A DNA stretch of 45,035 bases from the NCBI RefSeq assembly GCF_009791395.1, contig NZ_WSZK01000029.1, forward strand, positions 1 to 45,035, given 5' to 3'. The translations under genes and the position numbers were made by a program. Within the stretch, counting starts at the first letter, position 1. Each line of letters begins with the position of its first letter. Below, one piece after another: positions 1-45,035 of this stretch. This DNA comes from Halomarina oriensis (lineage in GTDB: Archaea; Halobacteriota; Halobacteria; Halobacteriales; Haloarculaceae). The notes below the pieces were generated by a model, which was not told the DNA's origin, ran no database searches, and saw only the letters and a program-made list of their open reading frames with translations.

Positions 1-686
1 GCGTCGACGACGCTGTGACTGAACTCGCCCACCTCGAACCCGGTGCGCTAGGCGATCGGCGTGAGTGAGGATGGCGTAGCAGGCGACGTTGAACGGACGC
101 CAGCGCGACGTCGCCGAGCGCTGGGTGACGGTGGCAGGTTCAGCCGGTCGCCCTGCACGTTGAAGACGAACGTGTAGTGACACGGTGGGAGGGTCGAGAC
201 GGCGGCGTTGGCGGGGTGCCACGCGTTGACCACGATACGTCGGGAGTTGGGGTGCTCTCGGAGCGTGTCGAGGACGTACTGCAACTGGTCGAAGCTGCGG
301 CCGCCCTCGTCTGCCTGGGTCCAGCGGTGGGCGTCCTCGGGCCACGACTCGCCCTCCAGCCCGGAGTCCGGGACCGGATAGCGCCGCCAGAAGCGACCGT
401 ACGCGGTGTCGAGTCGGCCGTCGTCGTCGGCCCAGGCGTCCCAGATACCGGTCTCCTCGCGCAGGCTCCGGATGTGCTCTGCTCCCGAGAGATACCACAG
501 CAGTTCGTGGACGAGCGAGTCCCAGCGAAAGCCCGAGAGGTCCTTCGTCGTCAGGAGCGGAAACCCCTCCTGCAGGTCGACGCGGTAGTGCTGGCCGAAC
601 GCGGAGACGGTGTCCACGCCCGTCCGGTTGGGCTTGTACCCGCCGGTGGCGAGGACGCGACGGACGAGGTCGAGGTAGGCGTGCAT
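1..686 (-). pseudogene. thyA: thymidylate synthase, N-terminal part, frame disrupted near the window edge
   Basis: Thymidylate synthase methylates dUMP to dTMP using methylene-tetrahydrofolate. The first ~184 residues are a good ThyA: FPLLTTK (residues 42-48), phosphate-binding RR at 149-150 and catalytic Cys169 in LPPCH. After LNL (~184) the frame is lost. The expected VTQRS and FNVACYAILTHA read in another frame at about positions 60-137. RTGFEVGEFSHSVVDA then reads back in the first frame at 1-47, after an in-frame TAG at 49-51. The changes sum to zero: about +2 near 132, three one-base losses in G or C runs between 82 and 115, and +1 near 57. This looks like base-call error at a sequence end or a decaying gene; the sequence alone cannot decide. 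The start ATG at 686 has a TATA-like box near 716-725. The C-terminus lies outside the window. Confidence 0.85.
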
Positions 687-808
687 CGGTCGTTGTTGGT
701 GGTCGGGAGGCGGTTCACATAACGGTTTACAGGGCCGTCGAGCGTCGCCCCGTGGACGTGGCAGCGGCCGGCGACATCTTCATGCTTCAACTCTGCGCAT
801 CCTCTCAC

Positions 809-1159
809 ATGGCGTACAGGACCGCAGGCATCGGGGAGACGCGGTCGGTTATCGAGGACGACGACGGGGAGCTGTGGCCCCTCCACGAACTGCTCGGGAC
901 CGAGCGGTTGAGCCTCAGCGTCGTCGACCTCGCGCCGGGCGGCAGGGGAACCGAGCACGACCACACGGGCTGTGACTGCGAGGAGGTGTTCCTCGCGGTA
1001 CAGGGGTCCGTCGACATCGACTGTCTCCAGGCGTCGGGGACGGTCGAGACGGTCACGCTCGACGAGTTCGAGGCGGTGTCGTTGCCGCCCGAACAGTCCC
1101 GCCAACTCGTCAACCGGAGCGACGAGCACGTCCGGGTCGTCGTGGCGAGCACGGTCTGA
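809..1159 (+). CDS. small cupin-domain protein
   Basis: A 116-residue single-domain cupin, a small beta-barrel that usually binds a metal or small ligand. The first cupin motif is visible as a short His-Asp-His run followed by a Cys pair and Glu-Glu (HDHTGCDCEEVF), then the Gly-rich turn QGSVDI. The second motif is weaker (SLPPEQSRQLVN) and lacks an obvious His. I chose the ATG at 809, starting MAYRTAGIG, because a TATA-like stretch lies near 778-787, the right distance for a leaderless transcript. The frame also has an ATG at 782 and an upstream start at 752. It is divergent from thyA. The ligand cannot be told from sequence. Confidence 0.8.
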   Translation: MAYRTAGIGETRSVIEDDDGELWPLHELLGTERLSLSVVDLAPGGRGTEHDHTGCDCEEVFLAVQGSVDIDCLQASGTVETVTLDEFEAVSLPPEQSRQLVNRSDEHVRVVVASTV

Positions 1160-1214
1160 CCGGTTCGCGGGCCGAACGCTCTTCTCGGTCGCCCGCGTCG
1201 TGAGAGAGAACCAG

Positions 1215-2534
1215 ATGGCTCCCACTAGCGACCGTGGCTTCGTCTCCTTCTACCGCGACTACGTGCGCACCGCGCTCCACACCGCGACGACGGTCGGACT
1301 CACCGCACTCGGCCTGCTCACGTTCGTCCACTGGGGGTTCGCTATCGCCGCGATCACGGTGTACGTCCTCCCACCGCTCTACCTCTACTTCTCGGGCACC
1401 GGGCCGTCCTCGTCTGCGGCCCCTACGCCACCGACGTCCCACGAGCGCGAGGACTCCGAACGGCAGTCGGACCGTGGGGCGGTCGGCACACCGAGCGAGA
1501 ATCCCGCTCCGGACGACGAGTCGGGAGACGACGACACGGACACCGACTCTGACGGCGACGGCTCCGATAGCGACTCGGACGACGGTGATACGGACACCGA
1601 CTCGGATTCGGACGACGGCGACACGGACGACGGCGACACGGACGACGACGCGGGGCACCACTGGCAGACCGTGGTCGTTCCCACCGACGCGGCGTTGCGG
1701 GACGTGACGACGACGCCGAGCGCGACCTACGCGGTCGGTGACGGTGGCGTCGTCGTCGCCCGGCGGGAGGGGGAGTGGACGCGACTGCTCGACGACGGTC
1801 CGGCCGCCAGCGGCGCGTCGCTGACCGGAGTCGCCGCCACCGACGACGGCCGCGCGTTCTGGGTCGCCGGCGATGGCGGTGCGCTCGGCCGGTACGACGC
1901 CGAGAGGGGCCGGTTCACCGACCACTCCGCGCCGGCAGACCGGACGGACAACCTCTCGGCTGTCGCGGTCACAGGGGAGGCTGGAGCCGAGACGGTACTC
2001 GTCGCCAACGGTTCGGGGGAGGTCCTGCGAGGCCGCTACGACGGTCGACGCCTCGGGTGGGCCGACCCGCAGAAACCCGGTAGCGGGTCGAGCATCACGG
2101 CGCTCGCCGTCGGCGCGGAGTCCGGCTACTGCTGTGATTCAAGCGGTTCGGTGTTCGCCACTCGGGACGGCGGCGCGACGTGGTCACGACTCGGCGTCGA
2201 CGACGCCGGCACGTTCACGGCGCTCGCCCCGCTGGACGGTGACCGCCTCGTGGTCGTGGCGAGCGACGGCCGTCTCTTCGAGTACGACGGCTCCGTCTGG
2301 ACACCCCGGCGGGTCGTCGACGGGTCGCTCGCCGACGTCGCGCTGACCGTCGACGGCGAGTCGGGGGCCGCCTGTGGCCCCGCTGGGACGCTCGCCGACC
2401 GTGTCGACGGGAGGTGGGAGCGCCGACTCGTCGCGGCCGACGCCGACCTGACGGCCGTCGCCATCGGCCCGGAGGGAGCGGTCGCCGTCGGTACCGACGG
2501 GACCGTCCTCGAACGCGAGCGCCAGAACCGATAG
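1215..2534 (+). CDS. membrane-anchored beta-propeller protein with Asp-rich linker
   Basis: A 439-residue protein in three parts. Residues ~15-55 hold two hydrophobic segments that should anchor it in the membrane. Residues ~60-145 are a low-complexity linker dominated by Asp, Ser, Thr and Gly. Residues ~150-435 are repeated beta-blade units with the look of YCF48/BNR-type propellers, including an Asp-box-like ATRDGGATWSRLG and repeats such as VGDGGVVVARREG, VAGDGGALGRYD and VGTDGTVLER. The propeller probably sits on the outer face, with the acidic linker as a salt-tolerant stalk. The start is the ATG at 1215, 55 bases after the cupin stop; the same frame runs open upstream through the cupin gene in a different reading frame. 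No enzyme motif is seen and the function is unknown. Confidence 0.75.
   Translation: MAPTSDRGFVSFYRDYVRTALHTATTVGLTALGLLTFVHWGFAIAAITVYVLPPLYLYFSGTGPSSSAAPTPPTSHEREDSERQSDRGAVGTPSENPAPDDESGDDDTDTDSDGDGSDSDSDDGDTDTDSDSDDGDTDDGDTDDDAGHHWQTVVVPTDAALRDVTTTPSATYAVGDGGVVVARREGEWTRLLDDGPAASGASLTGVAATDDGRAFWVAGDGGALGRYDAERGRFTDHSAPADRTDNLSAVAVTGEAGAETVLVANGSGEVLRGRYDGRRLGWADPQKPGSGSSITALAVGAESGYCCDSSGSVFATRDGGATWSRLGVDDAGTFTALAPLDGDRLVVVASDGRLFEYDGSVWTPRRVVDGSLADVALTVDGESGAACGPAGTLADRVDGRWERRLVAADADLTAVAIGPEGAVAVGTDGTVLERERQNR
1513..1650 (+). repeat. coding low-complexity repeat (Asp/Ser/Thr/Gly linker)
   Basis: The DNA is a run of imperfect gacgacggcgacacgga-type units inside the propeller gene. 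It encodes an Asp-dominated linker with very few non-acidic charged residues. Such tracts can change length by slippage. Confidence 0.8.
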
Positions 2535-2577
2535 CCGCCTCGCGTAGCTTCTTGCCGCAGGCCTCGGAACGCTCGGT

Positions 2578-3354
2578 ATGTACCTCGCGGACCACACGTG
2601 GGAGGAGTTGGGCGACTACTTCGAGCGCGAGTCGCTGGCGCTCGTCCCCGTCGGCAGCACCGAACAGCACGGCCCCCACCTCCCGGAGGGCACCGACCAC
2701 CTCATCGCCGAAGGGTACGCCCGCGCGGCCGCAGAACGGACCGGCTATCTCTGTACGCCCACCGTCAAGGTCGCCGTCAGCCCCCACCACCGGCAGTTCC
2801 ACGGGACGATGTGGGTCGACGCGCCCGTCTTCCGGGACTACGTCACGTCGATGGTCCGCAACCTCACCTACCACGGCATCGACCGCGTCGTCTTCGTCAA
2901 CGCCCACGGCGGCAACGTCCAGCACCTGCGCGAAGTGGGCCGCCGTCTGCGCGACGCGGGCGACGCCTACGCTATCGAGTGGATGTGGAACGAGTCCATC
3001 CCGGACCTCGTCGACGAGGCGTTCGAGCACAACGGCCCCCACGGCGGCCCGAAGGAGACGGCGATGATCCAGCACCTCCACCCCGAGTTGGTCCGCGAGG
3101 AGAAACTCGCCGAGGCGCGTGACGGCGGCTGGACGCGCTTCCACGACGAGATGGAGCAGGTCTCCCAGAACGGCGCGCGGACGTTCTACGACTGTGTCGA
3201 GAACTCCCCGAACGGCGTGTTCGGCGACCAGACCGACGCCACCGCCGAGAAGGGCGAACGGCTGTTCGAGGCGGCGACCGACCAGCTCGTCGAGCTCTGT
3301 GAGTGGCTCGCGGCCCGCGATTCGGACGTCGTCCTCCCGCCCGACCACGTCTGA
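2578..3354 (+). CDS. creatininase family amidohydrolase
   Basis: A 258-residue metal-dependent amidohydrolase of the creatininase fold. The metal-site motifs are clear: STEQHGPHLPEGTD (Glu29, His31, Asp40), VNAHGGN (His110) and a late Glu in HGGPKET (Glu160). Length is normal for the family. The family includes creatininase, the archaeal formamide hydrolase ArfB of the riboflavin and F420 route, and mycofactocin-related members. ArfB is a reasonable possibility in a haloarchaeon, but nothing in the neighbourhood (no riboflavin or F420 gene) selects it. The start ATG at 2578 follows the propeller stop by 43 bases, with a weak TATA-like stretch near 2546-2555. Confidence 0.85.
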   Translation: MYLADHTWEELGDYFERESLALVPVGSTEQHGPHLPEGTDHLIAEGYARAAAERTGYLCTPTVKVAVSPHHRQFHGTMWVDAPVFRDYVTSMVRNLTYHGIDRVVFVNAHGGNVQHLREVGRRLRDAGDAYAIEWMWNESIPDLVDEAFEHNGPHGGPKETAMIQHLHPELVREEKLAEARDGGWTRFHDEMEQVSQNGARTFYDCVENSPNGVFGDQTDATAEKGERLFEAATDQLVELCEWLAARDSDVVLPPDHV

Positions 3355-3473
3355 GACGAGCAGTCCAGTCGGGAGGCCCGTACTCCTTCGGTCTCGAAGC
3401 CACCGAGTGCGGCGCTGGTCGTTTCAAGCCGAACGGATAACCGTCGTGGACGAGCAGTGTCACTCAGAGTTCT

Positions 3474-4139
3474 ATGGGCACGATGACCGAGGTCAGGATT
3501 CCAGCGCCCGAGTTCGCCCTCCACGAGACGCTTCGGTCGGTTCCCTCGACGGGTATCGAGGTTCAGCGTGTCGTCGCTGACGAATCGCGTCGACTCGTGC
3601 CACACCTCTGGGTGACCACCGACGACTTCGAGACGGTTCACCGCTCGTTCGAACGTGACCGCTCCGTCGACGACCTCTCGACACTCTCGACGGTCGACGG
3701 CGAGCGACTCTACCGGATGTCGTGGGTCTCGGACGTCGAACTCGTCGCTCACGCGCTGGTCGAACAGGACGGGACGGTTCTCTCGGCGAGAGGGTCGGGC
3801 GACGAGTGGCGACTTCGACTGTTCTTCCCCGCACGGGACGCGCTCCGCCGGACGAACGAGTACGCCGAACGGGAGGGGTGGTCGCTGACCGTCGACAGCG
3901 TCTACGAGACGAGCGACCCGAGTTTCGACCGCTACGGGTTGACGGACCGGCAACACGAGACGCTCGTCGTCGCTCACGAACGGGGCTACTACGAGTTCCC
4001 GCACGCGGTGACGACGGCGGAGTTGGGCGACGAGTTCGACATCTCGGCACAGGCGGCCGCCGACCGACTCCGGCGAGGCCACGGGAACCTCGTCGAGAGA
4101 GCGCTCCTCACCGACGAACTCGACACGTACGACGGCTGA
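3474..4139 (+). CDS. HTH_10 (bacterio-opsin activator-type) transcriptional regulator
   Basis: A 221-residue regulator. The C-terminal ~55 residues match the HTH_10 domain of haloarchaeal Bat-like proteins: LTDRQHETLVVAHERGYYEFP, then a helix-turn-helix of the form LGDEFDISAQAAADRLRRGHGNLVE. The N-terminal ~150 residues are a sensor-like region with no motif I can name. A second Met follows three codons after the first (ATG at 3483), so the exact start is open. Upstream, GGATAACC near 3436 could be the TATA element. Targets are unknown; both neighbours are metabolic genes on the same strand. Confidence 0.8.
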   Translation: MGTMTEVRIPAPEFALHETLRSVPSTGIEVQRVVADESRRLVPHLWVTTDDFETVHRSFERDRSVDDLSTLSTVDGERLYRMSWVSDVELVAHALVEQDGTVLSARGSGDEWRLRLFFPARDALRRTNEYAEREGWSLTVDSVYETSDPSFDRYGLTDRQHETLVVAHERGYYEFPHAVTTAELGDEFDISAQAAADRLRRGHGNLVERALLTDELDTYDG

Positions 4140-4244
4140 CGACGACTCGTCGACGGTCCGGTCGGGCGAGGGTCGAGAGCGTCTCGGCGGTGACGGCCAC
4201 CGTCGAGCGACACGCACTACCCGTCCCCGAACGAACGGGTGGGC

Positions 4245-4820
4245 ATGATCTCCAACCTCGCGCAAGGCGTGCCGGGTTTCACCAGCAACGCGTTTCTCGT
4301 CACCGGCGAGCGGACCGTCCTCGTTGACCCCGGTAACGAGTTCGACGTCGTCGCGCGGGTCCGAGACCGGACCGACGGTCTCGACGCCGTCGTCCTGACA
4401 CACACCCACCCGGACCACGTGGGGAACCTCGACGCGGTGAAGGAGGCGTTCGGTGTCGAGGCGTGGGGGTTCGACCCCGACCAACCGGGCGTGGACCACG
4501 CCATCGCCGACGGGGAGTCCGTCCGGCTGGGCGACCACGAGTACGTCGCACTGCACACGCCGGGGCACAAGAACGACCACCTCTGCCTTCACTCCCCCGA
4601 AGCGGGCGTCCTCGTCGGTGGTGACCTCGTGTTCGCCGGCGGCGGGTTCGGCCGGACCGACCTCGCCGAAGGCGACCGGCGACGACTCGTCGAGAGCATC
4701 GACTACGTCCTCGACCACGTGCAGGAGGGCGACGACCTCCACGTCGGCCACGGCCCGAGCGTCGACGGCGAGGCCCGCGCCCACGTCGAACTCGCGGCAC
4801 AGGCCGCCCGGATGGGCTGA
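4245..4820 (+). CDS. MBL-fold metallo-hydrolase
   Basis: A 191-residue metallo-beta-lactamase-fold hydrolase. The hallmark THTHPDHVGN gives the HxHxDH zinc site. Further His ligands are likely in HTPGHKND and VGHGPS, and the acid is in GGDLVF. It resembles the glyoxalase-II-like branch of small MBL proteins, but the substrate is not defined. The frame also has a GTG two codons upstream (4239); I prefer the ATG at 4245. It stands 105 bases after the HTH_10 gene on the same strand and may share its transcript. Confidence 0.85.
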   Translation: MISNLAQGVPGFTSNAFLVTGERTVLVDPGNEFDVVARVRDRTDGLDAVVLTHTHPDHVGNLDAVKEAFGVEAWGFDPDQPGVDHAIADGESVRLGDHEYVALHTPGHKNDHLCLHSPEAGVLVGGDLVFAGGGFGRTDLAEGDRRRLVESIDYVLDHVQEGDDLHVGHGPSVDGEARAHVELAAQAARMG

Positions 4821-5017
4821 CTCGCGTCCGAGGGTTCAAGCCGGATGAGGTGGCCAGCACCGACGTGGTCTGAGTTCGACCACGCGGTGTGCCGAGGGTG
4901 ACTCCCGACCGTGGTCCGACCCCACGGCGCGCGACACGACACCGCGTGCACGTCCCGTGTCGCCTGCTCGTGGGTCGGAGTCGAACGCCACCGAGGCTCC
5001 GGTGAGCGCTGCCGCCG

Positions 5018-7129
5018 TCACTCCTCGACGTCGCCGTTCCCGTCGTCGTCCTCCTCACCGTCGTCGGCCGTCGGCCCACCGTAGCGACCGAACCACTCCT
5101 CTAAGGTCTCCAGCCGGTGGATGGCTCGCTCGGGCCTGGAGATGGCGTGGTGCTCGTTCTGGTAGACGACGAGTTTCGCGTCGACGCCCCGCTTGCGGAC
5201 GCTGACGTACAGTTGCTCGGCCTGTGTCGGCGGGCAGCGCCAGTCGTTCTCGCCGGCGGTGACCAGCAGCGGCGTCTCGACGTTCCCCACGTCGTCGATG
5301 GACGAGGCGGCGCGGTAGGCCTCCGGGTTCTCCCACGGGAGGCCGAAATCCGCCTCCAGCCAGTTCTGGCTATCGTCGGTCCCGAACGAGGAGGAGAGGT
5401 CGTAGACACCGTGCTCTGTGGCGGCCGCGGCGAAGCGGTCGGTGCGGGTCACGAGGTAGGCGGTGTTGACTCCGCCCTGTGAGAACCCCGTACAGAACAG
5501 TCGCTCGGGGTCCGCCCACCCCCGCTCGACCATCCAGTCGACGCCGGCCTGGAGGTCCTGGACCTCCAGGGAGTTCCAGCGACCCTTCAACTGTTCGGAG
5601 AACGACCGACCGTAGGAGGTCGACCCGCGGTAGTTGACCCGGAAGACGACGTAGCCTCGACTCGTCCAGAAGGCGGCGTCGAAGTCCCACCCCGGCGCGT
5701 CGTAGCTCATCGGTCCGCCGTGGACGTCGAGCAGGAACGGTCGCGGGTCGGGTCCAGTGGGGTCGAAGTCGCTCGGGTAGTACGCGATGCCTTCGACGGT
5801 CTGCTCCTCGGAGTCGAACGTGACTCGCCGGACGGCGAGTGCCCCGTGTTCGGCGAGGAACTCGTCACAGCTCTCGGTGAGTCGTCCCCGCTCGCCGTCG
5901 CCGTCGAGTGCCGACTCGGCCATCGCGTACAGCTCCGTCCCGGCGTCGGGCGCGGAGCAGGTGAACGCGACGGTCCCACCGGCGAGGTCGAACCCCTTCA
6001 CCGTCTCGTCGCGCGACTGCGCGGCGTAGACACGCTCGGGTGGGCCGTCGAGGTGGAACCGGGCGAACCGCGTCCACCCCTCGTCCGCCAGCGTACAGAC
6101 CAGTCGCTCGTCGTCCGACCAGCGGGGACTGCCGGTACCGAGGGTCCGGTCGAGGTTCGCCGAGAGGGTCGTCGACTCCCCAGTTTCGAGGTCGAGGACC
6201 GCGAGTTCGGTCGGCCGGTACCAGTTCTCGGGGTCCCGAGCGCGGTACGCGAGGCGGCGACCGTCCGGACTCCACGTCGGCCGTTCGCACGTCGTCGTCC
6301 CGTCGGTGAGTCGCTCGACCGCACCGTCGTCGGGGTCGACGAGGAACAGATCACGGACGGCGGTGTCGTCGGGGTCGGCACCGTCGTAGCCGACGAAGGC
6401 GACGCCCCGGTCACCCCACGAGGGCTGTCGACCGGCGGTGTCGGCGACGCTCGGTGAGAGGCCGGTCCCGTCGAGACGCTCGACGTCCCGACTCGCCACG
6501 TTGACGACGAACAGGTACGTCCGGACCGTGTCGAGCCATCCCGTCCCGTCGTACTTGTGCTGGAGCCGTTCGGTCTCGATGGGGCCACCGTCCCGCCGGT
6601 CGTCGAGGGACTCCCGCTGGTCGTCGGTCGGGTCGCGGCCCGCGACGACGATGCGCTCGCCGTCGGGTGACCAGTCGAACGCGCTCACGCCGTGTTCGCG
6701 GTCGGTCACCTGCCGAGCGTCGCCGCCCCACTCCAGGTCGAACGTCCAGACCTGCGTCTCGCCGTCACCGTGCCCGGACGACTGCTCGTCGTCCTCACTG
6801 CCCTCGTCGCCGTCGGTGGCGTCCGTCTCGTCCGCTTCGTCCTCGTCGTCACGACCGACTCTGAGCGTCACGTCGCGTTCTCGCGTCATCAGGACGCCCA
6901 GCGTCGAGCCGTCCGGGGAGAACTGCGGGGAGGACGCGTCCGAGACCCGGGTGAGCCGGTGGGGCGGGCGAGCGCCGTCGACCGGGACGACGAACACCGA
7001 CGAGCGGCGTTCGTCCTCGGCCTGGTCGAACTCGTCGAGGACGAACGCGACCCGTTCGCCGTCCGGGGAGAGCGTCGGCGACCCGACCCGCCGCTGGTCG
7101 TAGTAGACCTCGGTCGGTAGGGGTTCCAT
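5018..7129 (-). CDS. S9 family serine peptidase (acylaminoacyl/prolyl oligopeptidase type)
   Basis: A 703-residue two-domain serine peptidase. Residues ~1-420 form a WD40/PD40-like propeller (LSPDGERVAFV, FSPDGSTLGVL, WSPDGRRLAYR), which in this family restricts access to small peptides. Residues ~430-690 form the alpha/beta hydrolase domain, with nucleophile Ser550 in GFSQGG, Asp629 in GENDWR and His661 in NEHHAISRP. There is no signal peptide, so it should act in the cytoplasm. Two very acidic tracts, around residues 100-120 and at the C-terminus, are insertions typical of haloarchaea. The ATG at 7129 has a TATA-like box at 7149-7158. Confidence 0.9.
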   Translation of the reverse strand: MEPLPTEVYYDQRRVGSPTLSPDGERVAFVLDEFDQAEDERRSSVFVVPVDGARPPHRLTRVSDASSPQFSPDGSTLGVLMTRERDVTLRVGRDDEDEADETDATDGDEGSEDDEQSSGHGDGETQVWTFDLEWGGDARQVTDREHGVSAFDWSPDGERIVVAGRDPTDDQRESLDDRRDGGPIETERLQHKYDGTGWLDTVRTYLFVVNVASRDVERLDGTGLSPSVADTAGRQPSWGDRGVAFVGYDGADPDDTAVRDLFLVDPDDGAVERLTDGTTTCERPTWSPDGRRLAYRARDPENWYRPTELAVLDLETGESTTLSANLDRTLGTGSPRWSDDERLVCTLADEGWTRFARFHLDGPPERVYAAQSRDETVKGFDLAGGTVAFTCSAPDAGTELYAMAESALDGDGERGRLTESCDEFLAEHGALAVRRVTFDSEEQTVEGIAYYPSDFDPTGPDPRPFLLDVHGGPMSYDAPGWDFDAAFWTSRGYVVFRVNYRGSTSYGRSFSEQLKGRWNSLEVQDLQAGVDWMVERGWADPERLFCTGFSQGGVNTAYLVTRTDRFAAAATEHGVYDLSSSFGTDDSQNWLEADFGLPWENPEAYRAASSIDDVGNVETPLLVTAGENDWRCPPTQAEQLYVSVRKRGVDAKLVVYQNEHHAISRPERAIHRLETLEEWFGRYGGPTADDGEEDDDGNGDVEE

Positions 7130-7148
7130 GCATGGGGCTACGGGCCGC

Positions 7149-7158
7149 CGTACAAGGC
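7149..7158 (-). promoter_or_regulatory. TATA-like box of the S9 peptidase gene
   Basis: On the minus strand the stretch reads ccttgta, centred about 25 nt before the ATG at 7129. That spacing fits a leaderless transcript. Confidence 0.4.
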
Positions 7159-7171
7159 TGTTGCCCCGACG

Positions 7172-7981
7172 TCAGGCGTCGGTGACCGCGAGCAGGGCGT
7201 CGTAGTGGTCCGCGTAGGCGGTAGCGACGGCCGCCGGGTCGCTCCGGACCTCGTCGGCCAGCGGTTCGAGCGCCCGGCGTTCGAGAGGGTCGAGATACTC
7301 CAGCACGTTCTCCACGCGCTCTTCGAGGCGGCCCTCGTGGGCGCTTCCGGAGGCGACCTCGCAGGCTTTCGCGTACCGCGCCCCGTCGAACACCCGCAGT
7401 CGGGCGGGTTCGACGACGGCGACGGCGTCGGGAGCGAACCCGTCGAGCGGCCGGGCGATGTCGGCGTAGGATTCGACCACGACGTCGCCCTCGGCGGCGA
7501 CGCGTTCGGCGACGCCGTCGAACGCGGCCCGGTGACGGTCGGCCATCACGTCGTTGAACTCGTCGAGCGACGAGACCCGTGTCGCGTCCTCGAGCGGGAG
7601 GAACTCTCGGAGCATCGGTGGCAGGTCGACGGTCCCGTTGACGACGAACTCGCTCTCCCCGTCGACGGTGACGCGGTCACAGAGGAACGCCCGGTCGGTC
7701 CGGCCGAGCACCCCCGTCCCGGTTCCCGGTGCGGGGGTCCACAGACGGTGGACCGGGTTGCGCAGTTCTGGGGGTGCGTCGTCCAGCGTGGCGAGCGTTC
7801 GGACGTCCTTGCCGTAGAGTCGGCCGTCGGCGACGCTGTGGCGAACGTCGTCGTGGTCGAACCAGTAGTCGTTGCCCGCTCGCGGCTTGTAGGCGGGGGT
7901 GGCGGCGTGGACGGCGAGGCCGGCCGCGAAGGTGGTCTTCCCGGCGTCGACCTGCGACCCGCCGGCGACGAGCAGGTGCAT
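7172..7981 (-). CDS. P-loop ATPase, dethiobiotin-synthetase-like fold
   Basis: A 269-residue P-loop protein. The Walker A motif GGSQVDAGKTTF is at residues 7-18, with the deviant form seen in dethiobiotin synthetase and MinD/CobB-type enzymes. An acidic Walker B-like stretch, GDVVVESYADIARP, lies near residue 165. It carries none of the biotin-pathway neighbours. Its ATG at 7981 follows directly after the TAG stop of the 87-residue gene upstream, so the two are translationally coupled. The family is known in haloarchaea only as a conserved ATPase; substrate unknown. Confidence 0.75.
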   Translation of the reverse strand: MHLLVAGGSQVDAGKTTFAAGLAVHAATPAYKPRAGNDYWFDHDDVRHSVADGRLYGKDVRTLATLDDAPPELRNPVHRLWTPAPGTGTGVLGRTDRAFLCDRVTVDGESEFVVNGTVDLPPMLREFLPLEDATRVSSLDEFNDVMADRHRAAFDGVAERVAAEGDVVVESYADIARPLDGFAPDAVAVVEPARLRVFDGARYAKACEVASGSAHEGRLEERVENVLEYLDPLERRALEPLADEVRSDPAAVATAYADHYDALLAVTDA

Positions 7982-8245
7982 CTACGCGAGGCCGTAGTGG
8001 CCCGGTTCGTCGTCCGCGTCGGGTTCTGCGAAGACGAACGCGTCGGCGTTGACCATCATCCACGGGATGGCCCAGTCGAGCAGGACGGTCTCGGTCTCGG
8101 CGTCGAGTTCGCGGTCGGGGTCGAGACCCTGGAGCATGCGGGCGACCTCGTAGATGGTGTACATCGTGTCGTCGTCCAGCACTTCGTCGGGGTCGCGGAA
8201 GTCCAGTGCGCGCAGCGTCTCGAAGTCAGATTTCGGTCGGGGCAT
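7982..8245 (-). CDS. conserved haloarchaeal protein, DUF5827-like
   Basis: An 87-residue acidic protein with the pattern MPRPKSDFETLRALDF, then MYTIYEVARMLQGLDP and LLDWAIPWMMVNAD. I recognise this as the haloarchaeal DUF5827-type family, from memory. It is the first gene of a two-gene unit: its stop (TAG at 7982-7984) abuts the ATG of the P-loop ATPase. A TATA-like GGACTTACGACC lies near 8268-8278, about 28 nt before its ATG. Function unknown; strict coupling suggests it works with the ATPase. Confidence 0.75.
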   Translation of the reverse strand: MPRPKSDFETLRALDFRDPDEVLDDDTMYTIYEVARMLQGLDPDRELDAETETVLLDWAIPWMMVNADAFVFAEPDADDEPGHYGLA

Positions 8246-8353
8246 GTCTCGTGGTTCGTCGCTCCGGTCGTAAGTCCCGCGGAACGGTCGCGGTGCTGTC
8301 GGCGTCGAACTGGACCGCAGCGCAGTGGCCGTCGCTCGCGTCGGTCGTGCGTC

Positions 8354-8361
8354 GAAAAAAC
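8354..8361 (-). terminator. oligo-T terminator after sod
   Basis: Six consecutive T on the minus strand (aaaaaa at 8355-8360 on the plus strand) begin about 20 nt past the sod stop. Archaeal transcription commonly ends at such T runs. The run stands out in a GC-rich region. Confidence 0.5.
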
Positions 8362-8379
8362 GGTGGAGATTCGTACGAC

Positions 8380-8991
8380 TCAGGCGTGGTTCGACGTGGT
8401 CTTCTCGTAGTTCTCGGCGACGTCGTCCCAGTCGACGACGTCGAAGAACGCGCTGATGAAGTCGCCACGGGCCGGGCCGTAGTCGTAGTAGTACGAGTGC
8501 TCCCAGACGTCCAGCGCGAGGATGGGGTGACTGCCCCAGAGCGCGCCCTGGTCGTGCTTGTCGACGACGAGGTTGCGGAGCTGGTCCGCCACCGGGTCGT
8601 AGACGAGGAGCGCCCAGCCACCGGCGGCCGACGCTGCGGCCTCGAACTCGCCCTTCCAGCCCTCGTAGGAGCCGAAGTCCTCCTCGATGGCGTCCAGGAG
8701 GTCACCCTCCGGTTCGCCACCGCCGTTGGGAGACATGTTCTCCCAGAACATCGTGTGGAGATAGTGCCCACTGCCGTTGTGGGTCACGTTGCGGATGGCT
8801 CCACCCGAGGAGCCGAAGTCGCCGGACTCGCGGTTGTCCGCGAGCGTCTCCTCGGCGCTCTCGAGGCCGTTGACGTAGCCCTGGTGGTGCGTGTCGTGAT
8901 GCCACGTCAGCACCTGCTCGGACAGGGACGGTTCGAGCGCGTCGTAGTCGTACGGCAGAGACGGCAGTTCGGGATTGGAATGTTCAGACAT
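8380..8991 (-). CDS. sod: superoxide dismutase (Mn/Fe type)
   Basis: A 203-residue superoxide dismutase, which converts superoxide to peroxide and oxygen in the cytoplasm. All four metal ligands are visible: His31 in WHHDTHHQGY, His79 in HYLHTMFW, and Asp161 and His165 in DVWEHSYYYDY. The gateway Tyr39 is also present. Haloarchaeal homologues are manganese enzymes; the metal cannot be proven from sequence. Unlike most genes here it has both a TATA-like box (9027-9036) and a GAGGTG ribosome-binding motif 8 nt before the ATG, so a short leader is likely. It stands between the DUF5827-like/ATPase pair and a photolyase. Confidence 0.95.
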   Translation of the reverse strand: MSEHSNPELPSLPYDYDALEPSLSEQVLTWHHDTHHQGYVNGLESAEETLADNRESGDFGSSGGAIRNVTHNGSGHYLHTMFWENMSPNGGGEPEGDLLDAIEEDFGSYEGWKGEFEAAASAAGGWALLVYDPVADQLRNLVVDKHDQGALWGSHPILALDVWEHSYYYDYGPARGDFISAFFDVVDWDDVAENYEKTTSNHA

Positions 8992-8998
8992 GTCTTGA

Positions 8999-9004
8999 CA
9001 CCTC
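8999..9004 (-). promoter_or_regulatory. Shine-Dalgarno site of sod
   Basis: GAGGTG on the minus strand ends 8 nt before the sod ATG. It can pair with the archaeal 16S 3' end and is one of the few clear ribosome-binding motifs in this window. Confidence 0.5.
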
Positions 9005-9026
9005 GCGTGGGAGATGGGCAGGTACG

Positions 9027-9036
9027 ATGTTAAAGA
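9027..9036 (-). promoter_or_regulatory. TATA-like box of sod
   Basis: TCTTTAACAT on the minus strand lies about 40 nt upstream of the sod ATG. This predicts transcription start near 9005 and a leader of roughly 10-15 nt carrying the GAGGTG motif. Confidence 0.45.
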
Positions 9037-9147
9037 TTGAGAACGGCCACCCTATCGCCGCTACTCGATTTAAGTTGGCGAAGCGACAGGAATTCGGCCG
9101 GTCACGGGGCGTTCTGGCTCCCTCGCTCAGTCTTCCGCCTCGGGGTC

Positions 9148-9196
9148 CTCGCGGGTCGTTCGTACTCCCCGCTCGTACTCGGTGGTTCTCACTCGC
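9148..9196. repeat. dispersed intergenic stem-loop repeat, copy 1
   Basis: This stretch contains CTCGCGGGTCG (9148-9158), six variable bases, then CTCCCCGCTCGT (9165-9176). GCGGG and CCCGC can pair as a stem. It also contains GTGGTTCTCACTCGC (9182-9196). The same three words recur at 31507-31560 in a different order. It sits between sod and the photolyase stop. Confidence 0.6.
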
Positions 9197-9216
9197 TTCG
9201 TTCGTTCCGAACCACC
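9181..9216 (-). terminator. hairpin directly after the photolyase stop
   Basis: GGTGGTTC (9181-9188) and GAACCACC (9209-9216) form a perfect 8-bp stem with a 20-nt loop. The hairpin abuts the photolyase stop codon at 9217-9219. It could end or protect the 3' end of the photolyase mRNA. No T run follows closely. Confidence 0.45.
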
Positions 9217-10623
9217 CTACTCCTCGCCACGGGCACGCTTGAACATCGCCAGCGCCGCCTCGCGGCGCTCGCCGTGGTCGCAGATGGGCGCGGGGTAGTC
9301 CGGCGCGAGTCGGCCGCGTTCGTCGACGCCCAGTTCGTGCCACTCGTGGATGGTCTCGGCGTCGACGCCCGCCAACTCGGGGACGTACTCCGTGATGTAC
9401 TCGGCGTTCTCGTCGTAGCGCTCCTGCTGGCTCCACGGGTTGAAGATGCGGAAGTACGGCTGGGCGTCCGTTCCAGTCGACGCGGCCCACTGCCAGCCGC
9501 CGTTGTCGTTGGCGGTGTCGTGGTCGGCGAGGTGCTCCCGGAAGTGGTCGTAGCCGTGTCGCCAGTCGAGCATCAGGTCCTTCGTGAGGAAGGAGGCGAC
9601 GACCATCCGAACGCGGTTGTGCATCCACGCCTCCTCGCGCAGTTGGCGCATCCCGGCGTCGACGATGGGGAAGCCCGTCTCGCCGTCCTTCCAGGCCTGT
9701 AACTCGTCGTCGTCCTCGCGCCAGTCGATGCCCTCCTGGTACTCCTTGTAGTTCTGCGTGACCACCTCGGGGTTGAACTCGAGGACGTGGGTGTAGAACT
9801 CCCGCCACGCCAACTGTGCCTGGAACTCCTCGACGGACTCGCGGGCGTCCTCGTCCGGCGCGTCGGCCATCGCGTCCTCGGTGGCCTCGTACACCTCGCG
9901 GACGCCGACGGTGCCCCACTTGAGGTGTGCCGAGAGCTTCGAGGTCTTGGCCTCCCACGGGTAGTCACGACGCTCGTCGTACTCGTAGATGGCCGACTCG
10001 CAGAACCTGTCGAGTCGGTCGCGGGCGGCGTCGTGGCCCGCCGGTTCGACGTTCGCGTCGGTCTCCTCGAACCCCAGGTCGTCGGGCGTCGGCAGGTCGT
10101 CGAACTCGCCGGGGGCACCGACCAGCGAGTCGGCGTCGGGGGCGTCGTAGGCGGGTTCTTTCTCCCTGTCGCGCCACTTCTTCCAGAAGTAGGTGTAGAC
10201 CGAGTACGGGTCGCCGTCGTTGGTGGTGATGGAGCCGGGTTCGTGATGGAGCGCGTCGTGGAAGTCGGCGTAGCCCACCCCTTCGTCGGAGAGGGCGGCC
10301 TTGACGGCCTCGTCGCGTTCGCTGGCGAGACCGGAGTAACCCCGGTTCCAGAACACGCCGTTCGCGTCGTGTTCCGCACAGCAGTCCGGGAGCACGGCGC
10401 TCGGGTCCCCTCGCAGGAGACAGAGGTCGGCGTCGCGCTCACGATACCACTCCCGGAGCGAGGAGAGCGCGTCGAGCATGTACGCGACCCGGTTCGGCGA
10501 GGCGTGGGCGAGCACTTCGTCGTCGAAGACGAACACCGGGAGGACGTCGTCCTCGCCGGTCGCTTTCGAGAGGCCGAGGTTGTCGGTGGCCCGCAGGTCA
10601 GCGCGGTGCCAGTGAACGAGCAT
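9217..10623 (-). CDS. phr: deoxyribodipyrimidine photolyase (CPD class I)
   Basis: A 468-residue flavoprotein that uses light to split cyclobutane pyrimidine dimers. The N-terminal alpha/beta domain starts LVHWHRADLRATDN. The C-terminal helical FAD domain carries the family motifs: TSKLSAHLKWG, WREFYTH, GFPIVDAGMRQL, WMHNRVRMVVASFLTKDL and NDNGGWQWAASTGTDAQPY. The second cofactor cannot be named from sequence. The high conservation around the FAD pocket favours true CPD photolyase over a cryptochrome-like sensor. The ATG at 10623 has a TATA-like box at 10645-10653, fitting a leaderless mRNA. Confidence 0.93.
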   Translation of the reverse strand: MLVHWHRADLRATDNLGLSKATGEDDVLPVFVFDDEVLAHASPNRVAYMLDALSSLREWYRERDADLCLLRGDPSAVLPDCCAEHDANGVFWNRGYSGLASERDEAVKAALSDEGVGYADFHDALHHEPGSITTNDGDPYSVYTYFWKKWRDREKEPAYDAPDADSLVGAPGEFDDLPTPDDLGFEETDANVEPAGHDAARDRLDRFCESAIYEYDERRDYPWEAKTSKLSAHLKWGTVGVREVYEATEDAMADAPDEDARESVEEFQAQLAWREFYTHVLEFNPEVVTQNYKEYQEGIDWREDDDELQAWKDGETGFPIVDAGMRQLREEAWMHNRVRMVVASFLTKDLMLDWRHGYDHFREHLADHDTANDNGGWQWAASTGTDAQPYFRIFNPWSQQERYDENAEYITEYVPELAGVDAETIHEWHELGVDERGRLAPDYPAPICDHGERREAALAMFKRARGEE

Positions 10624-10644
10624 AGGTCACGAACGAGCGGTACG

Positions 10645-10653
10645 AACCTAACC
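10645..10653 (-). promoter_or_regulatory. TATA-like box of phr
   Basis: GGTTAGGTT on the minus strand is centred about 26 nt before the ATG at 10623. This is the expected spacing for a leaderless archaeal transcript. Confidence 0.4.
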
Positions 10654-10709
10654 CTCGGGGTGGCGGCCAGGCGAACGACGGGGACGGATCACTGCTCGAT
10701 AATGGACAT

Positions 10710-10727
10710 TGTTAACACTTATCTTAG
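10710..10727 (+). promoter_or_regulatory. promoter and TGTTAACA palindrome before the ABC importer operon
   Basis: A perfect 8-bp palindrome TGTTAACA (10710-10717) runs into an AT-rich CTTATCTTAG stretch, centred about 27 nt before the ATG at 10750. The AT-rich part is the likely TATA box. The palindrome could be a regulator site overlapping it. The photolyase is transcribed divergently. Confidence 0.5.
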
Positions 10728-10749
10728 TGTAGCGGAACATCGACTCGAA

Positions 10750-12099
10750 ATGGATTCAGACGAGGGAACGACGCGGGGACGGCAGGTCAAACGGCGGCGG
10801 TTCCTGGAGGCGACGGGGGCGGGAGTCGCGGGCGTCACGCTCGCGGGGTGTGTCAGCACCGGCGGGGACGACGGCGGAGGCGGCGATGGCGGGAGTACGG
10901 GCGACACCGACAGCGGCGGAGGGACGACGACGGGGACGGCGAGCGGCGGCAGTCTCCCCGACACGGTGAGCATCGGCGTGCTCGCGCCCGAACCGTCGAG
11001 CAACCCCATCGGAGCCAGCATCGCCAACGCCGCCGAGTTGGCGGTGACACAGCTCAACGAGGAGGGGTCGGGGCCGGAGTTCGAGGTGAGCGTCAAGGAC
11101 ACCCGCGAACAGCCCGACGAGGGGCGCTCGAAGTACCGCGAACTCACGATCGGCGAGGAGGTGGACATGACGACGGGTATCTTCACCAGCGAGGTGCTGC
11201 TCGCCGTCCTCGACGACATCGCCAACCAGCAGACCGTCCACATGACGACGGGGGCGGCGACGCCGGAGGCCAGCGCCCGTGTCAGAGACGACTACGAGAG
11301 CTACAAGTACCACTTCCGTACCGGCCCGCTCAACGCCTACCAGCTCGGGGTCAACATGATCGACTTCCTCGAAGCCAAGCAGTCCGACCTCGGCTGGGAG
11401 TCGGTCGCGGTCCTCGTCGAGGACTACGAGTGGACGAAGCCGGTCTCGCAAGCGCTGGACGACGAAATCGACCGGGCGGGCGTCGAGGTGGCCATGCAGG
11501 AGCGCTACGCGTCGGGCACCGAGAACTTCACGCCGATCTACGACCAGGTCGAGTCGTCGGATGCGGACGCCGCGCTCATCGCCATGGCCCACACCGGGAC
11601 GCCGGCGGTGGTCCAGTGGGCCAAACAGCAACGGCCCTTCGAGTTCGGCGGCATCCACGTCCCGATGCAACTGCCGTCGTACTACGAGGCGACGAGCGGC
11701 GCGTGTAACTTCGGTGTGACACAGAACTCCGCGACGCCACAGAGCGAGGTGACCGAGAAGACCGTGCCGTTCTCGGAGGCGTACAACGAACAGTACGACA
11801 GCTACCCGGTCTACACGGGCTACATCACGTTCGACGCGGTCAAGCAGTACGCCGACGTCGTCCAGCAGGCCGGCAGCGTCGAGGCCGACGCCGTCGTCTC
11901 GGGGCTGGAGGAGTCGTCGTTCCTCGGGACCGCCGGCACCATCGAGTACTACCCGCCGGACAACGAGTTCGCTCACGACGTGGTCTACGAGGAGGGGAAG
12001 GTCGACCCGGTGTTCCAGCAGTGGCAAGACGGGAACCAGGAAGTCATCTACCCCGACGACCTCACGACGGCCGACTACCAGAAGCCGTCGTGGCTGTAG
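10750..12099 (+). CDS. ABC importer substrate-binding lipoprotein, branched-chain amino acid type
   Basis: A 449-residue extracellular binding protein. The N-terminus has a Tat motif (KRRRFLEATG) and a lipobox ending LAGC at about residue 36, so it should be exported folded and lipid-anchored. A Gly/Asp/Ser/Thr linker follows, then a Peripla_BP_6-type domain (SIGVLAPEPSSNPIG at its start, VLVEDYEWTK mid-domain). An ATG at 10702 is in frame, but the promoter lies between the two, so I chose 10750. The stop TAG is followed at once by the livH ATG. The ligand may be an amino acid or another small carboxylate; an acyl-CoA ligase gene follows the operon. Confidence 0.88.
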   Translation: MDSDEGTTRGRQVKRRRFLEATGAGVAGVTLAGCVSTGGDDGGGGDGGSTGDTDSGGGTTTGTASGGSLPDTVSIGVLAPEPSSNPIGASIANAAELAVTQLNEEGSGPEFEVSVKDTREQPDEGRSKYRELTIGEEVDMTTGIFTSEVLLAVLDDIANQQTVHMTTGAATPEASARVRDDYESYKYHFRTGPLNAYQLGVNMIDFLEAKQSDLGWESVAVLVEDYEWTKPVSQALDDEIDRAGVEVAMQERYASGTENFTPIYDQVESSDADAALIAMAHTGTPAVVQWAKQQRPFEFGGIHVPMQLPSYYEATSGACNFGVTQNSATPQSEVTEKTVPFSEAYNEQYDSYPVYTGYITFDAVKQYADVVQQAGSVEADAVVSGLEESSFLGTAGTIEYYPPDNEFAHDVVYEEGKVDPVFQQWQDGNQEVIYPDDLTTADYQKPSWL

Positions 12100-12987
12100 A
12101 TGCTGGGGACGGTCGCCCCGCTCCAGGCCAACCTGTCGACGGTCCTCGTCCAGATCGTCATCCTCAGCTCGCTCTACGCGCTGGTCGCACTGGGGTTCAC
12201 GCTCATCTTCGGCGTCGGCGGCGTGTTGAACCTCGCACACGGGGCGAACATCACCATCGGCGCGTTCGTCGCGTTCGTCGTCTCCTCGCAGATGGGGTAC
12301 GGCGGGTTCGTCGGGTTAGCCGCGGCGTTCGTCCTCACGGGTCTCCTGAGCGGTGCGTACTATCTGGGGCTCATCAAGCGTATCCAGGACGAACCCATCA
12401 TGGTGATGATCATCACGCTCGTCACCGCCGTCGCCGTCGAGGAGGTGATACGGTTCGTCTACGGCTCACAGCCCAAGGTGTTGACCCTGCTCAGTGGTCG
12501 GGTGAACATCGGTGGCTCGACGGTCACGTTCACACAGCTGGTCGCGTTCGCGCTGTCGGCACTGCTCATCGTCGGGATGTTCGCGTTCGTCAACTACACG
12601 CGACAGGGCAAGGCGCTGCTCGCGACGAGTATGAGCCACAAGGGCGCGGCGCTGGTCGGCATCGAGGCCAACCGCATCAACCTCCTCGTCTGGGTCGGTG
12701 CGGGCGCGCTGGCGGGCGCGGCCGGCGTGTTCCTCGGGTCGATTCAGGGGGCGTCGTGGGCGATGGGTCGGGCACCGCTCGTCCTCTCGTTCAGCATCGT
12801 CGTCCTCGGCGGCATCGGCTCGATTCGCGGCAGCGTCCTCGGGGCGTTCGTCGTCGGCACGCTGGAGATCCTGACCGTCCAGTACGTCGACTCGAGCCTC
12901 ACGGGGCTGACGCCGCTGCTGGTGCTGGTCGCCGTGCTGTTGCTCAGACCGGAGGGACTGTTCGGTCGGGAACTGGTGGAAGCATGA
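12100..12987 (+). CDS. livH: branched-chain amino acid-type ABC permease, LivH family
   Basis: A 295-residue membrane permease with about eight hydrophobic segments. The family's hallmark VGGVLNLAHGANITIGAF appears near residue 40, and the later cytoplasmic loop VGIEANRINLL is typical of LivH. It should pair with LivM to form the channel for the binding protein encoded just upstream. Start and upstream stop touch (TAG-ATG), giving tight coupling. The substrate is not defined by the sequence. Confidence 0.9.
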   Translation: MLGTVAPLQANLSTVLVQIVILSSLYALVALGFTLIFGVGGVLNLAHGANITIGAFVAFVVSSQMGYGGFVGLAAAFVLTGLLSGAYYLGLIKRIQDEPIMVMIITLVTAVAVEEVIRFVYGSQPKVLTLLSGRVNIGGSTVTFTQLVAFALSALLIVGMFAFVNYTRQGKALLATSMSHKGAALVGIEANRINLLVWVGAGALAGAAGVFLGSIQGASWAMGRAPLVLSFSIVVLGGIGSIRGSVLGAFVVGTLEILTVQYVDSSLTGLTPLLVLVAVLLLRPEGLFGRELVEA

Positions 12988-13021
12988 TCCGAAACGTCGA
13001 CTCGGCAGGAGGCACCGGCAC

Positions 13022-14218
13022 ATGAGCGAGGACACCGCGTCCGGACGCATCACCGAGGAGGGTGGACGGTCGCTCCCTTCGGTACCTGGCCGGTACGTCG
13101 TCGGCATCGTCGGGCTCCTGTTGCTCGCGCTGTTGCCGCTACTGGCGAACATGGAACTCGGACTGGGCGTCCCGGGTGTCTTCGTGTTCGTCGTCGACGA
13201 CCTGTTCTTGCTCCACCTGACCACCGCGCTGTACTTCGGGATGTTCGCCATGAGCTGGGACACCGTCTCGGGGTACACCGGACAGATATCGTTCGGACAC
13301 GGGCTGTTCTTCGCCGTCGGGGCCTACACCTCGGCGCTGTTGAACCTCGGCTACGGCATCGACCCGATACTGTCGATTCCAGCCGGTATCGTCCTCGCGG
13401 CCGTCGCGGGCATCGTCATCGGCGTGCCGGCTCTGCGCCTGCGTGGGCCGTACCTCTCGCTGGTGACGCTCGTCGCGCCGCTCATCCTGCTCCAGCTGTT
13501 CATCTTCCGGAGCGACGTCTTCGGCGGAGAGCTGGGGCTTCGGAACCCCGAGAACTTCCTCGGGTTCGGTGTCAACGACGCGGCCATCGTCTACTACATC
13601 GCGCTCGGACTGTTCGTCGCCATCATGGCGCTGTTGCTGGTCGTGACGCGCTCTGACGCGGGCCGGGTGTTCACCGCCATCCGCGAGGACGAGGACGCCG
13701 TGTCGAGCGTCGGCATCAACCCGGCGAAGTTCAAGATATTCGCGTTCGTCCTCAGCGCGGCCATCGGCGGCCTCGCGGGGGCGATGTACGTCCACACGCC
13801 CGTCGGCGGTCCGACGCCGACGGAGCTGATGTCGACGACGGTCAACGTCGAGGTCATCATCGCCGCCGTCCTCGGCGGCATGGGCACCATCGTCGGAGCC
13901 GCCATCGGTGGCATCTTCGTCGGCATCGTGCCCCAGTTGCTCGACAGCTCCGGGTGGATCATCCCCGGATTCCTGCCGGTCGTCGGCGGGACGCCCGTCG
14001 CCGACATCGACTTCCTCATCTTCGCGGTCATCACGCTGTTCCTGCTCTACGTCCTGCCCGGCGGTATCCTCCGGGCGGTCATCCGCAACGGGCGGCGTGT
14101 GCGGAACAGTCGCCGCGGCGACGACGGAGTCGCGACCGACGGTGGCCAGTCAGAGCGGGTGTTCACTCGCGTGCTCCGTGGCTGGCGCGAGAAGCGACGA
14201 GGTGACGACGATGAGTAG
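13022..14218 (+). CDS. livM: branched-chain amino acid-type ABC permease, LivM family
   Basis: A 398-residue membrane permease. The LivM marker SFGHGLFFAVGAYTSALL lies near residue 90, and the coupling-helix region SVGINPAKFKIFAFVLSAAIGGLAGAMY near 230. The C-terminus is a charged tail rich in Arg and Asp. It starts 34 bases after livH, and its last 8 bases overlap livG. It forms the second half of the importer pore. Confidence 0.9.
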   Translation: MSEDTASGRITEEGGRSLPSVPGRYVVGIVGLLLLALLPLLANMELGLGVPGVFVFVVDDLFLLHLTTALYFGMFAMSWDTVSGYTGQISFGHGLFFAVGAYTSALLNLGYGIDPILSIPAGIVLAAVAGIVIGVPALRLRGPYLSLVTLVAPLILLQLFIFRSDVFGGELGLRNPENFLGFGVNDAAIVYYIALGLFVAIMALLLVVTRSDAGRVFTAIREDEDAVSSVGINPAKFKIFAFVLSAAIGGLAGAMYVHTPVGGPTPTELMSTTVNVEVIIAAVLGGMGTIVGAAIGGIFVGIVPQLLDSSGWIIPGFLPVVGGTPVADIDFLIFAVITLFLLYVLPGGILRAVIRNGRRVRNSRRGDDGVATDGGQSERVFTRVLRGWREKRRGDDDE

Positions 14219-15011
14219 CGAGAGGCAGGGGTCGGCCGACACGGGTGCGACCCCACAGCGCGAGTCGTACGGTCCCGACGACGGCATCCTCGTCGTCGAC
14301 GACCTCAGGAAGGAGTTCGGCGGCCTCGTCGCCGTCGAGGACTTCTCGTTCGCGGTCGAAGAACAGGAGATACTCGGGTTCATCGGCCCGAACGGGGCCG
14401 GGAAGTCGACGACGTTCAACTGCGTCACCGGCTTCTACGAACCCACCGCGGGGACGGTCTGGTATCAGGGCGAGGACGTCACCGGCCGGCCGTCCCACGA
14501 GATGGTCAACGCCGGTCTCGCGCGGACGTTCCAGCACTTCCGACCGCTCCACGACCGGAGCGTCGTCGACAACGTCGCGCTGGCGCTCGTGCCGGACAAA
14601 CTGTTCTCGTTCGGCGGCCTGCGCGGCGGGACGAGAGACCGGGCGGCGCGACTCTGTGAGCGCGTCGGCCTCGGCGACGACCTGCACCGAACGCCCGACG
14701 AACTGCCCCACGCGGGGCTGTTGCGCCTCGAACTGGCGCGGGCGCTGGCGACGGACCCGACGCTGTTGCTCGTCGACGAACCGTTCGCGGGGCTGGCCGG
14801 CAGCGAGGTGGAGTCCATCTCGAACCTGCTCCGCGAACTCCGCGAGGAGGGCCTGACGCTCGTGGTCGTCGACCACAACATGCGCGGCCTGCTCTCGCTC
14901 ATCGACCGGGCGGTGGTCATCAACTTCGGCTCGAAACTCGCCGAGGGGACGCCCGAGGAGATACGGAACGACGAGGAGGTCCAGCGGGCGTACCTCGGAG
15001 GTGACCTCTGA
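14211..15011 (+). CDS. livG: ABC transporter ATP-binding protein, LivG type, without canonical signature
   Basis: A 266-residue ATPase subunit. The Walker A motif GPNGAGKST is at residues 59-67, the Q-loop Gln at 108, Walker B LLLVDE at 185-190, and the switch His at 222. Where LSGGQ is expected, just before LELARALATDP, the protein reads LPHAG (165-169). This is a clear departure from the family signature. Its partner LivF keeps a normal signature, so one of the two composite ATP sites may be weak or inactive. The ATG at 14211 overlaps the livM stop and the TGA overlaps the livF start (ATGA). Confidence 0.88.
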   Translation: MSSERQGSADTGATPQRESYGPDDGILVVDDLRKEFGGLVAVEDFSFAVEEQEILGFIGPNGAGKSTTFNCVTGFYEPTAGTVWYQGEDVTGRPSHEMVNAGLARTFQHFRPLHDRSVVDNVALALVPDKLFSFGGLRGGTRDRAARLCERVGLGDDLHRTPDELPHAGLLRLELARALATDPTLLLVDEPFAGLAGSEVESISNLLRELREEGLTLVVVDHNMRGLLSLIDRAVVINFGSKLAEGTPEEIRNDEEVQRAYLGGDL

Positions 15012-15817
15012 TGGACTGGTCGATTCCCGGCATGATCGCCATGGCCGGTACGGCCGACGAGGCTGCCGCCGACGAGACCGAGGCGTCGAGCGCGGACGCG
15101 ACGACGACGACCGGCGACGGCATCCTCACCGTCGAGGACTGTGCGGTCTCCTACGGGAAGGTGACCGCGCTCCGCGGTATCGACCTGACCGTCGGCGAGG
15201 GGGAGTTCGTCGCCGTCATCGGCCCGAACGGAGCCGGCAAGTCGACGCTCTGTAACACCGTCTCGGGGTTCCGGGACTACACCGGCAGTGTGCAGTACCA
15301 CGGCACGGAGGTCGGCGGCCAGTCGCCGCGTGACCTCGTCCAGCGGGGACTCGTCCACTGTACCGAGTCCCGCGACCTGTTCGGCTACATGTCCGTCGAG
15401 GACAACCTGACGCTCGGCGCGTACCGGGCGAACACGAACACCAAAGAGCGCCTCCGGTTCGTCTACGACCTGTTCCCGGCGCTCGAAGACCGGACGAGCC
15501 AACTCGCCCGGACGATGAGCGGCGGCGAACAGCAGATGCTCGCCATCGGGCGGGCGCTGATGGGTGACCCCGACCTGCTCGTGCTCGACGAACCGACGCT
15601 CGGCCTCGCGCCGGTCATCTTAGACGACATCAGCGAGGGCATCGAGCAGATTCGAGAGGAGGGCGTCACCATCCTGCTCGCCGAGCAGAACGTGACGTTC
15701 GCGCTCCGGCACGCCGACCGTATCGTGTTGCTGGAGAACGGTGAAGTCGTCCGCCGTGGCTCGCCCGAGGAACTCCGCGAGGACGACTACATCCGCGAGT
15801 CGTACCTCGGCGGCTGA
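15011..15817 (+). CDS. livF: ABC transporter ATP-binding protein, LivF type
   Basis: A 268-residue ATPase subunit. Walker A GPNGAGKST is at 71-79, the signature MSGGEQ at 169-174 and Walker B LLVLDE at 189-194. The C-terminus follows the LivF pattern (LLAEQNVTFALRHADRIVLLENG). The N-terminal ~35 residues are an extra Ala/Asp/Thr-rich lead-in not needed for the fold; a later start is possible but no good one is seen. The ATG shares its first base with the livG stop. It is the last gene of the five-gene importer operon. Confidence 0.92.
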   Translation: MDWSIPGMIAMAGTADEAAADETEASSADATTTTGDGILTVEDCAVSYGKVTALRGIDLTVGEGEFVAVIGPNGAGKSTLCNTVSGFRDYTGSVQYHGTEVGGQSPRDLVQRGLVHCTESRDLFGYMSVEDNLTLGAYRANTNTKERLRFVYDLFPALEDRTSQLARTMSGGEQQMLAIGRALMGDPDLLVLDEPTLGLAPVILDDISEGIEQIREEGVTILLAEQNVTFALRHADRIVLLENGEVVRRGSPEELREDDYIRESYLGG

Positions 15818-16033
15818 CCGGGTCTCACCCTTCCGTCCGCCCGCTCGGGGCCGATTTCGGTATCGACCGACCAGCGGCGGCGTCCCGCGTTCTCGACTGC
15901 CCGTCCGGTGACGACGAAGGGACCCTCGGACACGTCGTCCGTCACGTGCGTGTCTCCCGTGGAGCGGGGAGACAGTCGTTCCGGCGGTGTTCACGGCGTA
16001 CCTGTCGGTCGAGCGGCGGGTCGAAATGGGGAA

Positions 16034-16043
16034 CCGTTAACAT
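16034..16043 (+). promoter_or_regulatory. GTTAAC element before the acyl-CoA ligase gene
   Basis: The stretch ccgttaacat is centred about 30 nt before the ATG at 16069. It may be the TATA box. The GTTAAC core matches the one before the importer operon. Confidence 0.35.
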
Positions 16044-16055
16044 CGGTCCGTGGGT

Positions 16056-16061
16056 GGAGGA
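16056..16061 (+). promoter_or_regulatory. Shine-Dalgarno site of the acyl-CoA ligase gene
   Basis: GGAGGA ends 7 nt before the ATG at 16069, a clear ribosome-binding motif. It supports this start and suggests at least some transcript enters from upstream with a leader. Confidence 0.55.
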
Positions 16062-16068
16062 GACACAC

Positions 16069-17643
16069 ATGGCAAATCTCGTCGACGACGTCGCCGCGAC
16101 CGTCACCGAGTCCCCCGACAGCACCGCCGTCGGGTTCCGGGGACGGACGTGGAGCTACGAGGAGTTCTGGAGCGAGACCGGGCAGTTCGCGCAGGCGCTC
16201 GCCGACCACGGCGTCGAGGCCGGGGGTCGGGTCGCGCTCTACCTCCCGAACCTGCCGCAGTACGTGACCGGGTTCCACGCGACGCTCCGGGCGGGCGGCG
16301 TCGTCGTCCCGATGAACCCACAGTACAAGGCCCGCGAAATCGGCCACCTGCTGGACGACAGCGGGGCAACGGTCGTCGTCACGCTGGCCGCCCTCGCGCC
16401 GATGGTCGCAGAGGTGCGAGAGGAGACGGACGTCGAGCACGTCGTCGCGGTCGGAGCCGACGACCCCGAGGAACTGCCCGACGTCGCCGTCACCTACCGC
16501 GAGTTCCTCGGCAGTGCGGACGGAGAACTCGACACGGTCGCCCGCGAGGACGACGACGTGGCGTGTCAGCCCTACACCTCCGGAACGACCGGGACGCCGA
16601 AGGGGGTGTTGCTGACCCACCACAACCTCGCGTGGAACGCCCGAGCGACCGGCGACCTGATGCCCGGTGGGTTCGCGGCCGACGACAGGATGCTCGGCGT
16701 CCTCCCGCTGTTCCACATCTACGGCATGACCGTGACGATGCTCGGGACGCTGTTCGCAGGCGCGGCGTACTACCCGATGGCCGAGTGGGACGCCCAGGCC
16801 GCCGCGGACCTCATCGAGCACGAGTCGCTGACCATCGTCCACGGCGTCCCCGCGATGTACAACGACCTCGTCAACCAGCCGAACGCCGACGAGTTCGACC
16901 TCTCTTCCGTGCGATTCGCCAACTCCGGTGGCTCCAGCCTCCCCATCGAGGTGATGCGCCGGTTCGAGGACCTCTACGACGTGGACCTGTTCGAGGGCTA
17001 CGGGCTGACCGAGACGAGTCCCGTCACCCACGCCAACCGCCCCGGCGAGCGCCGACCCGGCTCCATCGGCAAGCCGATTCCGGGGGTGCAGTCGATGGTC
17101 GTCGACGGCAACTTCGAGGAAGTGCCGCCGGTCGAACGCGGCCCCGTCGAGGAGGGCACCGATCTCGACGACGTGACGGGCGAACTCGTCGTCAGCGGGC
17201 CGAACGTGATGACGGGCTACTACGGCCTCCCCGAGGCCAACGAGGGAGCGTTCACCGACCACGAGGGCACGCGCTGGTTCCACACCGGCGACGTCGCCTA
17301 CCGCGACGAGGACGACTTCTACTACGTCGTCGACCGCGAGAAACACATGATCGTCACCGGGGGGTACAACGTCTACCCCCGCGAGGTCGAGGAGTTGCTG
17401 TTCGAACACGAGGCCATCGCGGACGCCGCCGTCGTCGGCATTCCCGACGACCGACGCGGCGAGACGGTCAAGGCGTTCGTGGTGCCGACGCCCGACGCCG
17501 ACGTGACCCCCGAGGAGATTCGGGAGTACTGCCTGACGAACCTCGCGGAGTACAAACACCCCCGCGAGGTGGCGTTCGTCGAGGAACTCCCGCGGACGAC
17601 GACGGGGAAGGTCCAGAAGTTCGAGCTGCGGGATTCGGAGTGA
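16069..17643 (+). CDS. fadD: long-chain acyl-CoA ligase (AMP-forming)
   Basis: A 524-residue member of the ANL superfamily that activates a carboxylic acid to acyl-AMP and then acyl-CoA. Visible motifs are YTSGTTGTPKGV (AMP binding), GYGLTETSPVTH, WFHTGDVAYRD, DREKHMIVTGGYNVYPREVEE (hinge) and the catalytic Lys in TTTGKVQK near the C-terminus. Chain-length preference is not readable. The longer in-frame start at 15946 is rejected because a good ribosome-binding site precedes 16069. It lies about 250 bases after the importer operon on the same strand; coupling import to CoA activation is an inference. Confidence 0.9.
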   Translation: MANLVDDVAATVTESPDSTAVGFRGRTWSYEEFWSETGQFAQALADHGVEAGGRVALYLPNLPQYVTGFHATLRAGGVVVPMNPQYKAREIGHLLDDSGATVVVTLAALAPMVAEVREETDVEHVVAVGADDPEELPDVAVTYREFLGSADGELDTVAREDDDVACQPYTSGTTGTPKGVLLTHHNLAWNARATGDLMPGGFAADDRMLGVLPLFHIYGMTVTMLGTLFAGAAYYPMAEWDAQAAADLIEHESLTIVHGVPAMYNDLVNQPNADEFDLSSVRFANSGGSSLPIEVMRRFEDLYDVDLFEGYGLTETSPVTHANRPGERRPGSIGKPIPGVQSMVVDGNFEEVPPVERGPVEEGTDLDDVTGELVVSGPNVMTGYYGLPEANEGAFTDHEGTRWFHTGDVAYRDEDDFYYVVDREKHMIVTGGYNVYPREVEELLFEHEAIADAAVVGIPDDRRGETVKAFVVPTPDADVTPEEIREYCLTNLAEYKHPREVAFVEELPRTTTGKVQKFELRDSE

Positions 17644-17757
17644 GCGTCAGCGAACGAGAATTTCGGAGGACGAACGGCGAGCGCTCGGGCGGGTGGAGTC
17701 GTGTGGGGAGAACTGCGACGTTGGGGGAGAGCCGAAGCGCGTGTCCAGCGAGGGGTG

Positions 17758-18102
17758 TCAGTTCCCGCTCTTCGCGGTCAGCGTCTCGAACGAGCGTGGG
17801 TCCTCCCACAGTTCGCCGAGCGTGGCGGCGGCGAGAAAGCGGGTCGGGCCGACGACCCACTCGGTGGTCGTCTGTGAGTCGGCCGCCGGTGCGTGGGCGT
17901 CGAACCACCACGCGACGTATCGGCCGTCCTGCAGTTTGGCGGTCGGGTACAGCTGTTCACCGACGGCGACGTCGATGCGCGTGGCGTCCTCCACGGTCGG
18001 ACGGTCCTCGCCGTCGGCGACCATGACCTCGATGTCGACGCGCTGTGCGCCGGTCGAGCCGGTCGACGTGGGCTCTCCCCTCGGTGAACCGTCGTCCATG
18101 GA
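17758..18102 (-). CDS. conserved haloarchaeal hypothetical protein
   Basis: A 114-residue acidic soluble protein with no motif I recognise. It has a hydrophobic core segment with three aromatic residues (GRYVAWWFDAHAP). I chose the ATG at 18102 (MDDGSPRGEP) over the ATG at 18126. The upstream ATG lies inside the TATA-like GGCTTATGTA (18119-18128), which gives leaderless spacing for 18102. It is divergent from the dehydrogenase/hydratase gene. Confidence 0.6.
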   Translation of the reverse strand, partial: SMDDGSPRGEPTSTGSTGAQRVDIEVMVADGEDRPTVEDATRIDVAVGEQLYPTAKLQDGRYVAWWFDAHAPAADSQTTTEWVVGPTRFLAAATLGELWEDPRSFETLTAKSGN

Positions 18103-18215
18103 CACACGAACCACGTCCCCGTACATAAGCCTCCGTCAGGCAGGTGTCTGACACCGGTCGGCTATCGAGACCGTTCTCTACGGTCCCCACGAGCAAGGCT
18201 GGCCCGCTGCGGTGG

Positions 18216-18224
18216 AACTAAGCC
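18216..18224 (+). promoter_or_regulatory. TATA-like box of the dehydrogenase/hydratase operon
   Basis: AACTAAGCC is centred 26 nt before the ATG at 18246, leaderless spacing. It would drive the three-gene unit ending at 21148. Confidence 0.4.
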
Positions 18225-18245
18225 GCTTCCGAATCCTCAGCGTTC

Positions 18246-20201
18246 ATGGACATCGATGACATTCAGCACGTGACCGTGCTGGGTGCCGGCAGCATGGGCC
18301 ACGGTATCACCGAAGTGACCGCGCTCGCCGGCTACGACGTCGTGATGCGCGACATCGAGCAGGAGATCGTCGACGACGGGTACGAGAGCATCCGCTGGAG
18401 TCTGGACAAACTCGCCGAGAAGGGCCTCGTCGAGCAGGCCCCCGACGACGTGATGGGTCGCATCACGACGGCCGTCGACCTGGAGGAGGCCGTCGCGGAC
18501 GCGGACCTCGTCATCGAGGCCGCGCCCGAACAGATGAGCATCAAGAAGGACGTCTTCGGCGACCTCGCGGAGTACGCTCCCGCGGACGCCATCCTCGCGT
18601 CGAACACCTCCTCGCTCTCCATCACGGAGATCGCCAGCGCGACCGACGACCCCTCGCGTGTCGTCGGGATGCACTACTTCAACCCGCCGGTGAAGATGGA
18701 CCTCGTCGAGGTCATCTACGGCACGGAGACGGCAGACGAGACGGCCGAAGCCGCTTACGCGTTCGTCGAGTCCTGCGAGAAGACGCCCATCTTCGTCCGT
18801 AAGGACGTCAACGGCTTCGTCGTCAACAGCGTGCTCGGACCGTTCGGCGACGAGGCGGCGTGGATGGTCTCGGACGGCGAGGCGACCGTCGAGCAGGCCG
18901 ACGCCGCGATGGTTCACCAGCGCGGCTACCCGATGGGGCCGTTCGAACTCTCGGACCTGACGGGTATCGATATCGGCTATCACGTCCGCAAGGAGGCGGG
19001 CAAGCCCATCCCGCCCATCGTCCAGGAGAAGGTCGACGCCGAGGAACTCGGTCAGAAGACCGGCACGGGCTACTACGACTACGAAGACGGGGAGGGAACG
19101 ACGTACGAACCGGGCGACGGCGAGGGGTTCGACACGCTCCGTATCGAGGCGCGGATGGTCAACGAGGCGGCGAAGCTCGTCGGGAACGACGTCGCCACCG
19201 CCGAGGCCATCGACACCGGGATGCGCCTCGGTGCGGGCTTCCCCGAGGGGCCGTGCCGACGCGCCGACAAGGAGGGACTGGACTCCGTCCTCGACAAGCT
19301 CCGGACGCTCCACGAGGAGACCGGCGCGGACCGCTACGAACCCGCCGACTACCTCGTCGACCTCGTCGAGTCGGGGAAGACCGGTCAGGACGCCGGCGAG
19401 GGGTTCTACTCCTACGGCGGCAGCGACGGCGAGCGAGAGTACCACACCATCCAGCACTCCCTCTCCGAGGACGGATTGCTCGAAATCACGCTGGACCGCC
19501 CCGAGCGCCTGAACGCGCTCAACGGCGACCTGATGGAGGAGGTGATGCACCTGCTCGACACCACCCCCACCGACGACGTACGAGCTGTCACCTTCGAGGG
19601 GACCGGCGGCCGGGCGTTCTCCGCAGGCGCGGACATCACCGGCTTCGCGGGCATCGAACCCCACGAGAAGGGCGTCACGGAGTTCTTCGAGACCGTCGCC
19701 AACTACCCGAAACCGACGCTCGCCAAGATCGACGGCTACTGTCTCGGCGGCGGCAACGAACTCGCCCTCGCGTGTGACCTGCGTATCGCCACCGAGGACT
19801 CGGAGTTCGGGTTCCCCGAGATCAACCTCGGCCTCATCCCCGGCGGTGGCGGCACCCAGCGTGCGATTCGGATGCTGAGCGACGCCCGCGCGAAGGAACT
19901 GGTGTTCCGCGGTCACCGCATCGACGCCGAACTCGCCGAGGAGTGGGGCCTCATCAACCGCGCCGTCGACGACGACGAGTTCGACGACGTGGTCGCGGAG
20001 TACGTCGACGACCTCGTGACGGGGCCACCCATCGCCCTGGAGAAGGCCAAGCGGGTGATGAACGCCGGACGCGACCAGGACCTCTCGGCAGGTCTCGAAC
20101 TCGAAGCGCAGGCGTTCGGCCTCCTGCTCGGCACCGAGGACATGCAGGAGGGGGCGGCCGCGTTCATGGAGGACCGCGAGGCCGAGTTCGAGGGCAGGTA
20201 G
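18246..20201 (+). CDS. 3-hydroxyacyl-CoA dehydrogenase / enoyl-CoA hydratase fusion
   Basis: A 651-residue two-domain beta-oxidation enzyme. Residues 1-~395 are the NAD-dependent dehydrogenase: GAGSMGHGI, SNTSSLSITE, and the catalytic His in GMHYFNPPVK, followed by two C-terminal helical modules. Residues ~405-651 are a crotonase domain with the oxyanion-hole motif FSAGADITGF and both catalytic Glu, in GGGNELALACD and FPEINLGLIPGGGGTQ. The domain order is the reverse of bacterial FadB and is the common archaeal arrangement. It should hydrate enoyl-CoA and oxidise the hydroxyacyl product. It heads a tight unit with a thioesterase and a MaoC hydratase. Confidence 0.92.
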   Translation: MDIDDIQHVTVLGAGSMGHGITEVTALAGYDVVMRDIEQEIVDDGYESIRWSLDKLAEKGLVEQAPDDVMGRITTAVDLEEAVADADLVIEAAPEQMSIKKDVFGDLAEYAPADAILASNTSSLSITEIASATDDPSRVVGMHYFNPPVKMDLVEVIYGTETADETAEAAYAFVESCEKTPIFVRKDVNGFVVNSVLGPFGDEAAWMVSDGEATVEQADAAMVHQRGYPMGPFELSDLTGIDIGYHVRKEAGKPIPPIVQEKVDAEELGQKTGTGYYDYEDGEGTTYEPGDGEGFDTLRIEARMVNEAAKLVGNDVATAEAIDTGMRLGAGFPEGPCRRADKEGLDSVLDKLRTLHEETGADRYEPADYLVDLVESGKTGQDAGEGFYSYGGSDGEREYHTIQHSLSEDGLLEITLDRPERLNALNGDLMEEVMHLLDTTPTDDVRAVTFEGTGGRAFSAGADITGFAGIEPHEKGVTEFFETVANYPKPTLAKIDGYCLGGGNELALACDLRIATEDSEFGFPEINLGLIPGGGGTQRAIRMLSDARAKELVFRGHRIDAELAEEWGLINRAVDDDEFDDVVAEYVDDLVTGPPIALEKAKRVMNAGRDQDLSAGLELEAQAFGLLLGTEDMQEGAAAFMEDREAEFEGR

Positions 20202-20678
20202 ATGGGGAGCGGTGACGGGGCGGACGAGACTGGCGACCTCTCGACGGGGGAGGCCGACGCCGTCGAGCGCGAACTCCAGGGGGAGGCCGAGACACACGGC
20301 CTGTTCAGCCTGCTCGGCGTCGAACTCGTCAGTGCCCGCGAGGGTCGTGCGGTCCTCACGCTCCCGTTCGACGAGCGGTTCACGAACCTGGCGAACGTCT
20401 CGATGCACGGCGGCCTGACGGCGACGCTCGTCGACACCGCCAGCGGGTTCGCCCTGCGCTCGGTGCTCGGCCCCGACGCCCGCCTCACGACGACGGACCT
20501 GAACGTCCGGTACCTCCGTCCGGCGACGAACGACCTGCGCGTCGAAGCCGAGGTGGTCCGCGCCGGGCGCTCGATGGGCGTCACCGAAGCGCAGGTCACG
20601 AACGAACACGAGGGTGAACGGAAGGTGGTCGCCACCGGCGGTACCTCCTACCGACTGTTCCGGGGTGAGGGCGCGTGA
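20202..20678 (+). CDS. PaaI-type hotdog thioesterase
   Basis: A 158-residue hotdog-fold acyl-CoA thioesterase. The family motif VSMHGGLTATLVDTASGFAL lies near residues 68-87. The N-terminal ~35 residues are acidic and probably disordered. Its ATG follows directly on the stop of the fusion enzyme (TAG-ATG), and its TGA overlaps the next GTG start. In this context it may release CoA from dead-end acyl intermediates; this is inferred from position only. Confidence 0.88.
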   Translation: MGSGDGADETGDLSTGEADAVERELQGEAETHGLFSLLGVELVSAREGRAVLTLPFDERFTNLANVSMHGGLTATLVDTASGFALRSVLGPDARLTTTDLNVRYLRPATNDLRVEAEVVRAGRSMGVTEAQVTNEHEGERKVVATGGTSYRLFRGEGA

Positions 20679-21148
20679 CGGAGGACCCTCCGGAGGACGT
20701 CGAACCGGCGAGCGTCTTCGAGGAGGCGGAAGTCGGCACGACGAGCGTCACCCAGGGCCGGACCATCACCGGCGCGGACGTGGTGAACTTCGCGGGCGTC
20801 AGCGGCGACTTCAACCACCTCCACACCGACGCCGAGCGGATGGCCGACTCGGGCTTCGGCGAGCGTATCGCTCACGGTGCGCTCGTCTTCTCGGCGATGA
20901 CGGGCCTGCTCTGGCAGTCCCGGACGCCCGCCGAACGCGAGGCGGTCGTCGCGTTCTACGGCGTCGACCGCCTGCGATTCCGCGCACCGACGTTCGTCGG
21001 CGACACAATCCACGTCGAACTCGAAGTCACCGGAAAAGAGCCGAAGGACCACCCCGTCGGCAACGGCGTGCTGGAGTACGACGCCGAGGTCCTGAATCAG
21101 GACGGCGACGTCGTGTTGTCCTGCGAACTGCGCTCGCTCGTGGTCTGA
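20675..21148 (+). CDS. MaoC family dehydratase (hotdog hydratase)
   Basis: A 157-residue MaoC-type hydratase that adds water to enoyl-CoA. The hydratase-2 signature GDFNHLHTD, with catalytic Asp and His, lies near residues 46-54, followed by IAHGALVFSAMTGLL. The start is GTG, overlapping the thioesterase TGA by four bases (GTGA). Family members usually give the R-hydroxy isomer, whereas the crotonase domain upstream gives the S isomer. The last 52 bases overlap a convergent gene on the other strand. Confidence 0.9.
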   Translation: MTEDPPEDVEPASVFEEAEVGTTSVTQGRTITGADVVNFAGVSGDFNHLHTDAERMADSGFGERIAHGALVFSAMTGLLWQSRTPAEREAVVAFYGVDRLRFRAPTFVGDTIHVELEVTGKEPKDHPVGNGVLEYDAEVLNQDGDVVLSCELRSLVV

Positions 21149-21615
21149 GCGGCGGGGCAGTACTGCCTCGTCCCCGAGTCGCTTCCGAGGACGGCGAACC
21201 GAACGTCGATGTACTCGGGGAACCCGAGCGTTATCGTCGGGACCGCACACTCGTGGTCCGGACCGAGGCTCTCCTCGTCGATTCGTGCGGTCCGAACGTC
21301 CAGTGGTTCGTGCTCTCGGACGGCGTACGTCAGTTCGTACACCGCAGGGTCGATGGACCACGTCGCTTCGACTACCCCCACAGTTCCGACCCTGTCGTCC
21401 ATCCCATCGACGGTGTGTGTCCCTTCGTGGACGAGTTCGCCGTCCCGTACGAGTTCGAGACGAACGGTTCGTGGCTCGGGGGTCGCGTTCCGGACCACGA
21501 GGTTGCTCAGGACGACACCTCTCGGGTCGTCGTCGAGGACGCTACAGCCAGCGAGCGGGACGGAGGCGACGAGGCCACTCGCCTTCAGAACCGACCGGCG
21601 TGAGTGGGGACACAC
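21097..21615 (-). CDS. predicted Tat-exported lipoprotein of unknown function
   Basis: A 172-residue protein. The N-terminus SRRSVLKASGLVASVPLAGC carries a twin-Arg motif and a lipobox Cys near residue 24. The mature part is beta-rich (VVLSNLVVRNATPEPRTVRLELVRDG), like many small haloarchaeal surface lipoproteins. The start is GTG at 21615. Its C-terminal codons overlap the end of the convergent MaoC gene by 52 bases. The tail (TTSERSSQDNTTSPS) looks low-complexity and may be a fortuitous extension. No function can be named. Confidence 0.7.
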   Translation of the reverse strand: MCPHSRRSVLKASGLVASVPLAGCSVLDDDPRGVVLSNLVVRNATPEPRTVRLELVRDGELVHEGTHTVDGMDDRVGTVGVVEATWSIDPAVYELTYAVREHEPLDVRTARIDEESLGPDHECAVPTITLGFPEYIDVRFAVLGSDSGTRQYCPAAQTTSERSSQDNTTSPS

Positions 21616-21642
21616 AGCTGTAGTGACGTGACTGTCGAGAAC

Positions 21643-22476
21643 TCAGTTTCGTGACTCCGGTTCGCTCGGGGCGTCGGCCGCGACCCACGCGAGGAACGCC
21701 TCCAGTTCGGCGAACGCCGCCTCGTACTGCGTGTGGAAGACACAGTGGCCGGCGTTCGGAACGTGGACGACCCGGCCGTTCTGCAACTCGCTGGTCAGCT
21801 GTAGGTCTTCGACGCGCTGCGCTACGTCGGCGTCGCGTCGCAACAGGAGCGTCGGCACGGTGACGTCACCGAGTCGGTCGCTCAGGTTCTCGGGATAGCC
21901 CTCGCGGGCGATTTCGGCGATGTTCGGATCCAGTTCGGTGTCGGCGACGGCGTGACGGCGTGCTTGCTCGGGGTCGAACCCGTCGTACTGTTCTTCGATT
22001 CGCTCCTCGACGGTCAGTTCGGCGTCCTCCGTGAGCGCCTCGCGGACGTGGTCGGCACGCTCGTCGGGACCCATCGGTGGCTGGCCCGAGAGGGCCGCCG
22101 GGTCTTCGAGGACCACTGCCTGGGGGAGGTCGGGGTGTTCGGCGGCCGCCCACCCCACCGTCGCCCCGCCCATGGAGTGGCCGAGCAGAATCGGGTCGTC
22201 GAGGCCGAGCGCGTCGACCAGTCCCACGAGGTCTGCCACTCGGTCGTCGATACCGTAGCCCGTCTCGGGAGCGTCCGAGCGGCCGTGACCTCGCGCGTCG
22301 TAGGCGACGACGTCGTAGTCGTCGGCGAGGTCGGTCACGAGCGGTTCCCAGCAGCGGCCGTTGTCGTAGAAGCCGTGAGCCAGCACCAGCGGTGGCCCCT
22401 CGCCGGTCCGGTAGTACTGGAGGTCGATACCGTTGGCGTGGACGGTGCCGAGTGTCCACTCGTCGGGGACGTTCAT
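21643..22476 (-). CDS. alpha/beta hydrolase
   Basis: A 277-residue alpha/beta hydrolase. It has the oxyanion motif LAHGFYDNG, the nucleophile elbow GHSMGG, a likely acid in RRDADVAQ, and the catalytic His in NAGHCVFH near the C-terminus. The cap region between residues ~135 and 205 is acidic. There is no signal peptide. It resembles esterase and haloperoxidase-like family members, so the substrate remains open. The ATG at 22476 is preceded by a TATA-like TGACTTACA at 22498-22506. Confidence 0.88.
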   Translation of the reverse strand: MNVPDEWTLGTVHANGIDLQYYRTGEGPPLVLAHGFYDNGRCWEPLVTDLADDYDVVAYDARGHGRSDAPETGYGIDDRVADLVGLVDALGLDDPILLGHSMGGATVGWAAAEHPDLPQAVVLEDPAALSGQPPMGPDERADHVREALTEDAELTVEERIEEQYDGFDPEQARRHAVADTELDPNIAEIAREGYPENLSDRLGDVTVPTLLLRRDADVAQRVEDLQLTSELQNGRVVHVPNAGHCVFHTQYEAAFAELEAFLAWVAADAPSEPESRN

Positions 22477-22497
22477 GCTCGGTCGTGTTCGAACGTC

Positions 22498-22506
22498 TGT
22501 AAGTCA
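22498..22506 (-). promoter_or_regulatory. TATA-like box of the alpha/beta hydrolase gene
   Basis: TGACTTACA on the minus strand is centred about 26 nt before the ATG at 22476, leaderless spacing. Confidence 0.4.
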
Positions 22507-22530
22507 ATTGTGAAAACGCGTGCCCGGGCT

Positions 22531-23121
22531 CTACGCGCTCTCGTCTCGCAACTCGCCGAACATCTGGTCGGCCGTATCGGGGACGTCGAAGTCGTGATAG
22601 TGGTCGCCCTTGACCTTCGTGAGGACGTTGAGCGCGGCGGCCGCGCCGTCGCCCGCCGAGATGACCGCCTGCCACTCCTCGGCGCGGACCATCCCGCCCG
22701 TGGCGTAGCAGTTCTCGACGCTCGTCTCCATCGTCACGTCCACGTCGACGATGCCGTCGTCGGTCGTCTCACAGCCGAGTTCCTCGGCGAGGGCACGGTT
22801 CGCGCCGGTGGCGAGAATCAGGTACTCGCCGTCGTACTCGCCGTCGTCGGTGCTGACCGAGAACCCGTCGTCGGTCGCTTCGACGCCCGTCACCTCCTCG
22901 CCCTGGTGTCGCTCGGCCCCGAAGTCGTCGACCTGCTGGCGAGCGGTCGACATGAACGCGCTCCCGTCGACCGACCCGATGCCGAGGTAGTTGAACAGGT
23001 GGGCCTTGTGCATCCACGTCTCGTCGGTGTCGAAGACGTGGGCGTCCAGTCCGTTCTTCGCGGCGAACAGTGCGGCGCTCAGACCGGCGGGACCCCCGCC
23101 GACGACGATGACACTCGTCAT
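22531..23121 (-). CDS. half-size FAD-dependent oxidoreductase, thioredoxin-reductase-like
   Basis: A 196-residue flavoprotein. The N-terminal GGGPAGLSAALFAAKNG binds FAD, LILATGAN is the second dinucleotide motif, and the C-terminal NCYATGGMVRAEEWQAVISAGDG matches the FAD-closing motif of thioredoxin reductases. The NADPH domain and its CxxC pair are absent, and the length is about two thirds of a normal enzyme. It may use another electron donor or act with a partner. The ATG at 23121 is supported by the TATA-like ACCTTATGG (23144-23152). An apparent upstream ATG at 23148 lies within that box. Confidence 0.82.
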   Translation of the reverse strand: MTSVIVVGGGPAGLSAALFAAKNGLDAHVFDTDETWMHKAHLFNYLGIGSVDGSAFMSTARQQVDDFGAERHQGEEVTGVEATDDGFSVSTDDGEYDGEYLILATGANRALAEELGCETTDDGIVDVDVTMETSVENCYATGGMVRAEEWQAVISAGDGAAAALNVLTKVKGDHYHDFDVPDTADQMFGELRDESA

Positions 23122-23143
23122 GTCTCCCCCGAGGTGTGGCGGG

Positions 23144-23152
23144 ACCATAAGG
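23144..23152 (-). promoter_or_regulatory. TATA-like box of the FAD oxidoreductase gene
   Basis: CCTTATGGT on the minus strand is centred about 27 nt before the ATG at 23121. It contains a decoy ATG, so it decides the start. Confidence 0.45.
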
Positions 23153-23176
23153 TCGTTGACCAGGTGGTCAACTCGG

Positions 23177-24001
23177 TCAGAACAGGACCGCGAGGACGCC
23201 CGAGGAGTTGTTCGCGGCCGTCTCCAGTCCGGGTCCGTACGCGAACACGACGTAGATGAGACCGAACAGCACCGCGTCGTACGCGCCGTGGATGAAGATG
23301 GGGACGACGAGGTTCTCGGTCAACTCGTAGGTGACGCCGAACACCACCGAGAGCAGCGACAGCGTGACCAGCGGGATGAGCAGTGCGCCGATACCGCCCG
23401 ACCCGCCGGTGAGCGCGGAGGCGTGGGCGAACCCGAAGACGAGGCTGGCGATGCCGATGGCGAACCACGGCCCGAACACCTGGCGGAGTCGGCCCTGGAT
23501 GATGCCCCGGAACAGCAGTTCCTCGGCCGGGCCGATGATGAGGAACGCCGCCGGAATCAACAGCAGGAGCACCGTCGGGTCCTGTTGAGCGACCTCTGTA
23601 ACGCTGTTCTGGGCGGTTTCGACGTCTGTCGCGGCCGTGATGGCTTGGATGGCGAGGCCGGCGGCGAACAGGAGGACGAAGATGGCGATGAGTCCACCGA
23701 GCGCCCAGATGCCGTCACGGACCGTGGGGAGGCGGGCACGGACGAACCCCAGTCCACGGCCCGTTATCGTGAGGTAGGCGAGGCCGACGACGGAGAGACC
23801 GACGCCCTGTACCGATATCAGCGAGACGACGATGCCGAGGAGGGGACGGTCAGTGACGTCGATGCCGGCCGCCGCGAGGGCGAACGCGAAGACGGCGACG
23901 GCGACGATTCCGACGAGGATTCCGAGCGCACCGAGCAGTATCGCCGTGCCGACGGCGATCGCCTGGTCGATGGGTCTCGGGTCGCGGGAGACTGCTTCCA
24001 T
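23177..24001 (-). CDS. CPBP family intramembrane protease
   Basis: A 274-residue integral membrane protein with about eight hydrophobic segments. The CPBP (Abi/Rce1-like) active-site motifs are present: EELLFR (Glu160, Glu161, Arg165), FGFAH (Phe189, His193) and HGAYD (His238, Asp242). The family includes prenyl-protein proteases and bacteriocin-immunity-type proteins; in archaea the substrates are unknown. The ATG at 24001 has an AT-rich box at 24024-24033. Confidence 0.88.
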   Translation of the reverse strand: MEAVSRDPRPIDQAIAVGTAILLGALGILVGIVAVAVFAFALAAAGIDVTDRPLLGIVVSLISVQGVGLSVVGLAYLTITGRGLGFVRARLPTVRDGIWALGGLIAIFVLLFAAGLAIQAITAATDVETAQNSVTEVAQQDPTVLLLLIPAAFLIIGPAEELLFRGIIQGRLRQVFGPWFAIGIASLVFGFAHASALTGGSGGIGALLIPLVTLSLLSVVFGVTYELTENLVVPIFIHGAYDAVLFGLIYVVFAYGPGLETAANNSSGVLAVLF

Positions 24002-24023
24002 ACCCGACGGTTCGGCGGGCGAG

Positions 24024-24033
24024 CGTAAAAAGA
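24024..24033 (-). promoter_or_regulatory. TATA-like box of the CPBP protease gene
   Basis: TCTTTTTACG on the minus strand is centred about 27 nt before the ATG at 24001. It is one of the strongest AT-rich boxes in the window. Confidence 0.5.
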
Positions 24034-24079
24034 CCGACTGGTTCGACCGGTCGGGGCGCTCGGCCGTCGACCGGCCGAC

Positions 24080-24601
24080 TCAGTCCTGTCCTTTCCGGAG
24101 CGTCTCGAACATCTCCGGGTCGGTGCGGAACTTCAGCATGTTGTGGACGACGCTGTTGCGGATGTTGTGGACTGCCTGACCGTGGTCCTTGTAGAAGTCG
24201 TGGATCCACTTCGACTCCGAGAACCGGTCGGGGAACATCATGATGGACTTCCACTGGTACTCGCCGTCGGAGACGAACATGAACAGCGTGTTCGGCGAGT
24301 GACGGATGGTGTCGATGGCCTCGCGGTAGTGGTCGGCGAAGTGTTCGGGGTTGAGTTTGAACTCGAACATGCCGAAGATGAAGTACTCCTCGTGGGGGAC
24401 GATGGCCTCGCGGAAGACGCCCGCCTCGCGCATCCCGCGGATGGACTCGCTGACGGTGACGTGACTCACGTCGATGTCGTAGTCGGCTTCGAGGATGCGT
24501 GCCAACTCCCGCGAGGAGAGCTGTGGGTCCTCGGACAGTTCGCGGAGGATGTACGTGTCGCGCTCTTTGAAGTCCCAGTCGGGGGCGTCCTGACTGCTCA
24601 T
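24080..24601 (-). CDS. winged-helix regulator of Lrp-like haloarchaeal family
   Basis: A 173-residue DNA-binding protein. Residues ~12-62 form a winged helix (RDTYILRELSEDPQLSSRELARIL, then VSHVTVSESIRGMREAG), like the N-terminus of Lrp/AsnC regulators. The C-terminal ~110 residues (YFIFGMFEFKLNPEHF, GEYQWKSIMMF) are not an obvious RAM domain and may sense a ligand. It lies 69 bases downstream of the acyl-CoA dehydrogenase, same strand, so control of acyl-CoA genes is a fair inference. Gln and aromatic content are higher than in the neighbours. Confidence 0.75.
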   Translation of the reverse strand: MSSQDAPDWDFKERDTYILRELSEDPQLSSRELARILEADYDIDVSHVTVSESIRGMREAGVFREAIVPHEEYFIFGMFEFKLNPEHFADHYREAIDTIRHSPNTLFMFVSDGEYQWKSIMMFPDRFSESKWIHDFYKDHGQAVHNIRNSVVHNMLKFRTDPEMFETLRKGQD

Positions 24602-24670
24602 ACTCTCTCCTGCATTGCGGCGTCACCTTGATGTTTCGGTTAGCGCAACGCCGGAGGGGTGACCGAACGT

Positions 24671-25816
24671 TCAGAGGATACGGTCGGCGATGATGTTCTT
24701 CTGAATCTCACTCGTCCCCTCGTATATCTTGGTGATACGGGCGTCACGGTAGTAGCGCTCGGCCGGGTGGTCGGTGACGTAGCCCGCGCCACCGAACACC
24801 TGGAGCGCCTCGTCGGCCACCTCGACGGACTTCTCGGAGGCGAACAGCTTCGCCATGCTGGCGTACTTCATGCCGAGTTCGCGGTCACCCGCCTCGGCGT
24901 AGCCCGCGGCGCGGTAGGTGAGCGAGCGAGCGGCCTCCACCGTGGTCGCCATCTCCGCGAGTTTGTGCCGAATCGCCTGGAACTCGCCGATCTTCTGGTC
25001 GAACTGCTCGCGCTCGCCGGCGTAGTCGATGGCCGCGTCGAGCGCACCCTGTGCGGCCCCCACTGCCTGTGAGGCGACGCTCGCCCGCCCGCCGGCGAAG
25101 AAGTTCATCAACTGGTAGAACCCCTCGTCCTCCGCGCCGATGAGGTTCTCCTGTGGGACGCGCACGTCGTCGAAGACGATTTCGGCGAGGTCCGACGCGC
25201 GGATGCCCAGTTTGTTGTCGATCTTCGAGGGCTCGAACCCCTCGGTGTCGGTCGGCACCAGAATCGCGGAGATGCCCTTCCGCCCCGCGTCTGGGGTGGT
25301 CTTCGTCATCACGACGGCGATGTCGGCGACGGTGCCGTTCGTGATCCACATCTTGTTGCCGTTGATGACGTAGTCGTCGCCGTCCTTCTCGGCGGTCGTC
25401 TCGATGCCCGCGACGTTCGACCCGTGGGCGGGTTCGGAGATACACGAACAGGAGACGGCGTCACCGGCCGCGATAGCCGGGAGCCACTCCTCTTTCATCC
25501 ACTCGTCGCCGAACTTCCGAATCATCGACGAGCCGAAACCCGCGGACCCGACGGCCGACCCGATGCCGGGGTCCGCGCGCCACAGCTCTTCGGTCACGAC
25601 ACACGTCTCGAGGAGGTCCATGCCCGCACCGCCGTACTCCTCGGGGATGCCCGGGGCCACGAGGTCGTAGTTCGCCGCCTCCCTGCGGAGCTCTTCGGGG
25701 TACTCCTTGTTCTCGTCGTGCTCCCGTGCGACGGGGGCGATCTCGTTCTCCCCGAACTCGCGGACGGCGTCTCGAATCGCTTCCTGTTCGGCGCTCAGCC
25801 GGAACTGCGATGCCAT
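24671..25816 (-). CDS. acyl-CoA dehydrogenase
   Basis: A 381-residue flavoenzyme that makes the first double bond in beta-oxidation. All three family domains are present. The substrate- and FAD-contact motif CSCISEPAHGSNVAGIETTA lies near residue 125. The C-terminal signature RYYRDARITKIYEGTSEIQ includes the catalytic Glu in YEGT. The electron acceptor (ETF) is not encoded here. Upstream, an inverted repeat GGTGGAACCACC (25829-25840) lies between the TATA-like region and the ATG. The Lrp-like regulator follows on the same strand. Confidence 0.93.
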   Translation of the reverse strand: MASQFRLSAEQEAIRDAVREFGENEIAPVAREHDENKEYPEELRREAANYDLVAPGIPEEYGGAGMDLLETCVVTEELWRADPGIGSAVGSAGFGSSMIRKFGDEWMKEEWLPAIAAGDAVSCSCISEPAHGSNVAGIETTAEKDGDDYVINGNKMWITNGTVADIAVVMTKTTPDAGRKGISAILVPTDTEGFEPSKIDNKLGIRASDLAEIVFDDVRVPQENLIGAEDEGFYQLMNFFAGGRASVASQAVGAAQGALDAAIDYAGEREQFDQKIGEFQAIRHKLAEMATTVEAARSLTYRAAGYAEAGDRELGMKYASMAKLFASEKSVEVADEALQVFGGAGYVTDHPAERYYRDARITKIYEGTSEIQKNIIADRIL

Positions 25817-25828
25817 AGCACACCCAGG

Positions 25829-25840
25829 GGTGGAACCACC
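25829..25840. promoter_or_regulatory. small inverted repeat in the acyl-CoA dehydrogenase promoter
   Basis: GGTGG-AA-CCACC, two 5-bp arms around 2 bases, lies 13-24 nt before the ATG at 25816, about where transcription should start. It could be an operator for the adjacent regulator. Short inverted repeats also arise by chance in GC-rich DNA. Confidence 0.25.
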
Positions 25841-25899
25841 AAGTAGCCTTTCACCGAGTCACGCGCGGTGGCCGGTCGAACCACGCGACGGCCGACGGC

Positions 25900-26802
25900 T
25901 CAGTCGCTCTCCAGACTCGTCAACTGGTCGACGTCGGGAATCGCCTCCGAAGCGACCGTTATCTGTTTCATCCGCTGGGTGTGCTTGCCAGCGGCGTAGG
26001 TTCGAAGTTCGTCGGGGCTCGCCGCGGGGCCGTCCGCTTCCAGTCCGTCCGTCGTGATGCTGTCGACCAACGGCAACAGTTCGCCGACGGTGTCGTGGAG
26101 CAGTTGTGGGTCGACGCCCCCGGCCACGAGGTCTTTCAGCATCGTCATCCCGAACCCGACGTGGCGACCCTCGTCTCGGCGGATGTAGTCCAGTCCCTCG
26201 ACCAGACCGGGCAGCGTCGGAAGCTCCTCGTTGTCCGGGCCGTACGCCCGCTGGAGGCCGTAGTATCCCGTCTGTGCGAGGATGCCCTCGACGGTGAGGT
26301 GGTAGTGACAGAACGCCTTCGCGCGGTTCTCGGGGGTGTCTTCGGTGAGCAGTCGGTCCATCGCCGCGTCGTTGCGCTCGAACAGTTCGTCGTAGCCGTC
26401 GTTGAACCAGCGCGGCTCCATCGGCGAGGAGCGCTCGATGCCCCGGTCGTCCTCGACGGCGTGGACCACCTCCCGCCAGTATCGGTCGAAGAAGTCGGCG
26501 TGTTTCGCCTCCTCGTACAGTTGCGTCGTGACGAACATCTGGGCCTCGGACTCTTCGAGGACGACGGCGAGCGGTGCGAGGTCCTCGGTGACGGCCTGCT
26601 CACCTGCGCCGAACTTGGCGACGGCCGCCCTGAACTGGTCGAAGTACTCCGGGTCCGTTTCGACCATCGCCACCAGTCCGTCGACGTCGGCCGAGAGGTC
26701 GACCGCAGACGGGTCCCAGTGCCGTTCGACGGCGTTGCGGTAGTAGCGAAACGCTCGCTGCCCACGGTCGAACTGGAGACGCTTGCTGGTGTCGCGGTAC
26801 AT
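25900..26802 (-). CDS. R2-like ligand-binding oxidase (R2lox)
   Basis: A 300-residue ferritin-like di-metal protein, often auto-annotated as ribonucleotide reductase beta. The ligands fit R2lox: Glu68, Glu98 and His101 (EEAKH), Glu172, and Glu211 and His214 (DEGRH). Val71 and Tyr167 sit at the +3 and -5 positions of Glu68 and Glu172, where known R2lox proteins form a Tyr-Val ether crosslink around a Mn/Fe centre. Family structures bind a long-chain fatty acid. Its neighbour at 24671-25816 is an acyl-CoA dehydrogenase, which fits a lipid role. No R1 subunit gene is nearby, arguing against ribonucleotide reduction. The physiological reaction of the family is unsettled. Confidence 0.85.
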   Translation of the reverse strand: MYRDTSKRLQFDRGQRAFRYYRNAVERHWDPSAVDLSADVDGLVAMVETDPEYFDQFRAAVAKFGAGEQAVTEDLAPLAVVLEESEAQMFVTTQLYEEAKHADFFDRYWREVVHAVEDDRGIERSSPMEPRWFNDGYDELFERNDAAMDRLLTEDTPENRAKAFCHYHLTVEGILAQTGYYGLQRAYGPDNEELPTLPGLVEGLDYIRRDEGRHVGFGMTMLKDLVAGGVDPQLLHDTVGELLPLVDSITTDGLEADGPAASPDELRTYAAGKHTQRMKQITVASEAIPDVDQLTSLESD

Positions 26803-26825
26803 GATATCGAAGCTCAGCCGTCAGT

Positions 26826-26835
26826 GAGTATGAAG
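26826..26835 (-). promoter_or_regulatory. TATA-like box of R2lox
   Basis: CTTCATACTC on the minus strand is centred about 28 nt before the ATG at 26802, leaderless spacing. Confidence 0.4.
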
Positions 26836-26879
26836 GTTGCGCGGACCGTCGCCGGTCGTATGCACGGAGCGACCGCTCG

Positions 26880-27545
26880 ATGACGGACCTCGCCAGCGAC
26901 CCGGCGGCGTTCTGGGAGCGACGACACGACCTCTCGGTGGACCCGACGACGGACGAGGACGTCGCCCGACGGAGCGATGCCGGTCATCTCGTCTTGCTGT
27001 TCGACGTCCCCCGACGCGTCAGCGAGCAGTTCATCCCGACGCTCGACCGTCTCTCCTCGTTCGACTGTCTCGCCGTCGCGCCACCACGCTATCTCCACGT
27101 GACGGTCACGGCGGTCGGAACCGTCGTCGACGGCCCCGACGGTCCGGGCGACGTCGCTCCCGGTGCCCTCCAGACGCTCGCCGACGACGTCGGCACCGCG
27201 TTGCGAGGGGTCGACCCCTTCACGGTCGAGTTCCCCCGACTCAACCTCTTTCCGACCGTCGTCTACAGCGAACTGGCCGACGAAGGCCGGTTCGCCGAAC
27301 TCAACGACCGGGTCTGTTCGCTCGACGCCGTCCCCACACACGACCGGGACCGACAGTTCGTCCCACACGCCGCACTGGGGACGTTCCGGGACGAGGACGT
27401 CGGGGCCGTCGTCACCGACCTCGAACGCGACCGGACGCTCGACGTGTCGTCGGTCACCGTCGACGAACTCACTCTGGTCAGCGTCGACCACCGCGAGCGC
27501 TATCCACGGTTCGAGTGCGTTCGTCGGTACGCCCTCGACGACTGA
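26880..27545 (+). CDS. 2'-5' RNA ligase / 2H phosphoesterase-like protein
   Basis: A 221-residue protein with the layout of the 2H superfamily (LigT, cyclic phosphodiesterases). The first His box is intact: LHVTVTAVG, with His73-Val-Thr75. The second reads VPHAALGTF, with His163 kept but Ala165 where Thr or Ser is usual. Enzymes of this fold act on 2',3'-cyclic or 2'-5' phosphodiesters. The altered second box may change or abolish that activity. It is divergent from R2lox and 66 bases before a membrane protein gene on its own strand. Confidence 0.7.
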   Translation: MTDLASDPAAFWERRHDLSVDPTTDEDVARRSDAGHLVLLFDVPRRVSEQFIPTLDRLSSFDCLAVAPPRYLHVTVTAVGTVVDGPDGPGDVAPGALQTLADDVGTALRGVDPFTVEFPRLNLFPTVVYSELADEGRFAELNDRVCSLDAVPTHDRDRQFVPHAALGTFRDEDVGAVVTDLERDRTLDVSSVTVDELTLVSVDHRERYPRFECVRRYALDD

Positions 27546-27611
27546 CCGAACCGGTGGTTCGCTCCACCTCCGACCGGTAGGTTGAAAACGACGTTCTCGT
27601 AACCGTGGACG

Positions 27612-28832
27612 ATGCGGCTCCGCCAGTTCACCCTCCCCGTCGGTTTCGGACTGCTCGGCGTGGTCCCCGCCCTCGTACTGCTCGCGTTCGACCGGTACCT
27701 GTTCGTCCTCGGTGTCGTGTCGACGTCGTGTCTCGCCGCGCTCTGTGGGACGGCCGTCTGGGCGGGAGCAGCAGGCCCAACGCCCACACGACAGCGTGGG
27801 GCGCTCGTCGGTGCGCTCGCCACGCTCACGGGAGGCCTGCTCGCCGGTCCCGTGCTCGCCGTCCCCGTCGTCGTGACCGACGGGGCTGCCGCTCCGGGGG
27901 CGGTCCTCGAAGCCCTCGCACTGGTGACCATGGCGACGGGGCTCGCGGGGCTGGCGACGGCCCCGTTTGCGGCTGTGCTCGGTGTGGTCGTCGCGACCCG
28001 ACCCAGTCTCGGCCTCCCGCGGTCGACTCGACCGGTCCGGTGGGTGGTTCGGCTCTCACCACCGGCGACGACGTACCGACAACTCGGGGCGGTCGTCTGT
28101 GTCCTCACGCTGGCGTGTCTCGGGTGTGGTGTCGTCCAGTACGCCGACGTGACGACACCGACCGTGGGCGACGCGCCGACCGACGCGGGGGCCGACGCAC
28201 CGGCCGCCGAGCAGGTCGCACAGGCCCAAGCACGGACCCGGAGCGTCTCGTACACCGCGACGGTGACGCAGGCCGCCTACGGGCCGAACGGGAGTCGAGA
28301 AGGAACTCCCCAGTCGTTCGTCTTCGAACACGACCGGCAAAACGACCGCGTCCGCGTGGTCACGAGCGGTGCGTTCGGGTCCTCCTCGTCGCTCTGGACC
28401 GAGGACGGCATCTGGCACTGGCGAGGAAACGACACGACGCCCGACCCGAACGAGTTGCGTGTCGACCGACGGACACTGTTGCCGAGCGAACGGTTCGGTG
28501 TCGTGGCGGTGACGGACGCGCCGGCACGAGTCGTCGACCGAACCGCGTCGAACGTCACGGTTCGGTATCCGACCCCCGCGAGCAGGACCGGCGAACCGCA
28601 CCCGTACCCCGGTAACCGGACGGTGACCATCGACCGCGAAACTGGGCGACTCGTCGCCATCGAGACGGTCCGTGTCGAACCGGACGGGCGAGTGGCTGTC
28701 GAGCGTATCAGCTTCGAACGCTACGGCGAGACGACCGTCGAGCGACCCGACACGCCGATTCGGCCGTTCCGACTCCACGTGCTCGACCTGCTACAGGGAC
28801 CGCTGAACGGCGAGACGCCGCTACACTCCTGA
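27612..28832 (+). CDS. membrane protein with exported LolA-like domain
   Basis: A 406-residue protein. Residues ~1-185 contain about five hydrophobic segments. Residues ~190-400 are hydrophilic, Thr- and Asp-rich, and end in a beta pattern resembling haloarchaeal LolA-like lipoprotein-carrier folds (TVTIDRETGRLVAIETVRVE). That domain most likely faces outward. A TATA-like GGTTGAAAAC lies near 27580-27590. No enzyme motif is visible and the LolA-like assignment is tentative. Confidence 0.6.
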   Translation: MRLRQFTLPVGFGLLGVVPALVLLAFDRYLFVLGVVSTSCLAALCGTAVWAGAAGPTPTRQRGALVGALATLTGGLLAGPVLAVPVVVTDGAAAPGAVLEALALVTMATGLAGLATAPFAAVLGVVVATRPSLGLPRSTRPVRWVVRLSPPATTYRQLGAVVCVLTLACLGCGVVQYADVTTPTVGDAPTDAGADAPAAEQVAQAQARTRSVSYTATVTQAAYGPNGSREGTPQSFVFEHDRQNDRVRVVTSGAFGSSSSLWTEDGIWHWRGNDTTPDPNELRVDRRTLLPSERFGVVAVTDAPARVVDRTASNVTVRYPTPASRTGEPHPYPGNRTVTIDRETGRLVAIETVRVEPDGRVAVERISFERYGETTVERPDTPIRPFRLHVLDLLQGPLNGETPLHS

Positions 28833-28863
28833 GGAGAGGACTCGTCGGTCGACCGTCGCTCGA

Positions 28864-29499
28864 TTACGTGCCTTCGACGAGTCGCTCCAGTTGTTCGGGG
28901 GGGACGGCCCCACGGGCAGCGTAGCCGTCGTAGGCGAACGTCGGCACGCCCGTCACGCCGTCACGCTGGGCGTCGTTGAACTGCTCGCGGACCTCCTCGT
29001 GCAGGGCGTCGTCGTCGAGTGCCGACCGGACCTCACCCTCGTCGACACCTGCGGCGGTCGCCAGTTCGACGAGCAACTCCTCGTCACCGATGTCCTTCCC
29101 TTCGGTCCAGAGCGCCTCGAAGACGGCCTCGTCGAACGCGAGCCACGTCTCGTAGTCGGCGTGTCCCTTCAGGTAGTACGAGACGACCTGTGCGGGCAGC
29201 GAGTCGACGTCGCGGGCGATGTCGAGGTCCATCTCCACGTCGTACTCCTCGGCGAGCCGCCGGACGTTCTGTTTCGCCTGCTCGAAGTACTCGTCGTCCT
29301 TCCCGTCGTCCACCGAGTGGTCGATGGTTCCGTCCGGGTTGCGCTTCTGGGAGCGCAGGTCGAACGGGTGCCAGTCGATTTCGAGGGCCTCGTCGCGCGT
29401 CTCCTGGTACTCGGAGAGGGACGCACGACCGAGGTAACAGAACGGACAGACGTAGTCGGAGTAGACGGTGATACTCCCGGCTGCGGATTGCTGACTCAT
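28864..29499 (-). CDS. DsbA family oxidoreductase, FrnE type
   Basis: A 211-residue thioredoxin-fold protein with active site CPFC in SDYVCPFCYLGRASL near residues 15-30, a helical insertion, and the cis-Pro loop GVTGVPTFAYDG. This is the FrnE-like branch, a cytoplasmic disulfide isomerase-type group. The frame extends upstream to an ATG at 29559, but the AT-rich box at 29523-29533 makes the ATG at 29499 (MSQQSAAG) the leaderless start. There is no signal peptide. Confidence 0.9.
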   Translation of the reverse strand: MSQQSAAGSITVYSDYVCPFCYLGRASLSEYQETRDEALEIDWHPFDLRSQKRNPDGTIDHSVDDGKDDEYFEQAKQNVRRLAEEYDVEMDLDIARDVDSLPAQVVSYYLKGHADYETWLAFDEAVFEALWTEGKDIGDEELLVELATAAGVDEGEVRSALDDDALHEEVREQFNDAQRDGVTGVPTFAYDGYAARGAVPPEQLERLVEGT

Positions 29500-29522
29500 C
29501 GTCCACGGTTCGGTCTCGCCCG

Positions 29523-29533
29523 TGAAAAATACG
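29523..29533 (-). promoter_or_regulatory. TATA-like box of the DsbA-like gene
   Basis: CGTATTTTTCA on the minus strand is centred about 29 nt before the ATG at 29499, a strong AT-rich box that decides the start. Confidence 0.5.
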
Positions 29534-29591
29534 CTCGTGGCTGTGAGGTGGCCGTACACGACCGTTCGACTCCCCCGGTGGCTACGTCGGC

Positions 29592-30383
29592 CTACTCGCC
29601 CCTGAACTCGGGGTCGCGCTTGCCCATGAACGCCTCCGCGCCCTCCTCGTGGTCGTGGGTCTCGAAGACGGCCGCCTGGTGGGCCGCCTCGCGGGTCATC
29701 GCCTGGTCGAGCGACTGTTCGAGCCCCTGGTTGAGCGCCCGCTTCGAGGTTTCGAGCGCGACGGTCGGTCCCTGTGCAATCTGGTCGACGAACGACTCGA
29801 CTTCGCTCTCGAAGTCGTCGGTGTAGACGTGGTTGAACAGGCCCAGGTCGTGGGCGGCCTCGGCGTCGAGGAGTTCGCCCGTGAACACCAGCTCCTTCGC
29901 CTTGTTCAGCCCCACGATGCGCGGCAGGAAGTACGACGTGCCGGTGTCGACGGCGAGGCCGACCTGCCGGAACCCGAAGCTCATCCGGGCCTCGGCGCTG
30001 GCGAGCTGGATATCACACGCCAGCGCGAGGTTCGCCCCCGCTCCGAACGCGACGCCGTCTATCTTGGCGACGGTCGGCAGGTGGAACTTCGCCACACGCT
30101 CGATGGCGCGACTCGTGTCCTGGTGGATGCGTCGGACGGACTCGGCGAGCGTCGCCTGCCCGGACAGTCGAGCGGCCATCGCGTTGACGTCGCCCCCCGC
30201 GGAGAAACTGCCACCGGAGCCAGTGACGACCAGCGCACGGGCGTCCGACGCCTCCACCTCCTCCAACTTCTCGAGCATCGCGTTCGACACCTCGTGGGTG
30301 ATGGCGTTGCGCATGTCCGGTCGGTTCAGCGTCAACGTCGCAACCGACTCCTCGATGTCGAGTCGTACCGCGTCCTCGCTCAT
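29592..30383 (-). CDS. enoyl-CoA hydratase/isomerase family protein, isomerase-like active site
   Basis: A 263-residue crotonase-fold protein. The oxyanion-hole motif FSAGGDVNAMA is clear. Both Glu of true hydratases are missing: GAGANLALACD has Asn, and FGFRQVGLAVDTGTSYFLPR has Arg-Gln where Pro-Glu is usual. The Asp in AVDTGTS lies where PaaG- and ECI-type isomerases carry their catalytic acid (VPDAGG in PaaG). I therefore favour a double-bond isomerase over a hydratase. The upstream in-frame ATG at 30428 is rejected because the TATA-like box (30406-30414) lies between it and 30383. Confidence 0.85.
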   Translation of the reverse strand: MSEDAVRLDIEESVATLTLNRPDMRNAITHEVSNAMLEKLEEVEASDARALVVTGSGGSFSAGGDVNAMAARLSGQATLAESVRRIHQDTSRAIERVAKFHLPTVAKIDGVAFGAGANLALACDIQLASAEARMSFGFRQVGLAVDTGTSYFLPRIVGLNKAKELVFTGELLDAEAAHDLGLFNHVYTDDFESEVESFVDQIAQGPTVALETSKRALNQGLEQSLDQAMTREAAHQAAVFETHDHEEGAEAFMGKRDPEFRGE

Positions 30384-30405
30384 GGCCCACCCACCGAGCG
30401 GGATG

Positions 30406-30414
30406 GCAAATAAG
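30406..30414 (-). promoter_or_regulatory. TATA-like box of the enoyl-CoA isomerase-like gene
   Basis: CTTATTTGC on the minus strand is centred 27 nt before the ATG at 30383, leaderless spacing. Confidence 0.5.
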
Positions 30415-30537
30415 TTCGCACACCACACGACCGCTCGTCGTCGGAATACTCGGGGCCGCTCGCCGGGGTTCGACCGCTCGCCGACCGTCGAAACGACTAA
30501 GTGCCGGACACGAGAAGTAGTCAGCAGGAAAAACAGT

Positions 30538-30546
30538 CTTTTATAA
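30538..30546 (+). promoter_or_regulatory. TATA-like box and leader of the methyltransferase gene
   Basis: CTTTTATAA is the most AT-rich box in the area. It is about 115 nt before the ATG at 30658, predicting a leader of roughly 90 nt, unlike most genes here. The leader contains CGAGAG-ACG-CTCTCG (30593-30607), a 6-bp hairpin with a 3-nt loop. Confidence 0.45.
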
Positions 30547-30657
30547 CGTCAGAATTAAGTCGGTAGCGCCTGCTCTCTCCAGAGGTCGGGAGCGAGAGAC
30601 GCTCTCGGTCGACGCGCCCGAGTCACGAACCGCTCACCGAACAGTGACGACTCCGCT

Positions 30658-31383
30658 ATGCCAGGCACCAACGACGACCCGACGACGCAGTACCGCGACA
30701 CTATCGACTGGGACGACTACTGGACCGACCCGAGCGAGGCCGACCGCGCGGCGGCGAGTCCGAGCGCTCACCTCCTCCTCGAACCGTTCCGCGAACTCCT
30801 CGACGAGTGGGGCGCTCCCGACACCTACGCCGACGTCGGCTGTGGCACCGGGACGACCGTCTTCGACGTGGCCGAGCGCCACCCCGCGACCGAGGTGGTG
30901 GGCTACGACGTCGCCGACCCGCTACTCGAATCGAACCGCGAACACGCCCACGAGGAGGGCGACGGGAACGTCGCGTTCGAGCACGCCGAACTCCCCCGAT
31001 TCGACCCCGACCGGCAGTTTGAGGTGGTCTCCGCGTTCTACACGCTCGTCTACGTCGCGGACGTGGAACGGGCGCTCCGGACCCTCTACGCCGCCGTCGA
31101 ACCCGGCGGTCACCTCGTGTTCACCTACCACAACCGGATGGGACGGGCCCACTACCGGGGGGTCGCCGAGGACCCCCACGAGCACCTCGGGGAGGACTCG
31201 CCGTTCGACCCCGAGACGTTCGCCGAACGGTTCCAGTTGCTCATCGAGGGTGAGAACGTGCTCTCACACGACCGCATCGAGGAGGTGCTGGGAACCCGAC
31301 CGCGGAGCGTCTGGTCGGTCGTCGGTGCGGACCACCGCTACCGCGCGTGGCGACACAACCCGTTCGTGTTCGTGCCGAAGTAG
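30658..31383 (+). CDS. class I SAM-dependent methyltransferase
   Basis: A 241-residue methyltransferase. The SAM-binding motif I YADVGCGTGTTVF lies near residues 56-68, motif II VVGYDVADPLLE follows, and motif IV FEVVSAFYTLVYV near 122. The C-terminal half is acidic and His-rich (HLGEDSPFDPETF). The target is not readable; small molecules and lipids are common for this shape. It stands alone, with convergent genes on its right. Confidence 0.88.
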   Translation: MPGTNDDPTTQYRDTIDWDDYWTDPSEADRAAASPSAHLLLEPFRELLDEWGAPDTYADVGCGTGTTVFDVAERHPATEVVGYDVADPLLESNREHAHEEGDGNVAFEHAELPRFDPDRQFEVVSAFYTLVYVADVERALRTLYAAVEPGGHLVFTYHNRMGRAHYRGVAEDPHEHLGEDSPFDPETFAERFQLLIEGENVLSHDRIEEVLGTRPRSVWSVVGADHRYRAWRHNPFVFVPK

Positions 31384-31506
31384 TCGTCGGAGCGACCTGC
31401 GCCCTCCCTCCGAGTTTCGCACCTCACGGCTCCCTGCGTCATCGGCGGCGAAGCCGCTGATTGCCAGCGGAACCGGAGGTCCCGCGCGGTCGCCGTTCGT
31501 CAGAAC

Positions 31507-31560
31507 GTGGTTCTCACTCGCCGTCTCGCAACTCGCGGGTCGCTAGCGCTCCCCGCTCGT
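31507..31560. repeat. dispersed intergenic stem-loop repeat, copy 2
   Basis: It contains GTGGTTCTCACTCGC (31507-31521), then CTCGCGGGTCG (31532-31542), six bases, and CTCCCCGCTCGT (31549-31560). The two halves are identical to copy 1 at 9148-9176 and have the same 6-base spacer length. GCGGG and CCCGC form a stem. It lies in the 203-base gap between convergent genes, downstream of both. Confidence 0.6.
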
Positions 31561-31586
31561 CTCCCCGCGACTCTCGTTCCCTTCGG

Positions 31587-33158
31587 TCACTCCGAGTCGC
31601 GCAGCTTGAACTTCTGCACCTTCCCACTCGGGTTCTTGGGCAGTTCCTCGACGAACTCGTACGCTCGCGGTCGCTTGAACTCCGCCAGGTCGTCGCTGGT
31701 CTTGCAGAACGCGTCCAACTCTTCGGCGGTCACGTCGCCGTCGGCGACGACGTAGGCGGTGACGAGTTCGCCCCACTCCTCGTCGGGTTGGCCGACGACG
31801 GCCGCCTCGACCACCTCGTCGTGGCCGAACAGCACGTCCTCGACCTCCGTCGGGTAGATGTTCTCGCCGCCGGAGACGATCATGTCGTCCTTCCGGTCGA
31901 CGACGTAGAGGTAGCCGTCCTCGTCGCGGTAGCCCAAATCGCCGGAGTAGTACCACGTCTTGCCGTCGGCCTCGCGGAGCGAGCGCTCGGTCGCCTCGGG
32001 ACGGTTCCAGTACTCGCGCATCGTACACGGCCCGGCGAACAGCACCTCGCCGACGTCGCCCCGTTCGACCGTCTCGCTGGGGTGGCCGTCCGGCGTGACG
32101 ACACGCAGGTCGTGGTTGAGTGCGGGCAGGCCCGCCGACCCCTGCTTGGGAACCTGTTCGTCGGGGTGCTGGAAGGTGCCACACGGACCGATTTCGGTCA
32201 TCCCGTACGCCTGCAGGTAGTTCTCCGTGAACTGCTCGCGGCAGGCGTCGAGGACGCGTTCGGGCATCGGGGCCGCACCGTAGAAGCCGATGTCGAGCGT
32301 CGAGACGTCCGCGTCCACCTCGGGAGCGGTCTGGGCCAGCGCGTTCCAGGCGGTCGGTGCGGCGAACAGTTGGGTCACGCCGTGGTCCTCGATAGCGCCG
32401 AGGACGGCCACGGGGTCGAAGTCGTGGTGGACGACGCTCGTCGCACCGACGTGGACCCGCGGGAAGAGGTTGGCGTGCAGTTCCGCACAGTGATACAACG
32501 GGAGACAGGAGAGACCGACGTCGCTCTTCGTGAGGCCGCTCTCGGCGACGCAGATGACGCTGTGTTCGACCATGCTTCGGTGTTCGTGGACGACGCCTTT
32601 CGGGCGACCCGTCGTCCCCGAGGTGTAGATGAACGCGTAGACGTCGTCTTCCGCCACGTCCGTCTCCGGTCGGCCCGCGTCCGCCTCGTCCAGCACGGCG
32701 TAGAAGTCCTCGGCGTACTCGGGGAGGTCACCCGAGACGTCGCCACCCGAGGCGGGGCCGTCGACGGTGAGGGACGTCTCGACGGTGTCCAGCGACTCGC
32801 GTGCGCCTTCGAGGGCCTCGCGGGTGGCGTCCTCGAAGACGACCAGCGAGGACTCGGCGTCGTTCAGGATGAACGCCACCTCGCCGGCTTTCAGCCGGTA
32901 GTTCAGCGGGTTGAACACCGCACCCAGTTTCGCGCAGGCGTAGACGGTCAGGACGATTTCGGTCCCGTTGAACAGCAGCGTCGAGACGCGGTCGCCGTGC
33001 TCGACGCCGCGGTCGGCGAGCGCGTTCGCCAGTCGGTTCGCTCGCTCGTCGAACTCGCCGTAGGTCCAGCGCTGGTCCTTCCGGGGGTAGACCAGCGCGT
33101 CGCGTTCGGGGTACTTTCCGGCGCTCAACTCCAGCGTGTCGGCTATCGTGGGATGCAT
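31587..33158 (-). CDS. acyl-CoA synthetase (AMP-forming)
   Basis: A 523-residue ANL-superfamily ligase, paralogous to the one at 16069. Motifs are IYTSGTTGRPKGV, AYGMTEIGPCGTF, WYYSGDLGYRD, DRKDDMIVSGGENIYPTEVED and the catalytic Lys in NPSGKVQKF. Like many medium/long-chain ligases it lacks a membrane anchor. It differs from the first ligase in the alcohol-binding half, so a different acid substrate is likely. The TATA-like region near 33188 fits the ATG at 33158. It is divergent from rpoL. Confidence 0.9.
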   Translation of the reverse strand: MHPTIADTLELSAGKYPERDALVYPRKDQRWTYGEFDERANRLANALADRGVEHGDRVSTLLFNGTEIVLTVYACAKLGAVFNPLNYRLKAGEVAFILNDAESSLVVFEDATREALEGARESLDTVETSLTVDGPASGGDVSGDLPEYAEDFYAVLDEADAGRPETDVAEDDVYAFIYTSGTTGRPKGVVHEHRSMVEHSVICVAESGLTKSDVGLSCLPLYHCAELHANLFPRVHVGATSVVHHDFDPVAVLGAIEDHGVTQLFAAPTAWNALAQTAPEVDADVSTLDIGFYGAAPMPERVLDACREQFTENYLQAYGMTEIGPCGTFQHPDEQVPKQGSAGLPALNHDLRVVTPDGHPSETVERGDVGEVLFAGPCTMREYWNRPEATERSLREADGKTWYYSGDLGYRDEDGYLYVVDRKDDMIVSGGENIYPTEVEDVLFGHDEVVEAAVVGQPDEEWGELVTAYVVADGDVTAEELDAFCKTSDDLAEFKRPRAYEFVEELPKNPSGKVQKFKLRDSE

Positions 33159-33223
33159 GGTCGTGACACGACAAGGCGTACCGTAGTTCTATCGCCGTCT
33201 CGACGGCGTCTGCTCGTACCTTC

Positions 33224-33235
33224 GAAACGTTGAAA
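33224..33235 (+). promoter_or_regulatory. TATA-like box of rpoL
   Basis: GAAACGTTGAAA is centred 30 nt before the ATG at 33260, supporting that start over the upstream in-frame ATG at 33230, which overlaps the box. Confidence 0.4.
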
Positions 33236-33259
33236 CGGCCGTTGGGCCTCCGTGGGGAC

Positions 33260-33544
33260 ATGGAACTCCGGGTCATCGAGAACGAGCCGACGGAGCTGTC
33301 GATAGAGATCGCCGGCGAGGACCACACGTTCATGAACGTGCTGAAGGGGGCGCTGCTGGAGACCGAGGGCGTCGCGGCGGCGACGTACGACGTGAACCCC
33401 GAGCAGTCCGGGGGACAGACCGACCCCGTCCTCACCGTCAAGACCGAGGAGGGCACCGACCCGCTCGACGCGCTCGCCGACGCCGCCGGTAACGTCAAGG
33501 CCAAGTCGACCTCGTTCCGCGAGACGTTCGAAGCCGCTCACTGA
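33260..33544 (+). CDS. rpoL: DNA-directed RNA polymerase subunit L (Rpo11)
   Basis: A 94-residue subunit of archaeal RNA polymerase, equivalent to eukaryotic RPB11, which pairs with subunit D during assembly. The conserved core [20 protein letters not shown] and the following [13 protein letters not shown] are unmistakable. I chose the ATG at 33260 (MELRVIENE) over the in-frame ATG ten codons upstream because of promoter spacing and family length. In many haloarchaea rpoL lies near hisF; here hisF is about 5 kb away. Confidence 0.95.
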
Positions 33545-33557
33545 ACTCGCTCGGTCG

Positions 33558-33590
33558 CGTTCTCTCCTCTCCGTTTCCCTTCTCCGCCCG
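33558..33590 (+). terminator. pyrimidine-rich tract after rpoL
   Basis: A run of almost only C and T, with TTTCCC inside, begins about 15 nt after the rpoL stop. Pyrimidine-rich, T-containing tracts can end archaeal transcription. The call is tentative because the T runs are short. Confidence 0.3.
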
Positions 33591-33623
33591 GTGACGACGC
33601 TCGGCGTCCGACCGCGTCACCGG

Positions 33624-33632
33624 GATTTATCA
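33624..33632 (+). promoter_or_regulatory. TATA-like box of the 541-residue membrane protein gene
   Basis: GATTTATCA is centred 28 nt before the ATG at 33656, leaderless spacing. Confidence 0.5.
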
Positions 33633-33655
33633 GGGTCCGTTCGGACTCCGGAGAT

Positions 33656-35281
33656 ATGGTCTCGGTCTCCCGTCGGCTCCTCGTGACAGTCCTCCTGTCG
33701 CTGGTCGTGCTCGCCGTCGCTTGGTTCGTCCGCCCGTGGATTCAGCCGCTGGCGTACCGTCTCGTCGTCCAGTCACCCGGCGTCCTCCAGTGGCTCGCCG
33801 TCGTGGGACTCCTGGTCGTCGGCTACGTCGGCTACGGGTTTCGCGTGGGGTGGGTCGGCACCGACACGCACGTTCGGACCGACGCCGGGCAGGTCCCGGT
33901 GGTGGTCGTGGCGTTCGTCGCACTCGTCGTCCTCGCGGTGTTCGTGGGGTCGTTCGTCGGCGGCCTCTACTCGGCGACGGCCACCTCCGACCGTGTCGGC
34001 GCGGCCGTCACCGAGACCGACACGCTCCCGGAGACGGACGCCCGGAACGCCCGCGTCCTCCCCCAGACGGTCGCCCGCGAGTACGCGCAGAACTCCCTCC
34101 AGTCGCCACAGTACCGTCTCGTCGGCGGTGACATCTCGGTCGTGGACGGGACGCCACGATGGTCGTACGCCCTCGCGCCCGACGGCGGTCTGAACTCGCT
34201 TCGCCTCCAGCAGCGCGGTGCGGTGTTCGTCGACATGACCACCACGCAGTCGAGCGTCGAGGTGCGCGACCAGTCGTTCGCGGTCGGTCAGGGGATGGCC
34301 GTCACCGACGGTCTGGAGTGGCGGCTGTCGAAACACGCCTTCTGGCGGGACTACCGCGACCCGTTCGTCGTCCCGCACGACGGCACGATGTACATCGCCG
34401 TCCCGTACGTCACCCACGACTGGGAGTTCCGGGCGTCACCGCTGCCACAGCTCCACTCGACGCCGACGTTCGGCGGCGTCTCGCTCGTCGCTCCCGACGG
34501 CTCGATAACGGACCTCTCCCCCGAGGCGGCTCGTGAGAGCGCGGTTCTGGAGGGGCAGAACTTCTACCCGTACGAACTCGCACGTTACGAGGTGGCCTCG
34601 CGTGCCTACCAGAACGGTATCGTCAACACGTGGGTCACCCACGAGGACCAGCTCGAACTCGCGCCGGTCCCGGGCGAGAACGACCAGCCGTTCACCGTCT
34701 TCTCCGAGGACGGGCCGGAGTACGTCCTCGCGGCCGAACCGTGGGGTGACGCGGCGGGCATCTACCAGTTGTGGACCGTCGACGGGCGGAGCGGCGCGCC
34801 CGAGCGACTGACGTTCTCGCAGTCGGAAGCCCTCATCGGGCCGTCGAAGGCGACGAACTACGCCCGTCAGACACCCGACGTCGCCCGACTGAACGACGTC
34901 TCGGCCGCCGAACCCCTCCCCGTGGTCCGCGACGAGCGACTCTACTGGCAGGTCCACATCGTGCCGAACTCCTCGGCCGGCGTCTCGTACGTCGCGTTCG
35001 TCGACGCCCGCACGGGTGACGTCTACACCGTCGGCACCGGCCGAGAGGCGAAGGCGTTCCTGCGCGGAGCGGCGGTCCGACCGGGCGAGAACGAGTCCGG
35101 CGGGGGCGATGCCAGCGGGTCGAACGGCCTCGTCATCGTCGTGGAACGGGGCGACGGGTCGACGGAACGCCTCACCGTCGGGCCGAACGACACCGTCGTC
35201 ATCCGGCCACAGAACGGCACGAACGGGACGGGCGACACGACGGCGACGAACGCGACCGGAAGTCAGCGCACGCCGGCCTGA
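33656..35281 (+). CDS. membrane protein with large extracellular domain
   Basis: A 541-residue protein. Three hydrophobic segments occupy residues ~8-25, 41-60 and 81-105. The rest is a large hydrophilic domain, likely outside the cell, rich in Tyr, Trp and Asp, with patterns such as WSYALAPDGGLNSLRLQQ, DGTMYIAVPYVTH and EPLPVVRDERLYWQVHIVPN. The C-terminal ~40 residues are an Asn/Gly/Thr-rich tail with several N-x-T/S sites, suggesting N-glycosylation. I do not recognise the family; similar architecture is common in haloarchaeal conserved membrane proteins. Confidence 0.75.
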   Translation: MVSVSRRLLVTVLLSLVVLAVAWFVRPWIQPLAYRLVVQSPGVLQWLAVVGLLVVGYVGYGFRVGWVGTDTHVRTDAGQVPVVVVAFVALVVLAVFVGSFVGGLYSATATSDRVGAAVTETDTLPETDARNARVLPQTVAREYAQNSLQSPQYRLVGGDISVVDGTPRWSYALAPDGGLNSLRLQQRGAVFVDMTTTQSSVEVRDQSFAVGQGMAVTDGLEWRLSKHAFWRDYRDPFVVPHDGTMYIAVPYVTHDWEFRASPLPQLHSTPTFGGVSLVAPDGSITDLSPEAARESAVLEGQNFYPYELARYEVASRAYQNGIVNTWVTHEDQLELAPVPGENDQPFTVFSEDGPEYVLAAEPWGDAAGIYQLWTVDGRSGAPERLTFSQSEALIGPSKATNYARQTPDVARLNDVSAAEPLPVVRDERLYWQVHIVPNSSAGVSYVAFVDARTGDVYTVGTGREAKAFLRGAAVRPGENESGGGDASGSNGLVIVVERGDGSTERLTVGPNDTVVIRPQNGTNGTGDTTATNATGSQRTPA

Positions 35282-35312
35282 GCGGTACGCTCGTCGGCCG
35301 ACCACGTCGAGA

Positions 35313-35495
35313 CTACCCGACCGCGACGCGCCACGTCCCGTGGGTCGGACACCAGTACGTCGCGGTGTGGAGTCGCGGGCAGTCGTCACCGCAGGTCGGA
35401 CAGTCCAGCGAGTCCGGTTCGTGGTCGGCCGAGACGCCCATCTCGGCGTACACCTCGCGCCACCCGCCACTCGGCGACCGTCGGTCGTCGGTCAT
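35313..35495 (-). CDS. small zinc-finger protein (second gene of pair)
   Basis: A 60-residue protein with zinc ligands in DCPTCGDDC and CPTHGTW (CPxCG-type box plus Cys-His). The N-terminal third is a short helix-forming stretch, GGWREVYAEMGV. The ATG at 35495 overlaps the stop of the gene before it by four bases (ATGA), so the two are translated together. Longer readings up to 35567 are rejected. CPxCG microproteins are common in haloarchaea; most have unknown targets. Confidence 0.7.
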   Translation of the reverse strand: MTDDRRSPSGGWREVYAEMGVSADHEPDSLDCPTCGDDCPRLHTATYWCPTHGTWRVAVG

Positions 35496-35719
35496 CGCCG
35501 GGCCTCCGTCTCTCGACACCGGGGACAGCCCTCGACGAGCGTCGCGTCGGTCGATTCGAGGCCGCACCGCTCACACCGGTAGTAGTAGTGGTCGAGGTGA
35601 CCGTACCGGTCGTAGCCGGCGTGCGGGCCGGTCACCACCGACGGTGACCGGTCGCTGGTGCCGTGGTCGTCGTGGCCCGTCGGGATTCGAGGCTGTCGGT
35701 GGGTCTGGTTACCTGCCAT
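35492..35719 (-). CDS. small zinc-ribbon protein (first gene of pair)
   Basis: A 75-residue protein. The C-terminal half carries two Cys pairs, YRCERCGLES and EGCPRCRETE, spaced like a zinc ribbon, preceded by a Tyr-rich patch (HLDHYYY). The N-terminal ~40 residues are His/Asp/Ser-rich and likely unstructured. It overlaps the following zinc-finger gene by ATGA. No clear TATA box is seen close upstream. Both proteins could form a small nucleic-acid- or protein-binding module. Confidence 0.65.
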   Translation of the reverse strand: MAGNQTHRQPRIPTGHDDHGTSDRSPSVVTGPHAGYDRYGHLDHYYYRCERCGLESTDATLVEGCPRCRETEARR

Positions 35720-36172
35720 GCGTACTCTCCGTGGACTCGGCGGTCGGGTGCTGGAACACCCGGCGCGGGTCGCGCGCGTCGCCGATGCACTGTCGCCGGT
35801 GTCCCCCGGCAGGACTGCCCGGAGCGTGGGGTCCTGCTGACTGGTGGGAGACGACTGGAGACAGGGGACCGACGCGCAAAAGGGGGCGGCTAGCTCGGTG
35901 AAAGTGAACCGTCGTGAACGTACTGGAGGGCGTTCTCGCGGTACTGGGCGGCTCGCTGAACAGTTTCACTCGGCTTCCCCGACCGCACCGCTACGGGAGT
36001 CCGCCCGGCGACCGGTGTCGCTCTCGGCGCCGACGGTGGGCGAGCAGCCCGGACCCGCCTACATAGGTGAATGTTAACTATCGTCAGGGGACGCCCAGAG
36101 GAACCGCTCGTGGTCCTACCCGTCGGCGGCGTGACCGTGTCGGTGTCGGGAGACCACGGCAGGATGGAACTC
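35720..36172. other. gene-poor 450-bp region before the S74 gene
   Basis: This divergent intergenic region holds no convincing gene. Short ORFs on both strands lack family features. A GTGAATGTTAACTATCG stretch near 36068-36084 may be the TATA region of the exported S74 protein gene, giving a leader of some 60-70 nt. GTTAAC also occurs before the importer operon and the fadD gene. Confidence 0.4.
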
Positions 36173-37963
36173 ATGGACACCAACGACCGGGAGTCGAGTG
36201 GAGACGGAATCGAGTCGAGTAGGGAACGGGGAGAGGAGGGTGAAAGCGGGGGGGCCGCCGCCAGGGAGCGACGCGGCGTGCGCCCGCTGTCACGCCGTGC
36301 GGCGCTCGCCGTGCTCGGCGTAGGCGGGGTCGGAGCCCTCGGCATCGGCAGGACGGGCGCTCGGCAGTCCAGGCCGACCGGCCGACCCTGGAACGGGGAC
36401 GTGGACGCTCGCGGGAACTGTCTCCTGAACCTCGGCTGTCTGGCGATGGCGCGCAACCCGGCGAGGATTACGGACTTCGAGGGACCGGGGTTGCGTATCG
36501 ACTCTCGGGGGGTTCTCTCGGTGACCGTGGCCGACACGCGGACGCTCGTCTCGGACAGCGACGGGTCGCCGGACGACGTGGAGGCGAGTGACGTCACCTT
36601 CGGCACGAACCTCTCGGTGACGGACAACGGGAACGGGCAGGTCCGTGTCGACGCCGTCGGTGCGTCGCCGTGGACGGACGCCGACGGCGACACGCTCCTC
36701 GAACTCGCCGCGTTCGACGGTGTCGACGTCGACACCGTCGTCGCGGACGCCGTCGAGACGCCGCTGGTCGGGACGCGGACGGCCACACCGTTCGAGGTGG
36801 TCGTCGAGGACGAACGGGTCCTGCTCGTCGAACGCGGGCGGGACGAAGACAGTCCGAACGTGGTCGCGGGCTCCGCGAGCAACACGGCGTTCGACGACGG
36901 CGGAAGCACCGTCGGTGGCGGCGGCACCCAGTTCGACCCGAACCGGGCCGGACCGTTCGGGACGGTCGGTGGTGGACGGGGAAACGTCGCCACCGCTCGG
37001 TTCGCCACCGTCGGCGGTGGGAGCGGGAACACCGCCTCCTCGTCCGCCAGGGGGCCGACCGTCGCGGGTGGCGAGAACAACACCGCCACCGACCAGCACG
37101 CGACGGTGGGCGGCGGGCAGAGCAACCGCGCCGAGTCCGGCCACGACACCGTCGCCGGCGGGCAGAACAACGAGGCGTCGGGTGGGAACGCGACGGTGGC
37201 CGGCGGGAACAGCAACACCGCTGGCGGGTCGGGGGCGGCCGTCGGCGGCGGTGTCCTCCACAGCGCCACCGGCGACCACGCGACGATTCCCGGCGGCGAG
37301 CGCAACACCGCCGCCGGGAACTACTCGTTCGCGGCGGGACTCACCGCGAACGCGGCCGACGACAACGCCTTCGTCTGGAACGACGGGTCACAGTACCACG
37401 ACGTCGACGGCGACGGTACGCCGGACGGGTTCTCCTCGGCTCAGGACGTCGCGGGGTCGGGGGTCACCGGCGAGGAGACGTTCAACGTGAGCGCGAGCGG
37501 CGGCGTCCGGTTCGTCACCGGGCCGAACAGCGTCACGTACGTCCCCGGCGGGTCGACGGGGTGGTCGACGACGTCGACCGTCGCGGCGAAGACCGACGTC
37601 ACCCCCGTCGACCCGCGGGCGGTCCTCGACGGCGTCCTCGACGCACCGGTCTCCACCTGGGAGTACGTCGACGAGAACGGCGAGGGCCGAGGAGTCCGGC
37701 ACATCGGGCCGATGGCCGAGACGTTCCACCGCATCGTCGACGTCGGCGACAGCGACGCTCACATCAACAGTGTCGACGCCGACGGGGTCGCACTCGCCGC
37801 GATTCAGGGTCTGGCCGCCCGACTCGACGAGACGGCCGAGGAACTCCGCTCGGAACTGGCCGCCCGTGACGAGCACGTGGAGACACTGGCCGCCGAGAAC
37901 GACCGACTGCGCGAACGACTCCGGGCCGTCGAGGACGCCACGCCGGACGACGGCGGGGCCTGA
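36173..37963 (+). CDS. Tat-exported YadA-like repeat protein with C-terminal peptidase S74 domain
   Basis: A ~596-residue protein. A twin-Arg signal lies at residues 41-42 (LSRRAALAVLGVGGVGALGIG) after a long acidic lead-in. Residues ~85-225 are beta-rich. Residues ~227-395 are about nine Gly/Ala/Asn-rich units (TVGGGxGNTA, TVAGGxNNxA) like the YadA-type head of trimeric adhesins. Residues ~468-570 match the intramolecular chaperone (peptidase S74) of phage tail spikes: Ser468 and Lys473 keep the spacing of the self-cleavage dyad, then HIGPMAETFH and NSVDADGVALAAIQGLAARL. The last ~50 residues are a heptad coiled coil. It probably trimerises, releases the chaperone and forms a surface fibre. 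ATG at 36071 and 36164 are alternative starts. Confidence 0.78.
   Translation: MDTNDRESSGDGIESSRERGEEGESGGAAARERRGVRPLSRRAALAVLGVGGVGALGIGRTGARQSRPTGRPWNGDVDARGNCLLNLGCLAMARNPARITDFEGPGLRIDSRGVLSVTVADTRTLVSDSDGSPDDVEASDVTFGTNLSVTDNGNGQVRVDAVGASPWTDADGDTLLELAAFDGVDVDTVVADAVETPLVGTRTATPFEVVVEDERVLLVERGRDEDSPNVVAGSASNTAFDDGGSTVGGGGTQFDPNRAGPFGTVGGGRGNVATARFATVGGGSGNTASSSARGPTVAGGENNTATDQHATVGGGQSNRAESGHDTVAGGQNNEASGGNATVAGGNSNTAGGSGAAVGGGVLHSATGDHATIPGGERNTAAGNYSFAAGLTANAADDNAFVWNDGSQYHDVDGDGTPDGFSSAQDVAGSGVTGEETFNVSASGGVRFVTGPNSVTYVPGGSTGWSTTSTVAAKTDVTPVDPRAVLDGVLDAPVSTWEYVDENGEGRGVRHIGPMAETFHRIVDVGDSDAHINSVDADGVALAAIQGLAARLDETAEELRSELAARDEHVETLAAENDRLRERLRAVEDATPDDGGA
36850..37350 (+). repeat. 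coding repeats, YadA-like head units
   Basis: About nine imperfect units of 14-17 codons encode Gly-Gly-Gly/Gly-Gly-x-x-Asn patterns. They are protein repeats inside the S74 gene, not a CRISPR array: the spacing varies and the frame is kept. Confidence 0.75.
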
Positions 37964-38366
37964 GACGCCGGCACGCCAGTCGGGGGCGCGCTCTCCCACG
38001 CGACGCCTCACGACGTGCCGGCGACACCTCACCCGGTCGCTGCCACGGCCGTCCCGCCGAACCTCCACGACACGGAACCGGAGTCAGAACGACACGGGAC
38101 GTGGCGCGAATCGCCCTTCGACCTCGTGTTCGTCGCCGTCGCCGAACTCGCACACGGCCTCGGAGAGTACCTCCCGGTGGCCGGCGTGTCCCTCGCTGTC
38201 GCGCCGTTCGGGACGGCCCCGACGGACGTGGCCGCAAACGCGGTGTACGGCCCGACCTCTCGCCCGTTGGTCGCGTTCGAGCGTTCGCACACCGGCGACC
38301 GCCCGGTGAACTTCCCGCGAGCGCCTGGCGAACTCAGAGCGGGGTTACGGCGGGTGGTTCGTGGAC
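37964..38366. other. gene-free 400-bp region between the S74 gene and hisF
   Basis: The region lies between convergent genes and needs no promoter. Two ORFs cross it, one on each strand (38015 plus; 38029-38292 minus), but neither has family features, and the plus one runs antisense into hisF. I see no repeat, RNA gene or T-run terminator. Confidence 0.5.
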
Positions 38367-39176
38367 TCAGCGCCGGACGGGAACGCCGTGGTCCGCGAGG
38401 TACGCCTTCGTCTCGTCGATGGTGTACTCGCCGAAGTGGAAGATGGAGGCGGCGAGCGCGGCGTCCGCGCCAGCGTCGAACGCCTCGCGCATGTGCTCTG
38501 GACTGCCCGCACCGGAGGAGGCGATGACCGGCGTCGAGACGGCGTCACAGACCGCGCCCGTGAGCGGCAGGTCGTAGCCGTCTTTCGTCCCGTCGGCGTC
38601 GATGGAGTTGACGAACAGTTCGCCCGCGCCGCGTTCTTCGGCCTCGGCCGCCCACGAGACGACGTCGATGCCCGTCCCCTCGCGGCCGCCCTTCTTCGTA
38701 CACTCGAACCAGCAGGACTCGCCGTCGACCTGCTCGTAGTGCTCGCCGGCCTCGTCGTAGCGCCGCCGGGCGTCGACGCTGATGACGATACACTGGTTGC
38801 CGAACGCTCGTGCGCCCTCGGTGATGAGTTCGGGGCGTTCGAGCGCCCCCGTCGTGATGGAGACCTTGTCCGCACCGGCCCGCAGCGTCTCCTTGATGTC
38901 CTCGCGGGTCCGGATGCCGCCGCCGACGGTCAGCGGGATGAAACACTCGTCGGCCACCGCCGAGACGACCCCGAGCATCGTCTCGCGGCCGTCGGCGCTC
39001 GCGGTGATGTCGAGGAAGACGAACTCGTCGGCCCCGGCCGCGTTGTACTCGCGGGCGAGTTCGACCGGGTCACCCGTGTACTGGAGGTTCTCGAAGTGGA
39101 CGCCGGTGTAGACCGCCGGTTCGCCGTCGTCGTCCACGTCCACGTCGATACACGGGATGATGCGTTTGGTCAGCAC
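38367..39176 (-). CDS. hisF: imidazole glycerol phosphate synthase subunit HisF
   Basis: A 269-residue TIM-barrel cyclase of histidine synthesis. It uses ammonia from HisH to form imidazole glycerol phosphate and AICAR. The catalytic Asp residues are in IPCIDVD and NSIDADGT; phosphate-binding loops are [10 protein letters not shown] and [10 protein letters not shown]. Relative to bacterial HisF it has a small acidic insertion ([16 protein letters not shown]). The start is GTG at 39176, giving the family N-terminus [12 protein letters not shown]; the ATG at 39206 adds a non-family extension. It follows a 61-residue gene by 26 bases. Confidence 0.95.
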
Positions 39177-39202
39177 GTGCGGGCCTTCGCGGCCCGCTCT
39201 GT

Positions 39203-39388
39203 TCACGATTTCGACCCGTCCCCGAGAACCTCGCGTATCTCCGCCTCGCTCAACACGTCCACGAGGTCAGCGCCCGCCTCGTAGCGTCGGAGCTGTTCGG
39301 TGTCCAGCACCGTCCCCAGGTCCTCCTCGTCGAGACGTGCGAGCAACATCCGGTCCAGGTCCGCCGGGTCGTAGCCGGGAATCGACAT
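39203..39388 (-). CDS. small acidic protein upstream of hisF
   Basis: A 61-residue, strongly acidic, mostly helical protein (DLDRMLLARLDEEDLGTVLD, VDVLSEAEIREVLGDG). I do not recognise the family. A TATA-like CGACTATTGC at 39405-39415 sits about 23 nt before its ATG, and hisF follows 26 bases after its stop with a weak GTG start. hisF is therefore probably translated from this transcript. Coding potential is supported by the promoter and the Glu/Asp pattern. Confidence 0.6.
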   Translation of the reverse strand: MSIPGYDPADLDRMLLARLDEEDLGTVLDTEQLRRYEAGADLVDVLSEAEIREVLGDGSKS

Positions 39389-39490
39389 GGTCGACCTTGA
39401 CGCGTGACAGCAATAGTCGTTTCTCGCGTCGGGATTCCGACCGGTTCGACTCCCACGACGCGCCGGTTCGTCGTGTGACCCGCCTCCCGC

Positions 39491-39925
39491 TCAGGCCCAG
39501 TCCTCGTGGACGGTGTTCTGTGCCGGTGGCTCGTACGAGTAGTCGCCGAACGCCAACAGCGGCCAGAAGACGAACGGCAGGAAGAACAGTCCCAGACCGT
39601 AGATCGCCGCCGTCGCGCCGTCCATCCCGAACGTCTTGGCGAAGTCGTAGTTGATCTTCGGCAGGACGACGACGTTGACCAGGGGAACCATCGCGGGAAG
39701 AACCCACCACCCTGACTTATCGGCGACCTGAAGTTTGACGTAGACTCGGTAGATGGGAATCAGCGACGTCCACCCCGGCCGGTCCGCCTTCTCGAAGGCG
39801 TACCACCGACCGGCGACGATACCGACGATGGCGGCGAGGAACAGTGCCAGGACGACGAAGACGACCACCATCCCCGCGGCCTCTCCCTGAAGCGGCAGTA
39901 CTGTCTGTATTGCTGACTGTAACAT
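39491..39925 (-). CDS. small membrane protein, DUF5684-like
   Basis: A 144-residue membrane protein with about four hydrophobic segments. The pattern ADRPGWTSLIPIYRVYVKLQVADKSGWWVL matches the DUF5684-type family (sometimes labelled signal-peptidase-I-like, without a visible catalytic dyad). I chose the ATG at 39925; an in-frame GTG at 39934 is the alternative. Upstream is a palindrome GAACGTTC (39954-39961) next to a TATA-like TTCATGTAG. Function unknown. Confidence 0.7.
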   Translation of the reverse strand: MLQSAIQTVLPLQGEAAGMVVVFVVLALFLAAIVGIVAGRWYAFEKADRPGWTSLIPIYRVYVKLQVADKSGWWVLPAMVPLVNVVVLPKINYDFAKTFGMDGATAAIYGLGLFFLPFVFWPLLAFGDYSYEPPAQNTVHEDWA

Positions 39926-40033
39926 CTTTAACACTGTTCGGGTCGTGCTACATGAACGTTCCCGTTCGACCTCACCACCGACCCCGCGGGTGAGTCCGAC
40001 AGGTCAAAGTAGTCACCGGCGGGAGCACAGGGT

Positions 40034-40231
40034 ATGAGCGACCACGCCGACGACCCGGACCACCACGAGGACCACGCCGTCGAGGGGAACGACCACCCCG
40101 AGCCACGACCCGACCATCGCCAGACCGCACCGCAGGGACCGTACACGAACCGCATGGTCGGCATCGGTGCACTCGTCGCGCTGGTCGGCCTCCTCGTCGT
40201 GTTCGGCGTCCCCATCCTCCTCACGCTCTGA
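40034..40231 (+). CDS. small single-pass membrane protein with His/Asp-rich tail
   Basis: A 65-residue protein. The N-terminal 38 residues are hydrophilic, with six His and many Asp and Glu (HADDPDHHEDHAVEGNDH). The C-terminal 25 residues form one hydrophobic helix (MVGIGALVALVGLLVVFGVP). The TATA-like GTCAAAGTAG at 40003-40012 fits a leaderless start at 40034. The tail could bind metal ions; that is inference. Small haloarchaeal membrane proteins of this design are common but uncharacterised. Confidence 0.65.
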   Translation: MSDHADDPDHHEDHAVEGNDHPEPRPDHRQTAPQGPYTNRMVGIGALVALVGLLVVFGVPILLTL

Positions 40232-40267
40232 GCCGTCGGCCACCCAGTCGAAGCACCCACCGACCGC

Positions 40268-40825
40268 TCACTCGATTTCTCGGACCACGTCCGCCGGGTT
40301 CCCCTGCACCACGACCCGCGGCGGCACGTCCTCGGTGACGACGGCCCCAGATGCGACCATCGCCCCGTCACCGACCGTCACGCCGGGGTTGAGCACCGCT
40401 CGCCCGCCGACCCAGACGTCGTCGCCGACCGTGACCGGTTTGCCGTACTCCAGTCCCGCCGCGCGCTCCTCGGGGTTCAGCGGGTGGGTCGCGGTGTAGA
40501 CGTGGACCCCCGGCCCGAGCATGCAGTCGTCGCCGAACTCGATTCGGCAGACATCGAGGAAGACACAGTCGACGTTGGCGAAAAAGCGGTCGCCGACGTG
40601 GACGTTGGAGCCGTAGTCACAGCGAACCGGTGGCTCGACGCTGACGTGCTCGCCGACCGACCCGAACAGACCGTCGAGCAGGCGCTGGCGTTCGTCGCTC
40701 TCGTCCGGGTCGGTCCGGTTGTATTCGGCCGCCGTCGACTCCGCCCGACGTCGGTCGGCGACGAGTTCGGCGTCGCTCGGGTCGTACGGTTCGCCAGCGA
40801 GCATCTTCTCTCTCTCGGAGTCCAT
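40268..40825 (-). CDS. sugar O-acetyltransferase, maltose acetyltransferase type
   Basis: A 185-residue left-handed beta-helix acyltransferase. The N-terminal Mac domain (SEREKMLAGEPYDPSDAELVADR) is followed by hexapeptide repeats (VHVGDRFFANVDCVFLDVCRIEFGDDCMLG) and the catalytic His in TATHPLNPEER. The C-terminus VVQGNPADVVREI is typical. It transfers acetyl from acetyl-CoA to a sugar hydroxyl and usually forms trimers. The ATG at 40825 is chosen because an AT-rich box lies 28 nt upstream. Confidence 0.9.
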   Translation of the reverse strand: MDSEREKMLAGEPYDPSDAELVADRRRAESTAAEYNRTDPDESDERQRLLDGLFGSVGEHVSVEPPVRCDYGSNVHVGDRFFANVDCVFLDVCRIEFGDDCMLGPGVHVYTATHPLNPEERAAGLEYGKPVTVGDDVWVGGRAVLNPGVTVGDGAMVASGAVVTEDVPPRVVVQGNPADVVREIE

Positions 40826-40849
40826 CGGTCGCTGGAGGCACGTCGGCGA

Positions 40850-40858
40850 CAAAAAGCC
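40850..40858 (-). promoter_or_regulatory. CTTTTTG element: acetyltransferase TATA box and purL 3' T run
   Basis: GGGCTTTTTGT on the minus strand is centred 28 nt before the acetyltransferase ATG. It also begins about 28 nt after the purL stop on the same strand, where it could end purL transcripts. One element may serve both uses. Confidence 0.45.
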
Positions 40859-40885
40859 CCGTCCGTCACTCCCTCCGGGCGACGG

Positions 40886-43057
40886 TCACTCCAGTTCGCG
40901 TTCGACGACCGACCGAAGGTCACGGATCGCCGCCGCGTCGTCGTCGAGCGTCTCCCCGTCCACGGTCACCGAGAGCGTCCCGGAACCGTCGGCCCGACCG
41001 ACCTCGGTCACGGAGGCGACGCCGTCGAACGCCCCACGGACGGCGTCGGGGTCGGTCGTCTCGACGACGGCGCGGCCGACCTGCTCGTGGAAGAGACACT
41101 CGACCGCGGGCGCGTCGGCGTCGAGCGTCACCGTCGCGCCCGCGTCGTCGGTCACCATCTCGGCGAGCGTCACTGCGAGGCCGCCGTGGCTGGCGTCGTG
41201 GACCGCGAGGGTGGACTCGTCGTTCGCCACGGCCGCCAGCGCGTCGACCACGCTCGCCGGAGTCTCGGGCAGCGTCGGGAAGCGGTCGCTCCCACCGAAC
41301 TGCGCGAGGAGTTCCGACCCACCGAGGCCGGCCTCGCCACCCGCCAGCACGTCGTCGCCGACGACGAGCAGCGTCCCCTCGCCCACGAACGCACTCGACG
41401 GTGCATCGTACCCGGTCTTCGTCCCGACCATCGCCAGCGTCGGCGTCGGCGGAATCGGCCCCGAGACCGAGTCGTTGTACAGCGAGACGTTCCCGCCGAC
41501 GACGGGCACCGAGAGGGCCGCACACATCTCGGCGAGACCGTCGACGATGGCCCGGAACCCGCCGTAGACGTCGGGGTTCTCGGGATTGCCGCCGTTCAGA
41601 CAGTCGACGGCGGCGAGCGGTCGTGCACCGGTCACGGCGAGGTTCGTCGCGTTCTCCAGTGCCACCGCACGTGCGCCCTCGTAGGGATTCGCGGTCGTCC
41701 AGTTCGGGTCAGCACCCGAGGAGAACGCGAGTCCGGTGTCGGCCTCGCGGACGGCGACCAGCGCGGCGTCACCGCCGGGTCCGACCGCCGTCCGGGTGCC
41801 GACCTCGTGGTCGTACTGGCGGTAGACCCACGACTTGCTCGCCGTCGAGGGGGCACCGACGACGGCCTCGAACGCATCCGAGAGGTCGACGTCGGGCAGG
41901 TCGCGGGACTGCGGGTCCGGGTCGACGTGGTCGAGGTCGTTCATCGGCGCGCCGTCGGCGAGGAACTCGGCGGGGACGTCGACGACCGTCTCCGTCTCGC
42001 CGCCGTCGGTGAACGTGCAGGTGTAGTCGCCGTCGGTGACCTCGCCGATGACCGAACAGCCGAGGTGGAAGCGGTCGGCGAGTTCCCGTACCCGGTCGAC
42101 GTCCTCGGGGCGGACCTCGTAGACCATCCGTTCTTGCGATTCGGCGAGGAGGATTTCGAGGGGGTGCATCTCCGGTTCGCGCTGGTGGACGCGTTCGAGC
42201 GCGATGTCCGCACCGAGACCACCCTTGGCGACGAGTTCGGAGGAGGCTCCACCGAGACCCGCCGCTCCGAGGTCACGGGCCGACCGAAGCAGGTCATCGT
42301 CGACGAGCGCCTCGTTGCACTCCACGAGGCGCTTCTCGGCGTAGGGGTCGCCGACCTGCACCGCGGGACGGTCCTCCGTCTCGGCGTCCTCCGCCAGGTC
42401 CTCGCTGGCGAAGGAGGCCCCGCCGAGGCCGTCACGCCCCGTCGCGTTGCCGACGAGGACGAGGGCGTTCCCCGGTTCCTCGGCGACGGCGGTGACGAGG
42501 CGGTCGTCGTGCAGCAGGCCGACGCAGGCGACGTTGACGAGCGGGTTCCCGACGTAGTCCTCGTGGAACGCGACGCTGCCCGTCACCGTCGGAACGCCGA
42601 TGCAGTTACCGTAGTGGCCGATGCCCTCGACGACGCCGTCCATGAGATACTGGGAGTGTTCGCGCTCGAACGGGCCGAAGTACAGCGAGTCCGCGAGGGC
42701 GATGGGGTACGCGCCCATCGAGAGCGTGTCGCGGACGATGCCGCCGACGCCCGTCGCCGCGCCGTCGAACGGGTCGACGTAGGAGGGGTGGTTGTGGCTC
42801 TCGATACCGAGCGTGACGTACCACTCCTCGGAGTAGCCCTCCCCCGACGCGTCGGGGAGTGCGACGACGGCCGCGTCGTCGCCCGGCCCGACGACGACCT
42901 GGTCGCCGTCGCTCTCGAACGCCGACAGCAGCGGTCGTGAAGAGCGGTAGGCACAGTGTTCGCTCCAGAGGTTCTCGAAGAGCGCCTCCTCGGTCGGGGT
43001 CGGGTCACGGCCCAGTTCCGCGACGACGAGGTCACGGTCGGACGGGACGAGGCTCAT
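40886..43057 (-). CDS. purL: phosphoribosylformylglycinamidine synthase, subunit PurL
   Basis: A 723-residue ATP-dependent synthase of purine biosynthesis, converting FGAR and ammonia to FGAM with PurQ and PurS. Family motifs include [16 protein letters not shown] near the N-terminus, [24 protein letters not shown], and the C-terminal AIM-type Gly-rich loops ([27 protein letters not shown]). Length is normal for small-type PurL. The ATG at 43057 is supported by a TATA-like box at 43081-43089; the longer reading to 43129 is rejected. purQ and purS are not in this window. Confidence 0.95.
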
Positions 43058-43080
43058 TGGCAGGTGGTGCGCGAAGGGGG

Positions 43081-43089
43081 ACAATAGGG
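43081..43089 (-). promoter_or_regulatory. TATA-like box of purL
   Basis: CCCTATTGT on the minus strand is centred about 28 nt before the ATG at 43057. It lies inside the longer ORF reading, which argues against the upstream start. Confidence 0.45.
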
Positions 43090-43267
43090 GTTTCCATCGG
43101 AGGGTGGTCGGAGCCCCAATTGTATCCATGAACGTGTGGTGTCGGGGCGGAGAGCACCGCAGTTCTGACCAACTAAGTGTATTTTACAGTAGTGCGGCAG
43201 CCACCCTTCGGACCACGCTTGGTGGGCTGATTCGTGTTGTCACGACGCATTCATGCCTCCGACCGGA

Positions 43268-43277
43268 CTGTTTTTGC
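43268..43277 (+). promoter_or_regulatory. TATA-like box of the PHP gene
   Basis: CTGTTTTTGC is centred about 27 nt before the GTG at 43300 and lies inside the longer ORF reading. Another AT-rich stretch, TGTATTTTAC, occurs near 43178-43187, with no gene start at the right distance. Confidence 0.5.
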
Positions 43278-43299
43278 TCTCGCCGGGTCTACTCGAACC

Positions 43300-43983
43300 G
43301 TGCTCAGCGTCGAGCTTCACAGCCACTCCGACCTCTCGTACGACGGTCGTGACCCCGTCGAACTCCTCCTGGAGCAGGCGGCGGCCGTCGGCCTCGACGC
43401 CCTCGCCGTCACCGACCACGACGAGATAGACGCCTCACTCCGGATGGCCGACCTCGCTCCGGAGTACGGCCTCGTCGGTATCACGGGCATGGAGATAACC
43501 AGCGCCGCAGGGCACGTCCTCGGGTTCGGCCTCGAGGAGCGTGTCCCCGCGGGTCTGCCGTTCGACGAGACGCTCGACCGTATCCGGGAGCAAGACGGCA
43601 TCGCCGTCGTCCCCCACCCGTTCCAGCGCTCCCGTCACGGCGTCGCCCCACACATCTCGAACGAACAACTCGCGGCCGCCGACGCCATCGAGGTGTACAA
43701 CTCCCGGCTGTTCACCGGCCGGTCGAACCGACGCGCCAAACGGTTCGCCGAGCGTCGCGGCCTCCCGATGACCGCGGGTAGCGACGCACACATCGCCGAG
43801 ATGGTCGGGCAGGCGGTCACACAGGTCGCTACCGACGACCGCTCCGCGGAGGGCATCCTCGACGCCGTCACGGAGGGACGAACCACCGTCGTCGGCAGTC
43901 GAACGCCGTGGCGGGTCAGTGTCCGGCAGTTCGGGGGCGGTGTGAAGCGACGGGCGCGGATGGCGGCGCTCTCGCTGTTCTGA
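43300..43983 (+). CDS. PHP-domain phosphoesterase
   Basis: A 227-residue PHP-fold metal hydrolase. The family's metal motifs occur in order: ELHSHSDLSYDG, TDHDEID, GMEIT, VPHPFQRSRHG and GSDAH, enough for a three-metal site. Such proteins hydrolyse small phosphates such as nucleoside 3',5'-bisphosphate; the substrate is not given by sequence. I chose the GTG at 43300 because the PHP fold begins right there and the TATA box lies 27 nt upstream, leaving no leader. The last ~25 residues are basic (VKRRARMAALSLF). Confidence 0.88.
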   Translation: MLSVELHSHSDLSYDGRDPVELLLEQAAAVGLDALAVTDHDEIDASLRMADLAPEYGLVGITGMEITSAAGHVLGFGLEERVPAGLPFDETLDRIREQDGIAVVPHPFQRSRHGVAPHISNEQLAAADAIEVYNSRLFTGRSNRRAKRFAERRGLPMTAGSDAHIAEMVGQAVTQVATDDRSAEGILDAVTEGRTTVVGSRTPWRVSVRQFGGGVKRRARMAALSLF

Positions 43984-44011
43984 CTGCGAGTCGTGAGCGA
44001 CGACCGCCCGC

Positions 44012-44263
44012 TCAGCGGAGGTCGGGCATCGAGACGACGCCCTCGCGCATCGCGACGAGCAACCGGTTCTCGACTTCCATCTCGTTCCAGTCGTCGGGGC
44101 GTGCCTCCTCCGGAACCTCCTCGACACGGGCGAGGATGTCGGCTCTGAGGAAGTGACCGAACGAACAGCCGTTGTCACACTGGCGAACGACGGAGGGCGC
44201 GCGGAAGGGTCGTTCGACCACCGCACCACAGGTCGGACAGACGTACTCGTGGGTTCGCCCCAT
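44012..44263 (-). CDS. zinc-finger protein coupled to tfb
   Basis: An 83-residue protein. The N-terminus has a zinc site, YVCPTCGAVVE, and a second Cys pair, QCDNGCSFGHF. The rest is an acidic helical segment ending MREGVVSMPDLR. Its ATG shares one base with the TFB stop (TGATG), so it is translated from the tfb mRNA. It may bind nucleic acid or a protein partner; the link to TFB is positional only. Confidence 0.75.
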   Translation of the reverse strand: MGRTHEYVCPTCGAVVERPFRAPSVVRQCDNGCSFGHFLRADILARVEEVPEEARPDDWNEMEVENRLLVAMREGVVSMPDLR

Positions 44264-45035
44264 CAGAGCGACGGGGTGCCGCTCTCGGCTTCGAGGAGTT
44301 CGTGGTAGCGGTTGCGGATGGTGACCTCCGAGATATTTGCCACGTCGCTGACCTGCGACTGCGTCACCTTCTCGTTGGTGAGCAACGAGGCGGCGTAGAC
44401 GGCGGCCGCGGCGAGTCCCACGGGGGACTTCCCGGAGTGGATGCCGGCATCCTTGGCGTTCCGGAGCAGTTCACGGGCGCGACGCTCGGACTCGTCGGAG
44501 AGGTCGAGGTCGCTGGCGAACCGCGGCACGTAGCTCTCGGGGTCCGCCGGCTGAATCTCCAGGTTGAGTTCGCGCACCACGTAGCGGTAGGTACGGGCGA
44601 TCTCGTCCTTCTCGACGCGGCTCACGTCGGTGATTTCGTCGAGGCTCCGTGGCGTGCCGGCCTGTCGCGCGGCGGCGTAGAGCGCGGAGGTGGCGACGCC
44701 CTCGATGGACCGGCCGGGGAGGAGGTCCTCGTCGAGCGCCCGGCGGTAGATGACGCTCGCGGTCTCCCGAACGTTCTCGGGCAGGCCGAGTGCGCTCGCC
44801 ATGCGGTCGATCTCCCCGAGCGCCTGTTTGAGGTTACGTTCCTTGGAATCACGCGTGCGGAAGCGCTCGTTCCACGTGCGGAGCCGTTGCATCTTCTCGC
44901 GCTGGCGGCTGGACAGGGAGTTGCCGTAGGCGTCCTTGTCCTGCCAGCCGATGTTCGTCGAGAGCCCCTTGTCGTGCATCATGTTCGTCGTCGGCGCACC
45001 GACGCGGGACTTCTGGTCTTTCTCCGCGGAGTCGA
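44263..45035 (-). CDS. tfb: transcription initiation factor IIB (TFB), N-terminus beyond the window
   Basis: The C-terminal ~256 residues of an archaeal TFB, which bridges TBP-TATA and RNA polymerase. Codons before the Met at 44982 read DSAEKDQKSRVGAPTTN, the conserved stretch after the N-terminal zinc ribbon, so the gene continues past the right edge and 44982 is not its start. Two cyclin-like repeats follow (IDRMASALGLPENVRETASVI and LGLSDESERR-type helices with the HTH at VTQSQVSDVANISEVTIRNRY). Haloarchaea carry several TFB paralogues; which one this is cannot be told here. Confidence 0.93.
   Translation of the reverse strand, partial: DSAEKDQKSRVGAPTTNMMHDKGLSTNIGWQDKDAYGNSLSSRQREKMQRLRTWNERFRTRDSKERNLKQALGEIDRMASALGLPENVRETASVIYRRALDEDLLPGRSIEGVATSALYAAARQAGTPRSLDEITDVSRVEKDEIARTYRYVVRELNLEIQPADPESYVPRFASDLDLSDESERRARELLRNAKDAGIHSGKSPVGLAAAAVYAASLLTNEKVTQSQVSDVANISEVTIRNRYHELLEAESGTPSL

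Follow-up and report, generated by a model that had tools for sequence, protein, structure and literature searches.

The closest described counterparts of the protein reported here are the S74 subgroup of Bdellovibrio MAT fibres, the ICA domain of MyRF, the tail-fibre chaperones of phages and the trimeric autotransporter adhesins YadA and UspA1. MAT fibres are cellular, exported proteins whose tips have been swapped and which end in an S74 domain; they carry an SDxxxK motif, a conserved N-domain of ~130 amino acids and beta-helix tips, are located on the surface and no longer cleave when altered by S782A (PMC10769870). MyRF is an ER-membrane transcription factor with an SDxRxK motif. Its cutting requires a trimer and is abolished by S587A and by K592A but not by R590A (PMC8326128).

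Here we describe a gene of the haloarchaeon Halomarina oriensis whose product, judged by sequence, appears to be an archaeal S74 fibre that is exported by Tat and has UspA1-type heads, a variant of known fibres. We think it probable that the product is a folded, S74-chaperoned trimer that is exported through Tat, cuts itself at Ser468 and serves as a cell-surface adhesin, acting like the Bdellovibrio MAT fibres. We found no description of S74 fibres on archaeal cells in the open-access library searched, and NCBI already labels some members of the family 'tail fiber domain-containing protein'.

The likeness to MATs, drawn from their published description, extends to tips that exist with and without S74, as they do in haloarchaeal fibres (PMC10769870). 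Unlike MATs, the fibre is predicted to leave by Tat, carries UspA1-type heads and an S-[TAS]-x-x-x-K motif, and has an archaeal host. Because S-T-V-A-A-K stands in place of SDxxxK, we do not file the protein as a MAT, although we propose that it works in a MAT-like way. With phage chaperones of the endosialidase/T5 type (PF13884; 3gw6) it shares the domain family and its C-terminal position, but its S74 domain is not in a virus and groups with bacterial plasmid fibres.

A single fibre gene inserted beside hisF

The window, by which we mean the whole stretch of 45,035 nucleotides analysed (contig NZ_WSZK01000029.1), contains the following features around the gene.

36173..37963, + strand: complete fibre gene, 596 amino acids plus stop (ATG at 36173, stop codon at 37961-37963)
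35978..38365, no strand: lineage-specific insertion with the fibre gene alone; congeners have 73 bp (genome G056) or other ORFs here
35313..35977, no strand: genus-conserved block, left flank of the insertion, from comparison with congeners
38367..39206, - strand: hisF, right flank of the insertion (Pfam His_biosynth, 9.9e-77), in 8/8 genus genomes

The reading frame is intact and stays open 5' as far as another ATG at 36071, which would give 630 amino acids, so that either ATG may be the start. GC content by codon position is 71/56/89%, and the genome holds one copy. The 2.4-kb insertion is absent from congeners: in G056 just 73 bp lie between the left-hand block and hisF, and other congeners carry different ORFs there. 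Elsewhere in the genus the block, whole or in part, and hisF border this site with no fibre gene between them; the insertion is therefore specific to this lineage and places a single gene among core genes. The neighbours are an enoyl-CoA hydratase, an AMP-ligase, an RpoL-like protein, HisF, PurL and TFB, HisF alone being identified by profile search and the rest by reading translations. No virion or phage genes were seen among them, as the preliminary description had said. The genus genome G057 has an S74 relative (L122) at another place, not at hisF.

Over its 665 bp the left-hand block shows 68-78% identity to its counterparts in the nearest congeners, and the remaining ones retain part of it. 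It is mostly without a convincing gene (one 75-aa ORF), borders a variable insertion site and gave no match in an Rfam search.

A gene found at this site in 1/8 genus genomes might be a recently acquired, high-turnover accessory gene that is functionless now and heading for decay, and some relatives are indeed broken, by stops (L052, L053, L055 and L059) or by an insertion (L107). The window copy, however, is intact, with a strong codon-position bias and a complete catalytic dyad, and we regard decay as improbable.

Architecture of the predicted fibre

From the N-terminus, the protein consists of a polar n-region, a Tat signal, a module that we call WN, a beta-rich stretch, head repeats, a second beta stretch, the S74 domain and a coiled coil.

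36284..36361, + strand: twin-arginine signal, residues 38-63 (PLSRRAALAVLGVGGVGALGIG...), from sequence, preceded by a 37-residue polar n-region
36386..36523, + strand: 'WN' N-terminal module, residues 72-117 (WNGDVDARGNCLLNLGCLAM...ITDFEGPGLRIDSRGVL), from sequence comparison
36854..37351, + strand: YadA/UspA1-like head repeats, residues 228-393, from a PDB match and 45-nt repeat spacing
37352..37573, + strand: beta-rich stretch before the predicted cut, residues 394-467; two strands of low confidence in AF2
37574..37777, + strand: S74 chaperone/peptidase core, residues 468-535 (Pfam match 472-521), from PF13884 and AF2/Foldseek
37574..37576, + strand: Ser468, predicted nucleophile, Ser in 14/14 rows of alignment A1
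37589..37591, + strand: Lys473, predicted general base at Ser+5, from alignment, with the spacing of MyRF S587/K592
37769..37939, + strand: C-terminal coiled coil, residues 533-589; a single long AF2 helix, mostly at pLDDT 90-98

The signal (SRRAALAVLGVGGVGALGIG) combines SRRAAL with a hydrophobic stretch at residues 40-58, by sequence pattern, and the genome has three TatC domain matches; twin arginine, hydrophobic stretch and Tat machinery are thus all present, as expected of a Tat substrate. The n-region shows no obvious coiled coil in the window fibre. Several other Tat S74 fibres do have a coiled-coil-like n-region before the signal, which fits assembly before export. We found no precedent for the export of a trimeric fibre through Tat.

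The WN module is shared with a Tat S74 fibre on a Halalkaliarchaeum plasmid (L114/L142), the Tat coiled-coil protein L207 and five Tat beta-helix proteins (L200-L203, L205). The last five are pectin-lyase-like and sit inside conserved sugar ABC-transporter clusters; no conserved partner gene for the module was found.

The heads match UspA1 structures in the PDB (phmmer; 3pr7, E 2.2e-25; 3ntn, 1.9e-7). They repeat every 15 amino acids, or 45 nt, with an autocorrelation of 0.32 against at most 0.21 in 99% of shuffles, and AF2 places beta strands every ~15 residues, with pLDDT mostly 60-85 at residues 261-390. The full-length model, built from a two-sequence alignment, has a mean pLDDT of 44.9 and is poor outside the heads and the helix; a fold search with it returned nothing meaningful. 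The predicted cleavage would leave residues 394-467 at the new C-terminal end of the fibre.

Whereas the heads resemble those of YadA and UspA1, there is no outer membrane, export differs and the C-terminus is an S74 chaperone with a coiled coil. Pfam found no YadA-anchor match in the protein, which is therefore not a trimeric autotransporter.

S74 fold, catalytic dyad and predicted cleavage

The S74 domain matches PF13884 at residues 472-521 with 24.1 bits, above the gathering cutoff of 22. An AF2 model of residues 383-596 from alignment A3 (22 rows) has pLDDT mostly >90 over the S74 core and the coiled coil and is poor before them. Foldseek returned the ICA domain of MyRF (7dc3; probability 1.00, E 0.01) as its first three PDB matches, followed by the phage chaperone 3gw6 with a probability of just 0.13; in a viral library the top match and many of the 12 matches with E<=0.001 carry S74 or tail-fibre names. 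PDB profile searches with A1 and A3 gave coiled coils, a weak 7dc3 match and chance matches. A profile match above cutoff, a Ser–Lys pair spaced by five and an S74 fold with a C-terminal coiled coil, probably the trimerisation helix, place the domain in the S74/ICA family. MyRF shares the fold, the spacing and the coiled coil, yet here the domain would end an exported fibre.

The predicted cut lies between Thr467 and Ser468. Serine and lysine are both invariant in A1, an alignment of 14 haloarchaeal S74 domains, and both are kept in 44 of 48 haloarchaeal domains in a wider set; three of the exceptions are truncated or damaged frames, and the fourth, L058 (the same gene as L119), has Ala and Arg. 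Among 29 domains from phage contigs, 19 have Ser and Lys, three have Cys and Lys and seven have a gap at one or both positions. Alignment A3 excluded the Cys forms, and its Ser invariance proves nothing by itself. Cys replaces the catalytic Ser in the phage domains of L063, L068, L079 and similar contigs.

The residues between the pair diverge from the canonical S-D-x-R-x-K. The preliminary description, which gave the gene, Ser468 and Lys473 their correct coordinates and recognised the dyad spacing, reported Thr and Val in place of the usual Asp and Arg; Thr is indeed at +1 and Val at +2, but the canonical Arg is at +3, where this protein has Ala. Most haloarchaeal members read S-[TAS]-R-x-x-K, with T, A or S, and almost never Asp, at +1 and Arg at +2. 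As Asp is rare after Ser across the family, its absence argues little against cleavage, and, as MyRF needs its Ser and Lys but tolerates R590A, the missing Asp and Arg are no strong argument against the predicted activity.

The S74 domain could instead be just a folding chaperone or trimerisation cap that no longer cuts, so that the fibre retains its C-terminal coiled coil. A degenerate SDxRxK (S-T-V-A-A-K), with Val where relatives usually have Arg at +2, is compatible with this, as is the persistence as a fibre gene of L058/L119, with its Ala and Arg. Against it, the residues indispensable in MyRF are kept across wide divergence in those 44 of 48 domains while their neighbours vary, and we hold a purely chaperoning role to be rather unlikely.

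Distribution and ancestry

A PF13884 search of this genome overlooked the gene, probably through its first-pass filter, and negative family searches of that sensitivity were therefore given no weight. Searches with the window protein and A1 as queries found some part of the protein in 36/146 genomes and 13/22 genera of the same family. The S74 core (S74 profile, E below 1e-27) occurs in 30/391 genomes of the class; most of the 124 genomes matched in that search, including all but a few of the weak matches, showed the coiled coil only and were not counted. In a phylum-wide sample of 295 genomes every match fell within the same order. The distribution of the S74 core in haloarchaea is patchy. 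At L107:6900-8700 an S74 fibre gene is apparently split by a TnpB-type insertion.

The preliminary description had suggested a domesticated tail-fibre module and a search for homologues in haloviruses. No virus encoding the fibre was found in INPHARED or IMG/VR: the window protein (P0001) had no IMG/VR match, and A1 retrieved just S74-domain relatives in phage contigs, where matches of about 27-40% identity span S74 alone or S74 with the end of the heads. In bacterial plasmid proteins the match runs from the heads into S74. A tree of 58 S74 cores (110 columns) groups the haloarchaeal rows with the bacterial plasmid rows (98/97), apart from 15 phage-contig rows; it includes only four bacterial rows, so that transfer may have run in either direction. 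Together, the missing viral homologue and this grouping give the tail-fibre derivation no support as worded and suggest that the nearest visible ancestry is a fibre family shared with bacterial cells, with an older phage origin possible. Bacterial proteins with heads and S74 include Allomeiothermus silvanus WP_013159675, Herpetosiphon ABX07727 and Deinococcus QL22 WP_249394982, which are named 'tail fiber domain-containing' or hypothetical and are 29-37% identical from the heads into S74, although the matches do not reach the window N-terminus. We found no description of these three in the library searched.

A fibre belonging to a virion or tail-like particle, from a provirus remnant or an eCIS-like system, and not anchored to the cell, has to be weighed here, because S74 with a fibre architecture is typical of phage tails, the N-terminus of one signal-less relative resembles Mtd (21.8 bits, below the threshold of 26.3), another S74 relative is next to a tail-tube gene of gp19 type on a Natronosalvus plasmid, and eCIS fibres can bear S74 tips (PMC12923769). 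The window gene, in contrast, has a Tat signal, lies outside any virus or provirus gene cluster as the sole gene of an insertion between core genes, at a site that is empty in congeners, and has no INPHARED or IMG/VR homologue, and single export is not normal for virion fibres; a particle fibre therefore seems to us a poor candidate.

A mosaic family with a membrane partner in one branch

Beyond the preliminary description, we found that the fibre is one of a haloarchaeal family of patchy distribution, whose members have exchanged N-terminal modules and tips, and that a related branch has a membrane partner. Three kinds of N-terminus precede the same heads and S74: a Tat signal, the signal-less NVP type ('YNVPxxGxxDWHxPLNxNF', the source of the Mtd_N match above) and the signal-less GVLG type ('GVLGxNxxxGTPIGVxG'). 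All three occur within the ten-row clade that includes the window protein (99/95), so N-termini have been swapped. Pattern matching assigns a Tat signal to 18 S74 fibres of the neighbourhood set. Canonical SDxRLK domains sit on the same heads in L102 and L133 (PF13884, 54.6 and 57.2 bits), and Tat fibres without S74 carry tips that are C1q-like (L182, with a C1q match just under cutoff), beta-helix-like or other. Tips, like N-termini, are swapped, and the fibres are mosaics; eCIS fibres offer the same choice of C1q or S74 tip (PMC12923769).

Two loci are of note. L133:5867-19222 encodes at least four paralogous head-repeat fibres with differing C-termini, one a canonical S74 (SDARLK). At L143:11169-12477, the Natronosalvus plasmid locus mentioned above, the S74 fibre is signal-less and immediately preceded by the gp19-type tail-tube gene (PF06841, 6.5e-29); ~2000-aa beta-propeller proteins flank the pair, with no other tail genes in view.

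In the related branch, a recurrent neighbour is a Sec-type protein with an ectodomain of ~170 amino acids (alignment A2) and usually a C-terminal membrane segment; two such proteins have CARDB domains. The ectodomain occurs in 30/382 haloarchaeal genomes, counted on the isolated ectodomain because the neighbour cluster 'c1' mixed partners with unrelated histidine kinases. All 13 Tat S74 fibres with the post-signal motif G-x-[LIV]-G-[TL]-x3-[PR]-[LVI] have a partner within 7 kb on the same strand, against none of five without it (Fisher 1.2e-4), with the motif written post hoc, after the sequences had been seen, and the counts including near-copies (L099, L121, L123) and one locus twice (L102, L110). 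L112 and L126, which were missed by the Tat pattern, have neither motif nor partner. Loci with the partner but no S74 frequently have, as the upstream gene, a Tat fibre that ends in a different tip and bears the motif itself or a variant of it (L179, L180, L182, L187, L189, L193).

The partner in L099, L121 and L123 forms one protein with a histidine kinase, with 7TM, PAS and HATPase matches shown for L099, and the fusion could possibly act as a fibre-coupled sensor. The fused genes (L099:10466-13294, L121:11495-14329, L123:10811-13720) adjoin the S74 fibre, and a second histidine kinase follows. Distant partner relatives occur in elements resembling the lemon-shaped virus LSV-48N; the L189 partner matches an LSV-48N protein (tblastn, 7e-21) mostly outside the A2 ectodomain. 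L185-L193 and L199 are apparently integrated elements with partner-like spikes related to LSV-48N CDS0012, some pairing a spike with a Tat fibre. The A2 domain had no match in IMG/VR.

The window fibre has no motif and no partner (best E for A2 in its own genome, 0.09) and carries the WN module instead. We tentatively propose, at somewhat less than even confidence, that haloarchaea have a system of surface fibres built from modules, namely trimers exported by Tat in which both the tips (heads plus S74, C1q-like, beta-helix or coiled coil) and the N-terminal docking modules can be exchanged. In one branch G-x-[LIV]-G-T-x3-P-[LV] would dock to the membrane partner exported by Sec; this partner is a 7TM-PAS-histidine kinase in three genomes, where it would be a fibre-coupled sensor, and has distant relatives in lemon-shaped-virus-like elements. 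The window fibre would represent a partnerless branch with the WN module.

Proposed mode of action and significance

For the adhesin that we favour, three chains would assemble in the cytoplasm by means of their C-terminal S74 domains and coiled coils, and the head repeats would wind into a three-stranded beta-coil. The folded product would leave by the Tat route. After trimer formation, Ser468, activated by Lys473, would cut before itself and release the piece made up of S74 and coiled coil; what remains would be a stable fibre whose C-terminal tip is newly exposed. The WN module, the Tat signal region or both may tether the fibre to the envelope, and the heads or the tip may bind a partner cell, a glycan or a surface.

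This adhesin reading, which the preliminary description had also entertained for a protein with the twin-arginine signal, YadA-like heads and S74 domain seen again here, is favoured by heads that match trimeric UspA1, by the S74 fold, by a dyad kept while +1 varies, by the lack of virion genes nearby or of a virus homologue in INPHARED and IMG/VR, and by the cellular precedent of the Bdellovibrio MAT fibres. We count against it the missing Asp at Ser+1 and Arg at +3, the dyad lost in L058/L119, and the NVP- and GVLG-class S74 fibres, which have no visible signal, so that export is not universal in the family.

If the proposal is correct, fibres processed by S74 would be known from archaeal cells too, with Tat as their export route, and one could test directly whether a folded trimeric fibre can pass through Tat. 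In the related branch, the partner gene and docking motif make testable how such a fibre is held at the surface, and the kinase fusions whether its binding is signalled.
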